Below are positions 1 to 51,932 of a stretch of DNA of 51,932 nt, piece by piece. Source of the DNA: Gemmatimonadota bacterium (lineage in GTDB: Bacteria > Gemmatimonadota > Gemmatimonadetes > Gemmatimonadales > GWC2-71-9); contig QHVB01000037.1 in assembly GCA_003222195.1 (NCBI GenBank), positions 1 to 51,932 of the forward strand, in the 5' to 3' direction. Each line of letters starts with the position of its first letter. The stretch's first letter is position 1. Under the pieces are notes generated by a model. The model saw only the letters and a list, made by a program, of their open reading frames with translations, was not told where the DNA came from and ran no database searches. Made by a program: the position numbers and the translations under genes.

Positions 1-302
1 TAATCGTTGATATGCCGCGCACGCCAAGCTGTGCGGTGAGCGGCTACCTCGCGGAGCGAGGAATCGCGCTCCGCCCGCGTCAGCGGACCGGTGAAGTTCC
101 GGCCAACACCGAGCACATCGTTACCGGGCGGTGGTGGCTCGGCAGGCGGCGGGGGTGGGGGTGGGGGTGGGGGTGGGGGTCGGGGCGGGGGCGGGGGCGG
201 AGGTTGCGGTGGCGCCGCCGGAGGTGGGGATGGTGGATGATGATGTGCCCCACACGCCGTGGTGAACAGCAGGAGCATCACGGCGACCAGCCAGCGAGCC
301 AT
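1..302 (-). CDS. Proline-rich lipoprotein, 3' part cut by window edge
   Basis: An open frame starts at ATG 302-300 and runs off the left edge (100 codons seen). The N-terminus MARWLVAVMLLLFTTAC is a lipoprotein signal with Cys at residue 17, followed by a His-rich patch and about 35 residues that are almost all proline, then a globular-looking start (NDVLGVGRNFTGPLT). The proline run is encoded by five GGGGGT hexamers and several GGGGGC units on the plus strand (151-198). A GGGGTGG-like ribosome site precedes ATG, and the gene lies 25 bases after the stop of its upstream neighbour, so the two may be co-transcribed. It is probably a surface lipoprotein held off the membrane by a stiff polyproline stalk. 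The family is not recognised because the C-terminal domain is missing. Confidence 0.7.
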   Translation of the reverse strand, partial: MARWLVAVMLLLFTTACGAHHHPPSPPPAAPPQPPPPPPPRPPPPPPPPPPPPAEPPPPGNDVLGVGRNFTGPLTRAERDSSLREVAAHRTAWRARHIND

Positions 303-327
303 GACTACCACCCCATGCCCCGCATCA

Positions 328-1362
328 CTAAACCCTCCCGCTTTGCGCTTTCCACTCCTGTTTCCGCTGCTCCACGCTGCGCGCGAAGTCCTGACGGTGC
401 TTGTTGAACGTCGCGGCGAGCTGGTCGCTAAAACCGTAGATCGCCCACGGCGCCCGCTCCTGCAGGAAGTTGAGCATCTCGCCGACTTTCTTCTCGTTGC
501 CGGGAATCGTGGCGGTGCCGCCATAACAGTTCACGATCGCCTCATATGTCTTCCCGGTGGGAATGAAATTCACGCTGTGCTTCGTGATCTTCTTGTAGGC
601 CCAGAGCACATCCTGCAGTCGCAGCATGTTGAAGGTGAAAAAGCGGGACCGCACCAGATATTTGTTGCCGAACCGCCAGCCCGCTTTGCCCCGGAGCAGC
701 GAATTGTTGTACTCGTGCTCGGCCTCGACCGCCACACCGACCGGATCGCCCCATTTGGCGATGCGCTGGGCGAGCGGATGCCGTTCGGGATCGCGCCACG
801 CGCGCCAGGCCGGAATCGCCTGCCAGACGAACAGGAGCAGAAAGACGATCCCCACCCCGATCACGACAAAGGCCGGCTGGCGAAACGAATCAGTATCCAG
901 ATAGAAGGGATAGAAGGTGCTGCGCAGCGAGCGCATTTCCTGGCTCTCGAACAGCTGCGCCTCGAGGTCCTCCGGCCAGGGGACGAGCTTCCCCTCGGCC
1001 TTGCGCGATTCGGGACCAGCGGTCCGGACGACGAGATAGTGATTGCCGATCACGAGCGCGTGATACGCGGCCGACTCCTCGCGCCTGGTCTCGACGCCGC
1101 TCTGCGTGCGCACCGTATACTGGCGGATGCCGGTATCGAGCACACGGTCGCCCGCGACCCGCGCGTAGTAACGCGGCGTGCTGGTGACATCCCGGATCGA
1201 ATCGAGATCCGCCCGCGCGAGCGAGTAGGGGCCGCCCATGAAGTTCGCGATGTAGCGATGGTCGCTCGTGGCCAGCAGCACGCCGCCGCCGAGGGCGAGG
1301 GTCCAGACGATGACGCGGCGGAACGAGACCGCGCGAATGCGTTGGGTGATCCAGCTGTCCAT
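328..1362 (-). CDS. Two-span membrane protein of unknown function
   Basis: A protein of about 344 residues with one hydrophobic segment near residues 15-32 (VIVWTLALGGGVLLA) and a second near 165-185 (FVVIGVGIVFLLLFVW). An extracytoplasmic domain of about 130 residues lies between them, and a soluble C-terminal domain of about 160 residues contains the stretch LQDVLWAYKKITKHSVN. The start at 1362 is preferred because AGGGGG lies six bases before it; an in-frame ATG at 1368 is also possible but abuts that site. The layout resembles DUF6709-type proteins (weak, from memory). The C-terminal part reads like a PH-like membrane-associated domain (inference). It precedes the proline-rich lipoprotein on the same strand. 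Confidence 0.75.
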   Translation of the reverse strand: MDSWITQRIRAVSFRRVIVWTLALGGGVLLATSDHRYIANFMGGPYSLARADLDSIRDVTSTPRYYARVAGDRVLDTGIRQYTVRTQSGVETRREESAAYHALVIGNHYLVVRTAGPESRKAEGKLVPWPEDLEAQLFESQEMRSLRSTFYPFYLDTDSFRQPAFVVIGVGIVFLLLFVWQAIPAWRAWRDPERHPLAQRIAKWGDPVGVAVEAEHEYNNSLLRGKAGWRFGNKYLVRSRFFTFNMLRLQDVLWAYKKITKHSVNFIPTGKTYEAIVNCYGGTATIPGNEKKVGEMLNFLQERAPWAIYGFSDQLAATFNKHRQDFARSVEQRKQEWKAQSGRV

Positions 1363-1430
1363 CGGCATCCCCCTGCGGAAGTCGGGGGCACACTATAGCG
1401 AACGGGGTTCGCAGAAGCTAGCATAGCGTT

Positions 1431-2102
1431 ATGCGTTACATCCCATACAGTTCCGTGATTGCGCTCACCTTCGTGGGAGCGTGCGCCAAGCCGGCGGACA
1501 AGCCCGTCGCTGAGGCGGTCGGGGGGGTCCCCGACTTCCACAACCCCGCCGATCCGGCGTTCAGCCAGCAGGCGCCCGACAGTTTCCGCGTCCGCTTCGC
1601 AACCACCAAGGGCGACTTCGTCATCGCCGTGCACCGCGCCTGGGCCCCCCACGGCGCCGACCGGTTCTACGGTCTGGTGCGCTCCGGTTTTTACGATGGC
1701 GTGCGGTTTTTCCGCGTGATCCCCGGCTTCATGGCACAATTTGGCATTCACGGCGATACCGCCGTGACCGTGGCCTGGCGGCAACGCGTGATTCCCGACG
1801 ACCCGGTGCGGCGGTCCAATCAGCGGGGCCTGGTGACGTTCGCGACCGCCGGCCCCGGGACACGCACGACGCAGATCTTCATCAACTATCGCGACAACAG
1901 CCGCCTCGACTCAGACGGCTTTACGCCGTTCGCGGAGGTGGTGGAAGGGATGCAGGTCGTGGACGGGCTGTACGGGGGGTACGGCGAGGGCGCGCCGCAG
2001 GGGCGCGGGCCCGATCAGATGCGTATGCACATCGAGGGCGAGAAGTATCTCGCCCGGCAATTCCCGAAGCTCGACAAGATCAAGAAAGTTACGGTCGAAT
2101 AA
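1431..2102 (+). CDS. Cyclophilin-type peptidyl-prolyl isomerase lipoprotein
   Basis: A 223-residue lipoprotein with a signal ending in VGAC (Cys18) and a cyclophilin domain from about residue 52 to the end. The motif FFRVIPGFMAQFG carries the three residues that matter in cyclophilins: Arg95, Phe100 and Gln103 (equivalents of Arg55, Phe60 and Gln63 of human CypA). It should catalyse cis-trans isomerisation of prolyl bonds in envelope proteins, probably anchored to a membrane facing the periplasm. There is no Shine-Dalgarno before ATG; instead TAGCAT lies six bases upstream, as in leaderless genes. The 3' end overlaps the convergent cytochrome gene by 14 bases. Confidence 0.9.
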   Translation: MRYIPYSSVIALTFVGACAKPADKPVAEAVGGVPDFHNPADPAFSQQAPDSFRVRFATTKGDFVIAVHRAWAPHGADRFYGLVRSGFYDGVRFFRVIPGFMAQFGIHGDTAVTVAWRQRVIPDDPVRRSNQRGLVTFATAGPGTRTTQIFINYRDNSRLDSDGFTPFAEVVEGMQVVDGLYGGYGEGAPQGRGPDQMRMHIEGEKYLARQFPKLDKIKKVTVE

Positions 2103-2844
2103 GCTGCCGTAATCTGCCCTGAGCCTCGCCGTTGGTGGAGTCGCGGTGCACCGCCTCGCGGAACGCCGCGATCGCCGCCGCTGTGTCGCCTTTCATGAGA
2201 TCGATGTTGCCCCGGAACGTCGCGAGGTTCGACGACGTCGGGAACTGCTCCTCGTTGAGCCGTAGAATCGCGAACGCCTCGGTGTACTTGCCCGCCCGCG
2301 CCAATCGGAACGCCGAGATGTTCAGCGTCGGCTCGCCGAAGTCGTAGGCCGCGCGGCCGTAGTAGCGCTCGCGCAGGGCGCGATAGGCCCGGGTCGCGGA
2401 ATCGACGCCCGCCGTTTGCGCCGTCTCCTGGATCAGCTGCTCGAGCGACATCGGCCGGCTGACGCCGCGGTGGCACGTGTTGCATGTGACCTCGACGTGG
2501 CTCGTCATCTGCGCGTGCTCGGGCAGCGTATCGAGCCGGCGATTGATCTCGTCGACCATACGCATCATCTGACGCGCCGTCAGCTTCGTGCGCTTCTCGT
2601 CCTTGGCGAAATCGAATTGGCCGAGCGGCATCCCTTCCTGGCCGACGTGACAGAACTGGCACCGCACGCCCAGGCCACCGGCAAAGTTTCGCATGATGCC
2701 GACGACCTGCATGACGGGCGTGCTTTTTGGAATGACTTTGACGTTGATGAGTGAGTCGGGGGGAAAGTGGCCGGGGGCCTGACCAAGAAGGGCGGCAGGG
2801 GCGGCAAGGACGGCAAGGGCGAATATGACAGGGCGTAGGTTCAT
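2089..2844 (-). CDS. Di-haem c-type cytochrome, reaction-centre cytochrome-subunit type
   Basis: 251 residues from the MNLRPV start at 2844, chosen because a Sec signal follows directly (cleavage near LLGQA); an ATG 27 bases upstream would add a non-signal extension. Two CXXCH haem sites are visible: CQFCH at 62-66 and CNTCH at 121-125. The arrangement resembles the photosynthetic reaction-centre cytochrome c subunit family (PF02276), which is widespread in non-phototrophic Gemmatimonadota and Acidobacteriota as periplasmic electron carriers. The C-terminal 120 residues look like TPR helices (TLNISAFRLARAGKYTEAFAI, then DTAAAIAAFREAVHRD), suggesting a partner-binding tail. No other reaction-centre gene is present, so a role in phototrophy is not supported. 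Confidence 0.85.
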   Translation of the reverse strand: MNLRPVIFALAVLAAPAALLGQAPGHFPPDSLINVKVIPKSTPVMQVVGIMRNFAGGLGVRCQFCHVGQEGMPLGQFDFAKDEKRTKLTARQMMRMVDEINRRLDTLPEHAQMTSHVEVTCNTCHRGVSRPMSLEQLIQETAQTAGVDSATRAYRALRERYYGRAAYDFGEPTLNISAFRLARAGKYTEAFAILRLNEEQFPTSSNLATFRGNIDLMKGDTAAAIAAFREAVHRDSTNGEAQGRLRQLIRP

Positions 2845-2920
2845 GGCTTCACAAATACGCCACAATCCCACGCTCCGCTACATGAGCCCCGGCAATTCCA
2901 ACGAATTCCTGACGAGCGGC

Positions 2921-3727
2921 TTACATCCCCTTGCTCTTGAGCCACGACAGCGATGCGTTCGCAACTTCCTTCCAACCGCTGTCCACCGTGAGCGAGTGCC
3001 CCCGATCCGGGAACACCTTGTAATCCGTCACGCTCGGCGCCTTGCGGTACAGCTTGTAGGTGGCACGCGATACCACCTCCGGCACGGTGTGGTCCTTGCC
3101 GCCGCCCGTGATCAGCAGCGGGCCACGCGTCGCCTTCGTGTTCACCTTCGCCGGCGTGTTCGGGAAGACATTGGCGAATGCCGCTTCGAACAGCGGCTTA
3201 CCGGGCGCCGGAATGTGATACTTGGTATGCAGCGCGTTTGACTCCTGCTCAGAGACGGCGTTGCCGAAACCGAAGTAGAACTGTTTCGGCGTCTGCGAGA
3301 CCGCCTTCGTGTAGTTGAACGGATTCCCCAGCACCGGGAACGCGCTCTTGAGCTGGGCCAGCGGGAGCGGCAGCACGCCGCGGATCTGCGCGGGGTCGAG
3401 CGCGACCGCGGCCGACGCGAGCCCCATCCCCAGCAGCTTCTGCGCGACGAGACCGCCGAACGAGTGCCCGATGACGATGGGCTTCGTGGGAAGTTTGCGG
3501 ATGATCGCGGCGTAATGCTCGACGACGTCGTCGATGCCCACGTTGGCCAGGCGCTCCGGATGTGCGTTGGATTCGGCGACCGTCGCCGGCTCACCCGGCC
3601 ACCGGGGGGCGGTGGCGTCGTAGCCCGCGGCGCGGAACAGCTCGACCCAGGGCTTCCAGGAATCGGCATGGAGCCACAGGCCATGGATGAAGACTACGGG
3701 GGTGCGGGCGGCGGGCACAACAGGCAT
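2921..3727 (-). CDS. Alpha/beta-hydrolase
   Basis: 268 residues from ATG 3727, chosen because GAGGAA lies seven bases upstream; a longer frame from 3757 has no such site. An oxyanion-hole strand VVFIHGLW (residues 11-18) and the nucleophile elbow GHSFGG with Ser89 are clear. The C-terminal GGKDHTVP supplies a likely acid and DRGHSL the catalytic His. No signal peptide is present, so it should be cytoplasmic. Substrate cannot be told; the family includes esterases, lipases and lactonases. It stands alone between the cytochrome gene and the HUH-transposase element. Confidence 0.88.
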   Translation of the reverse strand: MPVVPAARTPVVFIHGLWLHADSWKPWVELFRAAGYDATAPRWPGEPATVAESNAHPERLANVGIDDVVEHYAAIIRKLPTKPIVIGHSFGGLVAQKLLGMGLASAAVALDPAQIRGVLPLPLAQLKSAFPVLGNPFNYTKAVSQTPKQFYFGFGNAVSEQESNALHTKYHIPAPGKPLFEAAFANVFPNTPAKVNTKATRGPLLITGGGKDHTVPEVVSRATYKLYRKAPSVTDYKVFPDRGHSLTVDSGWKEVANASLSWLKSKGM

Positions 3728-3860
3728 GGACGTTCCTCGAGAGTGTTGTCCGCTCAACGATGGGGCCTGACAGGGGGTTCCGCGAGGCTCGGCCTCATTG
3801 ACTATTGGTTGATCTATGTGCTGTACAGTTCGTCAGGAGTTTGATCGGTCTTGTTGTTTT

Positions 3861-3910
3861 TGGACAGGCTAAAGCCTGTGCTCGGCTAACACTGTCCTGA
3901 AGGACAGTCC
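3861..3910. repeat. Left palindromic end of HUH element (hairpins A and P)
   Basis: Two perfect or near-perfect palindromes, ACAGGCTAAAGCCTGT and ACTGTCCTGAAGGACAGT, are separated by a CTCGGC tag. They end three bases before the transposase ATG, so they may also control its translation. Confidence 0.8.
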
Positions 3911-3913
3911 AGA

Positions 3914-4294
3914 ATGTCAGCCCATCAGCTGTTCATTCATCTCGCGTGGACGACGCTTGATCGGAAGCCGATGATCGATGCAGCGACCAGATCGTTCCTC
4001 GAGGAATTCTTCAAGAAGACCGCATCGCGGCAGGATGTCGAGATAGTCGAGTTGGCGCTGCTCAAAACGCACGTGCATATGCTCATTCGTACGCCATCAC
4101 GTATCGATTTGCCTCGATTAGTGCAATTCTTCAAGGGAGGCAGCAGCTTCGCAGCAAGTCGCCTATCGGAGAACGTGTTGGGCTTGCGATGGGCGCCCGA
4201 ATATTCATCGACGAGCGTCGGACCGCGACAGGTGGAAACAGTAAGGAATTATCTACGGGACCAACCGAATCATCATCCCGACGAAGCCATCTAA
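3914..4294 (+). CDS. Short Y1/HUH transposase (IS200-like or RAYT)
   Basis: 126 residues of the Y1_Tnp fold (PF01797). The metal-binding HUH pair is His53-Val-His55 within LLKTHVHMLI, and the probable nucleophile is Tyr113 in VETVRNYLRDQ, followed by a Gln-x-x-His-His end. It should cut and join single-stranded DNA at hairpin ends. It is shorter than most IS200 TnpA proteins (about 140-155 residues), ending just after the catalytic helix, so it may be a minimal or slightly truncated form. Base composition is lower in GC than the flanking genes, consistent with a mobile gene. Palindromes bound it on both sides. Whether it is a true RAYT or a derived IS200 transposase is not settled. Confidence 0.8.
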   Translation: MSAHQLFIHLAWTTLDRKPMIDAATRSFLEEFFKKTASRQDVEIVELALLKTHVHMLIRTPSRIDLPRLVQFFKGGSSFAASRLSENVLGLRWAPEYSSTSVGPRQVETVRNYLRDQPNHHPDEAI

Positions 4295-4300
4295 CGTAAC

Positions 4301-4346
4301 GCTGTCCTTTAGGACAGTGTCTGCCGAGCACACCCTTTAGGGTGTG
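4301..4346. repeat. Right palindromic end of HUH element (hairpins P and B)
   Basis: CTGTCCTTTAGGACAG, a GCCGAG tag and CACACCCTTTAGGGTGTG follow the transposase stop after seven bases. An A-rich run follows on the plus strand, so hairpin B could also act as a terminator for the transposase gene. Confidence 0.8.
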
Positions 4347-4417
4347 AAAAAAAACAAAACGAAGGGCTCGCTCTTCCTTGTGGGACGACTTCGAGTGTGA
4401 CGCTTTGAAATCAGTTT

Positions 4418-4903
4418 TCAATCCATCTCATGCCCTGCCGCATGATGGGCGGTCCGCTGAAACGCCAGAAACTCGTGAATCGCCGCCACCGCGACCGGGT
4501 CGTTGCTCCTGATGCGCACTTCCCCTCCCCGCGACCGATCGACGGGCTCGTAGCTGATCGCAGCGCGCCGCGCGCGCATCACCGCCGTGCCGGGCACGGT
4601 CTGCGCGTGCACCGCGAACGGCTTGGTGAAGTCGCCGGCGCGGAACGCGGCCGCGATGTCGTGCATGTGCGCGCGAATCGTCGCGATCGCCGCCGTGTCG
4701 GACGCATCGTCGCGATCCAGGATCACGCGGCCGCCGTCGGGCAGATCCTCGAAGACGTGCGCGGACGTGTACTGATCGACGCCCATGACGTGCGCGCCGC
4801 GCGACTGCGTCGCCGCGAACTCCGAGTCCGATCGCTTGCAGCCTACGATTCCGAGCGCGGCGACGAGACCGATGATTCCGACCGATAGCCGAGTCTGATC
4901 CAT
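4418..4903 (-). CDS. Small lipoprotein of unknown function
   Basis: 161 residues from ATG 4903, chosen because it gives a clean lipoprotein signal ending IVGC (Cys22). The mature part contains HVMGVDQYTSAHVFEDL, an alpha-helical segment rich in His and Asp (IRAHMHDIAAAFRAGDF), and ends in a His-rich tail (FQRTAHHAAGHEMD). Proteins of this kind are sometimes labelled aspartate carbamoyltransferase in databases (memory only); nothing here supports that enzyme. The His-rich segments suggest metal binding (inference). The start lies 61 bases inside the end of the upstream TMEM175-like gene, an unusually long same-strand overlap that implies translational coupling or an overcalled neighbour end. 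Confidence 0.7.
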   Translation of the reverse strand: MDQTRLSVGIIGLVAALGIVGCKRSDSEFAATQSRGAHVMGVDQYTSAHVFEDLPDGGRVILDRDDASDTAAIATIRAHMHDIAAAFRAGDFTKPFAVHAQTVPGTAVMRARRAAISYEPVDRSRGGEVRIRSNDPVAVAAIHEFLAFQRTAHHAAGHEMD

Positions 4904-5460
4904 ACCACACACAGGGACGCGTTGAGGGCGAGGCCGAGCGCCGGTCGCACAAAGGCGAGCGCGGTCGCGAGGATGTACACCGACACACCTATGTAATAGG
5001 TGCGCCGCACGTTGGCGACCGTTGCGGCGTTCACGTCGGCGCGCAGCAGGTCGCCCCGCACAATCGTCGCAAACAGCAGGTTCCAGACGAGCGCGTTCGC
5101 GACGAACGACCCGCAGTAGAACGCGACCGCCGCTTTCGCATCGGGCGTCGCGAGATTGGCAGCCAACACCGCCGTCGGGAACGGGATGAAGGTCACCGTG
5201 AGCAGCAGGAAGCCGTTGGCGAAGAGAAACGGATAATTCACGCGCCGCACCATGCGCAGCAGCTCGTGGTGATTCACCCACATAATCAGGATGACCACGA
5301 AGCTCATCAGGAACGCGATGTAGGAGGGCCACAGGGCGAGGAGCCCGGCCCACAGGCCGCCGTCCCCGTGCGGCACCCGGATCTCGAGAATCAGGAGCGT
5401 AATCGCGATCGCGAAGACGCCGTCGCTGAACGCCTCGACCCGGCCGGGACTCTCAGTCAT
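4843..5460 (-). CDS. TMEM175-family (DUF1211) potassium channel
   Basis: 205 residues. The N-terminal signature RVEAFSDGVFAIAITLLILEI (first helix, residues 7-27, containing FSDGVFAIA) is diagnostic of the TMEM175/DUF1211 family, whose bacterial members form K+-conducting tetramers with the pore lined by this helix. About six membrane spans are visible. ATG 5460 was chosen because it directly precedes the signature and keeps the gene clear of the divergent lipoprotein gene at 5497; a longer frame exists but reads as non-coding. Only 36 bases separate the two divergent starts. It shares a transcript with the downstream small lipoprotein gene. Confidence 0.87.
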   Translation of the reverse strand: MTESPGRVEAFSDGVFAIAITLLILEIRVPHGDGGLWAGLLALWPSYIAFLMSFVVILIMWVNHHELLRMVRRVNYPFLFANGFLLLTVTFIPFPTAVLAANLATPDAKAAVAFYCGSFVANALVWNLLFATIVRGDLLRADVNAATVANVRRTYYIGVSVYILATALAFVRPALGLALNASLCVVWIRLGYRSESSVSSPRSES

Positions 5461-5496
5461 ACTCACAAAGATGCTTTTGCCGAGTAGATTATCGCC

Positions 5497-6228
5497 ATGC
5501 GTCGCACAGGTCGTGCTCTCCAATTCGCGCTGATCGCCGGCGGGCTTGCCGCGTGCGGCAGCAGCTCCACCGGCCTCCCCGCCGGGTTCGAGTGTTTGGG
5601 CCAAGCGCTCCCCACAACCGCGCCCGCTCTGGTCAATGTGACCGGGATGGTGACTTCCGATGTGCTTTCACCGAAACCCGTAGCTCACGCGTTCGTGTAT
5701 GGATTCCGCACCGGGGACACGACGCACCTGGCAGGCGATACGACCAATACCCCCGGCCAGTACAGCGTCGCGATCTCGACAGGTGGGACGCCGGTGATCG
5801 GCTACCTCGCGGTCTCGGACAGCGGTCACCACATCGACACGTACGCCTATCCGGCTGTTCCGCTTGCCGCCGACGTGACAGAGAACGTTCTCATGGTCTC
5901 AAGCTCGGAATTCTCATTCCTCGCGGCGGCGGCCGGCATCAACCCCGTCGCAGGTGACGGATTCATCGGCGCCGTCGTGAGGAATTGTCAGGGCACGCCC
6001 ATCGCGGGCGCGACGGTGACGAGCATGCCAACGGGTACCGTCCGCTACAACGCGGGCGGCGCGCCGAGCTCATCGGCTACCGCCACGGCGGCGGACGGCG
6101 TGGCCTATATCGCGAACGTCGCGCCGGGCAACGTGACGGTACAGGCGACGGCGAGTGGGCAAACGCTCCGACAGCACACGGTCAACGCGCGCGCCAACGC
6201 GATCACGCTGACGGAAATACAACCCTAG
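5497..6228 (+). CDS. Lipoprotein with carboxypeptidase-regulatory-like domains
   Basis: 243 residues with signal MRRTGRALQFALIAGGLAAC (Cys20). The body has two beta-sandwich-like units: residues about 45-135 (VNVTGMVTSDVLSPKPVAHAFVYGF) and 160-243 (GFIGAVVRNCQGTPIAGATVTSM through the end). The second has the usual pattern of carboxypeptidase-regulatory/transthyretin-like domains (G-V, P-I-A-G-A-x-V, G-x-A, V-A-P-G-x-V-T-V). It probably sits at the cell surface and binds a ligand or partner; no enzyme motif is visible. TAGATT lies six bases before ATG with no Shine-Dalgarno. A three-hairpin palindromic repeat begins six bases after the stop. Confidence 0.8.
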   Translation: MRRTGRALQFALIAGGLAACGSSSTGLPAGFECLGQALPTTAPALVNVTGMVTSDVLSPKPVAHAFVYGFRTGDTTHLAGDTTNTPGQYSVAISTGGTPVIGYLAVSDSGHHIDTYAYPAVPLAADVTENVLMVSSSEFSFLAAAAGINPVAGDGFIGAVVRNCQGTPIAGATVTSMPTGTVRYNAGGAPSSSATATAADGVAYIANVAPGNVTVQATASGQTLRQHTVNARANAITLTEIQP

Positions 6229-6233
6229 AAACT

Positions 6234-6306
6234 CACACCCTAAAGGGTGTGCTCGGCAGGCGTTGTCCTTAAGGACAATGTTGGCCGAGCACAGGCTTTA
6301 GCCTGT
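6234..6306. repeat. Compact three-hairpin palindromic element, copy 1
   Basis: Order on the plus strand: hairpin B CACACCCTAAAGGGTGTG (6234-6251), CTCGGC (6252-6257), hairpin P TTGTCCTTAAGGACAA (6263-6278), GCCGAG (6284-6289), hairpin A ACAGGCTTTAGCCTGT (6291-6306). The tags can pair and enclose P, giving a cloverleaf-like fold. It fills the gap between two convergent genes and could terminate both transcripts. Confidence 0.85.
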
Positions 6307-6310
6307 CCAA

Positions 6311-7081
6311 TCAGGCACGATCCGCCATCACAATTATTTCCGGGCACCCATCCACTACGGGCCCGCGCGCAAAGTCCCCAAACATCTCGCGCACGTGAAA
6401 GCCGGCCCGCGCAAGCAGGTGCCGCAGCTCGGCGGTCAGATACCACCGCATCTCGAAGGCCTGCACGTAGCGTTTGCCGTCCACGTAGTAGATCAGCTCC
6501 GATTCGCTCACCTGATCAAGCCAGCGCACCCGCGCGATGCGGTAGGCGCGTCGCAACGTGCGCCCGTCCGGTAAGCGCCGCTCAGGCGTGTCCTCGAGCT
6601 CCACCCCGCCCCCGCCGACCAGGCGGTCGAAACGCGGATTGAACACGTCAAAGATGAGACGCCCCTGCGGCGCGAGATGGCGAGCGACATTTTCGAGAAA
6701 TCGCAGCTGATCGTCGATCGTAGTGAGATGCTGCAGCACGCGGAACGGGGCGATGATCAACGAAAACTTCGTGCCGAGTTTGAAGTCGCGCATGTCGTGG
6801 GACTCGACGCGTGCCCGCGCTCGGACGTCAGCAGGTTCAGCCGCGAGTTTCGCGCGGCAGCGCGCGAGCATCTGGCGCGAGCTGTCGATGCCGACGATCG
6901 AGGAGCCGGTACGGGCGATCGGCAGCAGAATCCGCCCGGTGCCGCACCCCACTTCCAGCACGCCGCCCTTCGCCGCTATCGCCTCGGCTACATAGAAATC
7001 GACGTCCTTCCGCTCCTGGTACAGCGGGACGCTGTCGTACAACAGGCCGAAATCGGGGATGTGATCGTAAACAGAGGTCAC
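6311..7081 (-). CDS. Class I SAM-dependent methyltransferase
   Basis: 256 residues with the Rossmann-type SAM site LEVGCGTG at 42-49, motif II GIDSSRQML near 63-71, and the post-motif stretch FSLIIAPFRVLQHL. The substrate is not evident; the C-terminal half (ELIYYVDGKRYVQAFEMRWYLT) resembles the Methyltransf_25 group of small-molecule methylases. The ATG overlaps the TGA of the upstream metallopeptidase gene by four bases (ATGA), so the two are translationally coupled and may work in one process. Its 3' end lies four bases from a palindromic repeat. Confidence 0.88.
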   Translation of the reverse strand: MTSVYDHIPDFGLLYDSVPLYQERKDVDFYVAEAIAAKGGVLEVGCGTGRILLPIARTGSSIVGIDSSRQMLARCRAKLAAEPADVRARARVESHDMRDFKLGTKFSLIIAPFRVLQHLTTIDDQLRFLENVARHLAPQGRLIFDVFNPRFDRLVGGGGVELEDTPERRLPDGRTLRRAYRIARVRWLDQVSESELIYYVDGKRYVQAFEMRWYLTAELRHLLARAGFHVREMFGDFARGPVVDGCPEIIVMADRA

Positions 7082-8478
7082 TGCTTGATCTTCACCGTCA
7101 ACACGCGGCCCTCGCGCGCGACCTCGGCCTTCGCCGCGCGCAGCGACACGAGCGGCGACTCGATCTGGACATCGCCCTGGGCTCCTGTCGTGACTTTGAC
7201 GCTCGAATCGGCGCCCACCACCGCCCTGAGCACCTGCGCAGTGCGATCCTGCACGACCGGCGTGTTGAACGTCGCCTCCAACGCGTCACCCGCGCAGGCT
7301 CGGAGCCAGCGCGTGTGCAGCAGCACCCCGGGCTCGACCTGCAGCAGATTTTGCGGATCGATCCCGCACAGGCCGAGGTAGCGGCCTTCGACCGTGACGA
7401 CCAGCTGGACGCCTGGCGCGTTGAGGACGCTGTCGACCTGCGCGCGCCGGTACGCGCGCAGCCGGCCGACACCGGAATCGGCCGCAGTGCGGAGCTTCGC
7501 GACCCCGAATGTCGATTCGGCCTGCCGGCGCAGCGCACGCTCCTCGGCGCGATAGCCGGATGCGTCGGCCAACGCATCCTGGACCGTCAGGTTCTCATCG
7601 ATCAGGCGAGTTTTCCACGCCGGCCCTTCGAGCGCATCGAGCAACAGCCCAAGCGCGGGGCCGGTCGCGTAGTAGCGCAGGCGTATCGACCGTGTCGCAT
7701 CTTCGGTAAGCTTGCGGAGACCGAGCAGCTTGCCGTTCTGCAGCCGCGTGGCGCCGGCGCGATCGGGGAAGCCGCGCTGCCGCGTGGCGAGCTGCACGGC
7801 GCGCACCAGCGTGTACTCCGCCAGCCCTTCATTTAACTCGACGAGCTGCTCGAACTGAGCGAGTTCCGCGCCGAGCGCGCGCTGCCGCGTTTCCCGGACC
7901 GCGAGGAACTGGCGGGCGAGGGTCCTTTTCTGCGCCTTCGACGTCGCGCGTTCCGTCGCCTCGAGGATCCGCCCTTCCAACGCCATGCCCGCTTCGTTCT
8001 GCGGATCGAACACGGGATAGCTCGTGACCAGAAATGAGTTCTCGCCCTGGCCGAAGCGCCTGCCCTCTTTCTTCGACGCCGCTGCAAAGACGTGAAATGC
8101 CTCGTGCGTCGTGAGGCCGACGAGTGCGGCAATGGTTGTGGAGTCGCTCACCACGACCTGCGCCGTGGGTTGGCCGGCGAGCTGCGTTCCGGTGCTGGCG
8201 GCGCCGCGGTCGGCCGCCGACCGCCAACCGCTGCCGGCAAGACCGTCGATGGGGAGAAACCCTTGCGGCAACTCGCCACGCCAGCCGAGCAGCAGCGTGC
8301 CCTGTCCGGCGACGACGTAGAGCACCGGAATCGTATCGGGGCGGAAGCCGGGCCAGATGGAGTCGCCCTGCGCACGGCCGAGGCGCACGACCCAGTCGTG
8401 CGCCGTGGCGATTTGCCGCGTGCGGTCTTGAGGAGGCCCTTGAGCGATCACGGCAAGGCAAAACGCAACTGGCAGCAC
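7078..8478 (-). CDS. Secreted HExxH metallopeptidase-like protein, unassigned family
   Basis: 466 residues starting at GTG 8478, with GGAGGAG about seven bases upstream. A short signal (MLPVAFCLAVIAQ) suggests export. Zinc-site residues are HEAFH at 125-129 and a downstream helix NEGLAEY at 216-222 with Glu217 as likely third ligand, the gluzincin pattern, about 90 residues apart. The C-terminal 100 residues have a pair of Cys (LCGIDPQ and RACAGD) and a beta-rich end. No known peptidase family is recognised, so catalysis is inferred from motifs only. It is coupled to the methyltransferase gene. Confidence 0.75.
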   Translation of the reverse strand: MLPVAFCLAVIAQGPPQDRTRQIATAHDWVVRLGRAQGDSIWPGFRPDTIPVLYVVAGQGTLLLGWRGELPQGFLPIDGLAGSGWRSAADRGAASTGTQLAGQPTAQVVVSDSTTIAALVGLTTHEAFHVFAAASKKEGRRFGQGENSFLVTSYPVFDPQNEAGMALEGRILEATERATSKAQKRTLARQFLAVRETRQRALGAELAQFEQLVELNEGLAEYTLVRAVQLATRQRGFPDRAGATRLQNGKLLGLRKLTEDATRSIRLRYYATGPALGLLLDALEGPAWKTRLIDENLTVQDALADASGYRAEERALRRQAESTFGVAKLRTAADSGVGRLRAYRRAQVDSVLNAPGVQLVVTVEGRYLGLCGIDPQNLLQVEPGVLLHTRWLRACAGDALEATFNTPVVQDRTAQVLRAVVGADSSVKVTTGAQGDVQIESPLVSLRAAKAEVAREGRVLTVKIKQ

Positions 8479-8577
8479 GAGGTTCTCCTCCCCCGAAGAA
8501 AGCCCATATGACCCGCGCCATTCGCGGGGTGGTTCATATGATGCGCCCGCGCCCTCGCTTTGGTCCAGGAGGGCCGC

Positions 8578-9813
8578 ATGTTTTATACGACCCGCAGTAT
8601 CCTGCTATTCGCGATTCTCGGCCTCGGTGCGTGCGAGCCGAACGGACCGACAGCCGCGCCGCCCGACGCGGGGATTGCCACACCGGAGTTCTTGATCGTT
8701 CCGGCCTCGCTCGGCACGCCGCTGCGCACGCTGAGCGGCGCGCAGCGCCGCCAATTCGAGATGGGCCGCGTCGTCTTTTCAACAGTATTCACGCCGCAAA
8801 CCGGGCTCGGCCCGTTGTTCAACTCGGTCGGCTGCGCAAACTGCCACGAGCAGCCGGTTGTCGGGGGCAGCGGCAACAACGACCCGGCGGAAGGCGGCGA
8901 GGACGTCGAGGTTCACGCCACGGCATTTCACGCCGGAGCGCGCTGCGACGATCTTGCGGCGGTCGGCGGCCCGGTGATTCAAAAGCAGGTCACGCCCGCC
9001 CTCAGCGACGCCCTGCACATCACGTCGGAGCCGATCCCCGCGGCGGCCACTGATTCCGGCCATCGCACCACGCCCGATCTCTTCGGGTTTGGACTGCTCG
9101 ACGCGGTCCCGGACGCCGAGATTCTCGCGCGCGCCGACCCGTTCGACCGCAACGGCGACGGCATCTCGGGCCGCCCCAACCGGACGGCTGACGGCCGCCT
9201 CGGGCGGTTCGGTCGCAAGGCGCAGGCCGCAACCCTGCGCGAGTTCAATAGGGACGCGTTCGTCATGGAGATGGGCATCACCAATCCCGGCAATCAGACG
9301 GAACAGACCGTCGGCGGGATGCCGCTCCCGGCCGGCGTCGATCCGTTGCCTGAGCCGGAGATCAGCGCAGAGCAATTCAACGCGGCGGATGCGTTTGTCC
9401 GCTTCCTCGCCCCGCCGCCGCGCGCGCCGGCGGGTCTCGCCGGTCTGCTGGGGTCGGCGGTATTCCGCAGAATCGGGTGTGCCGCTTGCCACGTGCCGGT
9501 GCTCTTCACCGGCTTCAATCGCAATCCCGCGCTCCGCTTCCAGGTCGTGCCGGCGTTCACCGATCTGCTGCTGCACGACATGGGGCCGGATCTCGCCGAC
9601 ATCTGTCTGGGTCAGGCGCTGCCGTCAGAGTTCCGGACCGAGCCGCTCATGGGGCTGCGCTTCGCGACCGCGTTCCTGCATGACGGCCGCGCCGCGACGA
9701 TCCGCCAGGCCATCGAGCTCCACGCCGGGGAGGCGCTCGGCGCCCGCAATCGCTTCTTGCGGCTGAGCGACTTCGAGCGCGCCGTACTGATGAGATTCTT
9801 GCGGAGCCTTTAA
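8578..9813 (+). CDS. Di-haem oxidoreductase-family lipoprotein (DHOR)
   Basis: 411 residues from ATG 8578, where AGGAGGG sits four bases upstream. The signal ends LGAC (Cys19). Two c-type haem sites are present: CANCH at 86-90 and CAACH at 301-305. Between them FGFGLLDAVPDAEI and DRNGDGISGRPN (a Ca-binding-like loop) and near the end FLHDGRAATIRQAIELH match the di-haem oxidoreductase family PF06537, related to MauG and di-haem peroxidases. It should move electrons or oxidise a small substrate in the periplasm. The stop overlaps the convergent spondin-domain gene by four bases. Confidence 0.9.
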   Translation: MFYTTRSILLFAILGLGACEPNGPTAAPPDAGIATPEFLIVPASLGTPLRTLSGAQRRQFEMGRVVFSTVFTPQTGLGPLFNSVGCANCHEQPVVGGSGNNDPAEGGEDVEVHATAFHAGARCDDLAAVGGPVIQKQVTPALSDALHITSEPIPAAATDSGHRTTPDLFGFGLLDAVPDAEILARADPFDRNGDGISGRPNRTADGRLGRFGRKAQAATLREFNRDAFVMEMGITNPGNQTEQTVGGMPLPAGVDPLPEPEISAEQFNAADAFVRFLAPPPRAPAGLAGLLGSAVFRRIGCAACHVPVLFTGFNRNPALRFQVVPAFTDLLLHDMGPDLADICLGQALPSEFRTEPLMGLRFATAFLHDGRAATIRQAIELHAGEALGARNRFLRLSDFERAVLMRFLRSL

Positions 9814-10511
9814 GGCGACTTCCGCACGAAGATGAGGGTCGCGACGGGCTTCACGCGCCCGTGGATCACGAAGTGCCGATCGTTCGCGCGCGTCGTGGGC
9901 TTCTTCGGATTGGTGTCGCGATCCGGCGCTTGGTAGGTCTTGCCGTCGTCGCCCCCCGAATCGTAGGCGGGGAGCGTCAGCGTGCGGCGGGCGACCCAAC
10001 CGCCGTTCTCGGCGAGGTTCACATTGGTCGCGCCGGTGAACCAATCGGGGCTCGGCTGGATCATGTTGACGACGTCGACGAGGGGATGCGTGTGATCGAC
10101 GCGCACCGTGGCCACCATGGAATCCTTGAAGTTCTTGAGGCCGCCCGATTCGAACAGCGCGAGCGCGTTGCCCTGATCGATCGCGGTTCTGATCTCGGTG
10201 TCGAGCGGCGAGTGCTTCCCTTCTTCGGACAGGCGCTCGAGACCGGGGGTCGGCCGCCGGCCGACAGCGAAGATCGAGTACTTCGCATTGTGCGACGCGC
10301 CAATCATCCCCGAGAAACGCGCGCCCGACGGATACTCGAATGGATGGGTCGTCTTCGTCCACGTGCTCTTCACGATGACAGTGTACTCGGCCGGGCCGGC
10401 TGGGACGGCGCGCGCCGCCGCGGGTGGCGCAGCCGGCGGTGCGGACTTCGATCCTTTACCACAGGCCGCCGCGAAGAGCGCGGCGCCGGCAATCGCGAAT
10501 AGGGCGCGCAT
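9810..10511 (-). CDS. Spondin-domain lipoprotein
   Basis: 233 residues from ATG 10511 (TAGGAG lies about eight bases upstream). The signal MRALFAIAGAALFAAAC gives Cys17. After an Ala/Pro linker the body matches the Spond_N fold (PF06468): HPFEYPSGARFSGMIGASHN, then LERLSEEGKHSPLDTEI, then SPDWFTGATNVNL, which are the characteristic strand-loop elements. Bacterial members occur as secreted or lipid-anchored proteins, often beside redox or surface genes; their function is not established. It sits convergent with the di-haem oxidoreductase and ten bases after the stop of the zinc-ribbon membrane protein on the same strand, so it is probably the last gene of a three-gene transcript. Confidence 0.85.
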   Translation of the reverse strand: MRALFAIAGAALFAAACGKGSKSAPPAAPPAAARAVPAGPAEYTVIVKSTWTKTTHPFEYPSGARFSGMIGASHNAKYSIFAVGRRPTPGLERLSEEGKHSPLDTEIRTAIDQGNALALFESGGLKNFKDSMVATVRVDHTHPLVDVVNMIQPSPDWFTGATNVNLAENGGWVARRTLTLPAYDSGGDDGKTYQAPDRDTNPKKPTTRANDRHFVIHGRVKPVATLIFVRKSP

Positions 10512-10521
10512 GACGGTTCTC

Positions 10522-11295
10522 CTACGCAACGAGATGGACGCCACACTCCGAGCACGAATCACCGTGGATGAATGTGGCACCGCAACGGGGACACCACAAA
10601 CCCTGTCCATTTTGAGACGGGGGCCGCTGCGCGAGCGAGGCGCGCAACTCTTTCACGTTCACCCCCTCGAGAAACCGGTGTTCCACTTCCCGGCCATTCG
10701 TCGCGTCATACACGAAGGGGCGCATCCAACCGACAAAAGCATCCTCGGGGAGTAGCGTGTTGCCGACGACCGCGGGTGCCACGTCGCGCAATGCTTCCTC
10801 CAGCAATGCCTCGGCGGCCCGCGGCGCGGCAAATGGCGACAGAAAGGGAAACGCCCAGCCCCAGCGCTTGCCGAGCTTGCGCCCGCCGAAGAGGAGAGCC
10901 GTGAATATCGTCAGACAGAGGAGCACGACCGCGCCGAGCGCCGCGAAAAACCCGATCGCCCCAAAGCGCTGGAGGGCGAGCGGGACGCCGAGCACCAGCG
11001 CCACTAGCTCCACGACGCCGAGGACGCGCAGGTCGAACAACGGCGTATAGAGCTCGCGCCCGTCGAGGCGGGCTCGCAAATCGGTCACACTCGTCTTCTG
11101 GTACGATTGTCGCGGGGCAAGCACGATCGTCGTCACGATCGGCGACCACCACGACAGCAGCCGCAGCCGCTCCGCCGGCTCTGGCCGCTCGACCGTCCAG
11201 AGCCCAAACAGCACGCGCCGCAGCACGACCGATCCGGCCGGCACACGGCGCATGCCTTCGATCAACGTCAACAGCGCGAGAATCGCAATCGTCAC
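10522..11295 (-). CDS. Membrane protein with C-terminal zinc ribbon
   Basis: 257 residues. GTG 11295 is taken as start because it overlaps the TGA of the upstream gene as GTGA, the common coupling form here; a longer ATG frame (11337) would overlap by 46 bases. Four hydrophobic stretches are visible (residues about 1-15, 35-50, 90-110 and 114-135). The C-terminus has two Cys pairs, CPRC and CSEC, spaced 11 residues: a rubredoxin-like zinc ribbon on the cytoplasmic side. Function unknown; the ribbon suggests binding to another protein or nucleic acid. It sits between the DUF2167 gene and the spondin lipoprotein. Confidence 0.75.
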   Translation of the reverse strand: MTIAILALLTLIEGMRRVPAGSVVLRRVLFGLWTVERPEPAERLRLLSWWSPIVTTIVLAPRQSYQKTSVTDLRARLDGRELYTPLFDLRVLGVVELVALVLGVPLALQRFGAIGFFAALGAVVLLCLTIFTALLFGGRKLGKRWGWAFPFLSPFAAPRAAEALLEEALRDVAPAVVGNTLLPEDAFVGWMRPFVYDATNGREVEHRFLEGVNVKELRASLAQRPPSQNGQGLWCPRCGATFIHGDSCSECGVHLVA

Positions 11296-12143
11296 TGCGG
11301 CTGCATCTCGTTCCTTCGGCCGGTGAGCTTCCCCCACATCCGCCTGATGGCGGCGACGGCCGCCGCGATTCCCGCGACGATCAGCTTCCAGAACTTGACG
11401 AGCAGCCCCGACTTCGCGAGCGCGACGCCCGCGCCGCCCGCGACGAGCGCGGTGAGCCCATAGGCAGCGACCTTATCGCCCGGGCGCCACTCGGCGTATT
11501 TCTGGCCCGGCTGATAGGTGAAGCCCGAGATCATGCCGTTGAACGTCGGCACGAGCGCGTCGAGCTGGGTGGGCGTCGTGACGAGGTCGGCATGCATGAC
11601 GCCGCCCCGGCCCAGCAACCGGACGGAGTGATTGACGGTGCGGCCGCCGGTGTTGTCGTGAGCAGTGATCGCCCACGTCAGGTTGTTCGTCGTGCGATCG
11701 TAAAACGGCTTCGTTGCCCAGCCTTCGACCGACAGCGTGCCCCAGCCGCGGCTCTTGCGTTCCCGGTTCGCCGCTTCCGTGCCGCGTTGGACCGTCTCGA
11801 GGATCGCGTCGGCATCGAGCTTGGAGCCCTCGTCGTCGCGCACGTAGCCACTCTTGTCGTAGGAGAACAGCACGAACCACGGGTCCGCGGTCTGGTCCCC
11901 CTGGCACATCACGACGCCGCGCTCGTTGCCGCTGGCGATGTTTTCGGTCAGCTGCAAAAACATCTTGACGCCGTCCACGCCGGTGAAGAGACAGCCCGCG
12001 GGGACGCTGATGGTGGCTTCCGAACCGAGGGCGCCCCGTGTCGGCCCTTTGGCCCAAGGGATCTTGTCGGCTTGAGCGGCCGCGACTGCGGGCATCACAC
12101 TCAGGCATACGGCGAGACGGCACAATATCGAGCGCGCGAGCAT
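11292..12143 (-). CDS. DUF2167 membrane-anchored exported protein
   Basis: 283 residues with a Sec signal (cleavage near AVAAAQA), a body matching DUF2167 (PF09935) in the stretches ATISVPAGCLFTG, DPWFVLFSYDKSGYVRDDEG and GWATKPFYDRTTNNLTWAI, and a C-terminal hydrophobic pair (residues about 225-265) ending in a basic tail RRMWGKLTGRR. This gives a periplasmic domain held in the inner membrane. The family has no established role; it is often found in envelope-stress contexts (general knowledge, uncertain). GGAGGT lies three bases before ATG. First gene of the DUF2167 / zinc-ribbon / spondin set. Confidence 0.85.
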   Translation of the reverse strand: MLARSILCRLAVCLSVMPAVAAAQADKIPWAKGPTRGALGSEATISVPAGCLFTGVDGVKMFLQLTENIASGNERGVVMCQGDQTADPWFVLFSYDKSGYVRDDEGSKLDADAILETVQRGTEAANRERKSRGWGTLSVEGWATKPFYDRTTNNLTWAITAHDNTGGRTVNHSVRLLGRGGVMHADLVTTPTQLDALVPTFNGMISGFTYQPGQKYAEWRPGDKVAAYGLTALVAGGAGVALAKSGLLVKFWKLIVAGIAAAVAAIRRMWGKLTGRRNEMQPQ

Positions 12144-12266
12144 GCGACCTCCAGCAAATGAGTGCGCGGAGCGAACGGTGGGGGCGCGAAAGCGCTACAA
12201 CATTGTGAACGCGTTAAAAAATGCAACTAGGGAGCGCCAAACGTCACAATTCCTTTGGGTTGGACG

Positions 12267-12929
12267 CTACAATCGCGGAGAGTTTCCGTCGGTTCGGTAC
12301 ACAGCTTTAATCGGATAGCCGTCGAGCAGCGCAGGCTCGAATCGCTTCCCCTGCCAATCCCGAACGATGGCGTCATCGAGGTCTTTCATGCCGGAGGTCT
12401 GGTTGAGCCTGACGTTGAGGGGCTCTCCGTATTCGGAAACAAGCACCTCGACTTGCAACACTATGCGTCCGCGCCACGGCGGGGATTCGCCAAGGTGTGG
12501 CAGTACCACCATGACGGGCGAGGGCCCGCGGACGACGGGTGGGGGCACGGGTGGACAGTACACGGAGCGCTCAAGTGTCAGCGCACGTGATGCCCCTTTG
12601 ACAATCCGCATTCGGATCCCCCAGAGGTCGGGCTTCTGTGGTCTCACGAACCGCGCGAGGGCCACCGCGGCGATGGCATCCGCGCCCAGGACGGCCCGGA
12701 CTCGTGGAATCGAGTCGGAGTCGCTGAAGAAGACACTGAAGATCATGGTGTCGGAGGGCTCGTTGAGCACCGCAACCTGCCCCAAGGCTGCCGCGGAATC
12801 GATGAGCGTACTTGCTGACGGGATGTGTTTGGGGTTCCCCGTCTCCCGGCAGTCCCTCCGTTGGCCGATCAGAGAGCCGGGAATAACGAGAGATGTGATG
12901 AGCGCGATCGTAACGGCGAGCCTGCGCAT
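12267..12929 (-). CDS. Exported protein with TonB C-terminal-like domain
   Basis: 220 residues from the MRRLAV start, which gives a signal peptide ending near SLIGQ. The C-terminal 90 residues (GRIVLQVEVLVSEYGEPLNVRLNQTSGMKDLDDAIVRDW, first part of the domain; then FEPALLDGYPIKAVYR) follow the TonB_C pattern of G-x-V-x-L-x-V-x-V-x-x-x-G, a middle helix and R-F-x-P-A. There is no proline spacer and only a cleavable signal, so it is unlikely to act as an energy-transducing TonB; such stand-alone domains are common in Gemmatimonadota. Role unknown. A similar domain ends the protein at 18733-19578. Confidence 0.75.
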   Translation of the reverse strand: MRRLAVTIALITSLVIPGSLIGQRRDCRETGNPKHIPSASTLIDSAAALGQVAVLNEPSDTMIFSVFFSDSDSIPRVRAVLGADAIAAVALARFVRPQKPDLWGIRMRIVKGASRALTLERSVYCPPVPPPVVRGPSPVMVVLPHLGESPPWRGRIVLQVEVLVSEYGEPLNVRLNQTSGMKDLDDAIVRDWQGKRFEPALLDGYPIKAVYRTDGNSPRL

Positions 12930-12977
12930 GCGGACCTCGTACACCCCGGTTGCAAATTGGTGCGCGCAGCTCCGAGT

Positions 12978-13451
12978 TCACTTGGCAACCGGCAAATCGT
13001 TCAGCATGTAGCGCGTGATGCGCCAGTCGCCGGCTTCGCGACGCCAAATGGTCATGAAGCGACCCCGGCCCTGAATCGGCGCGCCCCCCTTCTTCGGCAT
13101 CTGGATCTCCTCGTACGTCCCGATGTCGATCGCGTGATCGCCGCTGACGATCAAGTCCTGATGATCGAGCTTGAGGAGCGGGACATCGTAGGTCGCCATC
13201 TCGTCGGCAAACAGCTTTCGGGTTGCTTCGGGTCCGACGATGTCGGGCACTCCCGAGATCGAGATCCGGATGTCGTTCGACACGCGCCCCAGCGCGGCCG
13301 CCGTGTCACCTTGAATCCAGGCCTGGATGTATTGCTGGGAGGCAGCGAGGACAGCGGTACTGTCGGCGGCAGCACCGGCGGAACCGCGGCTGTCGCACGC
13401 GAGCAGGGGTAACGCAGCGGCAAGCGCGACGAACTGTGAGGTTTTGGTCAT
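12978..13451 (-). CDS. SnoaL/DUF4440-like NTF2-fold lipoprotein
   Basis: 157 residues from ATG 13451, chosen because it starts a lipoprotein signal ending LLAC (Cys19); the frame upstream reads through the divergent promoter and is unlikely. The mature part is one NTF2-like domain: YIQAWIQGDTAAALGRVSNDIRISI, a middle loop ATRKLFADEMATYDV, and the closing strands GRFMTIWRREAGDWRITRYM. DUF4440/SnoaL proteins bind small ligands or act as isomerases; no catalytic pair can be singled out. It is divergent from the DUF305 gene, 76 bases apart, across a region with a duplicated GTCGAC site. Confidence 0.8.
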   Translation of the reverse strand: MTKTSQFVALAAALPLLACDSRGSAGAAADSTAVLAASQQYIQAWIQGDTAAALGRVSNDIRISISGVPDIVGPEATRKLFADEMATYDVPLLKLDHQDLIVSGDHAIDIGTYEEIQMPKKGGAPIQGRGRFMTIWRREAGDWRITRYMLNDLPVAK

Positions 13452-13473
13452 GGCGTGAAGATGGTGGTAACCG

Positions 13474-13517
13474 GTCGACATTGTCGACATTGCAGTACTC
13501 GGGAGACGTGATAGAAT
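13474..13517 (+). promoter_or_regulatory. Candidate promoter with duplicated GTCGACATT site
   Basis: GTCGACATT occurs twice in tandem (13474-13491), each carrying the palindrome GTCGAC, followed by TTGCAG (13490-13495), a 16-base spacer and TAGAAT (13512-13517), ten bases before the DUF305 ATG. It looks like a sigma70-type -10 with a possible operator over the -35 between two divergent genes. The -35 match is weak. Confidence 0.4.
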
Positions 13518-13527
13518 CCAACCAAGC

Positions 13528-14115
13528 ATGACGCGTTTCATTCCGTGGCTCGTTGCCGCTGCCATCGCTCGTGTCTCGCCCGCCGCAGCCCAGGCTCCTC
13601 GCGACTACACGGCCGCCGACGTGCGGTTCATGTCGGGCATGATCTACCATCACGCGCAAGCGGTGCTGATCGCAGGGTGGGCACCGTCCCACGACGCCGG
13701 CCCGTCGCTGCGCACGCTGTGCGACCGCATCGTCGCCAGCCAGAAAGACGAGATCGCGCTCCTCTCGCGCTGGCTCGCCGATCGTCACGAAGCGGTGCCG
13801 CACACCGATCCCGAGCACATGATGATGCCGGAGATGGATTCGACGCACATGATGCCGGGCATGCTCTCGGCCGAGCAGCTCGCGCAGCTGGATCGAGCGC
13901 AGGGCGCGGCGTTCGATCGGTTGTTCCTGAGCCTCATGATCCAGCATCACCAGGGGGCGATCACGATGGTGAATCAACTCTTCGCCGCGGGAGCCGGCGA
14001 GGAGGAACCGGTCTACAAGATGGCGAGCAGCGTGTTCGCCGATCAGACGACCGAAATCGAGCGGATGCAGCGAATGCTCGCCGCGGATTTGTTCGCACCA
14101 CCCTCACCCAAATAG
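13528..14115 (+). CDS. DUF305 ferritin-like exported protein
   Basis: 195 residues with a signal peptide (cleavage near PAAAQA) and two copies of the DUF305 signature: DVRFMSGMIYHHAQAVLIA (residues about 32-50) and RLFLSLMIQHHQGAITMV (about 131-148). Each supplies Met-x-x-His-His, the pattern linked in this family to copper or silver handling and a ferritin-like four-helix bundle. The intervening linker is Met/His-rich (EHMMMPEMDSTHMMPGM), which strengthens a metal-binding role (inference). It is followed after eight bases by the LVIVD-repeat lipoprotein gene, whose TAGGA ribosome site overlaps its stop, so the pair is an operon. Confidence 0.87.
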   Translation: MTRFIPWLVAAAIARVSPAAAQAPRDYTAADVRFMSGMIYHHAQAVLIAGWAPSHDAGPSLRTLCDRIVASQKDEIALLSRWLADRHEAVPHTDPEHMMMPEMDSTHMMPGMLSAEQLAQLDRAQGAAFDRLFLSLMIQHHQGAITMVNQLFAAGAGEEEPVYKMASSVFADQTTEIERMQRMLAADLFAPPSPK

Positions 14116-14123
14116 GATTGGCA

Positions 14124-16091
14124 ATGAAATCGTTTCGCGTGCTGCTCTACGTTGCCGTTGTCGTGTCGCTTGGCGCCTGCGCCTCGGGCGGAGGAAACAA
14201 CTCGACCGTCGCTCCTATACCGGATCCGCGCGTCGGCCTCAAGCCGGGATTGAAAGACGCCGGCAAGGCCGCGTGGAATCTGAAGCTGATCAATAACACA
14301 CCGCCGTCCGAGAAGTTCGTCGGCTCGACGAACTCCGATCTGTCGTTCTACAAGAACTACGTAATCCAGGGCAACTACAATGGCTTCGAGGTGTGGGACA
14401 TCACGCGGCCGTCGAGCCCCGCGCTTAAGGTCGGGTATTACTGCCCGGCCTCGCAGAGCGACGTGTCGGTGTTCCGGAACCTGCTGTTCGTGTCGGGCGA
14501 AGGACAGGGCGGGCGGCTCGATTGCACCAGCGCGGGCGTGCACGACTCGGTGTCCCATGACCGGCTGCGCGGGATCCGCATCTTCGACCTCAGCGACGTC
14601 GCCAATCCGAAATACATCGCGAACGTGCAGACCTGTCGCGGCTCGCACACGCACACCGTCGTGATCGATCCCAACGATTCGGCCAACGTCTACGTCTACA
14701 TCTCGGGCTCAGCGCCGGTGCGCTCGCCCACCGAGCTGCCCGGCTGCGTGCGGCAGTCGCCCGACTCGAACCCGAACAGCTCGCTGTTCCGGATCGAAGT
14801 CATCAAGGTGCCGCTCGCCGCGCCGCAGCAGGCCGCGGTGGTGAGCTCGGCGCGGATCTTCGACTCGCTCACGGCGCCGCCGACGCACGCCGAGATGCCG
14901 CAGGACGTGGCGGAAGCGGCGCGCGTGGCGGACTCGGCGCGTACCCACGGCGGCTTCACCGCCAAGGCGTTCGGCATGGAACACGTGCTCTGGCCCGGGC
15001 TCGTCAACCCGCTGCTCGACAGCGTTGCCCGGAGCAACGGCCGCACAGCGGCCACTGCAGCCGACAGCGCGGCGTTGCGCACCAATATCCAGACCATCGT
15101 CGACCGCATGTTCGGCGTGAATCAGCCGCGCACCGGCCCAGCCCCGGGACCGAATCAATGCCACGACATCACGGTGTATCCCGCGATCGGCCTCGCGGGG
15201 GGCGCGTGCGGCGGGTACGGCATGCTCCTCGACATCAGCGACGCGGCGCATCCGCGGCGCATCGGCGCGGTGGCCGACTCGAACTTCTCCTACTGGCACT
15301 CGGCGACGTTCAACAACGACGGCACCAAACTGCTGTTCTCCGACGAGTGGGGTGGCGGTGGGCAGCCGAAGTGCCGCGACTACGACAAGCCGCAGTGGGG
15401 TGCCGACGCGATCTTCACCGTCTCGGATCGCCGCATGACTTTCCAGAGCTATTACAAGATGCTGGCGCCGCAGACCGCGAATGAGAACTGCGTCGCGCAC
15501 AACGGCTCGCTGATTCCAGTCCCCGGGCGCGACATCATGGTGCAGGCCTGGTATCAGGGCGGGATCTCCGTCTTCGATTGGACCGACGCAGCGCATCCGA
15601 AGGAAATCGCGTTCTTCGACCGCGGGCCGGTGGACGGGACGAAGCCGGTAGGCGGCGGCTCCTGGTCGGCGTACTGGTACAACGGCTACATCTACAGCTC
15701 CGAGATCGCGCGCGGGCTCGACGTGTTCGAGCTGCAGCCGAGCGGTTTGCTCTCGCGCAACGAGATCGAGGCCGCCAAGCTGGTGCACTTCGACTACTTC
15801 AACACGCAGGACCAGCCGAAGATCACGTGGCCTGCCACGTTCGTCCTCGCCCGCGCGTATGTCGATCAGCTCGAGCGGTCGAACGGGTTGTCGGTCGAGC
15901 GGGTGAAGCTGGTGCGGCAGGAGCTTGCGCGCGCCGAGAAGAGTCAGGGCCAGGCGCGGCGCGATGCGCTCTCGCAGCTGGCGAGCTCGCTCGGGCAGGA
16001 TGCCGCGAGCTCGAGTGATCAGGCGAAGGTGCGGAAGCTCACTGGCGTCCTGACAGAGCTGGCCAACACGGCGGCGACGGGCGCGCAGTAA
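14124..16091 (+). CDS. LVIVD-repeat (beta-propeller) lipoprotein
   Basis: 655 residues starting at ATG 14124 directly after the DUF305 stop; a longer open frame upstream is a shadow of DUF305. The signal ends LGAC (Cys19). LVIVD-type blade motifs recur: YNGFEVWDITRPSSPALKVG, GIRIFDLSDVANPKYIANV, GMLLDISDAAHPRRIGAV and GGISVFDWTDAAHPKEIAFF. They imply a propeller facing the outside. The C-terminal 110 residues are helical and charged (YVDQLERSNGLSVERVKLV to the end), perhaps a coiled-coil tail. Conserved HTHTV and CHDITVYP stretches could bind metal. It pairs with DUF305; the joint role is unknown. A strong hairpin terminator follows. Confidence 0.85.
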   Translation: MKSFRVLLYVAVVVSLGACASGGGNNSTVAPIPDPRVGLKPGLKDAGKAAWNLKLINNTPPSEKFVGSTNSDLSFYKNYVIQGNYNGFEVWDITRPSSPALKVGYYCPASQSDVSVFRNLLFVSGEGQGGRLDCTSAGVHDSVSHDRLRGIRIFDLSDVANPKYIANVQTCRGSHTHTVVIDPNDSANVYVYISGSAPVRSPTELPGCVRQSPDSNPNSSLFRIEVIKVPLAAPQQAAVVSSARIFDSLTAPPTHAEMPQDVAEAARVADSARTHGGFTAKAFGMEHVLWPGLVNPLLDSVARSNGRTAATAADSAALRTNIQTIVDRMFGVNQPRTGPAPGPNQCHDITVYPAIGLAGGACGGYGMLLDISDAAHPRRIGAVADSNFSYWHSATFNNDGTKLLFSDEWGGGGQPKCRDYDKPQWGADAIFTVSDRRMTFQSYYKMLAPQTANENCVAHNGSLIPVPGRDIMVQAWYQGGISVFDWTDAAHPKEIAFFDRGPVDGTKPVGGGSWSAYWYNGYIYSSEIARGLDVFELQPSGLLSRNEIEAAKLVHFDYFNTQDQPKITWPATFVLARAYVDQLERSNGLSVERVKLVRQELARAEKSQGQARRDALSQLASSLGQDAASSSDQAKVRKLTGVLTELANTAATGAQ

Positions 16092-16117
16092 GCAGCGGTT
16101 GTGGATGCTGCGAATAC

Positions 16118-16146
16118 AAAGGCCGCGGATCGCTCCGCGGCCTTTT
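16118..16146. terminator. Bidirectional GC-rich hairpin terminator
   Basis: AAAGGCCGCGGA, a four-base loop and TCCGCGGCCTTTT form a 12-bp perfect stem with A and T flanks. It lies between convergent genes ending at 16091 and 16150, so it can serve both. The same stem recurs at 18691 and 19716. Confidence 0.85.
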
Positions 16147-16149
16147 GAT

Positions 16150-16950
16150 TCACATCGCCCCGGGCCGATCGGCGTTGTTGATGTCGCGGATGATTTTCCA
16201 GGACCCGCCCTCCTGCCGCTCCCACACCGTCAGGTACTTGCCGGTATCGACGATGTCGGCCCCGGTACCCGTCTTGGGATGGAGCGTCCAGCTGTAGGTG
16301 CCCCGCTCGATCGCGTAATCGCTGCTGAGGATGACGTCTTTGGTATCGAGTCGTGCGTCCACGAGACTGAATTGCGCCAGGAAGCTGGTGAAACCCTGAC
16401 TGATGCCGGCGCGGCCTTCCCAGGCGGGCATGTTGGGCGGCATGAGGACCGCGTCGTCGGTGTAGTTCGCGCTGAGTGTGGCGGGGTCCGCACGTTTAAA
16501 GGCCTCGATGAAGCGCGCGTTCGCGGCGGTGATGGCCTGGTGGACCGCCGCAGAGTCCGGGTCCAACCCGGTGGCTTGTACGGTGGCAACGCGCCAGGAG
16601 CCTCGGTCCCTGACCCACACTTCCAGGATCGAACCGTTCTCGATCTGATAGCGATGGAGGAATGCGGTCCCCACCGCTTGGAATTGCTCGTGTTGAACCG
16701 GAGGCGCCGTCGTCGGCTTCTGCTGCTTGATCTGGGCCGAGCGCTGCGCTTTGGTCATCGTGCCCCACGGGAAGACGACGATGAAATTGTCCATCGTCAG
16801 CTTGTCCCAGGTCGCCGCGTCGGCTTGCGCGACGGCGAGGTTGCGGGCCTGCGCGGCAGCGCGAAGGTCCGCGGGAGCCTGGGCGCTGCCGGCGCGCGAA
16901 ACGATGAGGACCAGGACTGCAGCGGCGAGCAATGGCGAGCGCGTGGTCAT
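16150..16950 (-). CDS. Exported protein with two tandem NTF2-like (DUF4440) domains
   Basis: 266 residues with a signal peptide (cleavage near AGSAQA). Two NTF2-fold units follow: residues about 30-125 (ARNLAVAQADAATWDKLTMD through GSWRVATVQA) and 135-260 (AITAANARFIEAFKRADPATL through GGSWKIIRDINN). The second matches DUF4440/SnoaL better, with the usual NYTDDAVLMPP and the closing W-K-I strand. The first unit is more divergent but has the same order of elements, so an internal duplication is likely. Ligand unknown. AAGG lies close upstream of ATG. It probably shares a transcript with the acetyltransferase gene, 29 bases upstream. Confidence 0.8.
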   Translation of the reverse strand: MTTRSPLLAAAVLVLIVSRAGSAQAPADLRAAAQARNLAVAQADAATWDKLTMDNFIVVFPWGTMTKAQRSAQIKQQKPTTAPPVQHEQFQAVGTAFLHRYQIENGSILEVWVRDRGSWRVATVQATGLDPDSAAVHQAITAANARFIEAFKRADPATLSANYTDDAVLMPPNMPAWEGRAGISQGFTSFLAQFSLVDARLDTKDVILSSDYAIERGTYSWTLHPKTGTGADIVDTGKYLTVWERQEGGSWKIIRDINNADRPGAM

Positions 16951-16979
16951 GACGGCCTTCGGGTGTGAGAGCGTTAGAA

Positions 16980-17489
16980 CTAGCGCCCTTTTGATCGATA
17001 CAACAGATGAGGAACGCCTTCGTGGTCCACGTCGCGCTCGTAGACCAGGCCTGTCTTCACTAGCACCCGCTGGGAGCCGAGGTTGTCGTGCCGCGTGATG
17101 GCGACGATCGAGGAACGTTTCAGCTCGTCACGGCCGAGGCGCAGCAGCTCCTTGGCGACTTCGGTCGCGAGTCCCCTGCCCCAGTATTGCGGGTGCAGCC
17201 CATATCCCAGCTCCACTTCGTCCGTGCCGTCGACGTCGAGATGGCGCAACACGCAGCGCCCAGCCACGTGCCCGTCGGAATCACGCAGAATCCAGAGTCC
17301 GAAGCCGTGGTCGTCCCAATGCTCGAGGTTCTTCGCCATGTAGACGCGCGTCTCTGTTTCACTGCGGGGACCGCCGAGCAGCGCCATGTATTTCGCATCG
17401 CTGTCCATGGCACGGATGTCGTCGAAATGCGCCGCGGTGAGGCGCTCGGCGCGGAGGCGGGCGGTGGTAAACGAATCAAGCGAGGCCAC
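16980..17489 (-). CDS. GNAT-family N-acetyltransferase (RimJ/RimL-like)
   Basis: 169 residues starting at GTG 17489. The start of the fold (FTTARLRAERLTAAHFDDI), the central strand GTDEVELGYGLHPQYWGRG and the acetyl-CoA pyrophosphate loop HPQYWGRGLATE (Q/R-x-x-G-x-G/A form) match Acetyltransf_3 (RimJ/RimL-like). NLGSQRVLVKTGLVYERD is the usual penultimate helix-strand. It should transfer acetyl from acetyl-CoA to an amine; target unknown. No clear Shine-Dalgarno is seen. In front of it (17490-17772) no gene is seen apart from a 20-odd-codon frame of unclear value. Confidence 0.85.
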   Translation of the reverse strand: MASLDSFTTARLRAERLTAAHFDDIRAMDSDAKYMALLGGPRSETETRVYMAKNLEHWDDHGFGLWILRDSDGHVAGRCVLRHLDVDGTDEVELGYGLHPQYWGRGLATEVAKELLRLGRDELKRSSIVAITRHDNLGSQRVLVKTGLVYERDVDHEGVPHLLYRSKGR

Positions 17490-17772
17490 GGGTCACGTTC
17501 GCAGCTGCGGCAGCCAGCGGCCCACCCGATTGCGGAGGGCGAGGGTGAGCTGGGACATGACGGTGAAGGTGCTCACGTGACGAGCGCGACTCAAGACTCG
17601 GTGCCCGACCTGATACTGCGTGCGGTTGGTCACGCGCTCAACGTGCATGCATCAAGAATTCTCCGCTGCGCACGATCGCGCCCGCAACAGCTTAACAACA
17701 TGTGACCCCGCACGTCCCAAACCGACAGCTGAAACGCGTCCCTAGCGCCCGTGACTTCTTGGAGGATAAGCC

Positions 17773-18672
17773 ATGCATACCGTACGCTCATCGCTACTCG
17801 CGCTCGGAACCGCCGTCGCCCTTGCCCTGGGCGTCACGGCCTGTAACAACGACAGCACTACACCCGCCACGCCCATCATGTCCCAAGTCCAAGCCGAAAG
17901 TCTCGCGAACACCGTGCTCGGCGACGTCGCCGGAGAGATCGCGACGGCGACGATGGACGGCTCGAACGGCGCCGTGGCGTCGGCGCCCGTCAATGCGTCC
18001 GCGCCCGCGGGCTCGAGCGCGGCAACGCAGTGCATCCCGGCGAAGAGTCCCACGCCGGTCACGGACGCGGACAACGACGGCGTCCCGGACTCGGTGCGGT
18101 TCGACTACGCGGGATGTGTCATTTCCCGTCCCCTGTCCGTCGACTCCCTCTCAGGCACCATCGACCTCATCGACCCCACCGCGGCGACGGCCGATCACGC
18201 GGTCAAGCGGGTGTTCACGGACTTCAAGCGTATCACGGTGAACCTGGTGTCGGGCGCGAAGTCATCCGTGACGGACAACGGCGTGCGCCAGGCGTCGCAT
18301 GACGGCACGACGCTGCGCAGCAGCGAGACCAACTTCCGCACCGATTACGTGTACGCGAACGGCTACAGCGCGGAGCACGTGCGCACCTGGGAGTCCATCT
18401 TCACGGCCGACGTTGCGGGCTCGATCATGCCGAACGCCCTCCTGCCGAGTGGCACCTGGTCGGTGAACGGCACCTCATCGTGGACGCGGGGGCAGAACTC
18501 CTACTCACTCACGGTGACGACGAACCCGGCGCTCCACTACAATGCGAGCTGCACCAACGCGCCGCGCTTCGATGCGGGCAAGATCACGGCCGTCGTGGTG
18601 CGGAACAGCAAGACCATGACGGTGACGATCGAGTTCACGGCCTGCGGCGTGTACACCGTCACGCGCTCGTAA
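17773..18672 (+). CDS. Lipoprotein of unknown function
   Basis: 299 residues with signal ending VTAC (Cys24) and a strong GGAGGA ribosome site eight bases before ATG. The mature part has an Ala/Ser-rich linker, then TDADNDGVPDSVRFDY, an acidic D-x-D-x-D-G-x-x-D loop of thrombospondin-type-3 or EF-hand style that should bind calcium, followed by a long beta-rich region with repeated Thr/Ser strands and Cys in YAGC, NASC and TACG. No named family is recognised. It is a single-gene unit ended by a hairpin at 18691. Confidence 0.75.
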   Translation: MHTVRSSLLALGTAVALALGVTACNNDSTTPATPIMSQVQAESLANTVLGDVAGEIATATMDGSNGAVASAPVNASAPAGSSAATQCIPAKSPTPVTDADNDGVPDSVRFDYAGCVISRPLSVDSLSGTIDLIDPTAATADHAVKRVFTDFKRITVNLVSGAKSSVTDNGVRQASHDGTTLRSSETNFRTDYVYANGYSAEHVRTWESIFTADVAGSIMPNALLPSGTWSVNGTSSWTRGQNSYSLTVTTNPALHYNASCTNAPRFDAGKITAVVVRNSKTMTVTIEFTACGVYTVTRS

Positions 18673-18690
18673 GACTGGACGTGGATACGC

Positions 18691-18718
18691 AAAGGCCGCG
18701 GAGTTCTCCGCGGCCTTT
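18691..18718. terminator. Bidirectional GC-rich hairpin terminator
   Basis: AAAGGCCGCGGAG, a two-base loop and CTCCGCGGCCTTT give a 13-bp perfect stem between convergent genes ending at 18672 and 18733. Same stem family as 16118 and 19716. Confidence 0.85.
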
Positions 18719-18732
18719 GTGTATTCCTACCT

Positions 18733-19578
18733 TCACTCGATCCTGTAATCTACCGGCACTCTGATCAGAACGCGCACCGCGCGTCCCTTGACGCGCGCCG
18801 GCCGAAACACGGCGTGCAGGACGTAGTCGCGGGCGGACTGGTCGAACGCGGTATTGGGTCGCGCGATAACCTTCAGCGAGGCGGGTTCCGCGCGGCCGAG
18901 GGTGTCGATGACGGCCTGCACCGTCACGCGTCCTTGCAGCCCGGCATGCTGCAGCGCGGGCGGGTACTCGAGCGGCGGCGCAGACACAATCTCCGCGCGT
19001 TCATCGACGGTGGCCTCCGCGTGGACCTGATCGGCGGCCCCCCCATCCCCGTTCCCGCCAGGCGGACACGCCGCATCAACCTGCGCCATATGCCGCTCGA
19101 GTCCACGGGCGTTGAACCGGATGAGCTGTGTCGATTTCCCGGACGGACGGATCTCGAGCCGCAGGTCCGGGTGGAACGCGAGCTGCCGTAACAGCGCTCG
19201 TGGCTCAGGCGCGAACGCCGACGTCGAATCGGTCGAGCGACTCCACCGGCTCTCCGCCGGGGCTTCGCTGCCCCACTGCATGCGCACCGGCGTCGTGACG
19301 TTGTCGTCCGACTCCAGGACCGTTCCCGTCGCCACGAATACGTCGAGTTCCCTGTCCTGGCAGCGCACGAGGAGGACGGGGCGCACCTCGAAGGCGGCCG
19401 CGCGCGCCGCCCGCGCCGCCCGCACGGTGTTGAGCGCGGGAAGCTCCAATGTCAGCGATGGTCGGTTGGTCAGCTCGGTGACTTCCCACGGGTCGGTCGT
19501 CGCCGGACGTGTCACACCTTGCGCGTAGGCGGATGATGCGAGGAGCAGTGCGGCGATGGAGATTCGCGGTGTGCGCAT
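18733..19578 (-). CDS. Exported fusion: VasI/TagO-like domain plus TonB C-terminal domain
   Basis: 281 residues with a signal peptide (cleavage near SSAYAQG). The N-terminal part (residues about 30-165: WEVTELTNRPSLTLELPAL, VLLVRCQDRELDVFVATG, VRMQWGSEAPAESRWSRSTD) has the layout of the VasI/TagO group (PF11319), small periplasmic domains first noted beside type VI secretion genes. The C-terminal 95 residues (ATVDERAEIVSAPPLEYPPA, GRVTVQAVIDTLGRAEPASL, FRPARVKGRAVRVLIRVPV) form a TonB_C domain. No type VI genes are nearby, so it likely has a general envelope role. The N-terminal assignment is tentative. Confidence 0.72.
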   Translation of the reverse strand: MRTPRISIAALLLASSAYAQGVTRPATTDPWEVTELTNRPSLTLELPALNTVRAARAARAAAFEVRPVLLVRCQDRELDVFVATGTVLESDDNVTTPVRMQWGSEAPAESRWSRSTDSTSAFAPEPRALLRQLAFHPDLRLEIRPSGKSTQLIRFNARGLERHMAQVDAACPPGGNGDGGAADQVHAEATVDERAEIVSAPPLEYPPALQHAGLQGRVTVQAVIDTLGRAEPASLKVIARPNTAFDQSARDYVLHAVFRPARVKGRAVRVLIRVPVDYRIE

Positions 19579-19715
19579 GACGGTGCCCCCTGTCGGCTAG
19601 GGCGACCGGTTCGTCTAGATCATAAAATATCGCCTCAGATCGCGAGTCGTGCTGGTGAGCTTCGACACAGCGCTGGTGTGCCTCGTGGAACGCCGTTTGA
19701 ACTCATGGCAAATGC

Positions 19716-19742
19716 AAAGGCCGCGGATTCCTCCGCGGCCTT
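19716..19742 (-). terminator. GC-rich hairpin terminator
   Basis: The stem AAGGCCGCGGA / TCCGCGGCCTT with a four-base loop lies 31 bases after the stop of the leftward gene ending at 19773; a T-rich stretch follows on the minus strand. Third copy of the stem seen at 16118 and 18691. Confidence 0.75.
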
Positions 19743-19772
19743 CTAGCGTGACGAAATCATCACGCAGAGCAC

Positions 19773-20465
19773 TCACAACGCACCGTCATTGTACGCTCGG
19801 CCATGGTGCCGAGTCAAGCCGGCGTGCGGGCGGGCTGCTCGGCGTTCCAGCGCGCGGATGACCGCCGCAAATACGGCGTAGGCGATGAGCGCCGTCGCGG
19901 CGGCCGCCTTATCGCTGGCCGGCGGAGGACCGAAGAACACGTAGGCCTGGATGCCAAGCATGACGACGCCGAACACGAGCATCGCCGTGCGACGCGCCGT
20001 CTGCCGGAGGTAGAGCCACATCGCTCCGAACAGCAGCAGCGCCTCCAGACCAAGCGCCACGGCCGGCAGGTTCCACAAGCCGAGCCCCACCTTGGCCGTG
20101 TTGTCGTAGAGCGGGAGATCGGGCTGGTGCACAAGAAAGTCGAGTACCCAATGCGAAAAGACGGCGAGGCCCACGATGGCTGCGGCACGCTCGCTGGTCG
20201 AACGGACCGCTAGTCGATACGCCAGAAACGCGACGACCGACCAGCCGATGGCGGCAAGGAGGCTGTGCGTGTACGGCATGTAATACAGATCGAGGGGATT
20301 CGAGGCCGTAATCCCGGGGACAATGCGGACCTTTTCTAGGCCGAGGAGCACGAAGGGCGCCCAGAGGACGTCGAGCAGCTGGACGGCGATGAACAGAACC
20401 CAGAGCGGAACCGCCGGCTCGGCTTTCTTTGCCGCGAAGCTGACGCCGTAGTGGCCGACGAACAT
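19773..20465 (-). CDS. Multi-span membrane protein, YdjM/DUF457-like
   Basis: 230 residues with about six or seven membrane spans. The start MFVGHYGVSFAAKK and the interior SHWVLDFLVHQPDLPLYDN carry the conserved His, Asp and His-x-x-D pattern of the DUF457/YdjM group of inner-membrane proteins, sometimes described as metal-dependent hydrolases. YYMPYTHSLLAAIGW is a third typical stretch (H-S). Activity has not been shown for most members, so membrane protein is the safe call. The C-terminus is basic and Arg/Ala-rich. It is a single-gene unit, ended by the hairpin at 19716. Confidence 0.75.
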   Translation of the reverse strand: MFVGHYGVSFAAKKAEPAVPLWVLFIAVQLLDVLWAPFVLLGLEKVRIVPGITASNPLDLYYMPYTHSLLAAIGWSVVAFLAYRLAVRSTSERAAAIVGLAVFSHWVLDFLVHQPDLPLYDNTAKVGLGLWNLPAVALGLEALLLFGAMWLYLRQTARRTAMLVFGVVMLGIQAYVFFGPPPASDKAAAATALIAYAVFAAVIRALERRAARPHAGLTRHHGRAYNDGAL

Positions 20466-20531
20466 GAGATAGGAGTTATCGGCGTGGACTCGATTTCACA
20501 ACGGGCACCGGAGGCCGTGCGCTGAAAGCCT

Positions 20532-20552
20532 GCCCTGAGCGCAGCGAAGGGC
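20532..20552. repeat. CTGAGCGCAGCGAAGG-type repeat, copy 1
   Basis: The core CTGAGCGCAGCGAAGG is bounded by GCCCT and AGGGC, which pair. It lies in the otherwise featureless gap 20466-20624. A longer copy is at 23419-23477. This core is a common dispersed intergenic repeat in environmental bacterial genomes (from memory). Confidence 0.6.
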
Positions 20553-20624
20553 GCCGGCTCGGCGAAGACGCGAGCTCTTAAGGGCTTCGGCGTCCGTCAG
20601 GCGCCTGAAGCGCCATTTTGGAAG

Positions 20625-21492
20625 TCAGGCGACCGGCCCGTTAAGCGGAAGGGCGTGGCGTGAAAAGACCCAGCGGTCCGCGTCATTCCACATGTCCCTG
20701 TTGACCTTTTGTATCCACTCCGCCTTGCCAGGACCGCTGCGAGCGGGTGCACCCTCTGGTGTTATTACCAGCGACACCTCGGGCTTTAGCAAAGACCCAT
20801 ACCGACCTACCTCTCGTGAATCCCATGTCCCAGCTCGTAAAAGCGTCTGCCCGCCCGTCACATTTCACGATGCCCACGTCGGATGTTACGAAATCCACTC
20901 CCTCGGCGCTGTAGACTCGCAGCCACCTCATGCGGTGAATGCGTTCGCCTACCTTGTTGATCATACTCTGAATGAAGTCCAGCCATGCATTAGTTGTAAC
21001 GTCGAATTGGTATTGGTCGAGCATCTCAAGGATCGCTGCTGGATCGTGACGCACACCGTGGTCTCGGGCAATCGCGGCGGCCAACTCATCAGGCTTAGAG
21101 CGCCAGCCTGTCCAAGTCCCGTCAAGACCTGCCCGGTAAAGGGAAAGCACTCGCTTCTTGGCTCGTGGTGTTCTCAGGTCTTGGGCTGCAATGAACACTG
21201 AAAGAGCGGAACGCACCTTGGGAGCTAGTTTAGGCTCCGTGGCTGCTGCCTCGAGTGCCGACGCGGCTGGTCCATCAATTTCCTCATTCAACCAATTCTC
21301 AAATGCCGCTGCATCTTCATCGGGCGGTTCGACGACGGTATAAAGACCCTTCTCGAATCCGATGTTGGGGGCGCTCTGCTGGAACGGCGCGACCCGTCCG
21401 GACCGGTCGTAGGTCCATAGTAGTCCCACGTCATCAGTGAAATGCCTGAGGTGAAGGATCGGCCGGTAATGATCGCGAGCGTTGCGAGGCAT
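20625..21492 (-). pseudogene. DUF4238 gene broken by a frameshift
   Basis: The first frame (21492 to about 20840) begins MPRNARDHYRPILHLRHFTD, the usual DUF4238 (PF14022) opening H-Y-x-P-x-x-x-L-R-x-F, and runs to DFVTSDVGIVKCDGRA. The family's C-terminal half then continues in another frame: YGSLLKPEVSLVITPEGA to the stop at 20625 (MWNDADRWVFSRHALPL). The downstream frame is one base later, meaning one extra base or two lost near 20825-20860, where TGGGA is duplicated. The first frame continues as nonsense to 20683. GC is visibly lower than in the neighbours, suggesting acquisition. DUF4238 proteins often occur in defence or accessory islands; no partner is seen. A sequencing error is the alternative. 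Confidence 0.7.
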
Positions 21493-21624
21493 CTTAGGTG
21501 AGGAAATCTAAACCCCTCACATCAATGGTCTCCAATCGGGTGGACGTGGTCTCAACGGAACTTCAGCTGCTCCTCCTTTTTCCGGTGTTAGCTACGAAAG
21601 CGCGACCCGACGAGAGCGTTCCTC

Positions 21625-22887
21625 TCACCCCACCCCCACGCCCTTCGCATACAACGGAAACTCTTCCACCATCGCCCGCACCTCCCCCTTCACCTTCTGC
21701 ACCGTGGCCTCATCCCGCTTCACCAACACCTCGTCAATCAACTCCGCCACCCGCTCCATCTCCGCGACGCCGAAGCCCCGCGTCGTCACCGCCGGCGTGC
21801 CGAGCCGAATGCCGCTCGTCACAAAGGGACTCTGCGGATCGCCCGGAATCGTGTTCTTGTTCACCGTGATCGCCGCGCGATCGAGCAGCTGCTCGGCATC
21901 CTTCCCCGTGATGCTCTTCTTGCGCAGATCCACGAGCATCAGATGGCTGTCGGTCCCACCCGACACGATCGCGTAGCCGCGCGCGATCAGCGCGTTGGCG
22001 AGCGCCTGCGCGTTCGCCACGACGTCCTTCGCGTACTGCTTGAAGTCCGGCTGCGACGCTTCAAGTAGTGCTACAGCCTTCGCCGCGATCACGTGCTCGA
22101 GCGGACCGCCCTGCGTCCCCGGGAACACTTGCTTGTCCACCGGCTTCGCGAACTCAGTCTTGCACAGAATCATCCCGCCGCGCGGGCCGCGCAGCGTCTT
22201 ATGTGTGGTGGTCGTGACAATTTGCGCATGGGGGACGGGGGACGGGTACACGCCGCCGGCGACGAGCCCCGCGAAATGCGCCATGTCCACGACCAGCACC
22301 GCGCCGACTTCGTCCGCAATCGACCTCAGCGCCGGGAAATCGACGATCCGCGCATACGCGCTGCCGCCACCGATGATGATCCGTGGCTTCTCTTTTTTGG
22401 CGACGTCCCGCACTTCGTCGTAATCAATCCGTCCGGTCTCTTCGCGAACGTGATACGCCGTCGCCTTGAAGAGCGTGCCGGAGAAATTCACCGGCGAGCC
22501 ATGCGTCAGGTGCCCGCCATGTGGCAGCGCCAGGCCGAGCAGCGTGTCGCCGAACTTGGCGACGGCGAGATACGCCGCCATGTTCGCCTGCGCCCCCGAG
22601 TGCGGCTGCGCATTCGCATGCTCGGCGCCGAACAGCGCCTTCGCCCGATCGATCGCGAGCTGCTCGACTTGATCGACGATCTCGCAGCCGCCGTAGTAGC
22701 GCTTCCCCGGCAACCCCTCGGCGTACTTGTTCGTGAGCGCAGTACCCATGGCTTCGAGTACAGCAACAGACACGAAATTCTCGGACGCAATCAGTTCGAG
22801 GCCATGCTCCTGCCTCGCGACCTCACGACGAATGAGCTCTGCGATCTTCGAATCCACTTCGGACAATGGTGCTTGGCGATCAGTCAT
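21625..22887 (-). CDS. glyA: Serine hydroxymethyltransferase
   Basis: 420 residues, full length for the family. [13 protein letters not shown] (substrate loop near residue 30), [23 protein letters not shown], and the PLP site [14 protein letters not shown] with Lys230 are all present. It interconverts serine and glycine with tetrahydrofolate, feeding one-carbon units to purine synthesis (purN and purH lie downstream in the window) and thymidylate. It follows rpiB after 45 bases on the same strand. A GGGGACGGGGGACGGGTAC stretch on the opposite strand (22231-22249) lies inside the conserved YPSPVPHA coding region. Confidence 0.98.
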
Positions 22888-22900
22888 AGGTTTTTGAAGT

Positions 22901-22934
22901 ACCCTTCCCTCTTCCCCCGTCCCCCTTCCCCGTT
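22901..22934. repeat. CCCCCGTCCCC microrepeat in the rpiB-glyA gap
   Basis: A pyrimidine-only run built from CCTTCCC and CCCCCGTCCCCC fills most of the 45-base gap between rpiB and glyA. It resembles the GGGGACGGGGGACG motifs inside glyA and valS. Confidence 0.5.
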
Positions 22935-23370
22935 ACTTGTCGATTTTCTCCACGCGGCGTTGATGACGACCACCCTCAAATCCGGTTTCCAACCACTTGT
23001 GCAGGATATTGATCCCCTGCTCCTCACTCACAAACTGCGCCGGCAAGATGAGCAGGTTCGAGTCCCCATGCTCGCGCGACAGCTCCGCTATCTGCTCATT
23101 CCATGCCAGCGCCGCCCGCACCTTAGGGAACCGGTTGGCCGCATACGACATGCCCAAACCTGTACCACAAGTGAGCACCCCCCGTTGCACTTCTCCACTG
23201 CTCACCGCCTTCGCTACCGGCTTGGCGTAGTCGGGGTAATCGTCGGCCGGATCCAGCTTCTTGGGCCCCACGTCGATCGGCTCGTAACCAAGCTTTTTCA
23301 GCTCATCCACGAGCCGATTCTTCAGGTTGAACCCGACGTGATCGGCGCCGACAAAGATCTTTTCACCCAT
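22933..23370 (-). CDS. rpiB: Ribose-5-phosphate isomerase B
   Basis: 145 residues, complete. FVGADHVGFNLK (Asp10, His11) opens the RpiB/LacA fold, and the active-site Cys68 lies in LTCGTGLGMS. ALAWNEQIAELSREH and the closing helix IL-x-x-W match the family. It interconverts ribose 5-phosphate and ribulose 5-phosphate in the cytoplasm. First gene of the rpiB-glyA pair; a GAGG-containing leader precedes ATG. The C-terminal tail (GGRHQRRVEKIDK) is typical. Confidence 0.96.
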   Translation of the reverse strand: MGEKIFVGADHVGFNLKNRLVDELKKLGYEPIDVGPKKLDPADDYPDYAKPVAKAVSSGEVQRGVLTCGTGLGMSYAANRFPKVRAALAWNEQIAELSREHGDSNLLILPAQFVSEEQGINILHKWLETGFEGGRHQRRVEKIDK

Positions 23371-23418
23371 CGCTAAACCCTCGCTCCTCGTTCCTTCCTT
23401 CTAATACGGCGACGACCT

Positions 23419-23477
23419 GTCATCCTGAGCGCAGCGCGCGAAGCGCGCGTAGCGAAGGACCTCAAAAGCAGGATGAC
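23419..23477. repeat. GTCATCCTGAGCG inverted repeat, copy 2
   Basis: GTCATCCTG at 23419 and CAGGATGAC at 23469 pair across an inner palindrome made of GCGCAGCG, CGCGAAGCGCGCG and TAGCGAAGG. It lies in the 150-base gap between rpiB and the Leu/Glu-type dehydrogenase gene and may end that gene's transcript. A GA-rich run (23493-23519) adjoins it. Confidence 0.65.
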
Positions 23478-23520
23478 ACGCTTGTCGCTCTCGTGAGAGA
23501 GGGAGAGAGAGAAAAGGGAG

Positions 23521-24651
23521 TCAGACAAAGTTCTGCCTCACCTTGGCTATCGCCGCTATGCGACGTTCAGCCAGGCGATCCGCCGCCTTATAGCTCGGGA
23601 TCCCCTCCTCCGCCGCGATATCGAACACCATCAGAATCGTCTCGTAAATCTCGCCCGCCTTGTTGCGCGCGCGCTCCATCGTCCACCCCTCGAGCTCGGC
23701 ATTCACATTCACTAACCCGCCGGCGTTGATCACATAGTCGGGCGCGTACGTGATCCCCTTCTCTTCCAGCAGATCGCCGTGCCGCTCCTCGGCGAGCTGA
23801 TTGTTCGCGCCGCCGGCGATGATGGCGACCTTGAGCTGCGGAATCGTCTCATCGTTGATGATCCCGCCCAGCGCGCACGGCGCGAAGATGTCCGCCTCGA
23901 CGCCATAAATCTCGTCTGCACTGACGGCCTTCGCGCGGAAGTCGTCCACCACGGCCTTTACCTTGGCGGCGTCGATATCGGTCGCGCACAGCTGCGCCCC
24001 TTCCTTATATAGGAGATCCGCCAGGTAGTAGCCGACGTGGCCGCAGCCCTGGATCGCCACCGTCTTGCCCTTGAGCGCATCGTCGCCGTAGCGGTGCTTG
24101 GCGCACGCCTTGATGCCGCGGTACACACCAAAGGCCGTGACCGGAGACGGATCGCCCGACTTCCCGATCAGCCCCGTCACGTGATCGGTCTCCGCCTTGA
24201 TGAACTCCATGTCGCCGACCGACGTGCCGACGTCCTCCGCGGTGATGTAGCGCCCGCCCAGTGCCTTCACATGGCGGCCGTGCGCGCGGAAAATCGGCTC
24301 GCGATTGCGAATTTTGTTGTCGCCGATGATGACGCTCTTGCCGCCGCCGAGATTGAGACCGGCCACGGCGGCCTTGTAGGTCATGCCGCGCGCCAGCCGC
24401 AGGCAGTCGATCAGTGCATCACGATCGTTGGCGTAATTCCAGAACCGCGTGCCACCGAGCGCCGGGCCGAGCGTCGTGTCGTGAATGGCGATGATGCCGC
24501 GATAGCCCGAGGAGGGCTCGTACACGAGTGACACCTGCTCGTGCTCGTGCTCCTCGAGCAGCGCGAACAGCGCCGTCGCTTCTTCTTTTTTAGCTGTGGC
24601 GCGTGAGGGCGCGCGCGATGACGATCCGCTGGATTTCGCTGGTGCCTTCAT
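23521..24651 (-). CDS. Leu/Glu/Phe/Val-type NAD(P)-dependent amino-acid dehydrogenase
   Basis: About 376 residues, closest in pattern to leucine dehydrogenase: YRGIIAIHDTTLGPALGGTR, then ARGMTYKAAVAGLNLGGGKS with the catalytic Lys region, and a Rossmann domain GKTVAIQGCGHVGYYLADLL. It should deaminate a branched-chain or related amino acid to the 2-oxo acid. The start is uncertain: ATG 24651 gives a 20-residue Ser/Ala/Lys-rich extension and overlaps the acyl-CoA dehydrogenase gene by 62 bases; no closer ATG or GTG is available. It is the last gene of the thiolase-to-dehydrogenase operon, so its oxo acid could feed the acyl-CoA enzymes. Confidence 0.88.
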   Translation of the reverse strand: MKAPAKSSGSSSRAPSRATAKKEEATALFALLEEHEHEQVSLVYEPSSGYRGIIAIHDTTLGPALGGTRFWNYANDRDALIDCLRLARGMTYKAAVAGLNLGGGKSVIIGDNKIRNREPIFRAHGRHVKALGGRYITAEDVGTSVGDMEFIKAETDHVTGLIGKSGDPSPVTAFGVYRGIKACAKHRYGDDALKGKTVAIQGCGHVGYYLADLLYKEGAQLCATDIDAAKVKAVVDDFRAKAVSADEIYGVEADIFAPCALGGIINDETIPQLKVAIIAGGANNQLAEERHGDLLEEKGITYAPDYVINAGGLVNVNAELEGWTMERARNKAGEIYETILMVFDIAAEEGIPSYKAADRLAERRIAAIAKVRQNFV

Positions 24652-25741
24652 AGATCTCAGTGACCTTTGCATCTCGGAAAAGTTTCTCGACGGGGAAATC
24701 TCGCATATACCCATACCCCCCGAAGAGCTGAATCGCCTGCGTCGTGACCCACATCGCCGTCTCGGACGCGAACAGCTTCGCCATGCTGGCGTAGAGGGTG
24801 ACGTCCTCACCGGCATCTTTGCGTGCCGCCGCCCGCTGCGCCAGCGCCCGCGCCGCCTCGATGCGCGTCGCCATATCGGCGAGCTTGAACTGCACCGCCT
24901 GGAAGTCCTCGATCGCCTTGCCGAACTGCTTGCGCTCGGCGCAGTACTTGAGCGACAGCTCGAGCGCCTTGCGCGCGATCCCCACCCCCTGCGCCCCAAT
25001 ACCGAGCCGCCCCGCGTCTAGGCCTTCCATCGCGTAGACGAATCCCATGCCCTCGTCGCCGAGCATCTGGTCGGCGGGGAGACGGAGATCGTTCAGCTCG
25101 ATGCCCGCGGTGTTTGATGCGCGCAGGCCCATCTTGTCTTCCGGCTTCGCGGGCTTGTAGCCCTTCGAATCGGTGGGCACGATAAACGTCGAAATGCCTT
25201 TGGCGCCACGGCGCGCGTTGGGCGTGTCGGTACGCACCATGATCATCATGAGATCGGCCGTGCCGGCGTTCGTTGCCCACGCCTTGGCGCCGTTCAGTAC
25301 CCAGTGCTTGCCGTCCTTTATCGCCTGCGACCGCAATGACGCCGCATCCGAACCTGCCTCCGCCTCCGACAACGCGAACCCGGCGAGTAATTCGCCGCGC
25401 GCCATAGGCTTGAGCCAGCGCTCCTTCTGCTCCCGCGTCCCGTGCTTTACGAGCATCGTGGTGGGGATGGCATTGTGAATGCCGATGGAGACGGCAAGCG
25501 CGGAATCGGCGGCAGAGATTTCCTCGAGCACCATCAAATACGTGATGGTGTCGAGGCCCATGCCCTCGTACTCCTCCGGCGTGCACATCCCCAGGAAGCC
25601 GAGTTTGCCCAGCTCGTCGATCACGTCGCGCGGGAAGTGGCTGGTGCGATCCCACTCGGCGGCGAACGGCTCGATTTTCTCGCGCGCGAACTCGCGCGCC
25701 AGCTCGACGACCTGCTCGCGGACGTCAGTCGCGGTAGGCAT
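24590..25741 (-). CDS. Acyl-CoA dehydrogenase
   Basis: 383 residues. FALSEAEAGSDAASLRSQA (FAD and substrate loop), GLRASNTAGIELNDLRLPAD and QLFGGYGYMRDFPVEKLFRDAKV are typical, and the catalytic base is Glu365 in IYEGTSEIQR, the position of short/medium-chain and butyryl-CoA dehydrogenases. It introduces an alpha,beta double bond into acyl-CoA, passing electrons to ETF. The ATG lies 17 bases inside the end of the 3-hydroxyacyl-CoA dehydrogenase gene, and its own end overlaps the amino-acid dehydrogenase, so the genes are tightly coupled. Confidence 0.95.
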   Translation of the reverse strand: MPTATDVREQVVELAREFAREKIEPFAAEWDRTSHFPRDVIDELGKLGFLGMCTPEEYEGMGLDTITYLMVLEEISAADSALAVSIGIHNAIPTTMLVKHGTREQKERWLKPMARGELLAGFALSEAEAGSDAASLRSQAIKDGKHWVLNGAKAWATNAGTADLMMIMVRTDTPNARRGAKGISTFIVPTDSKGYKPAKPEDKMGLRASNTAGIELNDLRLPADQMLGDEGMGFVYAMEGLDAGRLGIGAQGVGIARKALELSLKYCAERKQFGKAIEDFQAVQFKLADMATRIEAARALAQRAAARKDAGEDVTLYASMAKLFASETAMWVTTQAIQLFGGYGYMRDFPVEKLFRDAKVTEIYEGTSEIQRIVIARALTRHS

Positions 25742-26573
25742 AGAACCCCTGGCCCGATTTCCTGCCGAGCTGTCCTTTGGCGACCATTTGCTCGAGCAGC
25801 GGGGCCGGCCGGTACTTGTGCACGTCGAGCCCGTCCTGAAGCACCTTCATGATTGCGAGGCACACGTCGAGCCCGATCAAGTCGGCGAGCGCAAGCGGAC
25901 CGAGCGGATGATTCATGCCGAGCTTCATCACCTGATCGACTGCCTCTGGTGTTGCGACGCCCTCGTCGACACAGAAGATCGCTTCGTTGATCATCGGCAT
26001 GAGCACGCGATTCGACACGAATCCAGACGAGTCATTCACGATCACCGGTGTCTTCTTGAGTTCCTCCACAACCTCGACAACCCGGCGCACGGTCTCATCA
26101 TCCGTTAGATGCCCACGCACAACCTCCACCAACGGCATTAACGGCACCGGATTCATGAAATGCATGCCGATCACTTTGCCCGGCCTGTCGGTGTGCTTGG
26201 CGAGCTCGGTGATTGAGATGGATGAGGTGTTGCTGGCGAGAATGGAGTCGGGAGCCAGGAGCCGGGATACAGTGGCGAAAATCTCAAACTTGATCTTGGG
26301 ATTCTCGGTCGCCGCTTCCACGAGGATTTCGGCACCTTTCACGGCATCGAACGACGTACTCGCCTTGATGCGCGCGAGCGTCCCAGCTCCTGACTCCCGG
26401 CTCCCGACTCCTTTTCTCACCAGCCGCTCGATGTTCGTCGCGATCGTCTTCAGTGCGCGTTCCAATGCTTCGGGTTCAAGATCCACCAGCGAAACGTCCC
26501 ACCCGTGCTGCGCAAACACGTGCGCGATGCCGTTGCCCATCGTGCCGGCGCCCACGACCCCCACTTTGCTCAT
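25725..26573 (-). CDS. 3-hydroxybutyryl-CoA dehydrogenase
   Basis: 282 residues from ATG 26573, which overlaps the CPBP gene stop as ATGA; a longer frame upstream is a shadow. The NAD site VGVVGAGTMGNGIAHVF and the signature IGMHFMNPVPLMPLVEVVRG (His of the catalytic pair) are clear, as is NDSSGFVSNRVLMPMINEAI. It oxidises 3-hydroxyacyl-CoA or, in reverse, reduces acetoacetyl-CoA. Two inverted copies of a GGAGTCGGGAGCC microrepeat lie in its coding sequence (26244-26267 and 26381-26411); the second encodes GSRESGAG where relatives have an unrelated segment of equal length. Confidence 0.95.
   Translation of the reverse strand: MSKVGVVGAGTMGNGIAHVFAQHGWDVSLVDLEPEALERALKTIATNIERLVRKGVGSRESGAGTLARIKASTSFDAVKGAEILVEAATENPKIKFEIFATVSRLLAPDSILASNTSSISITELAKHTDRPGKVIGMHFMNPVPLMPLVEVVRGHLTDDETVRRVVEVVEELKKTPVIVNDSSGFVSNRVLMPMINEAIFCVDEGVATPEAVDQVMKLGMNHPLGPLALADLIGLDVCLAIMKVLQDGLDVHKYRPAPLLEQMVAKGQLGRKSGQGFYAYRD
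26244..26411. repeat. Inverted pair of GGAGTCGGGAGCC microrepeats inside the hbd-like gene
   Basis: A copy at 26244-26267 and an inverted copy at 26381-26411 agree at 21 of 24 positions and are 113 bases apart. Both lie within the coding sequence without breaking the frame. Confidence 0.7.
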
Positions 26574-27433
26574 CCGGCGAGCCAGGTGCGCGGCTGCTTC
26601 ACGCGTGCGCCGATCACCGCCAGCGTGCCGGCGATCAAGACGATCGTCGTGACGATGCCGCCCTCGGGGCCGAACGGGCCGCCGTCGACCCACGCGTGCC
26701 ACCCGGGGGTGTACTCGACCACGGGGACCTGAAAGGCATAGCCGCTGACGGGCGCATCGAACAGAATCGCGAGGCCGGCATTCCAGCCGAAGTGCAGGCC
26801 CCAGGCGAGCGCCATGCCGCCCGCTGAGAAGAACGCGAACGACAGCCAGACTGCGGCGAGCGCCACGTTCACGGTGCTGAAGACGGTGGCGCTGGGATTC
26901 CGCGCGTGCGCGATGCCAAACAGCAGCGCGAGGATCAGCATCGCCGGCAGCGCGCCGATCGCGTCGGCGAGGCGGCGCAGCGGGTAGCCGCGGAACATCA
27001 GCTCCTCGCCGAGCGCTGCGAGCACCAGCCCGAGCCCGAGCGGCACCACGACGCGCGGCCAGGCGCTCCAATCACCCGTGAGCCGCACGGTCGCGCGATC
27101 GATGACGAAGGCCAGGCCGATCCCGAGCATCGCCATGAGCGCGCCGAGTCCAATGCCGCGGAACAGCCGCGGCATCAGGCCACCGGGTTGCGTGTGCCAG
27201 CCCATCCGGTCCCAGGAGTACTGATTGAGGAGCTTGCCAACGACCACCGTCGCGACGATGAACCCGGTCACCTCGTACGCGCCGTTGCGGAACACGTACC
27301 AGCGCGGCCCGCCCCAGCCGGGGACCAGGTTGGCGATGCCGATCGTGATTGCGAAACCCACGACCCCATAGAGCACGATCCACCCCAGCGCGATCCCGAC
27401 GCGTTTCATATCCTCAAACGAAACGCGCGCCAT
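26570..27433 (-). CDS. CPBP-family intramembrane metalloprotease
   Basis: 287 residues from ATG 27433 (its A is the last base of the bioY TGA). About eight membrane spans are visible. The family's metal-site motifs are present: EELMFRGYPLRRL (Glu-Glu-x-x-x-Arg), FGIAHARN (His) and LHFGWNAG (His-x-x-x-Asn). CPBP/Abi proteins include Rce1-like CAAX proteases and bacteriocin self-immunity proteins; the substrate here is unknown. It sits in an acyl-CoA operon between bioY and the hydroxyacyl-CoA dehydrogenase gene, an unexpected place for a protease. Confidence 0.9.
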   Translation of the reverse strand: MARVSFEDMKRVGIALGWIVLYGVVGFAITIGIANLVPGWGGPRWYVFRNGAYEVTGFIVATVVVGKLLNQYSWDRMGWHTQPGGLMPRLFRGIGLGALMAMLGIGLAFVIDRATVRLTGDWSAWPRVVVPLGLGLVLAALGEELMFRGYPLRRLADAIGALPAMLILALLFGIAHARNPSATVFSTVNVALAAVWLSFAFFSAGGMALAWGLHFGWNAGLAILFDAPVSGYAFQVPVVEYTPGWHAWVDGGPFGPEGGIVTTIVLIAGTLAVIGARVKQPRTWLAG

Positions 27434-27996
27434 CAGAGGCGCGCGCGAATCGTTGGGGTGAGCTGCGTCAGGACCGGCACCAGTAAAGCCAGCTTCAGCA
27501 GGTCTCCGAGCAGGAACGGCCACGTGCCGAACCGCGCGGCCGCCGAGAGGTTGCCCGTGAGAATCGCGAGCTGGGCGAGACCACCCAGGTGGATCAGCAC
27601 CAGCCCGGCGAATACGCCGCACGCCACACGCAACACACTCGATCCTTCGGTCACAACTGCGCCAACAGCCCATGCCGCGACCGGATAGGCGAGCAGATAG
27701 CCACCTGTCGGTCCGAACAGCCGCGCGAACCCAACCAGCGGCACAGTCGGCGTGAACACCGGGAGGCCCGCCGCGCCCATCGCGAGATAGAGAATCATGC
27801 TGAGGGCACCGAGGCGCGGGCCGAGCAACCCGCCGACGAGCAGCACGGCCATCGGCTGCAGCGTCATCGGCACGGGCGTCCCCGGAAGCGGCACGGACAC
27901 CTGCGCCGCGCCGGCAACAATCAGTGCGCCCAAGACCACGGCGGCGGCGCGGCGAATGCTCAATGTCGAACGTCCAATGACCAATGTTGATTCCAT
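27433..27996 (-). CDS. bioY: Biotin transporter BioY
   Basis: 187 residues from ATG 27996, which shares one base with the thiolase TGA (TGATG). The pattern VSVPLPGTPVPMTLQPMAVLL, then LGALSMILYLAMGAAGLPVF, then GPTGGYLLAYPVAAW is diagnostic of BioY, the substrate-binding S component of the biotin ECF transporter. About six spans are present. No bioM or bioN is adjacent, so it either works alone or uses a shared energising module. Biotin supply fits biotin-dependent carboxylases in acyl-CoA metabolism. Residues 2-12 (ESTLVIGRSTL) are encoded by a CATTGGTCATTGGACG-type microrepeat. Confidence 0.94.
   Translation of the reverse strand: MESTLVIGRSTLSIRRAAAVVLGALIVAGAAQVSVPLPGTPVPMTLQPMAVLLVGGLLGPRLGALSMILYLAMGAAGLPVFTPTVPLVGFARLFGPTGGYLLAYPVAAWAVGAVVTEGSSVLRVACGVFAGLVLIHLGGLAQLAILTGNLSAAARFGTWPFLLGDLLKLALLVPVLTQLTPTIRARL
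27955..27989. repeat. ACATTGGTCATTGGACG-type microrepeat at bioY start
   Basis: On the minus strand ACATTGGTCATTGGACG is followed by TTCGACATTGAGCATT. This belongs to a family of CATTGG-based microrepeats that I recall as common between genes in environmental genomes. Here it encodes the first residues of BioY. Confidence 0.5.
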
Positions 27997-29159
27997 CAGA
28001 GCATCTCCACAGAGAGAGCGACTGCGTTGCCGCCACCGAGGCACAGTGTGGCGAGGCCGGTCTTCTTGCTGTACTGCTTGAGCGCATACAGCAGCGTCGT
28101 CAGCACGCGCGCACCGGACGCACCGATCGGATGGCCGAGCGCGATGGCGCCGCCGTGCACGTTCACGCGCGACCAGTCCCAGCCGAGGGCCTTGCCATCG
28201 GCGAGCGCCTGCACGGCGAAGGCTTCATTCGCTTCGATCAAATCGTAATCGGAGATCTTGGCGCCCGTCTTCTTCATCAGGTTCTGCACCGCAACGATCG
28301 GCGCAAAGAACAGATCCTTCGGCTCGCCGCCGCCGGTCGCATACCCCGTGATTTTGGCGATCGGCGTCACGCCGTGCGCCTTGGCAAACGCGAGCGAGGT
28401 CACGACCAACGCGCTCGCGCCGTCGTTCAAGCCGGGCGCGTTCCCCGGCGTCACCGTGCCGTCCTTCTCGAAAGACGGCTTGAGCGCGGCGAGCTTCTCG
28501 AGCGACGTGTCGGCACGCGGGCCCTCGTCCTTCTCAACTTTATCCACCGAAACGATCTCAGCCTTGAAGAAACACGATTCCATCGCCTTAACCGCTTTCC
28601 GGTGACTCTCCAACGCAAACTCGTCCTGCTCACGACGAGAGACGCCAGCCTTCTTCGCGGTGTACTCGGCGAGGTTGCCCATGTGCGTGTTGGAGAACGA
28701 ATCCCACAGCCCGTCGCGAATCATGCCGTCGACGAGCTCGCTGTTCCCCGCCTTGATGCCGCTGCGCATACCGTAGACGTAATGCGGCGCGTTCGACATC
28801 GACTCGAACCCGCCGGCCACGACACACTGTTCGTCGCCCGCCTTGATCGCCTGCGCCGCGAGCATCACCGCCTTGAGCCCCGAGCCGCAGACTTTGTTGA
28901 TCGTCATCGCCGGGATCGTGCCCGGCAGCCCCGCGTGGATCGCCGCCTGACGAGCTGGCGCCTGCCCCTCACCTCCCTGCAGCACGTTGCCCATGATGAC
29001 TTCGTCGACCGTGCTGTCGGGCACGCCGGCGCGGCGCATGGCCTCGCGAATGACGAGCGCGCCGAGCTTCGGCCCGGGCAGCGGGGACAAGCCGCCGAGA
29101 TACTTGCCGATGGGTGTGCGGCAAGCGGACAGGATTACGGGCGTGGTAGTGTCAGTCAT
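27996..29159 (-). CDS. Acetyl-CoA C-acetyltransferase (thiolase)
   Basis: 387 residues. The nucleophile Cys91 lies in TINKVCGSGLKAV, the His in NVHGGAIALGHPIGASGAR, and the second active Cys373 in ATLCLGGGNA. The length and NEAFAVQAL motif fit biosynthetic or degradative acetoacetyl-CoA thiolases (AtoB/PhaA). It condenses two acetyl-CoA or cleaves 3-oxoacyl-CoA. It heads a six-gene leftward operon that includes the hydroxyacyl-CoA and acyl-CoA dehydrogenases, so a short-chain acyl-CoA pathway is likely. A palindromic element separates it from thrS. Confidence 0.96.
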   Translation of the reverse strand: MTDTTTPVILSACRTPIGKYLGGLSPLPGPKLGALVIREAMRRAGVPDSTVDEVIMGNVLQGGEGQAPARQAAIHAGLPGTIPAMTINKVCGSGLKAVMLAAQAIKAGDEQCVVAGGFESMSNAPHYVYGMRSGIKAGNSELVDGMIRDGLWDSFSNTHMGNLAEYTAKKAGVSRREQDEFALESHRKAVKAMESCFFKAEIVSVDKVEKDEGPRADTSLEKLAALKPSFEKDGTVTPGNAPGLNDGASALVVTSLAFAKAHGVTPIAKITGYATGGGEPKDLFFAPIVAVQNLMKKTGAKISDYDLIEANEAFAVQALADGKALGWDWSRVNVHGGAIALGHPIGASGARVLTTLLYALKQYSKKTGLATLCLGGGNAVALSVEML

Positions 29160-29188
29160 GAAATCAGATGTCCCATTCGTGTTATCGA

Positions 29189-29259
29189 CACCCTGAAGGG
29201 TGCGCTCGGCACTTCACTGCCCTTAAGGGCAATGACGGCCGAGCGCAGGCTTTAGCCTG
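29189..29259. repeat. Compact three-hairpin palindromic element, copy 2
   Basis: Hairpin B variant CACCCTGAAGGGTG (29189-29202), CTCGGC (29205-29210), hairpin P TGCCCTTAAGGGCA (29218-29231), GCCGAG (29238-29243), hairpin A CAGGCTTTAGCCTG (29246-29259). Base changes in the stems relative to copy 1 are matched on both arms, so pairing is kept. It lies between thrS and the thiolase gene. Confidence 0.85.
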
Positions 29260-29265
29260 TGAACC

Positions 29266-31218
29266 TCAAATTAATGGCTTAAGACTTCTACTGTGTACCT
29301 CTTGCTTCAGCTTCTCCACAAACTCCTGAACCGGCATCACGACCTGCTTGTTTCCCGACCCCCGCACCCGTACCGCGACGGACTTGGCCTCGGCTTCCCG
29401 CTGCCCCACGACCGCCATGTAGGGAATCTTGTGCGTTTCCGCGTCGCGGATCTTGTAGTTCAGTGTCTCGGAGCGTTCGTCGAGATGGGAGCGAATGCCG
29501 GCCTGGCGCAGCGTCTCGTGCACCGCCCGCGCCGCGTCGAGCTGCCCATCCGCGATCGGCAGGACGCGCACCTGCTGCGGCGACAGCCACAGCGGGAACG
29601 CTCCCGCGAAGTGCTCGATCAAAAAGCCGACGAAGCGCTCGAGTGTGCCGAAGATCGCGCGGTGAATCATCACCGTGCGGTGAGCCTTGTTGTCGGCGCC
29701 GGTGTACTCGAGCTTGAAACGCTCCGGCAGCTCGTAGTCCAGCTGGATCGTGGCGCCCTGCCACTCACGACCGATCGCGTCGTTGAACTTGATGTCGATT
29801 TTGGGGCCGTAGAACGCGCCCCCGCCGATGTCCATCCGGTACGTCATGCCTCGGCGCTTCAACGCGCTTTCCAGCGCCTTCTCGGCAACGTCCCACATCC
29901 GATCATCGCCCAGCTTCTTGTCCGGTCGAGTGGCGAGATCGAGCCGATATTGAAGCCCAAACGTCTTCCCCATCACCAGCTCGACGATGTCGAGCAGGTT
30001 GAAGATCTCCTCCTCGATCTGATCCTCGCGCAGGAAGATGTGCGCATCGTCCATCGACAAGCCGCGCACGCGCAGCATGCCGTGCAACGTCCCCGAGCGC
30101 TCATTGCGATACACGTTCGCGATCTCGGCCAGGCGAATCGGCAGATCGCGATAGCTGCGCTGCTGGCTCGCATACACGAGGATGTGCATGGGGCAGTTCA
30201 TCGGCTTGACGCGATAGTGCACTTCTTCCGACTCGCCCTCACCAGCCGCCATCGCGGGGAACTGGTTCGCGGCGTACAGCGGCAGGTGGCCCGAGCGCAG
30301 GAACAGCTGTTCGCGCGTCACGTGCGGCGTGTACACGAGCTGATAGCCGCGCTGCAGGATGATGTCCTCGATGAAGCGCCGCAACTCGAAGTTCAGAATC
30401 GCGCCGTTAGGGTGCCAGAGAATCAGCCCCGGCCCGACATCCTCCTGAATCGAGTAAAGGTCGAGCTGTTTTCCGATGGTCCGGTGATCGCGCTTGCGGG
30501 CTTCTTCGAGCCGGCGAACGTAGCCCTCGAGATCGTCCTTGCTGAACCACGCCGTCCCATAGATGCGCTGCAGCATCTGCCGGCGCTCATCGCCGCGCCA
30601 ATACGCTCCCGCCGCGTGCAGCAGCTTGAAGTGCTTGATACGCCCCGTGCTCGGCACGTGCGGCCCACGGCACAGATCGACGAACGGGCCGTCCGTGTAG
30701 ACCGAGATGACCTCGTTCTGCCCAAGATCGTCGATGCGCTCGAGCTTCAACGGGTCATCGACAAACCGTCGTTTTGCCTCTTCTCTACTCACTTCTTCGC
30801 GCGTGAAGACATAATCCTGCTTGGTGACCTCGGCCATTTTCTGCTCGATGGCCTCGAGATCCTCCGGCGTAAACGGCCGGCCAATGTCGAAGTCGTAGTA
30901 AAACCCGTCTTCGATGGGCGGGCCGAAGCCGATCTGCGCTTTGGGGAAGAGCTGCCGCACGGCGGTCGCCAGCACGTGCGCCGAGGAGTGTCGGAGCACG
31001 TCGAGCGCCTGCGGATCTTTGTCCGTCAGGATCGAGACCTTCACGCCATCCGGGAGCGGCCGCTGCAGATCGCGTACGTCGCCGTTGACGCGAATGGCGA
31101 GCGCGGCTTTGGCCAGGCCCGGTCCGATCGCCTTGGCGAGGTCCGCGCCCGTCGCGCCCGCCGGCAGGGTCTTCTTGCTCCCATCCGGCAGGACGACCTG
31201 AATCTCGGAAGGGGACAT
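29266..31218 (-). CDS. thrS: Threonine--tRNA ligase
   Basis: 650 residues, full length: a TGS domain (residues 5-65), the editing/second domain with HSSAHVL and later CRGPHVPSTG, the class II core with RVKPMNCPMHILVYASQ and RNERSGTLHGMLRVRG (motif 2), motif 3 in VMIHRAIFGTLERF, and a C-terminal anticodon-binding domain (QVRVLPIADGQL to the end). It charges tRNA-Thr in the cytoplasm. The gene starts two bases after the stop of a 59-residue membrane protein gene and has no clear Shine-Dalgarno of its own, so reinitiation is probable. A palindromic repeat follows seven bases after the stop. Confidence 0.98.
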   Translation of the reverse strand: MSPSEIQVVLPDGSKKTLPAGATGADLAKAIGPGLAKAALAIRVNGDVRDLQRPLPDGVKVSILTDKDPQALDVLRHSSAHVLATAVRQLFPKAQIGFGPPIEDGFYYDFDIGRPFTPEDLEAIEQKMAEVTKQDYVFTREEVSREEAKRRFVDDPLKLERIDDLGQNEVISVYTDGPFVDLCRGPHVPSTGRIKHFKLLHAAGAYWRGDERRQMLQRIYGTAWFSKDDLEGYVRRLEEARKRDHRTIGKQLDLYSIQEDVGPGLILWHPNGAILNFELRRFIEDIILQRGYQLVYTPHVTREQLFLRSGHLPLYAANQFPAMAAGEGESEEVHYRVKPMNCPMHILVYASQQRSYRDLPIRLAEIANVYRNERSGTLHGMLRVRGLSMDDAHIFLREDQIEEEIFNLLDIVELVMGKTFGLQYRLDLATRPDKKLGDDRMWDVAEKALESALKRRGMTYRMDIGGGAFYGPKIDIKFNDAIGREWQGATIQLDYELPERFKLEYTGADNKAHRTVMIHRAIFGTLERFVGFLIEHFAGAFPLWLSPQQVRVLPIADGQLDAARAVHETLRQAGIRSHLDERSETLNYKIRDAETHKIPYMAVVGQREAEAKSVAVRVRGSGNKQVVMPVQEFVEKLKQEVHSRSLKPLI

Positions 31219-31220
31219 GT

Positions 31221-31400
31221 CTAAGGAGTGGCGGTAGTCGTTGCGCCGGCGGCGGGCGCGGCGCCCATCGGCGGCGTGCGCAAACCGAACCGGAAGTAGA
31301 GTCCCACCGAAAGCAGAATCACGCCCGCGAGCAACACCCAGCGAACGATACGACCCGCCGGCAGTGCGTCATCGGATGACGATGATTTGGGAAGCGTCAT
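31221..31400 (-). CDS. Small single-span membrane protein (59 aa)
   Basis: ATG 31400 to TAG 31221. The protein begins with a Ser/Asp-rich cytoplasmic stretch (MTLPKSSSSDDALPAG), then RIVRWVLLAGVILLSVGLYF, one clear membrane span with a positive inner flank, and an Ala/Thr/Pro-rich tail. No family is recognised. Coding evidence: the start is in the divergent promoter gap, a TAGAAT lies eight bases before ATG, and thrS begins two bases after the stop. It may be translationally coupled to thrS or be its leader gene. Confidence 0.7.
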   Translation of the reverse strand: MTLPKSSSSDDALPAGRIVRWVLLAGVILLSVGLYFRFGLRTPPMGAAPAAGATTTATP

Positions 31401-31436
31401 TGGACGATATTCTAGTGGGCGCTTCTATATTAAGGA
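31400..31436. promoter_or_regulatory. Compact divergent promoters of thrS unit and valS operon
   Basis: Only 36 bases separate the two starts. On the minus strand TAGAAT (31414-31409) is eight bases before the small gene's ATG. On the plus strand TATATT (31426-31431) is five bases before the valS ATG, with TTGGAC at 31400-31405 as a possible but widely spaced -35. Both hexamers sit where leaderless transcripts would need them. Confidence 0.5.
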
Positions 31437-34021
31437 ATGGCATACGATCCGCGGCCCGTAGAACCAGTCATTTACAAGCGCTGGCTCGACGCCGGCGTCT
31501 TCCAGCCGCGGCCCGATGGCGACCCGTACGTCATCGTCATTCCGCCGCCCAACGTAACCGACGTGTTACATGTCGGGCACGCGCTGAACAACGTCATCCA
31601 GGATGTGCTGATCCGGTTCGAGCGGATGCGCGGCCGCGCCGCCGAGTGGCTGCCGGGGACGGATCACGCCGGCATCGCGACGCAGAATGTCGTCGAGAAA
31701 CGGCTCGCCGCTGAAGGCAAGACGCGCTTCGACCTGGGTCGCGAGGCATTCGTCGCGCGCACGTGGGAATACGTCCGCAAGACCGGCAGCACCATCATCG
31801 AGCAGCTCAAGATCATCGGCTGCTCCTGCGACTGGAGCCGGCAGCGCTTTACGTTCGACCCCGAATACGTCGCTGCCGTGCGCGAAGTGTTCGTGCGGCT
31901 GTGGGACGAAGGCCTGATCTACCGGGGCCACCGCGTGATCCACTGGTGCCCGCATTGCTTGACCGCCCTATCAGACGAAGAAGCCGAGCACCACGAGACG
32001 CAGGGGAATCTGTACCACATCAAGTATCCGCTCGAAGATGGCTCTGGCTTCGTCACCGTGGCCACCACGCGGCCCGAGACGATGTTCGGGGACATCGGCC
32101 TCGTGTTCAATCCGAAGGACGGTCGCTACAAGAGCCTCAAGGGCAAGCGGGTGAAGATCCCGCTGGCCGGCGTCGCGATTCCGATCGCCACCGATGAGGC
32201 GGTCGATCAGGCGTTTGGCACGGGCATGCTCAAGGTCACGCCGGCGCACGACGCCAACGATTTCGATATTGCCAACCGGGTGTGGCCAAAGGAAGCGAAG
32301 CCCCTGATCATGACCGAGGACGCGAAAATGGCGGGGACGGGGGACGCGGGACGGGTACCTCCGGAGCTCCAGGGGCTAGACCGTTTCGATGCTCGGAAGA
32401 AGATCGTCAAGCAGCTCGAACGGGACGGATTGCTCGTCAACGTCGAGCAGCATCAGCACTCGGTCCGCCGCTGCTACCGCTGCGATACCGTCGTCGAGCC
32501 GCGGCTCTCCGATCAATGGTTCGTGAAAATGAAGCCGCTCGCGGAGCCGGTGCTCGTCGAGTATCGCAAGGGCTCGTTCGCGATCATTCCCGAGCGGTGG
32601 CGGGCCACGTTCGAGAATTGGATGGAGAACATCCGCGATTGGAACATCTCGCGGCAGCTGTGGTGGGGACACCGGGTGCCGGTATTCACCTGTGCCAACG
32701 GGCATCAGTGGGCGGATCGCGAGGACCCGAAGCAGTGCCCCACGTGCGGCGCGAGCGTGGAGCAGGATCCCGACGTGCTCGACACCTGGTTTTCGTCCTG
32801 GCTCTGGCCGTTCGCCACGTTCGGATGGCCGCACGACACGCCTGACCTGCGGCGCTTCTATCCGGGCCATACGCTGGTCACCGCGCCGGAGATCCTGTTC
32901 TTCTGGGTCGCGCGCATGCTGATGTCGGGCTACCACTACATGGGCCAGCGGCTGCCGTTTCGCACCGTCTACCTGCACGGCACGGTGCGCGACACGAAAC
33001 ACCGCAAGATGTCCAAATCGCTCGGCAACGGGATCGACCCGCTCGACGTCGTGAAGTTGTTCGGGGCCGACGCCCTGCGCTGGACGCTGATCGCCGGCAG
33101 CTCGCTCGGCGCCGATGTCATGCTCGATCCCAACGATTTCGAGACGACCTTCGCGCCGGGCCGCAACTTCGCGAACAAGCTGTGGAACATCGCGCAGTTC
33201 GTCCTGGGCCAGCTGCCGACCAGTGTGCCTGCCATCGGTGCGATCGATCGGCGCTCGCTCACGCTGGCGGACCGCTGGATTCTGTCGCGGGCGCAGGCCG
33301 TGATCCGCGAAGCAACGGCGTCGCTCGAGCAGTTCCGACTCGACGAAGCGGCCAAACGCTGCTTCGAGTTCGTGTGGAATGAGCTTGCTGATTGGTATGT
33401 GGAGGCCGTGAAACCCAGGCTCGACGATCCTGCAGCCAAAGGGGTCCTGGCGTACTGCCTCGACCTTTCGCTGCGCCTGCTCCACCCCATCGTCCCCTTC
33501 ATTACTGAGGAGCTGTGGCAGAAACTGCCCGGCCGCAAACCGAACGAGCTACTCGTGACCGCGCAGTGGCCGGCGCCGCGGCCCCAGCTCGACGATCCGC
33601 GCGCCGATCAGGAATTCGGCCGCGTGAAGACGGCGATCGAGCACATTCGCTCGATCCGGGCGGAGTACCGCGTCGCGCCGAAGACCAGGCTCAAAGCCAC
33701 AATCGTGGCGCGCGGCAACGACAAGGCCACGACCTTCGACGGCGAGCGCGACACAATCGTGCGGCTGGCCCAGCTCGAGAGTCTCGCGCTCGACGGCGTG
33801 CCACAGGGCGTCGGCGCGCACGCCGTGTTCGGCGACGGCAGCGAAGTCGTCGTCGCGCTCGAGGGGGTCGTGGATCTGAAACATGAATGTCGCCGCCTGT
33901 CGGAGGAATTCGAGCGCATCGACAAGCAGCTCACGAGCCTCGCGGCTCGACTCACCAACGACAGCTTCGTCTCGCGCGCGCCGCAGGAAGTGGTAGCGAA
34001 GGAGCGCGAAAAGGAAAAAGC

Positions 34022-35433
<1,412 letters not shown>

Positions 35434-35437
<4 letters not shown>

Positions 35438-36777
35438 CCGATCCCCGGCGGCAGCTGCCTTCGATCGACGCACTCCTGGCGGGCCCGGGCGTCGCGGCGC
35501 TCCTCGCCGAGCATCCGCGGGCGCTCGTCGTGAAAGCGGCCCGCGCCGCGGTCGATGCCGCGCGGCTCTCCGGTGGCGCGGCGCCCGCGGAGGGCTGGGA
35601 TGCGGCAGTGCGCGCGGCGGTCGTGCGACTCGCCGAGCCGTCGCTCGCGCCCGTCATCAACGCGACGGGCGTCGTGCTGCACACGAACCTGGGGCGAGCG
35701 CCGCTGGCCGCGGCGGCGATCGCCGCGATAACGCGGGTCGCGGTAGGCTACGCCGCGCTCGAGTACGACCTGGGCCGCGGGACGCGCGGCTCCCGGCATG
35801 CCCACTGCCGCGATCTGCTGGTCGAGCTGACGCGTGCGTCGGACGCGCTCGTCGTGAACAATGCGGCCGGCGCGCTGCTCCTGGCGCTGAGCGCGCTGGC
35901 GCGCGGTGGTGAGGCCGTCGTGTCGCGGGGCGAGCTGGTCGAGATCGGCGGGTCGTTTCGGATTCCCGACATCATGGCTCGCTCGGGGGCGAAGCTCATC
36001 GAAGTCGGCACCACGAACCGCACGCATCCGCAGGATTACGACCGGGCGCTGACCGCAGGCAGCCGAGTGCTGCTCAAAGTCCACCGCTCGAACTTCCAGG
36101 TCACCGGCTTTACGGCCGACGTCGCCGTCGTCGAGCTGGCGGAGATGGCGCATGCGCGAGGGATCGCGTGCGTCTACGATCTCGGCAGCGGGCTGCTGAT
36201 GAACCTTGCGGAATGGGGACTGAGCGGTGAACCGACGGTTCCCGAAGCTGTCGCCGCGGGCGCCGATCTCGTCGTCTTCAGCGGCGACAAGCTGCTCGGC
36301 GGCCCGCAAGCCGGCATTCTCGTAGGCACGGAACAGGCGATCGCAGCGTGCCGCGCCGATCCGATCGCGCGCGCGGTGCGCGCCGACAAGCTGACCCTCG
36401 CCGCCCTGGAAGCGACGCTGGCGCTCTACCGCGACCACGCCACGGCGCGCCGGGAAGTCCCGGTGCTGCGGATGCTGACGGAGGATCCGGAAAGTGTGAG
36501 AGCGCGTGCGGAGGCGATTCTCAAAGGCGCGGAAATGCGCGGCGACGCGCAGCTCGTGCAAGGTGATTCCGAGGTTGGTGGTGGGTCGTTCCCAGGTGCG
36601 AAGCTCCAGACCTGGCTCGTCGGCATCAAACACCCGGCACCTGACACCTATCTGGCGCAGCTGCGCTCGTTCGATCCCCCGATCATCGCGCGCGTCGCGG
36701 GCAGTCGCGTGTTGCTCGATGCGCGCACCATCTTCCCCGAGCAACTCGAGACCGTGATCGCGGCACTCCGTGGCTAG
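35434..36777 (+). CDS. selA: L-seryl-tRNA(Sec) selenium transferase
   Basis: 447 residues beginning at GTG 35434 (GTGA overlap with the previous stop). The family hallmarks INATGVVLHTNLGRAPLA, YDLGRGTRGSRHAHCRDLL, SRGELVEIGGSFRIPDIM, and the PLP site VFSGDKLLGGPQAG with Lys286 are all present. It converts Ser-tRNA(Sec) to Sec-tRNA(Sec) using selenophosphate. This implies the organism uses selenocysteine, yet neither selB, selC nor selD is visible here; they must be elsewhere if the pathway works. Its GTG start and placement between an Ig-like lipoprotein and gmhB suggest co-transcription with the valS operon. Confidence 0.96.
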
Positions 36778-37324
36778 TCCCGCGGTCTTCCTCGATCGCG
36801 ACGGGACGGTCATCGAGGACACCGGCTATGTGCACGAGCCCGGCAAGGTCAAGCTGCTCCCCGGTGTCGCTCAGGCGATCAAGCAGCTCAACGAATCCGG
36901 GTTTCTCGCGGTTACAGTCAGCAACCAGTCGGGCATCGCGCTCGGGCTCTACACCGTCGCCGACTACACCGCCGTCCAGCGCCGGCTCACCGAGCTGCTC
37001 GAGGCGCACGGCGCTCATCTCGACGGCGCCTACTTCTGCCCCCACCACCCCCGGTTCACCGGTCCCTGCGAGTGTCGCAAGCCCGGTCTCAAGTTGTTCC
37101 GCGACGCGGCCGCGGCGCTCGACATCGACCTGCCGCGTTCCTGGTGGGTGGGCGACCGGCTCACCGACGTGCAGCCCGCCAGGGCGTTAGGCGGCAAAGC
37201 GATTCTGGTTGCGGCGGGAGAGGGCAATCTCGATCAAGGACAGGCGCGGGCGATGGGAGCGAAGGTCGTCGCGGATTTGACGGCGGCGGTCGCAGAAATT
37301 GTGCGCGCCAGCGTCGCTCCATAA
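36770..37324 (+). CDS. gmhB: D-glycero-D-manno-heptose-1,7-bisphosphate 7-phosphatase (HAD-IIIA)
   Basis: 184 residues starting at GTG 36770, eight bases inside selA. The HAD motif I is FLDRDGT with Asp9 and Asp11; motif II is in VTVSNQSGI; CPHHPRFTGPCECRKP supplies the GmhB zinc loop (Cys90, His92, Cys100, Cys102); WWVGDRLTDVQPA is motif IV. It removes the 7-phosphate in ADP-heptose synthesis for lipopolysaccharide core, implying a diderm envelope. HisB-type histidinol-phosphatase activity is the alternative in this family, but the zinc loop and context favour GmhB. Confidence 0.93.
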   Translation: MASPAVFLDRDGTVIEDTGYVHEPGKVKLLPGVAQAIKQLNESGFLAVTVSNQSGIALGLYTVADYTAVQRRLTELLEAHGAHLDGAYFCPHHPRFTGPCECRKPGLKLFRDAAAALDIDLPRSWWVGDRLTDVQPARALGGKAILVAAGEGNLDQGQARAMGAKVVADLTAAVAEIVRASVAP

Positions 37325-37374
37325 ATTAGGCTCGCCCCGCGCCCCCCCGTGTCCCGTTGGCTAAGGAGCCTCCT

Positions 37375-39051
37375 GTGCGCTCAGTTCTCCTGCTGACAGC
37401 GCTCGCCATCGCCGCTCCGGTGGCGCTCTCATCGCAGATCCCCGTACGAGTGGGCCAATCCATCACCGGCCGGCTGACGCAGACCGATCAGAAGTTCTCC
37501 GACGGCTCGCGCTACAAGATGTACGCGTTCGTCGGCAACAAAGGGGATACCGTCGCGGTGGACCTCACGTCGGACGACTTCGACGCGAACCTCCTGATCG
37601 CCGACGCGTCCGGGAATTCGCTGGCGCGCAACGACGACGGCGGCGAGAACTGCAATGCGCGCTTGACGTTCGTGCCGCCGGCGACCGGGAACTACCGCAT
37701 CTACGCGAACTCGAGCTCGCAGGCGGAGATCGGCGAGTTCAAGCTCATGGTGGCGCGCGGCAAGGCGCGCGTCCCGGCCGATAGCGTGTGCCGGGGCTTT
37801 GGCCCGGTGGCGGGAATGATCGAAGTCGGGCAGACGATCACCGGCAACCTCACGGCGGACGATCCCGAGTTCCACAGCGATTCGACCTATTTCGAGCGCT
37901 GGGTGCTGCCCGTCAAACCGAACCAGGCGTTCACGGCCGATCTCCAATCCGACGATTTCGACGCGTATCTGTGGCTCACGCGCGGGCACGGCGACAAGAT
38001 CGTCGCCAACGATGACGGGGGAGGCGGCTGCAATGCGCGCCTCGTCTACACGCCGCAGGACGACCACCCGTTGCGCCTGATCGTGAACACCGCCCGCCCC
38101 CCGCACTCGACCGGCCGCTTCACGCTGCGGGTAACGGAAGGCGAGTCGACGATCGAGACCAAAGGCAACTGCCGCTTCCGCAACGTAGCGAGCAACACGC
38201 AAACGCTGCAGCAGGCGACGAGCACGACGACGCAGCCCGGCGGGGGGGGCGGCCAGTCCGCGTCCCTCCAGGCGATCCGCGTGGGCGAGACGGTCAACGG
38301 CACGCTCTCGAGCAGCGATTCGCTCTATCCCGACAACACGTACTTCAAGTTCTATCAGTTCACGGCCCCGACCGGACCGGTGACGATCGACCTGGCCTCC
38401 GACGACTTCGATCCGGTCTTGATCGTCCGCGGCGACGATCTCGACAACTCCATCATCAACGATGACGGCGGCCCGGGCTGCGCGGCGCGCGTGTCGCGCA
38501 CGTTCCCCAGCCGTGGCCCGTACCGCATCCTGGTGAACACGACGTCGACGCCGCAGCGCCAGACCGGCCGGTTTTCCCTGTCGATCACGCAGGGATCGAG
38601 CCCCATGCGCGATGACGACAATTCCAACTGCGGCCAGCGGGCGGGCGCCGGGGGAGCGGGCGCGGCGGGCGGCGAGCACTCGATCCAAGTCGGCCAGACG
38701 CAGCAGGGCCAGCTCACCCGCAACGACGTGCTGCTCACGAGCGACAGCACGTACGCGCAGCCGTGGACGATTCAGGGCCGCGCCGGCCAGACGATCACCA
38801 TCGATCTCGAGTCCGACGCGTTCGATTCGTACCTGTTCCTGCGCGGGCCCGGCATCTCGGGCGGCCGCGACTTCCAGGACGACGACTCGGGCGGCAACTG
38901 CCACGCCCGGCTGACGGCGACGTTCCCGCAGAGCGGCGAGTACGAGATCGTGGTGAACACCGCCGATCATTACGCGACGGGCGCCTTCACGCTCAGCGTC
39001 ACCAGCGGTTCCAAACCGAAGTCGGTCGCGCGCTGCACTCGTAGCAACTAG
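37375..39051 (+). CDS. Exported protein with four PPC domains
   Basis: 558 residues from GTG 37375, chosen because AAGGAG lies six bases before it and the signal (VRSVLLLTALAIAAPVALSS) follows at once. Four tandem bacterial pre-peptidase C-terminal (PPC) units follow, each with the core SDDFDA/P, a strand such as YLWLTRG, and DDGGxxCxAR (in the last, DDDSGGNCHAR), then GxFxLxV. Each unit is followed by a linker Cys (DSVC, KGNC, DSNC-like, ARC), so one disulfide per unit is likely (inference). PPC domains bind substrates or cell wall in secreted hydrolases; no catalytic domain is present. It lies between gmhB and purN. Confidence 0.9.
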   Translation: MRSVLLLTALAIAAPVALSSQIPVRVGQSITGRLTQTDQKFSDGSRYKMYAFVGNKGDTVAVDLTSDDFDANLLIADASGNSLARNDDGGENCNARLTFVPPATGNYRIYANSSSQAEIGEFKLMVARGKARVPADSVCRGFGPVAGMIEVGQTITGNLTADDPEFHSDSTYFERWVLPVKPNQAFTADLQSDDFDAYLWLTRGHGDKIVANDDGGGGCNARLVYTPQDDHPLRLIVNTARPPHSTGRFTLRVTEGESTIETKGNCRFRNVASNTQTLQQATSTTTQPGGGGGQSASLQAIRVGETVNGTLSSSDSLYPDNTYFKFYQFTAPTGPVTIDLASDDFDPVLIVRGDDLDNSIINDDGGPGCAARVSRTFPSRGPYRILVNTTSTPQRQTGRFSLSITQGSSPMRDDDNSNCGQRAGAGGAGAAGGEHSIQVGQTQQGQLTRNDVLLTSDSTYAQPWTIQGRAGQTITIDLESDAFDSYLFLRGPGISGGRDFQDDDSGGNCHARLTATFPQSGEYEIVVNTADHYATGAFTLSVTSGSKPKSVARCTRSN

Positions 39052-39626
39052 TGCCCCACCCCCTGCCGGTTCGTGTCGCCGTGCTCGTGTCGGGCGGCGG
39101 CACGAACCTGCAGGCACTCCTCGATGCCCTTCACGATTCCCCGCTGGCGCGCGTCGCGCGCGTGATCTCCAGTCGCGCCGACGCCGGCGCGCTCGCGCGC
39201 GCGCGCCGCGCGTCGGTCCCCACGGCCGTGCTGCGTGACCCCAGCGACCCCGCCGAGCTGCTCGCGGCGCTGGGGGATGCGCAGCTCGTCGTGCTGGCGG
39301 GATATTTGAAGCTGGTCCCGACGCCGGTGGTCTCCCGGTTTCGCGACCGGATGATCAACATCCACCCCGCCCTGTTGCCCGATTTCGGAGGACCGGGGAT
39401 GTATGGGCAGCATGTGCACGAGGCGGTGCTCGCGAGCGGCGCCACCGAGTCGGGCGCCACGGTGCACATCGTGGACGAGGTATTCGACCGCGGGAAGATC
39501 ATCGCGCAGGAGAAGGTGCGGATCGAACCTGGAGACACGCCCGACACGCTTGCGGCTCGGGTGTTGGAAGCGGAGCATCGACTGCTAACCAGAGTGGTTC
39601 TGGAACTTGCCCGGAGGATTGGATGA
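39051..39626 (+). CDS. purN: Phosphoribosylglycinamide formyltransferase
   Basis: 191 residues from GTG 39051, whose G is also the last base of the preceding TAG. Substrate and catalytic residues are present: VSGGGTNLQALLDAL (phosphate loop), Asn103 and His105 in MINIHPALLPDFGG, and Asp142 in HIVDEVFDRGKII. It transfers formyl from 10-formyl-tetrahydrofolate to GAR in purine synthesis. purH lies 2.2 kb downstream on the same transcript, with two M42-type genes between. The stop overlaps the next ATG (ATGA). Confidence 0.97.
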   Translation: MPHPLPVRVAVLVSGGGTNLQALLDALHDSPLARVARVISSRADAGALARARRASVPTAVLRDPSDPAELLAALGDAQLVVLAGYLKLVPTPVVSRFRDRMINIHPALLPDFGGPGMYGQHVHEAVLASGATESGATVHIVDEVFDRGKIIAQEKVRIEPGDTPDTLAARVLEAEHRLLTRVVLELARRIG

Positions 39627-40570
39627 TGATGGAGCAGGCGGTCAAAAGACAACTGCGACGGTCAAGAGACAACGGCGGCGGTCGGGCGGTCGCAGTTGAC
39701 CGCCGCATTTGTTTCTTGACCGTCTCGACCGCCGCCTTTGCAGTCTTGACCGCGAGCCTATCCGCCCAAACTCTCGATAGCCTTGCAATCCGTTTCTCAG
39801 GGATGACGGCGATCACAGGTTATGAGCAAGCCGTCACCGATTCTCTCCTCTCGCTCCTCCCCGGCAGCACCCGCGACCGCCTCGGCAACGTCACGCTGAC
39901 CCTCGGTCGCGGCACGCCCAGGCGGCTGGTCTATTGCGCGCTCGATGAGGTGGGGTACGTGATCGGCAACATCACCGACGACGGGTACCTCCTGCTGCGG
40001 CGCGTGGGCGGTGGACAGCGGTTGTCACCGCTGTTCGATCAGCAGATCGAGGGCCAGCGCGTCACGCTGTTCGGCCGGAAGGGCGCCGTGCCGGGCGTCG
40101 TGGCCGTGCGCTCGACGCACCTCACCCGCGGGCGGCCGGCGCGCGAGGAGCCGCCGTTTACGGTGGACAATGCCTACGTCGACGTCGGCGCGAGCTCGCG
40201 CGACGAGGTGCTCGCGCTGGGCATCTCGATCCTGACACCCGTGTCGCTCACGAAACGCCCCCACCGCTACGGCGACCGTCTCCTCGCCGCGCCCAACGCC
40301 GGCCGCCGCGCCGCCTGCGCCGCCCTGGCGTCCGCGGCGCTGTCGCGCCCACGCGTGCGCGGCTCCGTCGTCGTCGCCTTCACGGTGCAGAGCCTCTACG
40401 CCGACACCGCTGGGCTCAGGACGGTCCTGAGCACGCAGGGGCCGTTCGCGGGGGCTCGACCGGTAACGGTGCCATCCAAGTTCGCGGAGACCACGGTGGA
40501 GACGGTGGCGCTGAAGGACGTGGAGGCGCTGGTGGCCGACGTCATGAGATGGATTGGAGGTGGCCAATGA
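39623..40570 (+). CDS. Exported M42-peptidase-like protein, metal ligands lost
   Basis: 315 residues with GGAGG five bases before ATG 39623. It aligns by eye to the M42 aminopeptidase downstream, but the ligands are missing: the zinc His is Ala106 (YCALDEVG against VAHLDEIG), the bridging Asp region reads NAGRRAACAAL against FDDRMGCAAL, the Glu pair reads SLYADTAG against TREEIGLEG, and the last His reads FAETTVE against YSHSPVE. The final third is also shortened. It is probably a catalytically dead partner or regulator. Residues about 6-44, the whole signal region, are encoded by an inverted GGCGGTCAA microrepeat array. Confidence 0.82.
   Translation: MMMEQAVKRQLRRSRDNGGGRAVAVDRRICFLTVSTAAFAVLTASLSAQTLDSLAIRFSGMTAITGYEQAVTDSLLSLLPGSTRDRLGNVTLTLGRGTPRRLVYCALDEVGYVIGNITDDGYLLLRRVGGGQRLSPLFDQQIEGQRVTLFGRKGAVPGVVAVRSTHLTRGRPAREEPPFTVDNAYVDVGASSRDEVLALGISILTPVSLTKRPHRYGDRLLAAPNAGRRAACAALASAALSRPRVRGSVVVAFTVQSLYADTAGLRTVLSTQGPFAGARPVTVPSKFAETTVETVALKDVEALVADVMRWIGGGQ
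39637..39753. repeat. GGCGGTCAAGAGACAA inverted microrepeat array, copy 1
   Basis: Units GGCGGTCAAAAGACAA and CGACGGTCAAGAGACAA on one side pair with GACCGCCGCATTTG and TTCTTGACCGTC on the other, making a long imperfect hairpin. It encodes most of the signal peptide of the M42-like protein. A second copy precedes purH. Confidence 0.8.
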
Positions 40571-41697
40571 GGGCGTTGGAAGGTTGGACGGTTGGAATGT
40601 TGGACGGTTGGAGAGTCGGAATGGTCCTGCTGTTCCTTTCCAACCTTCCAACATTCCAACTTTCCGCTCAGGATAGCAGCCGCATCTCCGAGGCCCAGAC
40701 CGTCCTCGCGCAGCTCGTCGAGAGCTACGGCGTGTCAGGTATGGAAGCACCAGTGAGAGCCACGGTCCAGCGCCTGCTGCCGAGTTGGGTGAGGACGGAG
40801 ACGGACACCGCCGGCAATCTCTGGGTGCGCACGGGGGGGGGCCAAGGCGATGGTCCCGTCGTGATCGTCGCGCACCTGGACGAGATCGGCTTCCGCGTCG
40901 ACACCATCAACGCCGACGGCACGCTCGGCCTGCGCAATCGCGGCGGCTTCATTCTGTCGCTGTTCGAGGGAAAACCGGCGCTGATTCATGCCGATCGCGC
41001 CGACATCCCCGGCATCTTCCTGCCGCGCGACACCGGCCTCACGCGCCGCACGCCCCCGCCCCTGCGCGTCAGTGTTGGCGCGACGTCGCGCGCGGGCGCG
41101 GAGTCGTTGGGTGTGAAGCTGGGCCAGACGATCACGATGCCCAAGCAGTACGTGCGGCTCGCGGGCACGCGCGCCACGGGCCGCTCGTTCGACGACCGCA
41201 TGGGCTGCGCCGCCTTGATTCTGGCGTTGCGGCGGCTCGATCGTACGAAGCTCAAGCATCCGGTCGTCTTCCTCTTCAGTACGCGCGAAGAGATCGGGCT
41301 CGAGGGCGCCGAGGCGGCCGCGCGCCAGCTCGGGACAGCCACGCACCGGGTCCACGCGATCGACACATTCGTGTCCGCCGATTCGCCCCTCGAGCTGCAG
41401 AACTTCGCCGTCGCACGCCTCGGCCAGGGTGCGGTCGCGCGGGCGCTCGACAACTCGTCTATTACGCCGCCTGCGTACGTCGACTCGCTGGCCGAGCTGG
41501 CCCGGGCGCGCGGGATTGCGCTGCAGATCGGCACGACAAACGGCGGGAACGACGGCTCGACATTTGTGCCATATGGAGTCGTAGATGTCCCACTGGGGTG
41601 GCCCCTTCGATACTCGCATTCCCCGGTAGAAATCGTGGATTTGAAAGACTTGGTGAGCCTGGCTGACTTGGTGCGGGCGGTGGCTGAGGACTGGTAA
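40567..41697 (+). CDS. Exported M42-family metallo-aminopeptidase
   Basis: 376 residues from ATG 40567, which overlaps the previous TGA (ATGA) and has GGAGGT five bases upstream. All M42 (glutamyl aminopeptidase) ligands are present: His103 (VAHLDEIG), Asp209 (FDDRMG), Glu241-Glu242 (TREEIGLEG), Asp272 (VSADSP) and His351 (YSHSPVE). A di-zinc exported aminopeptidase is expected; family members are usually cytoplasmic tetrahedral dodecamers, so the signal peptide is unusual. Residues about 7-33 of that signal come from an inverted GGTTGGA microrepeat. It follows a ligand-less paralogue. Confidence 0.9.
   Translation: MRALEGWTVGMLDGWRVGMVLLFLSNLPTFQLSAQDSSRISEAQTVLAQLVESYGVSGMEAPVRATVQRLLPSWVRTETDTAGNLWVRTGGGQGDGPVVIVAHLDEIGFRVDTINADGTLGLRNRGGFILSLFEGKPALIHADRADIPGIFLPRDTGLTRRTPPPLRVSVGATSRAGAESLGVKLGQTITMPKQYVRLAGTRATGRSFDDRMGCAALILALRRLDRTKLKHPVVFLFSTREEIGLEGAEAAARQLGTATHRVHAIDTFVSADSPLELQNFAVARLGQGAVARALDNSSITPPAYVDSLAELARARGIALQIGTTNGGNDGSTFVPYGVVDVPLGWPLRYSHSPVEIVDLKDLVSLADLVRAVAEDW
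40586..40665. repeat. GGTTGGAATGTTGGA inverted microrepeat
   Basis: The left arm (40586-40615) and right arm (40635-40665) pair over about 30 bases with few mismatches around a loop of about 19 bases. The repeated unit is GTTGGAA/C. It encodes the signal peptide of the M42 aminopeptidase. Confidence 0.8.
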
Positions 41698-41702
41698 GAG
41701 AG

Positions 41703-41807
41703 GGCGGTCAAGAGGCAAATGCGGCGGTCAAGAATCAAAGGCGGCGGTCACGACCGCCCCGACCGCCGCAGTTGCAGTTTGACCGCCGCCGTTGTTTCTT
41801 GACCGCC
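41703..41807. repeat. GGCGGTCAAGAGGCAA inverted microrepeat array, copy 2
   Basis: Three rightward GGCGGTCAAG or GGCGGTCA units pair with GACCGCC units up to 41807, two bases before the purH ATG. No ribosome site is visible between the array and ATG. The units match those at 39637-39753. Confidence 0.8.
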
Positions 41808-41809
41808 TC

Positions 41810-43354
41810 ATGAGAGCGCTCCTGTCTGTTTCCGACAAACGCGGCATTGTCCAGTTCGCCAGAGAGTTAGTAGCCCTCAAGTGGGAAATCGTCTCGACCG
41901 GCGGCACGGCGGAGGCTCTACGGCGTGAACAGGTCCCAGTCATCGGCATTGAGGACGTTACGGGGTTCCCGGAGATGATGGACGGTCGCGTGAAAACGCT
42001 GCACCCCAAGATCCATGGCGGGCTGCTGGCGCGGCGCGACAATCCCAGCGACCTCGGGGCGCTGCAGCAGCACGCCATCACGCCGATCGACCTCGTCGCC
42101 GTCAATCTGTATCCCTTCCGCGAAACTGTCGCCAAACCGGCGACCACGTTCGCCCAGGCGATCGAGCAGATCGACATCGGCGGGCCTTCGATGCTCCGCT
42201 CGGCGGCAAAGAATCACCAGGCGGTGATTGTGATTGTTGATCCGGATGACTACTCGAGCGTGATCGAGGATCTCAAGGTTGGCGAGGTTGTCGATGATAA
42301 ACGGCGTGCGCTGGCGGCAAAAGTCTTCGCACACACCGCGGCGTACGACGGCGCGATCCTGGCCTACCTGTCGCGGTCGCAGGAATCGTTGGCGCCGAGA
42401 CTCAGCCTGGTCCTCGAGCGGCAGCAGGCGCTCCGCTACGGCGAGAATCCGCATCAGCGCGCCGCGCTGTACGTGACGGACGAACCCGGCATCGGGGATA
42501 TGCAGCAGCTCCACGGCAAGGAGCTGTCGTTCAATAATCTGCTCGACGTCGATGCGGCGGTCATGGCGATCGTCCCATGGCAGACCAAGGACGCGCGCGC
42601 GGCCTGCGTCATCATCAAGCACACCACGCCGTGCGGCATCGCGCTGGGCCGCAACGCCGCCGACGCCTTCGCGCGCGCGCTGGCGACCGATCGCACCTCC
42701 GCGTTCGGATCGGTGATCGCGTTCAACACGGTCGTCGACCGCGCCGCCGCCGAAGCGATGCGTGAGCTGTTCGTGGAAGTCGTGGTAGCGCCGCGCATCG
42801 ACGCCGCTGCCTTGGCGGTATTCCAGGAAAAGAAGAATCTGCGAGTGGTGGAGGTGCCCCCCGCTCGTGCGGACGATCAGCCGACGCTCGACTACAAGCG
42901 CGTGCGGGGCGGATTCCTGATCCAGGACCGCTTCCGCTACAGTGACGTCGCGGATGAGTCCAAGTGGCGGATGGCCAGCACTCGGCGCCCTACGGATGCG
43001 CAATGGAACGACCTGCGCGTCGCGTGGGCGGCCGTCGGATCGATCAAGTCCAACGCGATTATCCTCGTGAAGGACGAAGCCGCCATCGGGATTGGCGCCG
43101 GGCAGATGAGCCGGGTGGACTCGTCGTTCCTGGCCGTCCACAAGGCGCGCCAGCAGGGGCACGATCCTCGCGGTGCGGTGTTAGCTAGCGATGCCTTTTT
43201 CCCCTTCCGGGACGGCGTGGATGAAGCCGCCGCCGCCGGGGTCGCCGCTATCATTCAGCCCGGTGGGTCCGTCCGGGACGCCGAGGTCATTGCGGCGGCG
43301 GACGAGCACGACCTTTCCATGATCCTGACCGGTATGCGACAGTTCCGTCACTAG
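41810..43354 (+). CDS. purH: Bifunctional IMP cyclohydrolase / AICAR formyltransferase
   Basis: 514 residues from ATG 41810 ([14 protein letters not shown], the usual opening); a frame six codons longer would start inside the microrepeat. The N-terminal MGS-like domain with [10 protein letters not shown] and [19 protein letters not shown] is the cyclohydrolase. The C-terminal AICAR transformylase has [13 protein letters not shown], the catalytic Lys-His pair in [13 protein letters not shown], and [15 protein letters not shown]. It performs the last two steps of IMP synthesis. There is no Shine-Dalgarno; the leader is a long inverted repeat that could fold over the start. Confidence 0.98.
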
Positions 43355-43366
43355 ATTATTGGGCCT

Positions 43367-45772
43367 ATGACGACCACGTATCCCAATCGCGCAACGCCCG
43401 TGAGCCGCCAGGTGGACTACGTACCTGCCGCGCCTCTGAGCACCGTTAGTCCGCCGTATCTGATGGCAGGGTGCGTGTCGCTGGGCGCGCTCATCCTGTA
43501 CGTCCTCACCCTGGCTCCCACGACGCAGTTCTGGGACACGTCGGAATACCTCGCGGCGGCGTACACGCTCGGCATTCCCCATCCGCCGGGGAATCCGCTG
43601 TTCGTGCTGATCGCCCACGTGTTCGGCATGCTGCCCCTCATGAAGGAATACGCCGCGCGCATCAATCTCTTCGCCGCCGTGACGAGCGCCATCTCCGCGG
43701 GTTGCTGGTTCCTCGTCACCGAGCGGTGGCTGCGCTCGTTCGTGCCGGCGCTGTGGCCGCGGCGGCTCGTCGCGCTCGCCGGCGCGCTCGTCTCCGCCAC
43801 CGCGTTCACGGTGTGGAATCAGTCGGTCGTCAACGAGAAGGTCTATACGCTCAGCCTGCTGTCCATCGCGCTGATTCTGTGGCTGATCGTGCGCTGGGAT
43901 GATCAGCCGCCCGGAGAGGCCCACGACCACTATCTCCTGCTGATCATCTATTTGCTCGCCTTGACGGCGACGAACCACATGATGGGCGTGCTCGTCGGAC
44001 CCGTCGTGCTCGTGCTCCTCTTTCCCCCGCTCAAGCAGAACCGGCCCGCCTCCGAGCCGGAGCGGCGGATCGAGTGGTCGCAGTTCCTCGTGTTCACGGG
44101 CGTGTGGGCCCTGCTGCTGTCGCTGGGCCTGGAAAGTTGGGGACCGATTGCCGCGGCCGCCGTGCTGTTCGCCGCCGCCCTGGTCTACGCGTTCATGGCC
44201 GGCAACGTGAGCTTCGCGGTCGCCGCGCTGCTCGTGGCGATCGTCGGGGTGTCCGTCTACACGTTCCTGCCGATTCGCGCGGCGTTCCATCCGCCGATCA
44301 ACGAAGGGGAGCCGACCAACTGGGAGGCGCTGTGGGCCGTGCTCACGCGCCAGCAGTACGGCAAGCCGTCCATCTTCGACAATCCGACGCAGGGACCGGG
44401 CTTCGGCAACACCGGCCACACGGCCGCGTTGTACTGGGGGCAGCTCGTCAACTACGCGCAGTACTTCAGCTGGCAATTCGCACACGACTGGTCCGACCGC
44501 GTGCAGCGCGTGCTGGCGGTGCTGTTCGCGTTCCTCGGAATCTCGGGAGCGATCCGCCACTGGCGCGCGGACCGGCGCACCGCCATCGCGATGACGCTTC
44601 TCATGTTCACGTTCACGTTCGCGCTCGTCTTCTATCTCAACTTCAAGTACGGCTACTCGCTCCACCCCGGGGAGCCGCTGGCGGCACACGAGGTGCGCCA
44701 GCGCGACTACTTCTTCCTGGTGTCGTTCGCGCTGTGGGGCATCTGGGTCGCGATGGGACTCGCGGCCGGCATCGAATGGGTGGGCCAATGGTTCCGCGAG
44801 CGCCAGCCGAACGAGGCGCGTCGCTGGGTCTACGGCACGCCGCTTCTGGCGCTGGCGTTGATCCCGTTGATCGGCAACCGGCACGCCGCCTCGCGGAAGA
44901 ACGAGCGGCTGGCCCGCGACTTCGCCTATGACCTGCTGCAGTCAGTCGAGCCGTACGGAGTGCTGGTGACCGCCGGCGACAACGACACCTTCCCGCTGTG
45001 GTACGCGCAGGAGGTCGAGGGCATCCGCAAAGACGTGACGATCGTCAACCTGTCGCTGGCGAATACCGACTGGTACGTGCGCCAGCTGCAGCGCCGTCCC
45101 CTCACGGCGTTCGATTCGACCAATGCCCCGGCGATCTATCGCGGCCGGCAGTGGCCGATGCCGACCGGCAAGCTGATGAGCTTCAGCGACCAGCAGCTGG
45201 CCGCGCTCGAGCAGTTCTACATGTTGGAATCGAAGCGCGACGTGAAGCTCGGCAGCGGCGCCGACACGATCCGCGTCACGCTCGATCCGCAGATGCTCGG
45301 CCGGCCGTACGTCGAGCGCGCCGACGTCATCGTGCTCCAGGTGATCAAGGATCAGCTCGGCAAGCGGCCGATTTACTTCTCACGCACTGTCGGCTTGTAT
45401 GCGGATCAATTCGGGTTCACGGGGCATCTGGAAGGCCAGGGCTTCGCGCGCGTGCTGCGGACCAAAGAGCTCGTGCCGTCCGACAGCATCAAGGGAGTGC
45501 AGTCGCTCGGCTACGTGAACATCCCGCGCACGACGAAGCTGCTGTTCGACGTGTATCACGCGGACGAGGCGGCGCGACCCCGCCCGCTCGGGTGGCTGGA
45601 CAAGCCGTCGGAAGGAATCCTCCAGCTCTACGGCTTGACGTACTACACGATGGCGCAGGAGCTCCAGGCCTCGAATAGCCCGTTCTCGGCGCGTGCGCAG
45701 CAGATCGCGCAGGCGATCTTCCGCAACACCGAGACGACGCTGCAGCCGCTGCCGGAGCGGCCGGTCCGCTAG
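43367..45772 (+). CDS. DUF2723 membrane glycosyltransferase (O-mannosyltransferase-like)
   Basis: 801 residues, about 11-12 membrane spans in the first 500, then a soluble domain. The opening TLAPTTQFWDTSEYLAAAYTLGIPHPPGNPLF has the acidic FWDTSEY and PHPPGNP motifs of the DUF2723 (PF11028) family, related to GT-C protein O-mannosyltransferases; a second conserved set is TAGDNDTFPLWYAQEVEGIR. It should transfer a polyprenyl-linked sugar on the outer face of the inner membrane. The gene starts 12 bases after purH and ends by overlapping the convergent adaptor gene by four bases, so it closes the operon. Confidence 0.9.
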   Translation: MTTTYPNRATPVSRQVDYVPAAPLSTVSPPYLMAGCVSLGALILYVLTLAPTTQFWDTSEYLAAAYTLGIPHPPGNPLFVLIAHVFGMLPLMKEYAARINLFAAVTSAISAGCWFLVTERWLRSFVPALWPRRLVALAGALVSATAFTVWNQSVVNEKVYTLSLLSIALILWLIVRWDDQPPGEAHDHYLLLIIYLLALTATNHMMGVLVGPVVLVLLFPPLKQNRPASEPERRIEWSQFLVFTGVWALLLSLGLESWGPIAAAAVLFAAALVYAFMAGNVSFAVAALLVAIVGVSVYTFLPIRAAFHPPINEGEPTNWEALWAVLTRQQYGKPSIFDNPTQGPGFGNTGHTAALYWGQLVNYAQYFSWQFAHDWSDRVQRVLAVLFAFLGISGAIRHWRADRRTAIAMTLLMFTFTFALVFYLNFKYGYSLHPGEPLAAHEVRQRDYFFLVSFALWGIWVAMGLAAGIEWVGQWFRERQPNEARRWVYGTPLLALALIPLIGNRHAASRKNERLARDFAYDLLQSVEPYGVLVTAGDNDTFPLWYAQEVEGIRKDVTIVNLSLANTDWYVRQLQRRPLTAFDSTNAPAIYRGRQWPMPTGKLMSFSDQQLAALEQFYMLESKRDVKLGSGADTIRVTLDPQMLGRPYVERADVIVLQVIKDQLGKRPIYFSRTVGLYADQFGFTGHLEGQGFARVLRTKELVPSDSIKGVQSLGYVNIPRTTKLLFDVYHADEAARPRPLGWLDKPSEGILQLYGLTYYTMAQELQASNSPFSARAQQIAQAIFRNTETTLQPLPERPVR

Positions 45773-46914
45773 TGCTTCGTTGAGTCCTTCCCGGCTGGCG
45801 CGGCGCTCCCGCCGGCCGGCCGTGTCGTCGCGGCGGTCGACTCCTGTCCCGCCGGCGCACCGCGGTGCCGCTCGACCACGCGCGCCATGACGGGCGCGTT
45901 CGGGAACAGCCGCTCCAGCCCGCCGACGACCACCTGGTCGCCGGCTTCCACACCACTCTGGACCTCAGCCCAGCCGGCGGTCCGAACGCCGACCGTCACC
46001 TGGCGCTGATTGGCTTTGCCGTCCTTCACCACCCACACGAACGTCGCGCCCTGCATCGGGAGCAGCGCGTCCTCGGGCACGACGACGGCATTGGGCCGGA
46101 TGGCGGTCGCGAGCCGCGCCTCGATGAACATGCCAGCCTGGAGCTGATGCTCGTTGTTCGGGACGCGCGCCTTGATGAGAATCGTGCGGCCCGGCAGCGA
46201 GACCACGGGGTCTACAAATACGACCTCGCCTGAGAAGTTCTTCCCCGGGAGCGCGGCGACCTGGAAACTCACAAGCTGACCGCGGCGCAGCCGGTCGGCG
46301 TAGCGCTCCGGCACGTCGAACGAGGCGTGTTGCGGATTCACCGACTGCAGCGTGATCAGCGGGGTCTGCGACGAGACGTACGTCCCGATGCTCACGAGGC
46401 GGCGGCCGATGACGCCCGCGAACGGCGCGCGGACCACGGTGCGGTCGAGTCGGGTCTTCAGCACATCGTGGTTGGCGTCGGCGCCACGCGATTTGGCCTC
46501 GGCCTGCTCGAGATCTGACGTCGAGGACGCGTTCTGGGCGATCAGCTGCTTGGTGCGCTCCAGCGCCTGGCGGGCAAGCTGCCGCTCGGCATCGGCCTGG
46601 GCGACCTGCGCCTTCAGCTCCGCGTCATCCACCTTGAACAGCGGCGTGCCTGCGCCGACCTCCTGGCCTTCCCGCACGAGGATGTCGGTGATGCGTCCGG
46701 AGACTTCGGGCCGCAACTCGATCGACTGGATCGCTTCGATCTGGCCGGTTGCCGCGATCGCGTCAACGACGGTGTCGCGGATGGCGGCAGCGACCTCGAC
46801 GGGCATGGCGAAACCACCGCCACCGGGTCCGCCACCTGCCCCGGAGTTGGCCTTTTTGCACGCGGCCGGAGCCGCGAGCAGGAGCAGAACAGCAAGGGCG
46901 CGGTACGACATCAC
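45769..46914 (-). CDS. RND efflux periplasmic adaptor lipoprotein
   Basis: 381 residues with a lipoprotein signal ending PAAC (Cys19), a lipoyl/barrel-sandwich half (VSGRITDILVREGQEVGAGTPLF), an alpha-hairpin of about 60 residues (ERQLARQALERTKQLIAQNA), the second lipoyl half (TVVRAPFAGVIGRRLVSIG), a beta-barrel and a membrane-proximal domain (MFP/HlyD family). A Pro/Ala/Lys-rich tail follows. Its start overlaps the outer-membrane channel gene (ATGA). It is the third gene of the efflux operon. Confidence 0.95.
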   Translation of the reverse strand: MMSYRALAVLLLLAAPAACKKANSGAGGGPGGGGFAMPVEVAAAIRDTVVDAIAATGQIEAIQSIELRPEVSGRITDILVREGQEVGAGTPLFKVDDAELKAQVAQADAERQLARQALERTKQLIAQNASSTSDLEQAEAKSRGADANHDVLKTRLDRTVVRAPFAGVIGRRLVSIGTYVSSQTPLITLQSVNPQHASFDVPERYADRLRRGQLVSFQVAALPGKNFSGEVVFVDPVVSLPGRTILIKARVPNNEHQLQAGMFIEARLATAIRPNAVVVPEDALLPMQGATFVWVVKDGKANQRQVTVGVRTAGWAEVQSGVEAGDQVVVGGLERLFPNAPVMARVVERHRGAPAGQESTAATTRPAGGSAAPAGKDSTKH

Positions 46915-48200
46915 TGAGGTTCCTTGTCGGTAAAGAGTCTCTTGCCCAGAATGGTCTCGAGGCCGGCGAGCGCGAGCCGCGTTCCGTAGCGCGCGGCCAC
47001 GTAGTCCGCCTCGGCCTGGGACAGGTTCACTTCGGCATCGAGCAGGTCGAGAATCGTCGTCGCCCCACTCTGGTAACGGGTCTGCTGAATGCGGAAGCTC
47101 TCGCGCGCGGCCGCCCGAGCCTCGGCAGAGAGCCCAACGGACGTGCGCGTCGTCTCATACGCATCGTACGCCGCGGTGACGTCGTGCTGCACCGCCCGCT
47201 GCATGTCGTTCCGAATCGCACGCGCAACGTCACGACTCACGCGCGCCTGCGACAGTGACAGCTCGCGTCGCATGTTGTCCCACAGCGGAAACGAGATGGC
47301 CAGGGACAACTGGGTGAACTTGGCGCCCGATGGCACGAACTTGTTGTCAAAACCCACACCCGTCCACGATAGCGTGGCATGCGGCAAGTAGTTGCCGAGG
47401 CGCGACCGGTAGTTGGCGGCGGCAGCGCGTTCATCCGCCGCGACCCGCCGGTACTCCGGGCCCTGCGCTGCGGCCTGGGTAATGGCATCCGCCAACGAAA
47501 TCGGCAGCTCCGGCGCGAACGTGGAATCGAGCGGCGCGGCATCGACCGAGCCTGCCGCGCCGATGCGGCGGCCAAGTTGCAGCCGGGCGATGCGCAGCTT
47601 GGAGGCCTGTTGCAGCTGCCCGATTTGAGCACGCGTCAGCTCCAGGCGCAGGTTGAGTGAGTCCGTCTGGACCGCGGCGCCCGAGGACACCTTCGCACGC
47701 GCGACCCCGAGCTGCTCCCGCGCGCGCCGCAGCCGGTCACGCGCGACCCGATCGAGCTCAGCATTGGCCAAGACGTCGTAATAGTCGGACTCGGTCAGGA
47801 ACGCGGTCGTGAAGCGTTGGATAAGCTCGCCGGCGTGCGCGCTCTCGAGCGCAGCGCCCGAGCGCGACAACTCAGCGAACTTCTGGCCGCCGAGGAAAAG
47901 ATCGTACGAGGCCGTGATCGACCCCTGCACCGCGTACTTCTCCGGGCGCAGCGTCCCGAAGTTGAAGAACGGCGGATTATTCCGCGTCGCCGTCGTCGCG
48001 AGTGAGATCGACGGCAGGATGAACACGGAGAACGCGCTGCGGCGCGCCCACACGGCGTTGTCGACCTGACCGAGCGCCGAGACGTAGTTCGGGTCGAGCT
48101 GCGCGGCTCGCTGCAACGCCTCCCGCAACGTGACCTGTGGCAGCGTGTCGACCGCGGCCGGCGCTGCGGGTCCCTGCAGCGCGAGTAACAGCGCCAGCAT
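46911..48200 (-). CDS. TolC-family outer-membrane efflux channel
   Basis: 429 residues from ATG 48200, which shares a base with the pump stop (TGATG). A short signal (MLALLLALQGPAAPAA) is followed by TLREALQRAAQLDPNY, the common first helix of the family, then two repeats of paired helices and strands ending in VNLSQAEADYVAARYGTRLALAGLETILG, the typical last helix. It should form the trimeric exit duct for the RND pump. Longer open frames upstream are shadows of the pump gene. Confidence 0.93.
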   Translation of the reverse strand: MLALLLALQGPAAPAAVDTLPQVTLREALQRAAQLDPNYVSALGQVDNAVWARRSAFSVFILPSISLATTATRNNPPFFNFGTLRPEKYAVQGSITASYDLFLGGQKFAELSRSGAALESAHAGELIQRFTTAFLTESDYYDVLANAELDRVARDRLRRAREQLGVARAKVSSGAAVQTDSLNLRLELTRAQIGQLQQASKLRIARLQLGRRIGAAGSVDAAPLDSTFAPELPISLADAITQAAAQGPEYRRVAADERAAAANYRSRLGNYLPHATLSWTGVGFDNKFVPSGAKFTQLSLAISFPLWDNMRRELSLSQARVSRDVARAIRNDMQRAVQHDVTAAYDAYETTRTSVGLSAEARAAARESFRIQQTRYQSGATTILDLLDAEVNLSQAEADYVAARYGTRLALAGLETILGKRLFTDKEPQ

Positions 48201-51200
48201 CAGTCGCCCTCCGCCGTGAGTGGCTCGCGGCGACGGACGAGCCGATACAATCGCCGCGGCAGACTGCCGATCCAGTGAACCACCGACGGCAGGACCATGT
48301 ACGCCACCGGCACGACGAACAGCGTGAGCGCCGTGGAGAAGAACACGCCGCCGACGATCGCATAGCCCAGCGGCTTGCGCGACGCGGAGCCCGCGCCGAC
48401 GCCCCATGCGACCGGGACCGCACCCATGATGGTGGCCACCGACGTCATGAGAATCGGCCGGAACCGGATCCGGCCCGCCTCGAGGACCGCCGCGACGGTG
48501 TCGAGTCCTTTCTCCCTGAGCTGGTTCGTGTACTCGACGAGCAGAATCGAGTTCTTACAGACCAGTCCGATGAGGAGAATCATCCCGATTTGGCTGTACA
48601 GGTTCATCGTCGCGCCCGACCGATGGATGATCGCTGCGAACTTCAGCGTCGCCAGTGCACCGGTCACGGCGAGCGGGACGGCCATGAGCACTGTCCAGGG
48701 ATGCAGCAGCGATTCGAACTGCGAGGCGAGCACCATGAACACCACGATCAGGGCGATCACGAACGCGAAGTAGATGGCGCTCCCGCTCTCCTTGTACTCG
48801 CGTGATTCTCCGGCGAGCGCCGTCGTGGTCCCGGGCGGCAGCAGCTGCCGCGCGACCGCATCGATCGAATCGAGCGCCTCGCCCTGCGCGAGCCCCGGCA
48901 TCAGCGACGCCGACAACGTGAACGAGGGAATTCGGTTGAAGTGGTTGATCTGCCGCGCGCCCACCCCTTCCTGCACGTTCGCCAGCGCGTTGAGCTGGAC
49001 CAGTTGCCCGCCCTTACCTCGCAGATAAATCCCGCCCATGTCGCTCGGCGTGGCGCGATCCTTGGGATCGAGCTGCACCATCACGTAGTAGAGCTTGTCG
49101 TTCCGCGTGAAGGTGCTGACGCGGCGGCCGCCGAGGAACGTCTGCAGCGCGCTCGCCACGTCGCGGACGGGCACCCCCAAATCCTCTGCCCGGTCACGGT
49201 CGAACGTCACCCGCAGCTCGGGCTTGTTCACAAACAGGTCAGTCTGGACGTTCGCGAGACCCTTGACTTGTGAGACGCGACCGACGAACGGTCCCATGAT
49301 GTCGGGGAGTTTCGCAAAATCCGGATTCTGCACGACGTATTGAATCGGCTGTGAGAAGCCGATCGCGCCGGGCGCGTACGGAAATGCCAGCACTCCCGAG
49401 AGTCCCATGAGCTGGGGAAACAGCCCGCCGATCATCTGCTGCACGCTGGTGTGACGCGCGCCCCAATCCTTCAGGATCACGCCGATGAACGCGCTGTTCA
49501 CACCACCCGCGAAGCCGCCGACGATCGTGAAGTACCCGTTCACGTCGGGCGTGCGCCCGATGATTTGTTCCACCTGGCGCACGTAGCTGTCGGTGTACGG
49601 CAGCGACGCGCCTTCCGGGCCGCGCACGACCACAAGGAAGAAGCCGCGATCGTCTTCTGGGATCAGCTCCTTCTGCAGCCGCGTCGGCGGGAAAATCAGA
49701 AACGCAAAGACGGAGACGGCGACGACTGCCAGCGTCCCGAGCAGGACGGCAACGCGGTGATCGACGGCGCGCCGCAGCAGCTGCGCATACCGCTCCGACA
49801 GCGCATTGAACCCGCGCTCGAACAGCTGGAAGACCTTGCCGTGCTGGTGCTGCATCCGAAGGATCTTGGCGCAGAGCATCGGCGTGAGCGTCAACGCGAC
49901 GAAGCCCGAGATTACGACCGCGCCCGCGACGGCGATGCCGAACTCGCTCAACAACCGGCCCGCGGTGCCTGTCAGGAACGCGAGCGGCGAAAACACCGCC
50001 ACCAGCGCGATCGTGGTTGCGATGACGGCGAACGCGATTTCGTTCGTCCCGCGCACGGCCGCTTCCTCCGGCTGTTCGTGCAGCTCCTCCTGGTGCCGGA
50101 AGGCGTTCTCGAGCACGATGATCGCGTCGTCCACGACGATGCCGATCGCGATAGTGAGCGCGAGCAGCGTAAAGTTGTTGATCGAGAAGCCCAGGAAATA
50201 CATGATCGCGAACGTCGCCACGATCGACGCCGGAATCGCGAGCCCGGGGATGATCGTGGCCCGGACGTTGCGCAGGAACACGAAGATGATCAGGACCACC
50301 AGGATCGCCGCAATGAGCAGCGTGAGGCGCGCGTCGGCGATCGAGTGCGTCACGAACACGGACCCGTCGTACGCGCTGTGCAGCTTCACGCCGAGCGGCA
50401 ACGTCTGCTGGATGGCGGGGAGCGCTTCGCGAATGTTCCGCGCGACATCGATAAGGTTCGCCTTCGACTGCCGTACCACGCCGATGGCCACCGACGGGGA
50501 TCCGTTGTAGCGGAAGATCGAGCGGTCGTCCTCCGGGCCGAGCTCGACCCGGGCCACATCCTTGAGCTTGATGAGCTGGCTGCCTTGGCTCGCCACCACC
50601 ATTTCGCCGAATTCCTGCGGCGTTTTGAGCTCGCCCAGCGAGCGCACGGAGAACTCGCGCCGGGTAGATTCGATCCGGCCGGCGGGGATTTCGACGTTGC
50701 GCGAGACGATCGAGCCTTCGACGTCCTGGACCGTGAGGCCGCGCGCCGACAGCGCCTCGGGCTGCACCCAGACGCGCATCGAGTAGCGCCGCTCACCGAA
50801 GATCTGGGCGCTGCCGACGCCCGGCAGGCTCTGGAGCCGCGCCTTGACGAGCCGGTCCGCGATGTCGGACAGCTGCATCAGGTCGTAATTGTCGCTGGAG
50901 AGCGCCAGCCAGAAGAACGGCTGCGCGTCGGCGGACTGCTTCGCGATCACCGGCTCGAGCACGTCCACCGGCAGGCGGCCCCGCACGCGCGACACCTTAT
51001 CGCGCACGTCCTGCGCCGCCACGTCCACCGGCCGGTCGAGCGTGAACTCGAGCGTGATGTTGCTCGTCTGCTCCGCCGACGCGCTGCTGAGAGTGCGGAT
51101 GCCCTGGATGGTCGAAAGCTCTTCCTCGAGCACGTCGGTGACCGCGGTCTCCACCACCTGCGCGTTCGCGCCGGGCAGCACGGTCGAGACTGAGATGATC

Positions 51201-51328
51201 GGAGGATCGATGTCGGGCAGCTCGCGCACCGAGAGCCGGGTATAGCCGATGAACCCAAAGAGCACGAGCGCCGCCGACAGCATGCTGGCGAGGACTGGGC
51301 GTCGAATGGCAGTTTCGGAGAGTTTCAT
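48200..51328 (-). CDS. RND multidrug-type efflux transporter (HAE1/AcrB-like)
   Basis: 1042 residues. Family signs: the opening RRPVLASMLSAALVLFG, the porter domain opening DPPIISVSTVLPGANAQVVE, the TM4 proton-relay Asp pair in GIVVDDAIIVLENAFRHQEE, FSPLAFLTGTAGRL, and the C-terminal QIGMILLIGLVCKNSILLVE and RFRPILMTSVATIMGAVP. It is a proton-driven pump for drugs, dyes or lipids. It is the first gene of its operon, followed by the channel and then the adaptor; adaptor-first order is more usual. The 232 bases upstream hold no gene; GGTCCC and GGGACC near 51457-51483 form a weak inverted repeat. Confidence 0.97.
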   Translation of the reverse strand: MKLSETAIRRPVLASMLSAALVLFGFIGYTRLSVRELPDIDPPIISVSTVLPGANAQVVETAVTDVLEEELSTIQGIRTLSSASAEQTSNITLEFTLDRPVDVAAQDVRDKVSRVRGRLPVDVLEPVIAKQSADAQPFFWLALSSDNYDLMQLSDIADRLVKARLQSLPGVGSAQIFGERRYSMRVWVQPEALSARGLTVQDVEGSIVSRNVEIPAGRIESTRREFSVRSLGELKTPQEFGEMVVASQGSQLIKLKDVARVELGPEDDRSIFRYNGSPSVAIGVVRQSKANLIDVARNIREALPAIQQTLPLGVKLHSAYDGSVFVTHSIADARLTLLIAAILVVLIIFVFLRNVRATIIPGLAIPASIVATFAIMYFLGFSINNFTLLALTIAIGIVVDDAIIVLENAFRHQEELHEQPEEAAVRGTNEIAFAVIATTIALVAVFSPLAFLTGTAGRLLSEFGIAVAGAVVISGFVALTLTPMLCAKILRMQHQHGKVFQLFERGFNALSERYAQLLRRAVDHRVAVLLGTLAVVAVSVFAFLIFPPTRLQKELIPEDDRGFFLVVVRGPEGASLPYTDSYVRQVEQIIGRTPDVNGYFTIVGGFAGGVNSAFIGVILKDWGARHTSVQQMIGGLFPQLMGLSGVLAFPYAPGAIGFSQPIQYVVQNPDFAKLPDIMGPFVGRVSQVKGLANVQTDLFVNKPELRVTFDRDRAEDLGVPVRDVASALQTFLGGRRVSTFTRNDKLYYVMVQLDPKDRATPSDMGGIYLRGKGGQLVQLNALANVQEGVGARQINHFNRIPSFTLSASLMPGLAQGEALDSIDAVARQLLPPGTTTALAGESREYKESGSAIYFAFVIALIVVFMVLASQFESLLHPWTVLMAVPLAVTGALATLKFAAIIHRSGATMNLYSQIGMILLIGLVCKNSILLVEYTNQLREKGLDTVAAVLEAGRIRFRPILMTSVATIMGAVPVAWGVGAGSASRKPLGYAIVGGVFFSTALTLFVVPVAYMVLPSVVHWIGSLPRRLYRLVRRREPLTAEGD

Positions 51329-51560
51329 ACGCGAGAATTCTTCCCAGGAAAGTGAACGGGCCGGACAGTCTTGAACGTAACGGGCTGTTTAAGGTGCGAG
51401 TTCCAAGGTCCGCTGCTAGTACGTCGAAAGAGAACGCGGGAAATCGACATTGGTCGGTCCCGTTTTGGTTCGAATCGAGGGACCCGAAGATATACCGAAG
51501 TGCAAGAACCTGGCAAGGGGCGCTCCAAAGCTGAACAATCTGGCTAGGTTAAGGAGCAAA

Positions 51561-51643
51561 GGAGGGCTGGCCGAATGGCTAAGGCACCGGTCTTGAAAAC
51601 CGGCGGGCGCAAGCCCTTACAGGTTCGAATCCTGTGCCCTCCG
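51561..51643 (+). tRNA. tRNA-Ser (anticodon UGA)
   Basis: The acceptor GGAGGGC pairs with GCCCTCC, the anticodon stem CCGGT/ACCGG encloses the loop CTTGAAA with anticodon TGA (51594-51596), a long variable arm GGGCGCAAGCCC identifies a class II tRNA, and the T arm has GGTTCGAATCC. The discriminator is G, as in serine tRNAs. CCA is not encoded. It reads UCA (and by wobble other UCN) codons. Confidence 0.97.
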
Positions 51644-51658
51644 CTGACTTAGCGCTGC

Positions 51659-51932
51659 ATGACTAAAGACACGACTGGTGGACAGCGGGAGCTGACTTTC
51701 CTGCTCGCCGGAGTCGAGCGGCGCATCTTGGTGCGCCTGGCGGCTCGCGTGCCGCGCTCGATTCGTTCCAACCACCTGACGGCCCTCGGCACGATCGCCG
51801 CCGCCGGCGCCGGAGCCGCGTACGCCCTGACCCACTACAGCCCCGCCTGGCTCTGGGTGGCGAGCCTGATGCTCGTCATCAATTGGCTGGGCGACAGCCT
51901 CGACGGCACCCTCGCGCGCGTGCGCGGCACGC
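51659..51932 (+). CDS. CDP-alcohol phosphatidyltransferase, 3' part cut by window edge
   Basis: An open frame from ATG 51659 runs off the right edge (91 codons). IRSNHLTALGTIAAAGAGAA and a second hydrophobic stretch YSPAWLWVASLMLVINWLGD lead into GDSLDGTLARVRG, the start of the CDP-alcohol phosphotransferase motif D-x-x-D-G-x-x-A-R (Asp79, Asp82, Gly83, Ala86, Arg87). The rest of the motif (G-x8-G-x3-D-x3-D) lies beyond the window. It should make a phospholipid head-group linkage in the inner membrane. It begins 16 bases after the tRNA. No ribosome site is obvious. Confidence 0.85.
   Translation, partial: MTKDTTGGQRELTFLLAGVERRILVRLAARVPRSIRSNHLTALGTIAAAGAGAAYALTHYSPAWLWVASLMLVINWLGDSLDGTLARVRGT

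Follow-up and report, generated by a model that had tools for sequence, protein, structure and literature searches.

A probable REPtron-like pairing of an IS200/IS605-type HUH transposase with palindromic repeats bearing a CTCGGC/GCCGAG tag in Gemmatimonadota

The window examined here, a stretch of 51,932 nucleotides of Gemmatimonadota DNA from the draft genome G000, contains between positions 3864 and 4346 a transposase gene, tnpA, enclosed by hairpins and short tags, and elsewhere two compact elements. An earlier note on this DNA had given the order A-CTCGGC-P-tnpA-P-GCCGAG-B, which is correct to the base, as are the compact copies, and the features are the following:

3864..3879, + strand: left outer hairpin A, ACAGGCT-AA-AGCCTGT, ACAGGCTAAAGCCTGT (sequence, end comparison, single-strand fold)
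3881..3886, + strand: left tag CTCGGC (sequence; same position in homologous units)
3891..3908, + strand: left inner hairpin P, ACTGTCCT-GA-AGGACAGT, its letters at 3892-3907 being CTGTCCTGAAGGACAG (sequence, homologous ends, fold)
3914..4294, + strand: tnpA, ATG start, 126-residue HUH/Y1 transposase (H53, H55, Y113, Q117)
4302..4317, + strand: right inner hairpin P', CTGTCCT-TT-AGGACAG, CTGTCCTTTAGGACAG (sequence, homologous ends, fold)
4323..4328, + strand: right tag GCCGAG, complementary to the left tag (sequence)
4329..4346, + strand: right outer hairpin B, CACACCCT-TT-AGGGTGTG (sequence, homologous ends, fold)
6234..6306, no strand assigned: compact element with three hairpins, A-CTCGGC-P-GCCGAG-B, where the 3' ends of two convergent genes meet
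29187..29261, no strand assigned: second compact element of the window

The left end of the tnpA unit is near-identical to the reverse complement of the right end, so that the two are inverted repeats, and these ends match the compact copy at 6234-6306 over 47 nt at 94% and 50 nt at 88%. The compact copies consist of both ends without the gene, with one P in common, and the arrangement that the earlier note had described as a compact element split open around an inserted gene is better read as a gene lying between the two ends of an element. Elsewhere in the window, inverted GCGGTCAA-rich repeats (39636-39686 and 41758-41808) surround two peptidase-like ORFs.

A hairpin directly before CTCGGC is found five times in the window (200 first-order Markov shuffles give 0.17 on average), four of the five sites being these elements and the fifth, near 8382, lying within coding sequence; and a 77-nt compact copy folded as single-stranded DNA gives z = -6.0. 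On these two grounds the hairpin-tag arrangement is not due to chance. The predicted single-stranded fold of the window copy has the three hairpins for which the earlier note had proposed a folding check, the tags forming the stem below P, and among five compact-copy strands folded, only that of L014, which has two closely similar outer hairpins, is predicted as one long hairpin. The same note had weighed a gene of unrelated family, with hairpins that would be terminators, and more broadly these structures could be transcription terminators or RNA elements flanking a transposase gene by chance: they are often intergenic, in one instance between convergent genes. However, the hairpins gave no Rfam match and have no terminator-like site, the gene encodes a true HUH/Y1 transposase, and the invariant paired tags, the presence and absence of copies, and the co-variation of the tag, all described below, would be left unexplained, for which reasons we consider this explanation extremely improbable.

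The tnpA gene encodes a complete 126-residue HUH/Y1 transposase of IS200/IS605 type. The protein matches PF01797 with 72.9 bits (cut-off 23; E 3e-20) and the NCBI IS200 model NF033573 with 61.7 bits (above the cut-off of 55), its AlphaFold model has a pLDDT of 93.8, and its best structural matches by E-value are the ISDra2 and IS608 transposases, many of them solved together with end hairpins, the E. coli RAYT (4er8) having a weaker E-value. The HUH and the Tyr are conserved in the aligned homologues, the signature of the window protein is YLRDQPNHH (Y---Q--HH), with Y---Q--RH in many relatives, and most homologues have ~126-155 residues, so that the gene is not shortened; thus, the HVH and Tyr113 of the earlier note were rightly read, and its description of the protein as short was not. 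Identity as a RAYT (class 2) was considered and rejected: Y---NP is absent (YLRDQ instead), the RAYT model NF047646 gives 28.4 bits, below its cut-off of 80, and there is no GT[AG]G foot. In the tree against RAYT and IS200 proteins that had been suggested (41 rows; deep order of the clades weakly supported, root for drawing only, E. coli RAYT branch very long), clades A, B, and C, which bear CTCGGC, each have good support and, together with D and E, group with the IS200 references, apart from the two RAYT rows.

Homologues of tnpA occur across one Gemmatimonadota family, in at least three subclades, with the same double-hairpin, tag-bearing inverted ends, and this end architecture is repeated at homologous genes in many genera. 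A contig scan with a narrower protein alignment found 15 loci, of which 14 are titled Gemmatimonadetes and one Actinobacteria, the scaffold name of the latter suggesting the same kind of sample as the others. No relatives of tnpA were found in viral contigs, and plasmid matches to the protein were at most ~33% identical among the matches listed. The draft assembly of G000 has one tnpA of this kind; it also has a second Y1 gene, of class 2 (YIRDNP) type, encoding 191 residues (L026:714-1289, on C67). A further Y1 clade (L050, L052, L053, L064, L067, L070), most of its members having CCCGGGC-type hairpins on their flanks and no CTCGGC tag, is possibly another transposase/palindrome pair.

The search of the genome for further copies, the lack of which the earlier note would have counted against its proposal, gave ~10 compact copies outside the window, and the gene-less copies of G000 are more numerous than tnpA. 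Its 12 compact places are C85:39047, C85:13363, C85:1218, C87:31533, C87:27751, C80:51324, C80:38573, C59:26912, C59:14588, C14:6232, C14:29185, and C2:19804, of which C59:14588 and C2:19804 are degraded on one side; several interrupted copies, and half copies at contig ends, are found besides. Compact copies of ~73-80 nt contain both ends and a single P, while those of ~95-120 nt contain two P hairpins around a short spacer. When 18 compact copies of the genus are aligned, 96.1% of the cells are paired, two-sided changes number 46 vs 19.0 in shuffled alignments, pointing to compensatory variation of the stems, and the tag pair is invariant in all 18. The outer hairpins are of unlike type in 17 of these copies, where random pairing of ends would give 11.9, and alike in one, where it would give 6.1 (p = 0.005), figures that are indicative only, several of the 18 being the same site in different genomes. 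The derivative thus keeps both ends and, as at the gene, unlike outer hairpins, which agrees with the proposal of an autonomous parent and a compact derivative, "autonomous" being a property suggested by comparison.

An insertion sequence with IS110-like protein ends interrupts the P palindrome in several copies (L013, L020, L025; L019, L022, L024; G000 contig ends), its ends, read by eye, being MAPTIFVGIDVSKDTL... and ...ACMRKLLTILNAMARTHTPW; a short 3' fragment of it gave no Pfam match, and C85:1218 carries ~22 nt identical to its left end. At L017 (C85:13365-13440) in G000, G009, and G001, the element seems, by eye, to be read in frame with a lipoprotein-like gene, extending its N-terminus.

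When 101 genomes were searched with model R1, copies were found in 20 of the 23 with a strong tnpA homologue (E < 1e-15, a limit chosen after seeing the list) vs 10 of the 78 others (Fisher p = 5e-11, a statistic not corrected for relatedness); G006 and G007 have copies and no detected tnpA homologue, both being MAGs in which loss is possible. Within clade A, the rows L032, L033, and L034 form a supported subclade whose ends, together with those of the similar L079, have CCCRR...GGG in place of CTCGGC...GCCGAG. Dispersed copies, namely the seven R1-matched ones fetched from G034 and four from G004, also read as CCC-tagged, and in the CCC-tag set 94.8% of the cells are paired, with 21 two-sided changes vs 4.8 shuffled. 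In a comparison of the CCC model (R2, built from G034 and G004 copies) with the CTCGGC model, made by eye in nine genomes, copies with a score higher by 8 bits or more on the former were found, among the matches listed, in G034, G004, and G002 only, precisely those in which the CCC-subclade tnpA was found, two of these matches in G004 and one in G002 adjoining tnpA itself; the largest excess in the other six was 4.6 bits among the matches listed, and one G034 copy used in building the CCC model, C84:4657, scores better on R1. The tag switch is a single event in one clade. Five aligned positions distinguish the CCC subclade from all the aligned CTCGGC-bearing proteins, among them residue 94, directly after the conserved Trp, which by analogy would be homologous in position to Q95 of TnpA-REP, one of the residues contacting GTAG (PMC8266576). 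The suggestion that this pairing is distinct from that of the GTAG REPs fits with these results, the homologues keeping the CTCGGC architecture and one subclade having changed its tag along with dispersed copies.

Empty sites, whose search in other genomes had also been proposed, were sought by joining the flanks of ten copies and looking for them in nine congeners, eight of these sites being then aligned with the relatives obtained (the other two, C87:31533 and C59:26912, were covered by the search alone). The genomes are MAGs, identity in many of the flanks is 75-90%, and an absence may represent loss or an element never gained; with this reading, at least one congener is without the element at seven of the eight sites. 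C14:6232 (window 6234-6306) is absent in G009, G008, and G007, with reduced remnants in G004 and G001; C80:51324 is absent in G009, G001, G005, G003, and G008, with full or degraded copies in G007 and G004, a short non-matching sequence in G006, and a single hairpin in G002; C87:27751 is absent in G009, G007, G002, and G008, reduced to a remnant in G001, and present in G004; C80:38573 is present in G009 and G002, and absent in G001, G004, G008, G007, and G005; at C85:13363, G009 and G001 have the element, G004 has part of it, G006 has none, and G008 and G007 have a short non-matching sequence; and C85:39047 is absent in G007, G006, and G003, G009 having other sequence there. At C14:29185 (window 29187-29261) no absence was found, the sole relative aligned, G009, having a strongly reduced form. 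Since the element is missing in congeners at seven sites, the elements came and went. Their distribution is not always in line with relatedness, a point against our reading: the nearest relative, G009, is without copies found in G004 or G007, so that losses must have accompanied gains, or insertion must have recurred.

The seventh site, C85:1218, is the only one with a clear junction: the element is present in G002 and absent in G009, G008, G006, G005, G004, and G007, and these six run straight through at GA-ATGA, where G000 and G002 carry the insert, ATGA standing on both sides when the site is filled and once when it is not. Either a 4-bp duplication or a shared cleavage motif could account for this ATGA. 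At this site G000 and G002 have outer hairpins of the same two types in opposite order, which would be consistent with inversion in place or with independent insertions, and which counts against our reading, as simple IS200 transposition does not predict it. ATGA/TCAT recurs in the flanks of copies, but several of the sites are stop/start overlaps of genes, and no target specificity is claimed. As for the tnpA unit, G009 has it at the same locus, G002 has a truncated form there, and the locus in G006 is without it; no match to it was found at this locus in G008, and a degraded copy lies in a neighbouring, different intergenic region in G004.

All this might be no more than an ordinary IS200/IS605 insertion sequence with MITE-like derivatives, using the same cut-and-join chemistry and having no special pairing of transposase and repeat. 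The protein is of the IS200 class, tnpA occupies different intergenic places in G000 and G004, and in published work IS200 has been paired with MITEs or palindrome-associated elements. However, IS200/IS605 elements are without terminal inverted repeats (PMC2817692), and here there are near-perfect inverted double hairpins; subclass 1.1 has a mean of 4.8 copies at 99.4% identity (PMC6006769), and here the genome has one tnpA of this kind, the copies within one relative are diverged, and the gene-less copies outnumber the gene. We consider this explanation unlikely.

In summary, the element family is real, structured, and patchily distributed, and it has the organization of a REPtron or REPIN, with inverted palindromes on either side of the gene and gene-less inverted pairs scattered through the genome, while failing the protein and tag tests of a RAYT. 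Sequence comparison shows the architecture, the compensatory changes, the dispersal of copies, their presence or absence at given sites, and the co-variation of tag and transposase, and these point to an IS200/IS605-type HUH transposase and its cognate palindromic repeats that together probably constitute a REPtron-like pair with its own paired tag. The TnpA, probably dimeric like those of IS608 and ISDra2, would recognize the folded single strand of an end, that is, (i) the outer hairpin with its CT-NN-AG apex, (ii) the tag CTCGGC as putative recognition element, and (iii) the inner hairpin P. As the ends are inverted and the tags complementary, a single strand with both ends could fold into a clover formed by hairpin A, a tag stem topped by P, and hairpin B, and the TnpA would cut and rejoin at the outer flanks, the presumed cleavage points, moving the tnpA unit or, in trans, the gene-less copies, which we infer to have been mobilized by this product. 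The low copy number counts against this reading, as do the copies of G006 and G007, where no tnpA homologue was detected, and the fact that the tag changed once, in a single clade. More tentatively, we suggest that a separate palindrome-mobilizing lineage may have arisen from IS200-class proteins in Gemmatimonadota, independently of the RAYTs, with a complementary paired tag, not GTAG, read by the transposase and re-targeted at least once. No description of such elements in Gemmatimonadota was found in the open papers searched. The clade offers a densely sampled case that combines an IS200-class protein, REPIN-like repeats, many congeners that have or lack a copy at a given site, and a change of tag with few differences in the protein, which together make the rules of transposase-repeat recognition testable.

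RAYTs and REPs are thought to have derived from IS200/IS605 transposons. The present system resembles both. As in the REPtron/RAYT (TnpA-REP) with its REPs and REPINs (PMC2817692; PMC3116915; PMC8266576), a single-copy Y1 gene lies between inverted palindromes, gene-less inverted pairs are dispersed, a tag stands beside the hairpin, and transposase and repeat change together; unlike it, the protein is without Y---NP and below the RAYT model cut-off, the tag is CTCGGC/GCCGAG or CCC/GGG rather than GTAG, each end has two hairpins, and the copies are far fewer than those of REPs, usually >100 per genome (PMC2817692). With IS200/IS605 (IS608, ISDra2) it shares the HUH/Y1 fold and protein class, end hairpins, and small size, but its ends are true inverted repeats of two hairpins each, no tnpB lies between them, and several near-identical tnpA copies per genome were not encountered in the draft assembly, only this one and the class 2-like Y1 gene.

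Non-GTAG palindromes beside IS200-like proteins have a precedent in the class 3 TnpA-Y1 of Quentin 2018 (PMC6006769), proposed as an intermediate between IS200/IS605 and RAYT/REP, a class to which the window gene could itself belong. The class 3 proteins, IS200-like and mainly of Planctomycetes, Acidobacteria, and Proteobacteria, have atypical flanking hairpins with a 5' foot CnGA, and dispersed copies (PMC6006769); here, too, there are non-GTAG hairpins, dispersed copies, a W-A motif that fits W[TA], a mixed IS/REPtron character, and CCGA within GCCGAG at the 5' foot of hairpin B, this CnGA-like foot being found in the CTCGGC clades and not, as such, in the CCC subclade. Nevertheless, class 3, compared here by its description, is characterized by Y----Q, a core of 155 residues, and a median length of 178 residues, against Y---Q and 126 residues in another phylum, and membership seems doubtful to us; class 3 is a precedent for the mixture of IS and REPtron, two of its protein features being absent here. 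The signature Y---Q--HH (YLRDQPNHH) is shared with subclass 1.2, but the latter is reported without REPs, with a C-terminal domain, and mainly in Cyanobacteria and Bacteroidetes (PMC6006769), whereas the present protein is accompanied by REP-like repeats and has no extra C-terminal domain. Finally, the CGTC-tagged palindromes are likewise a non-GTAG tagged family, but with another tag and reported without a dedicated transposase (PMC3733652).
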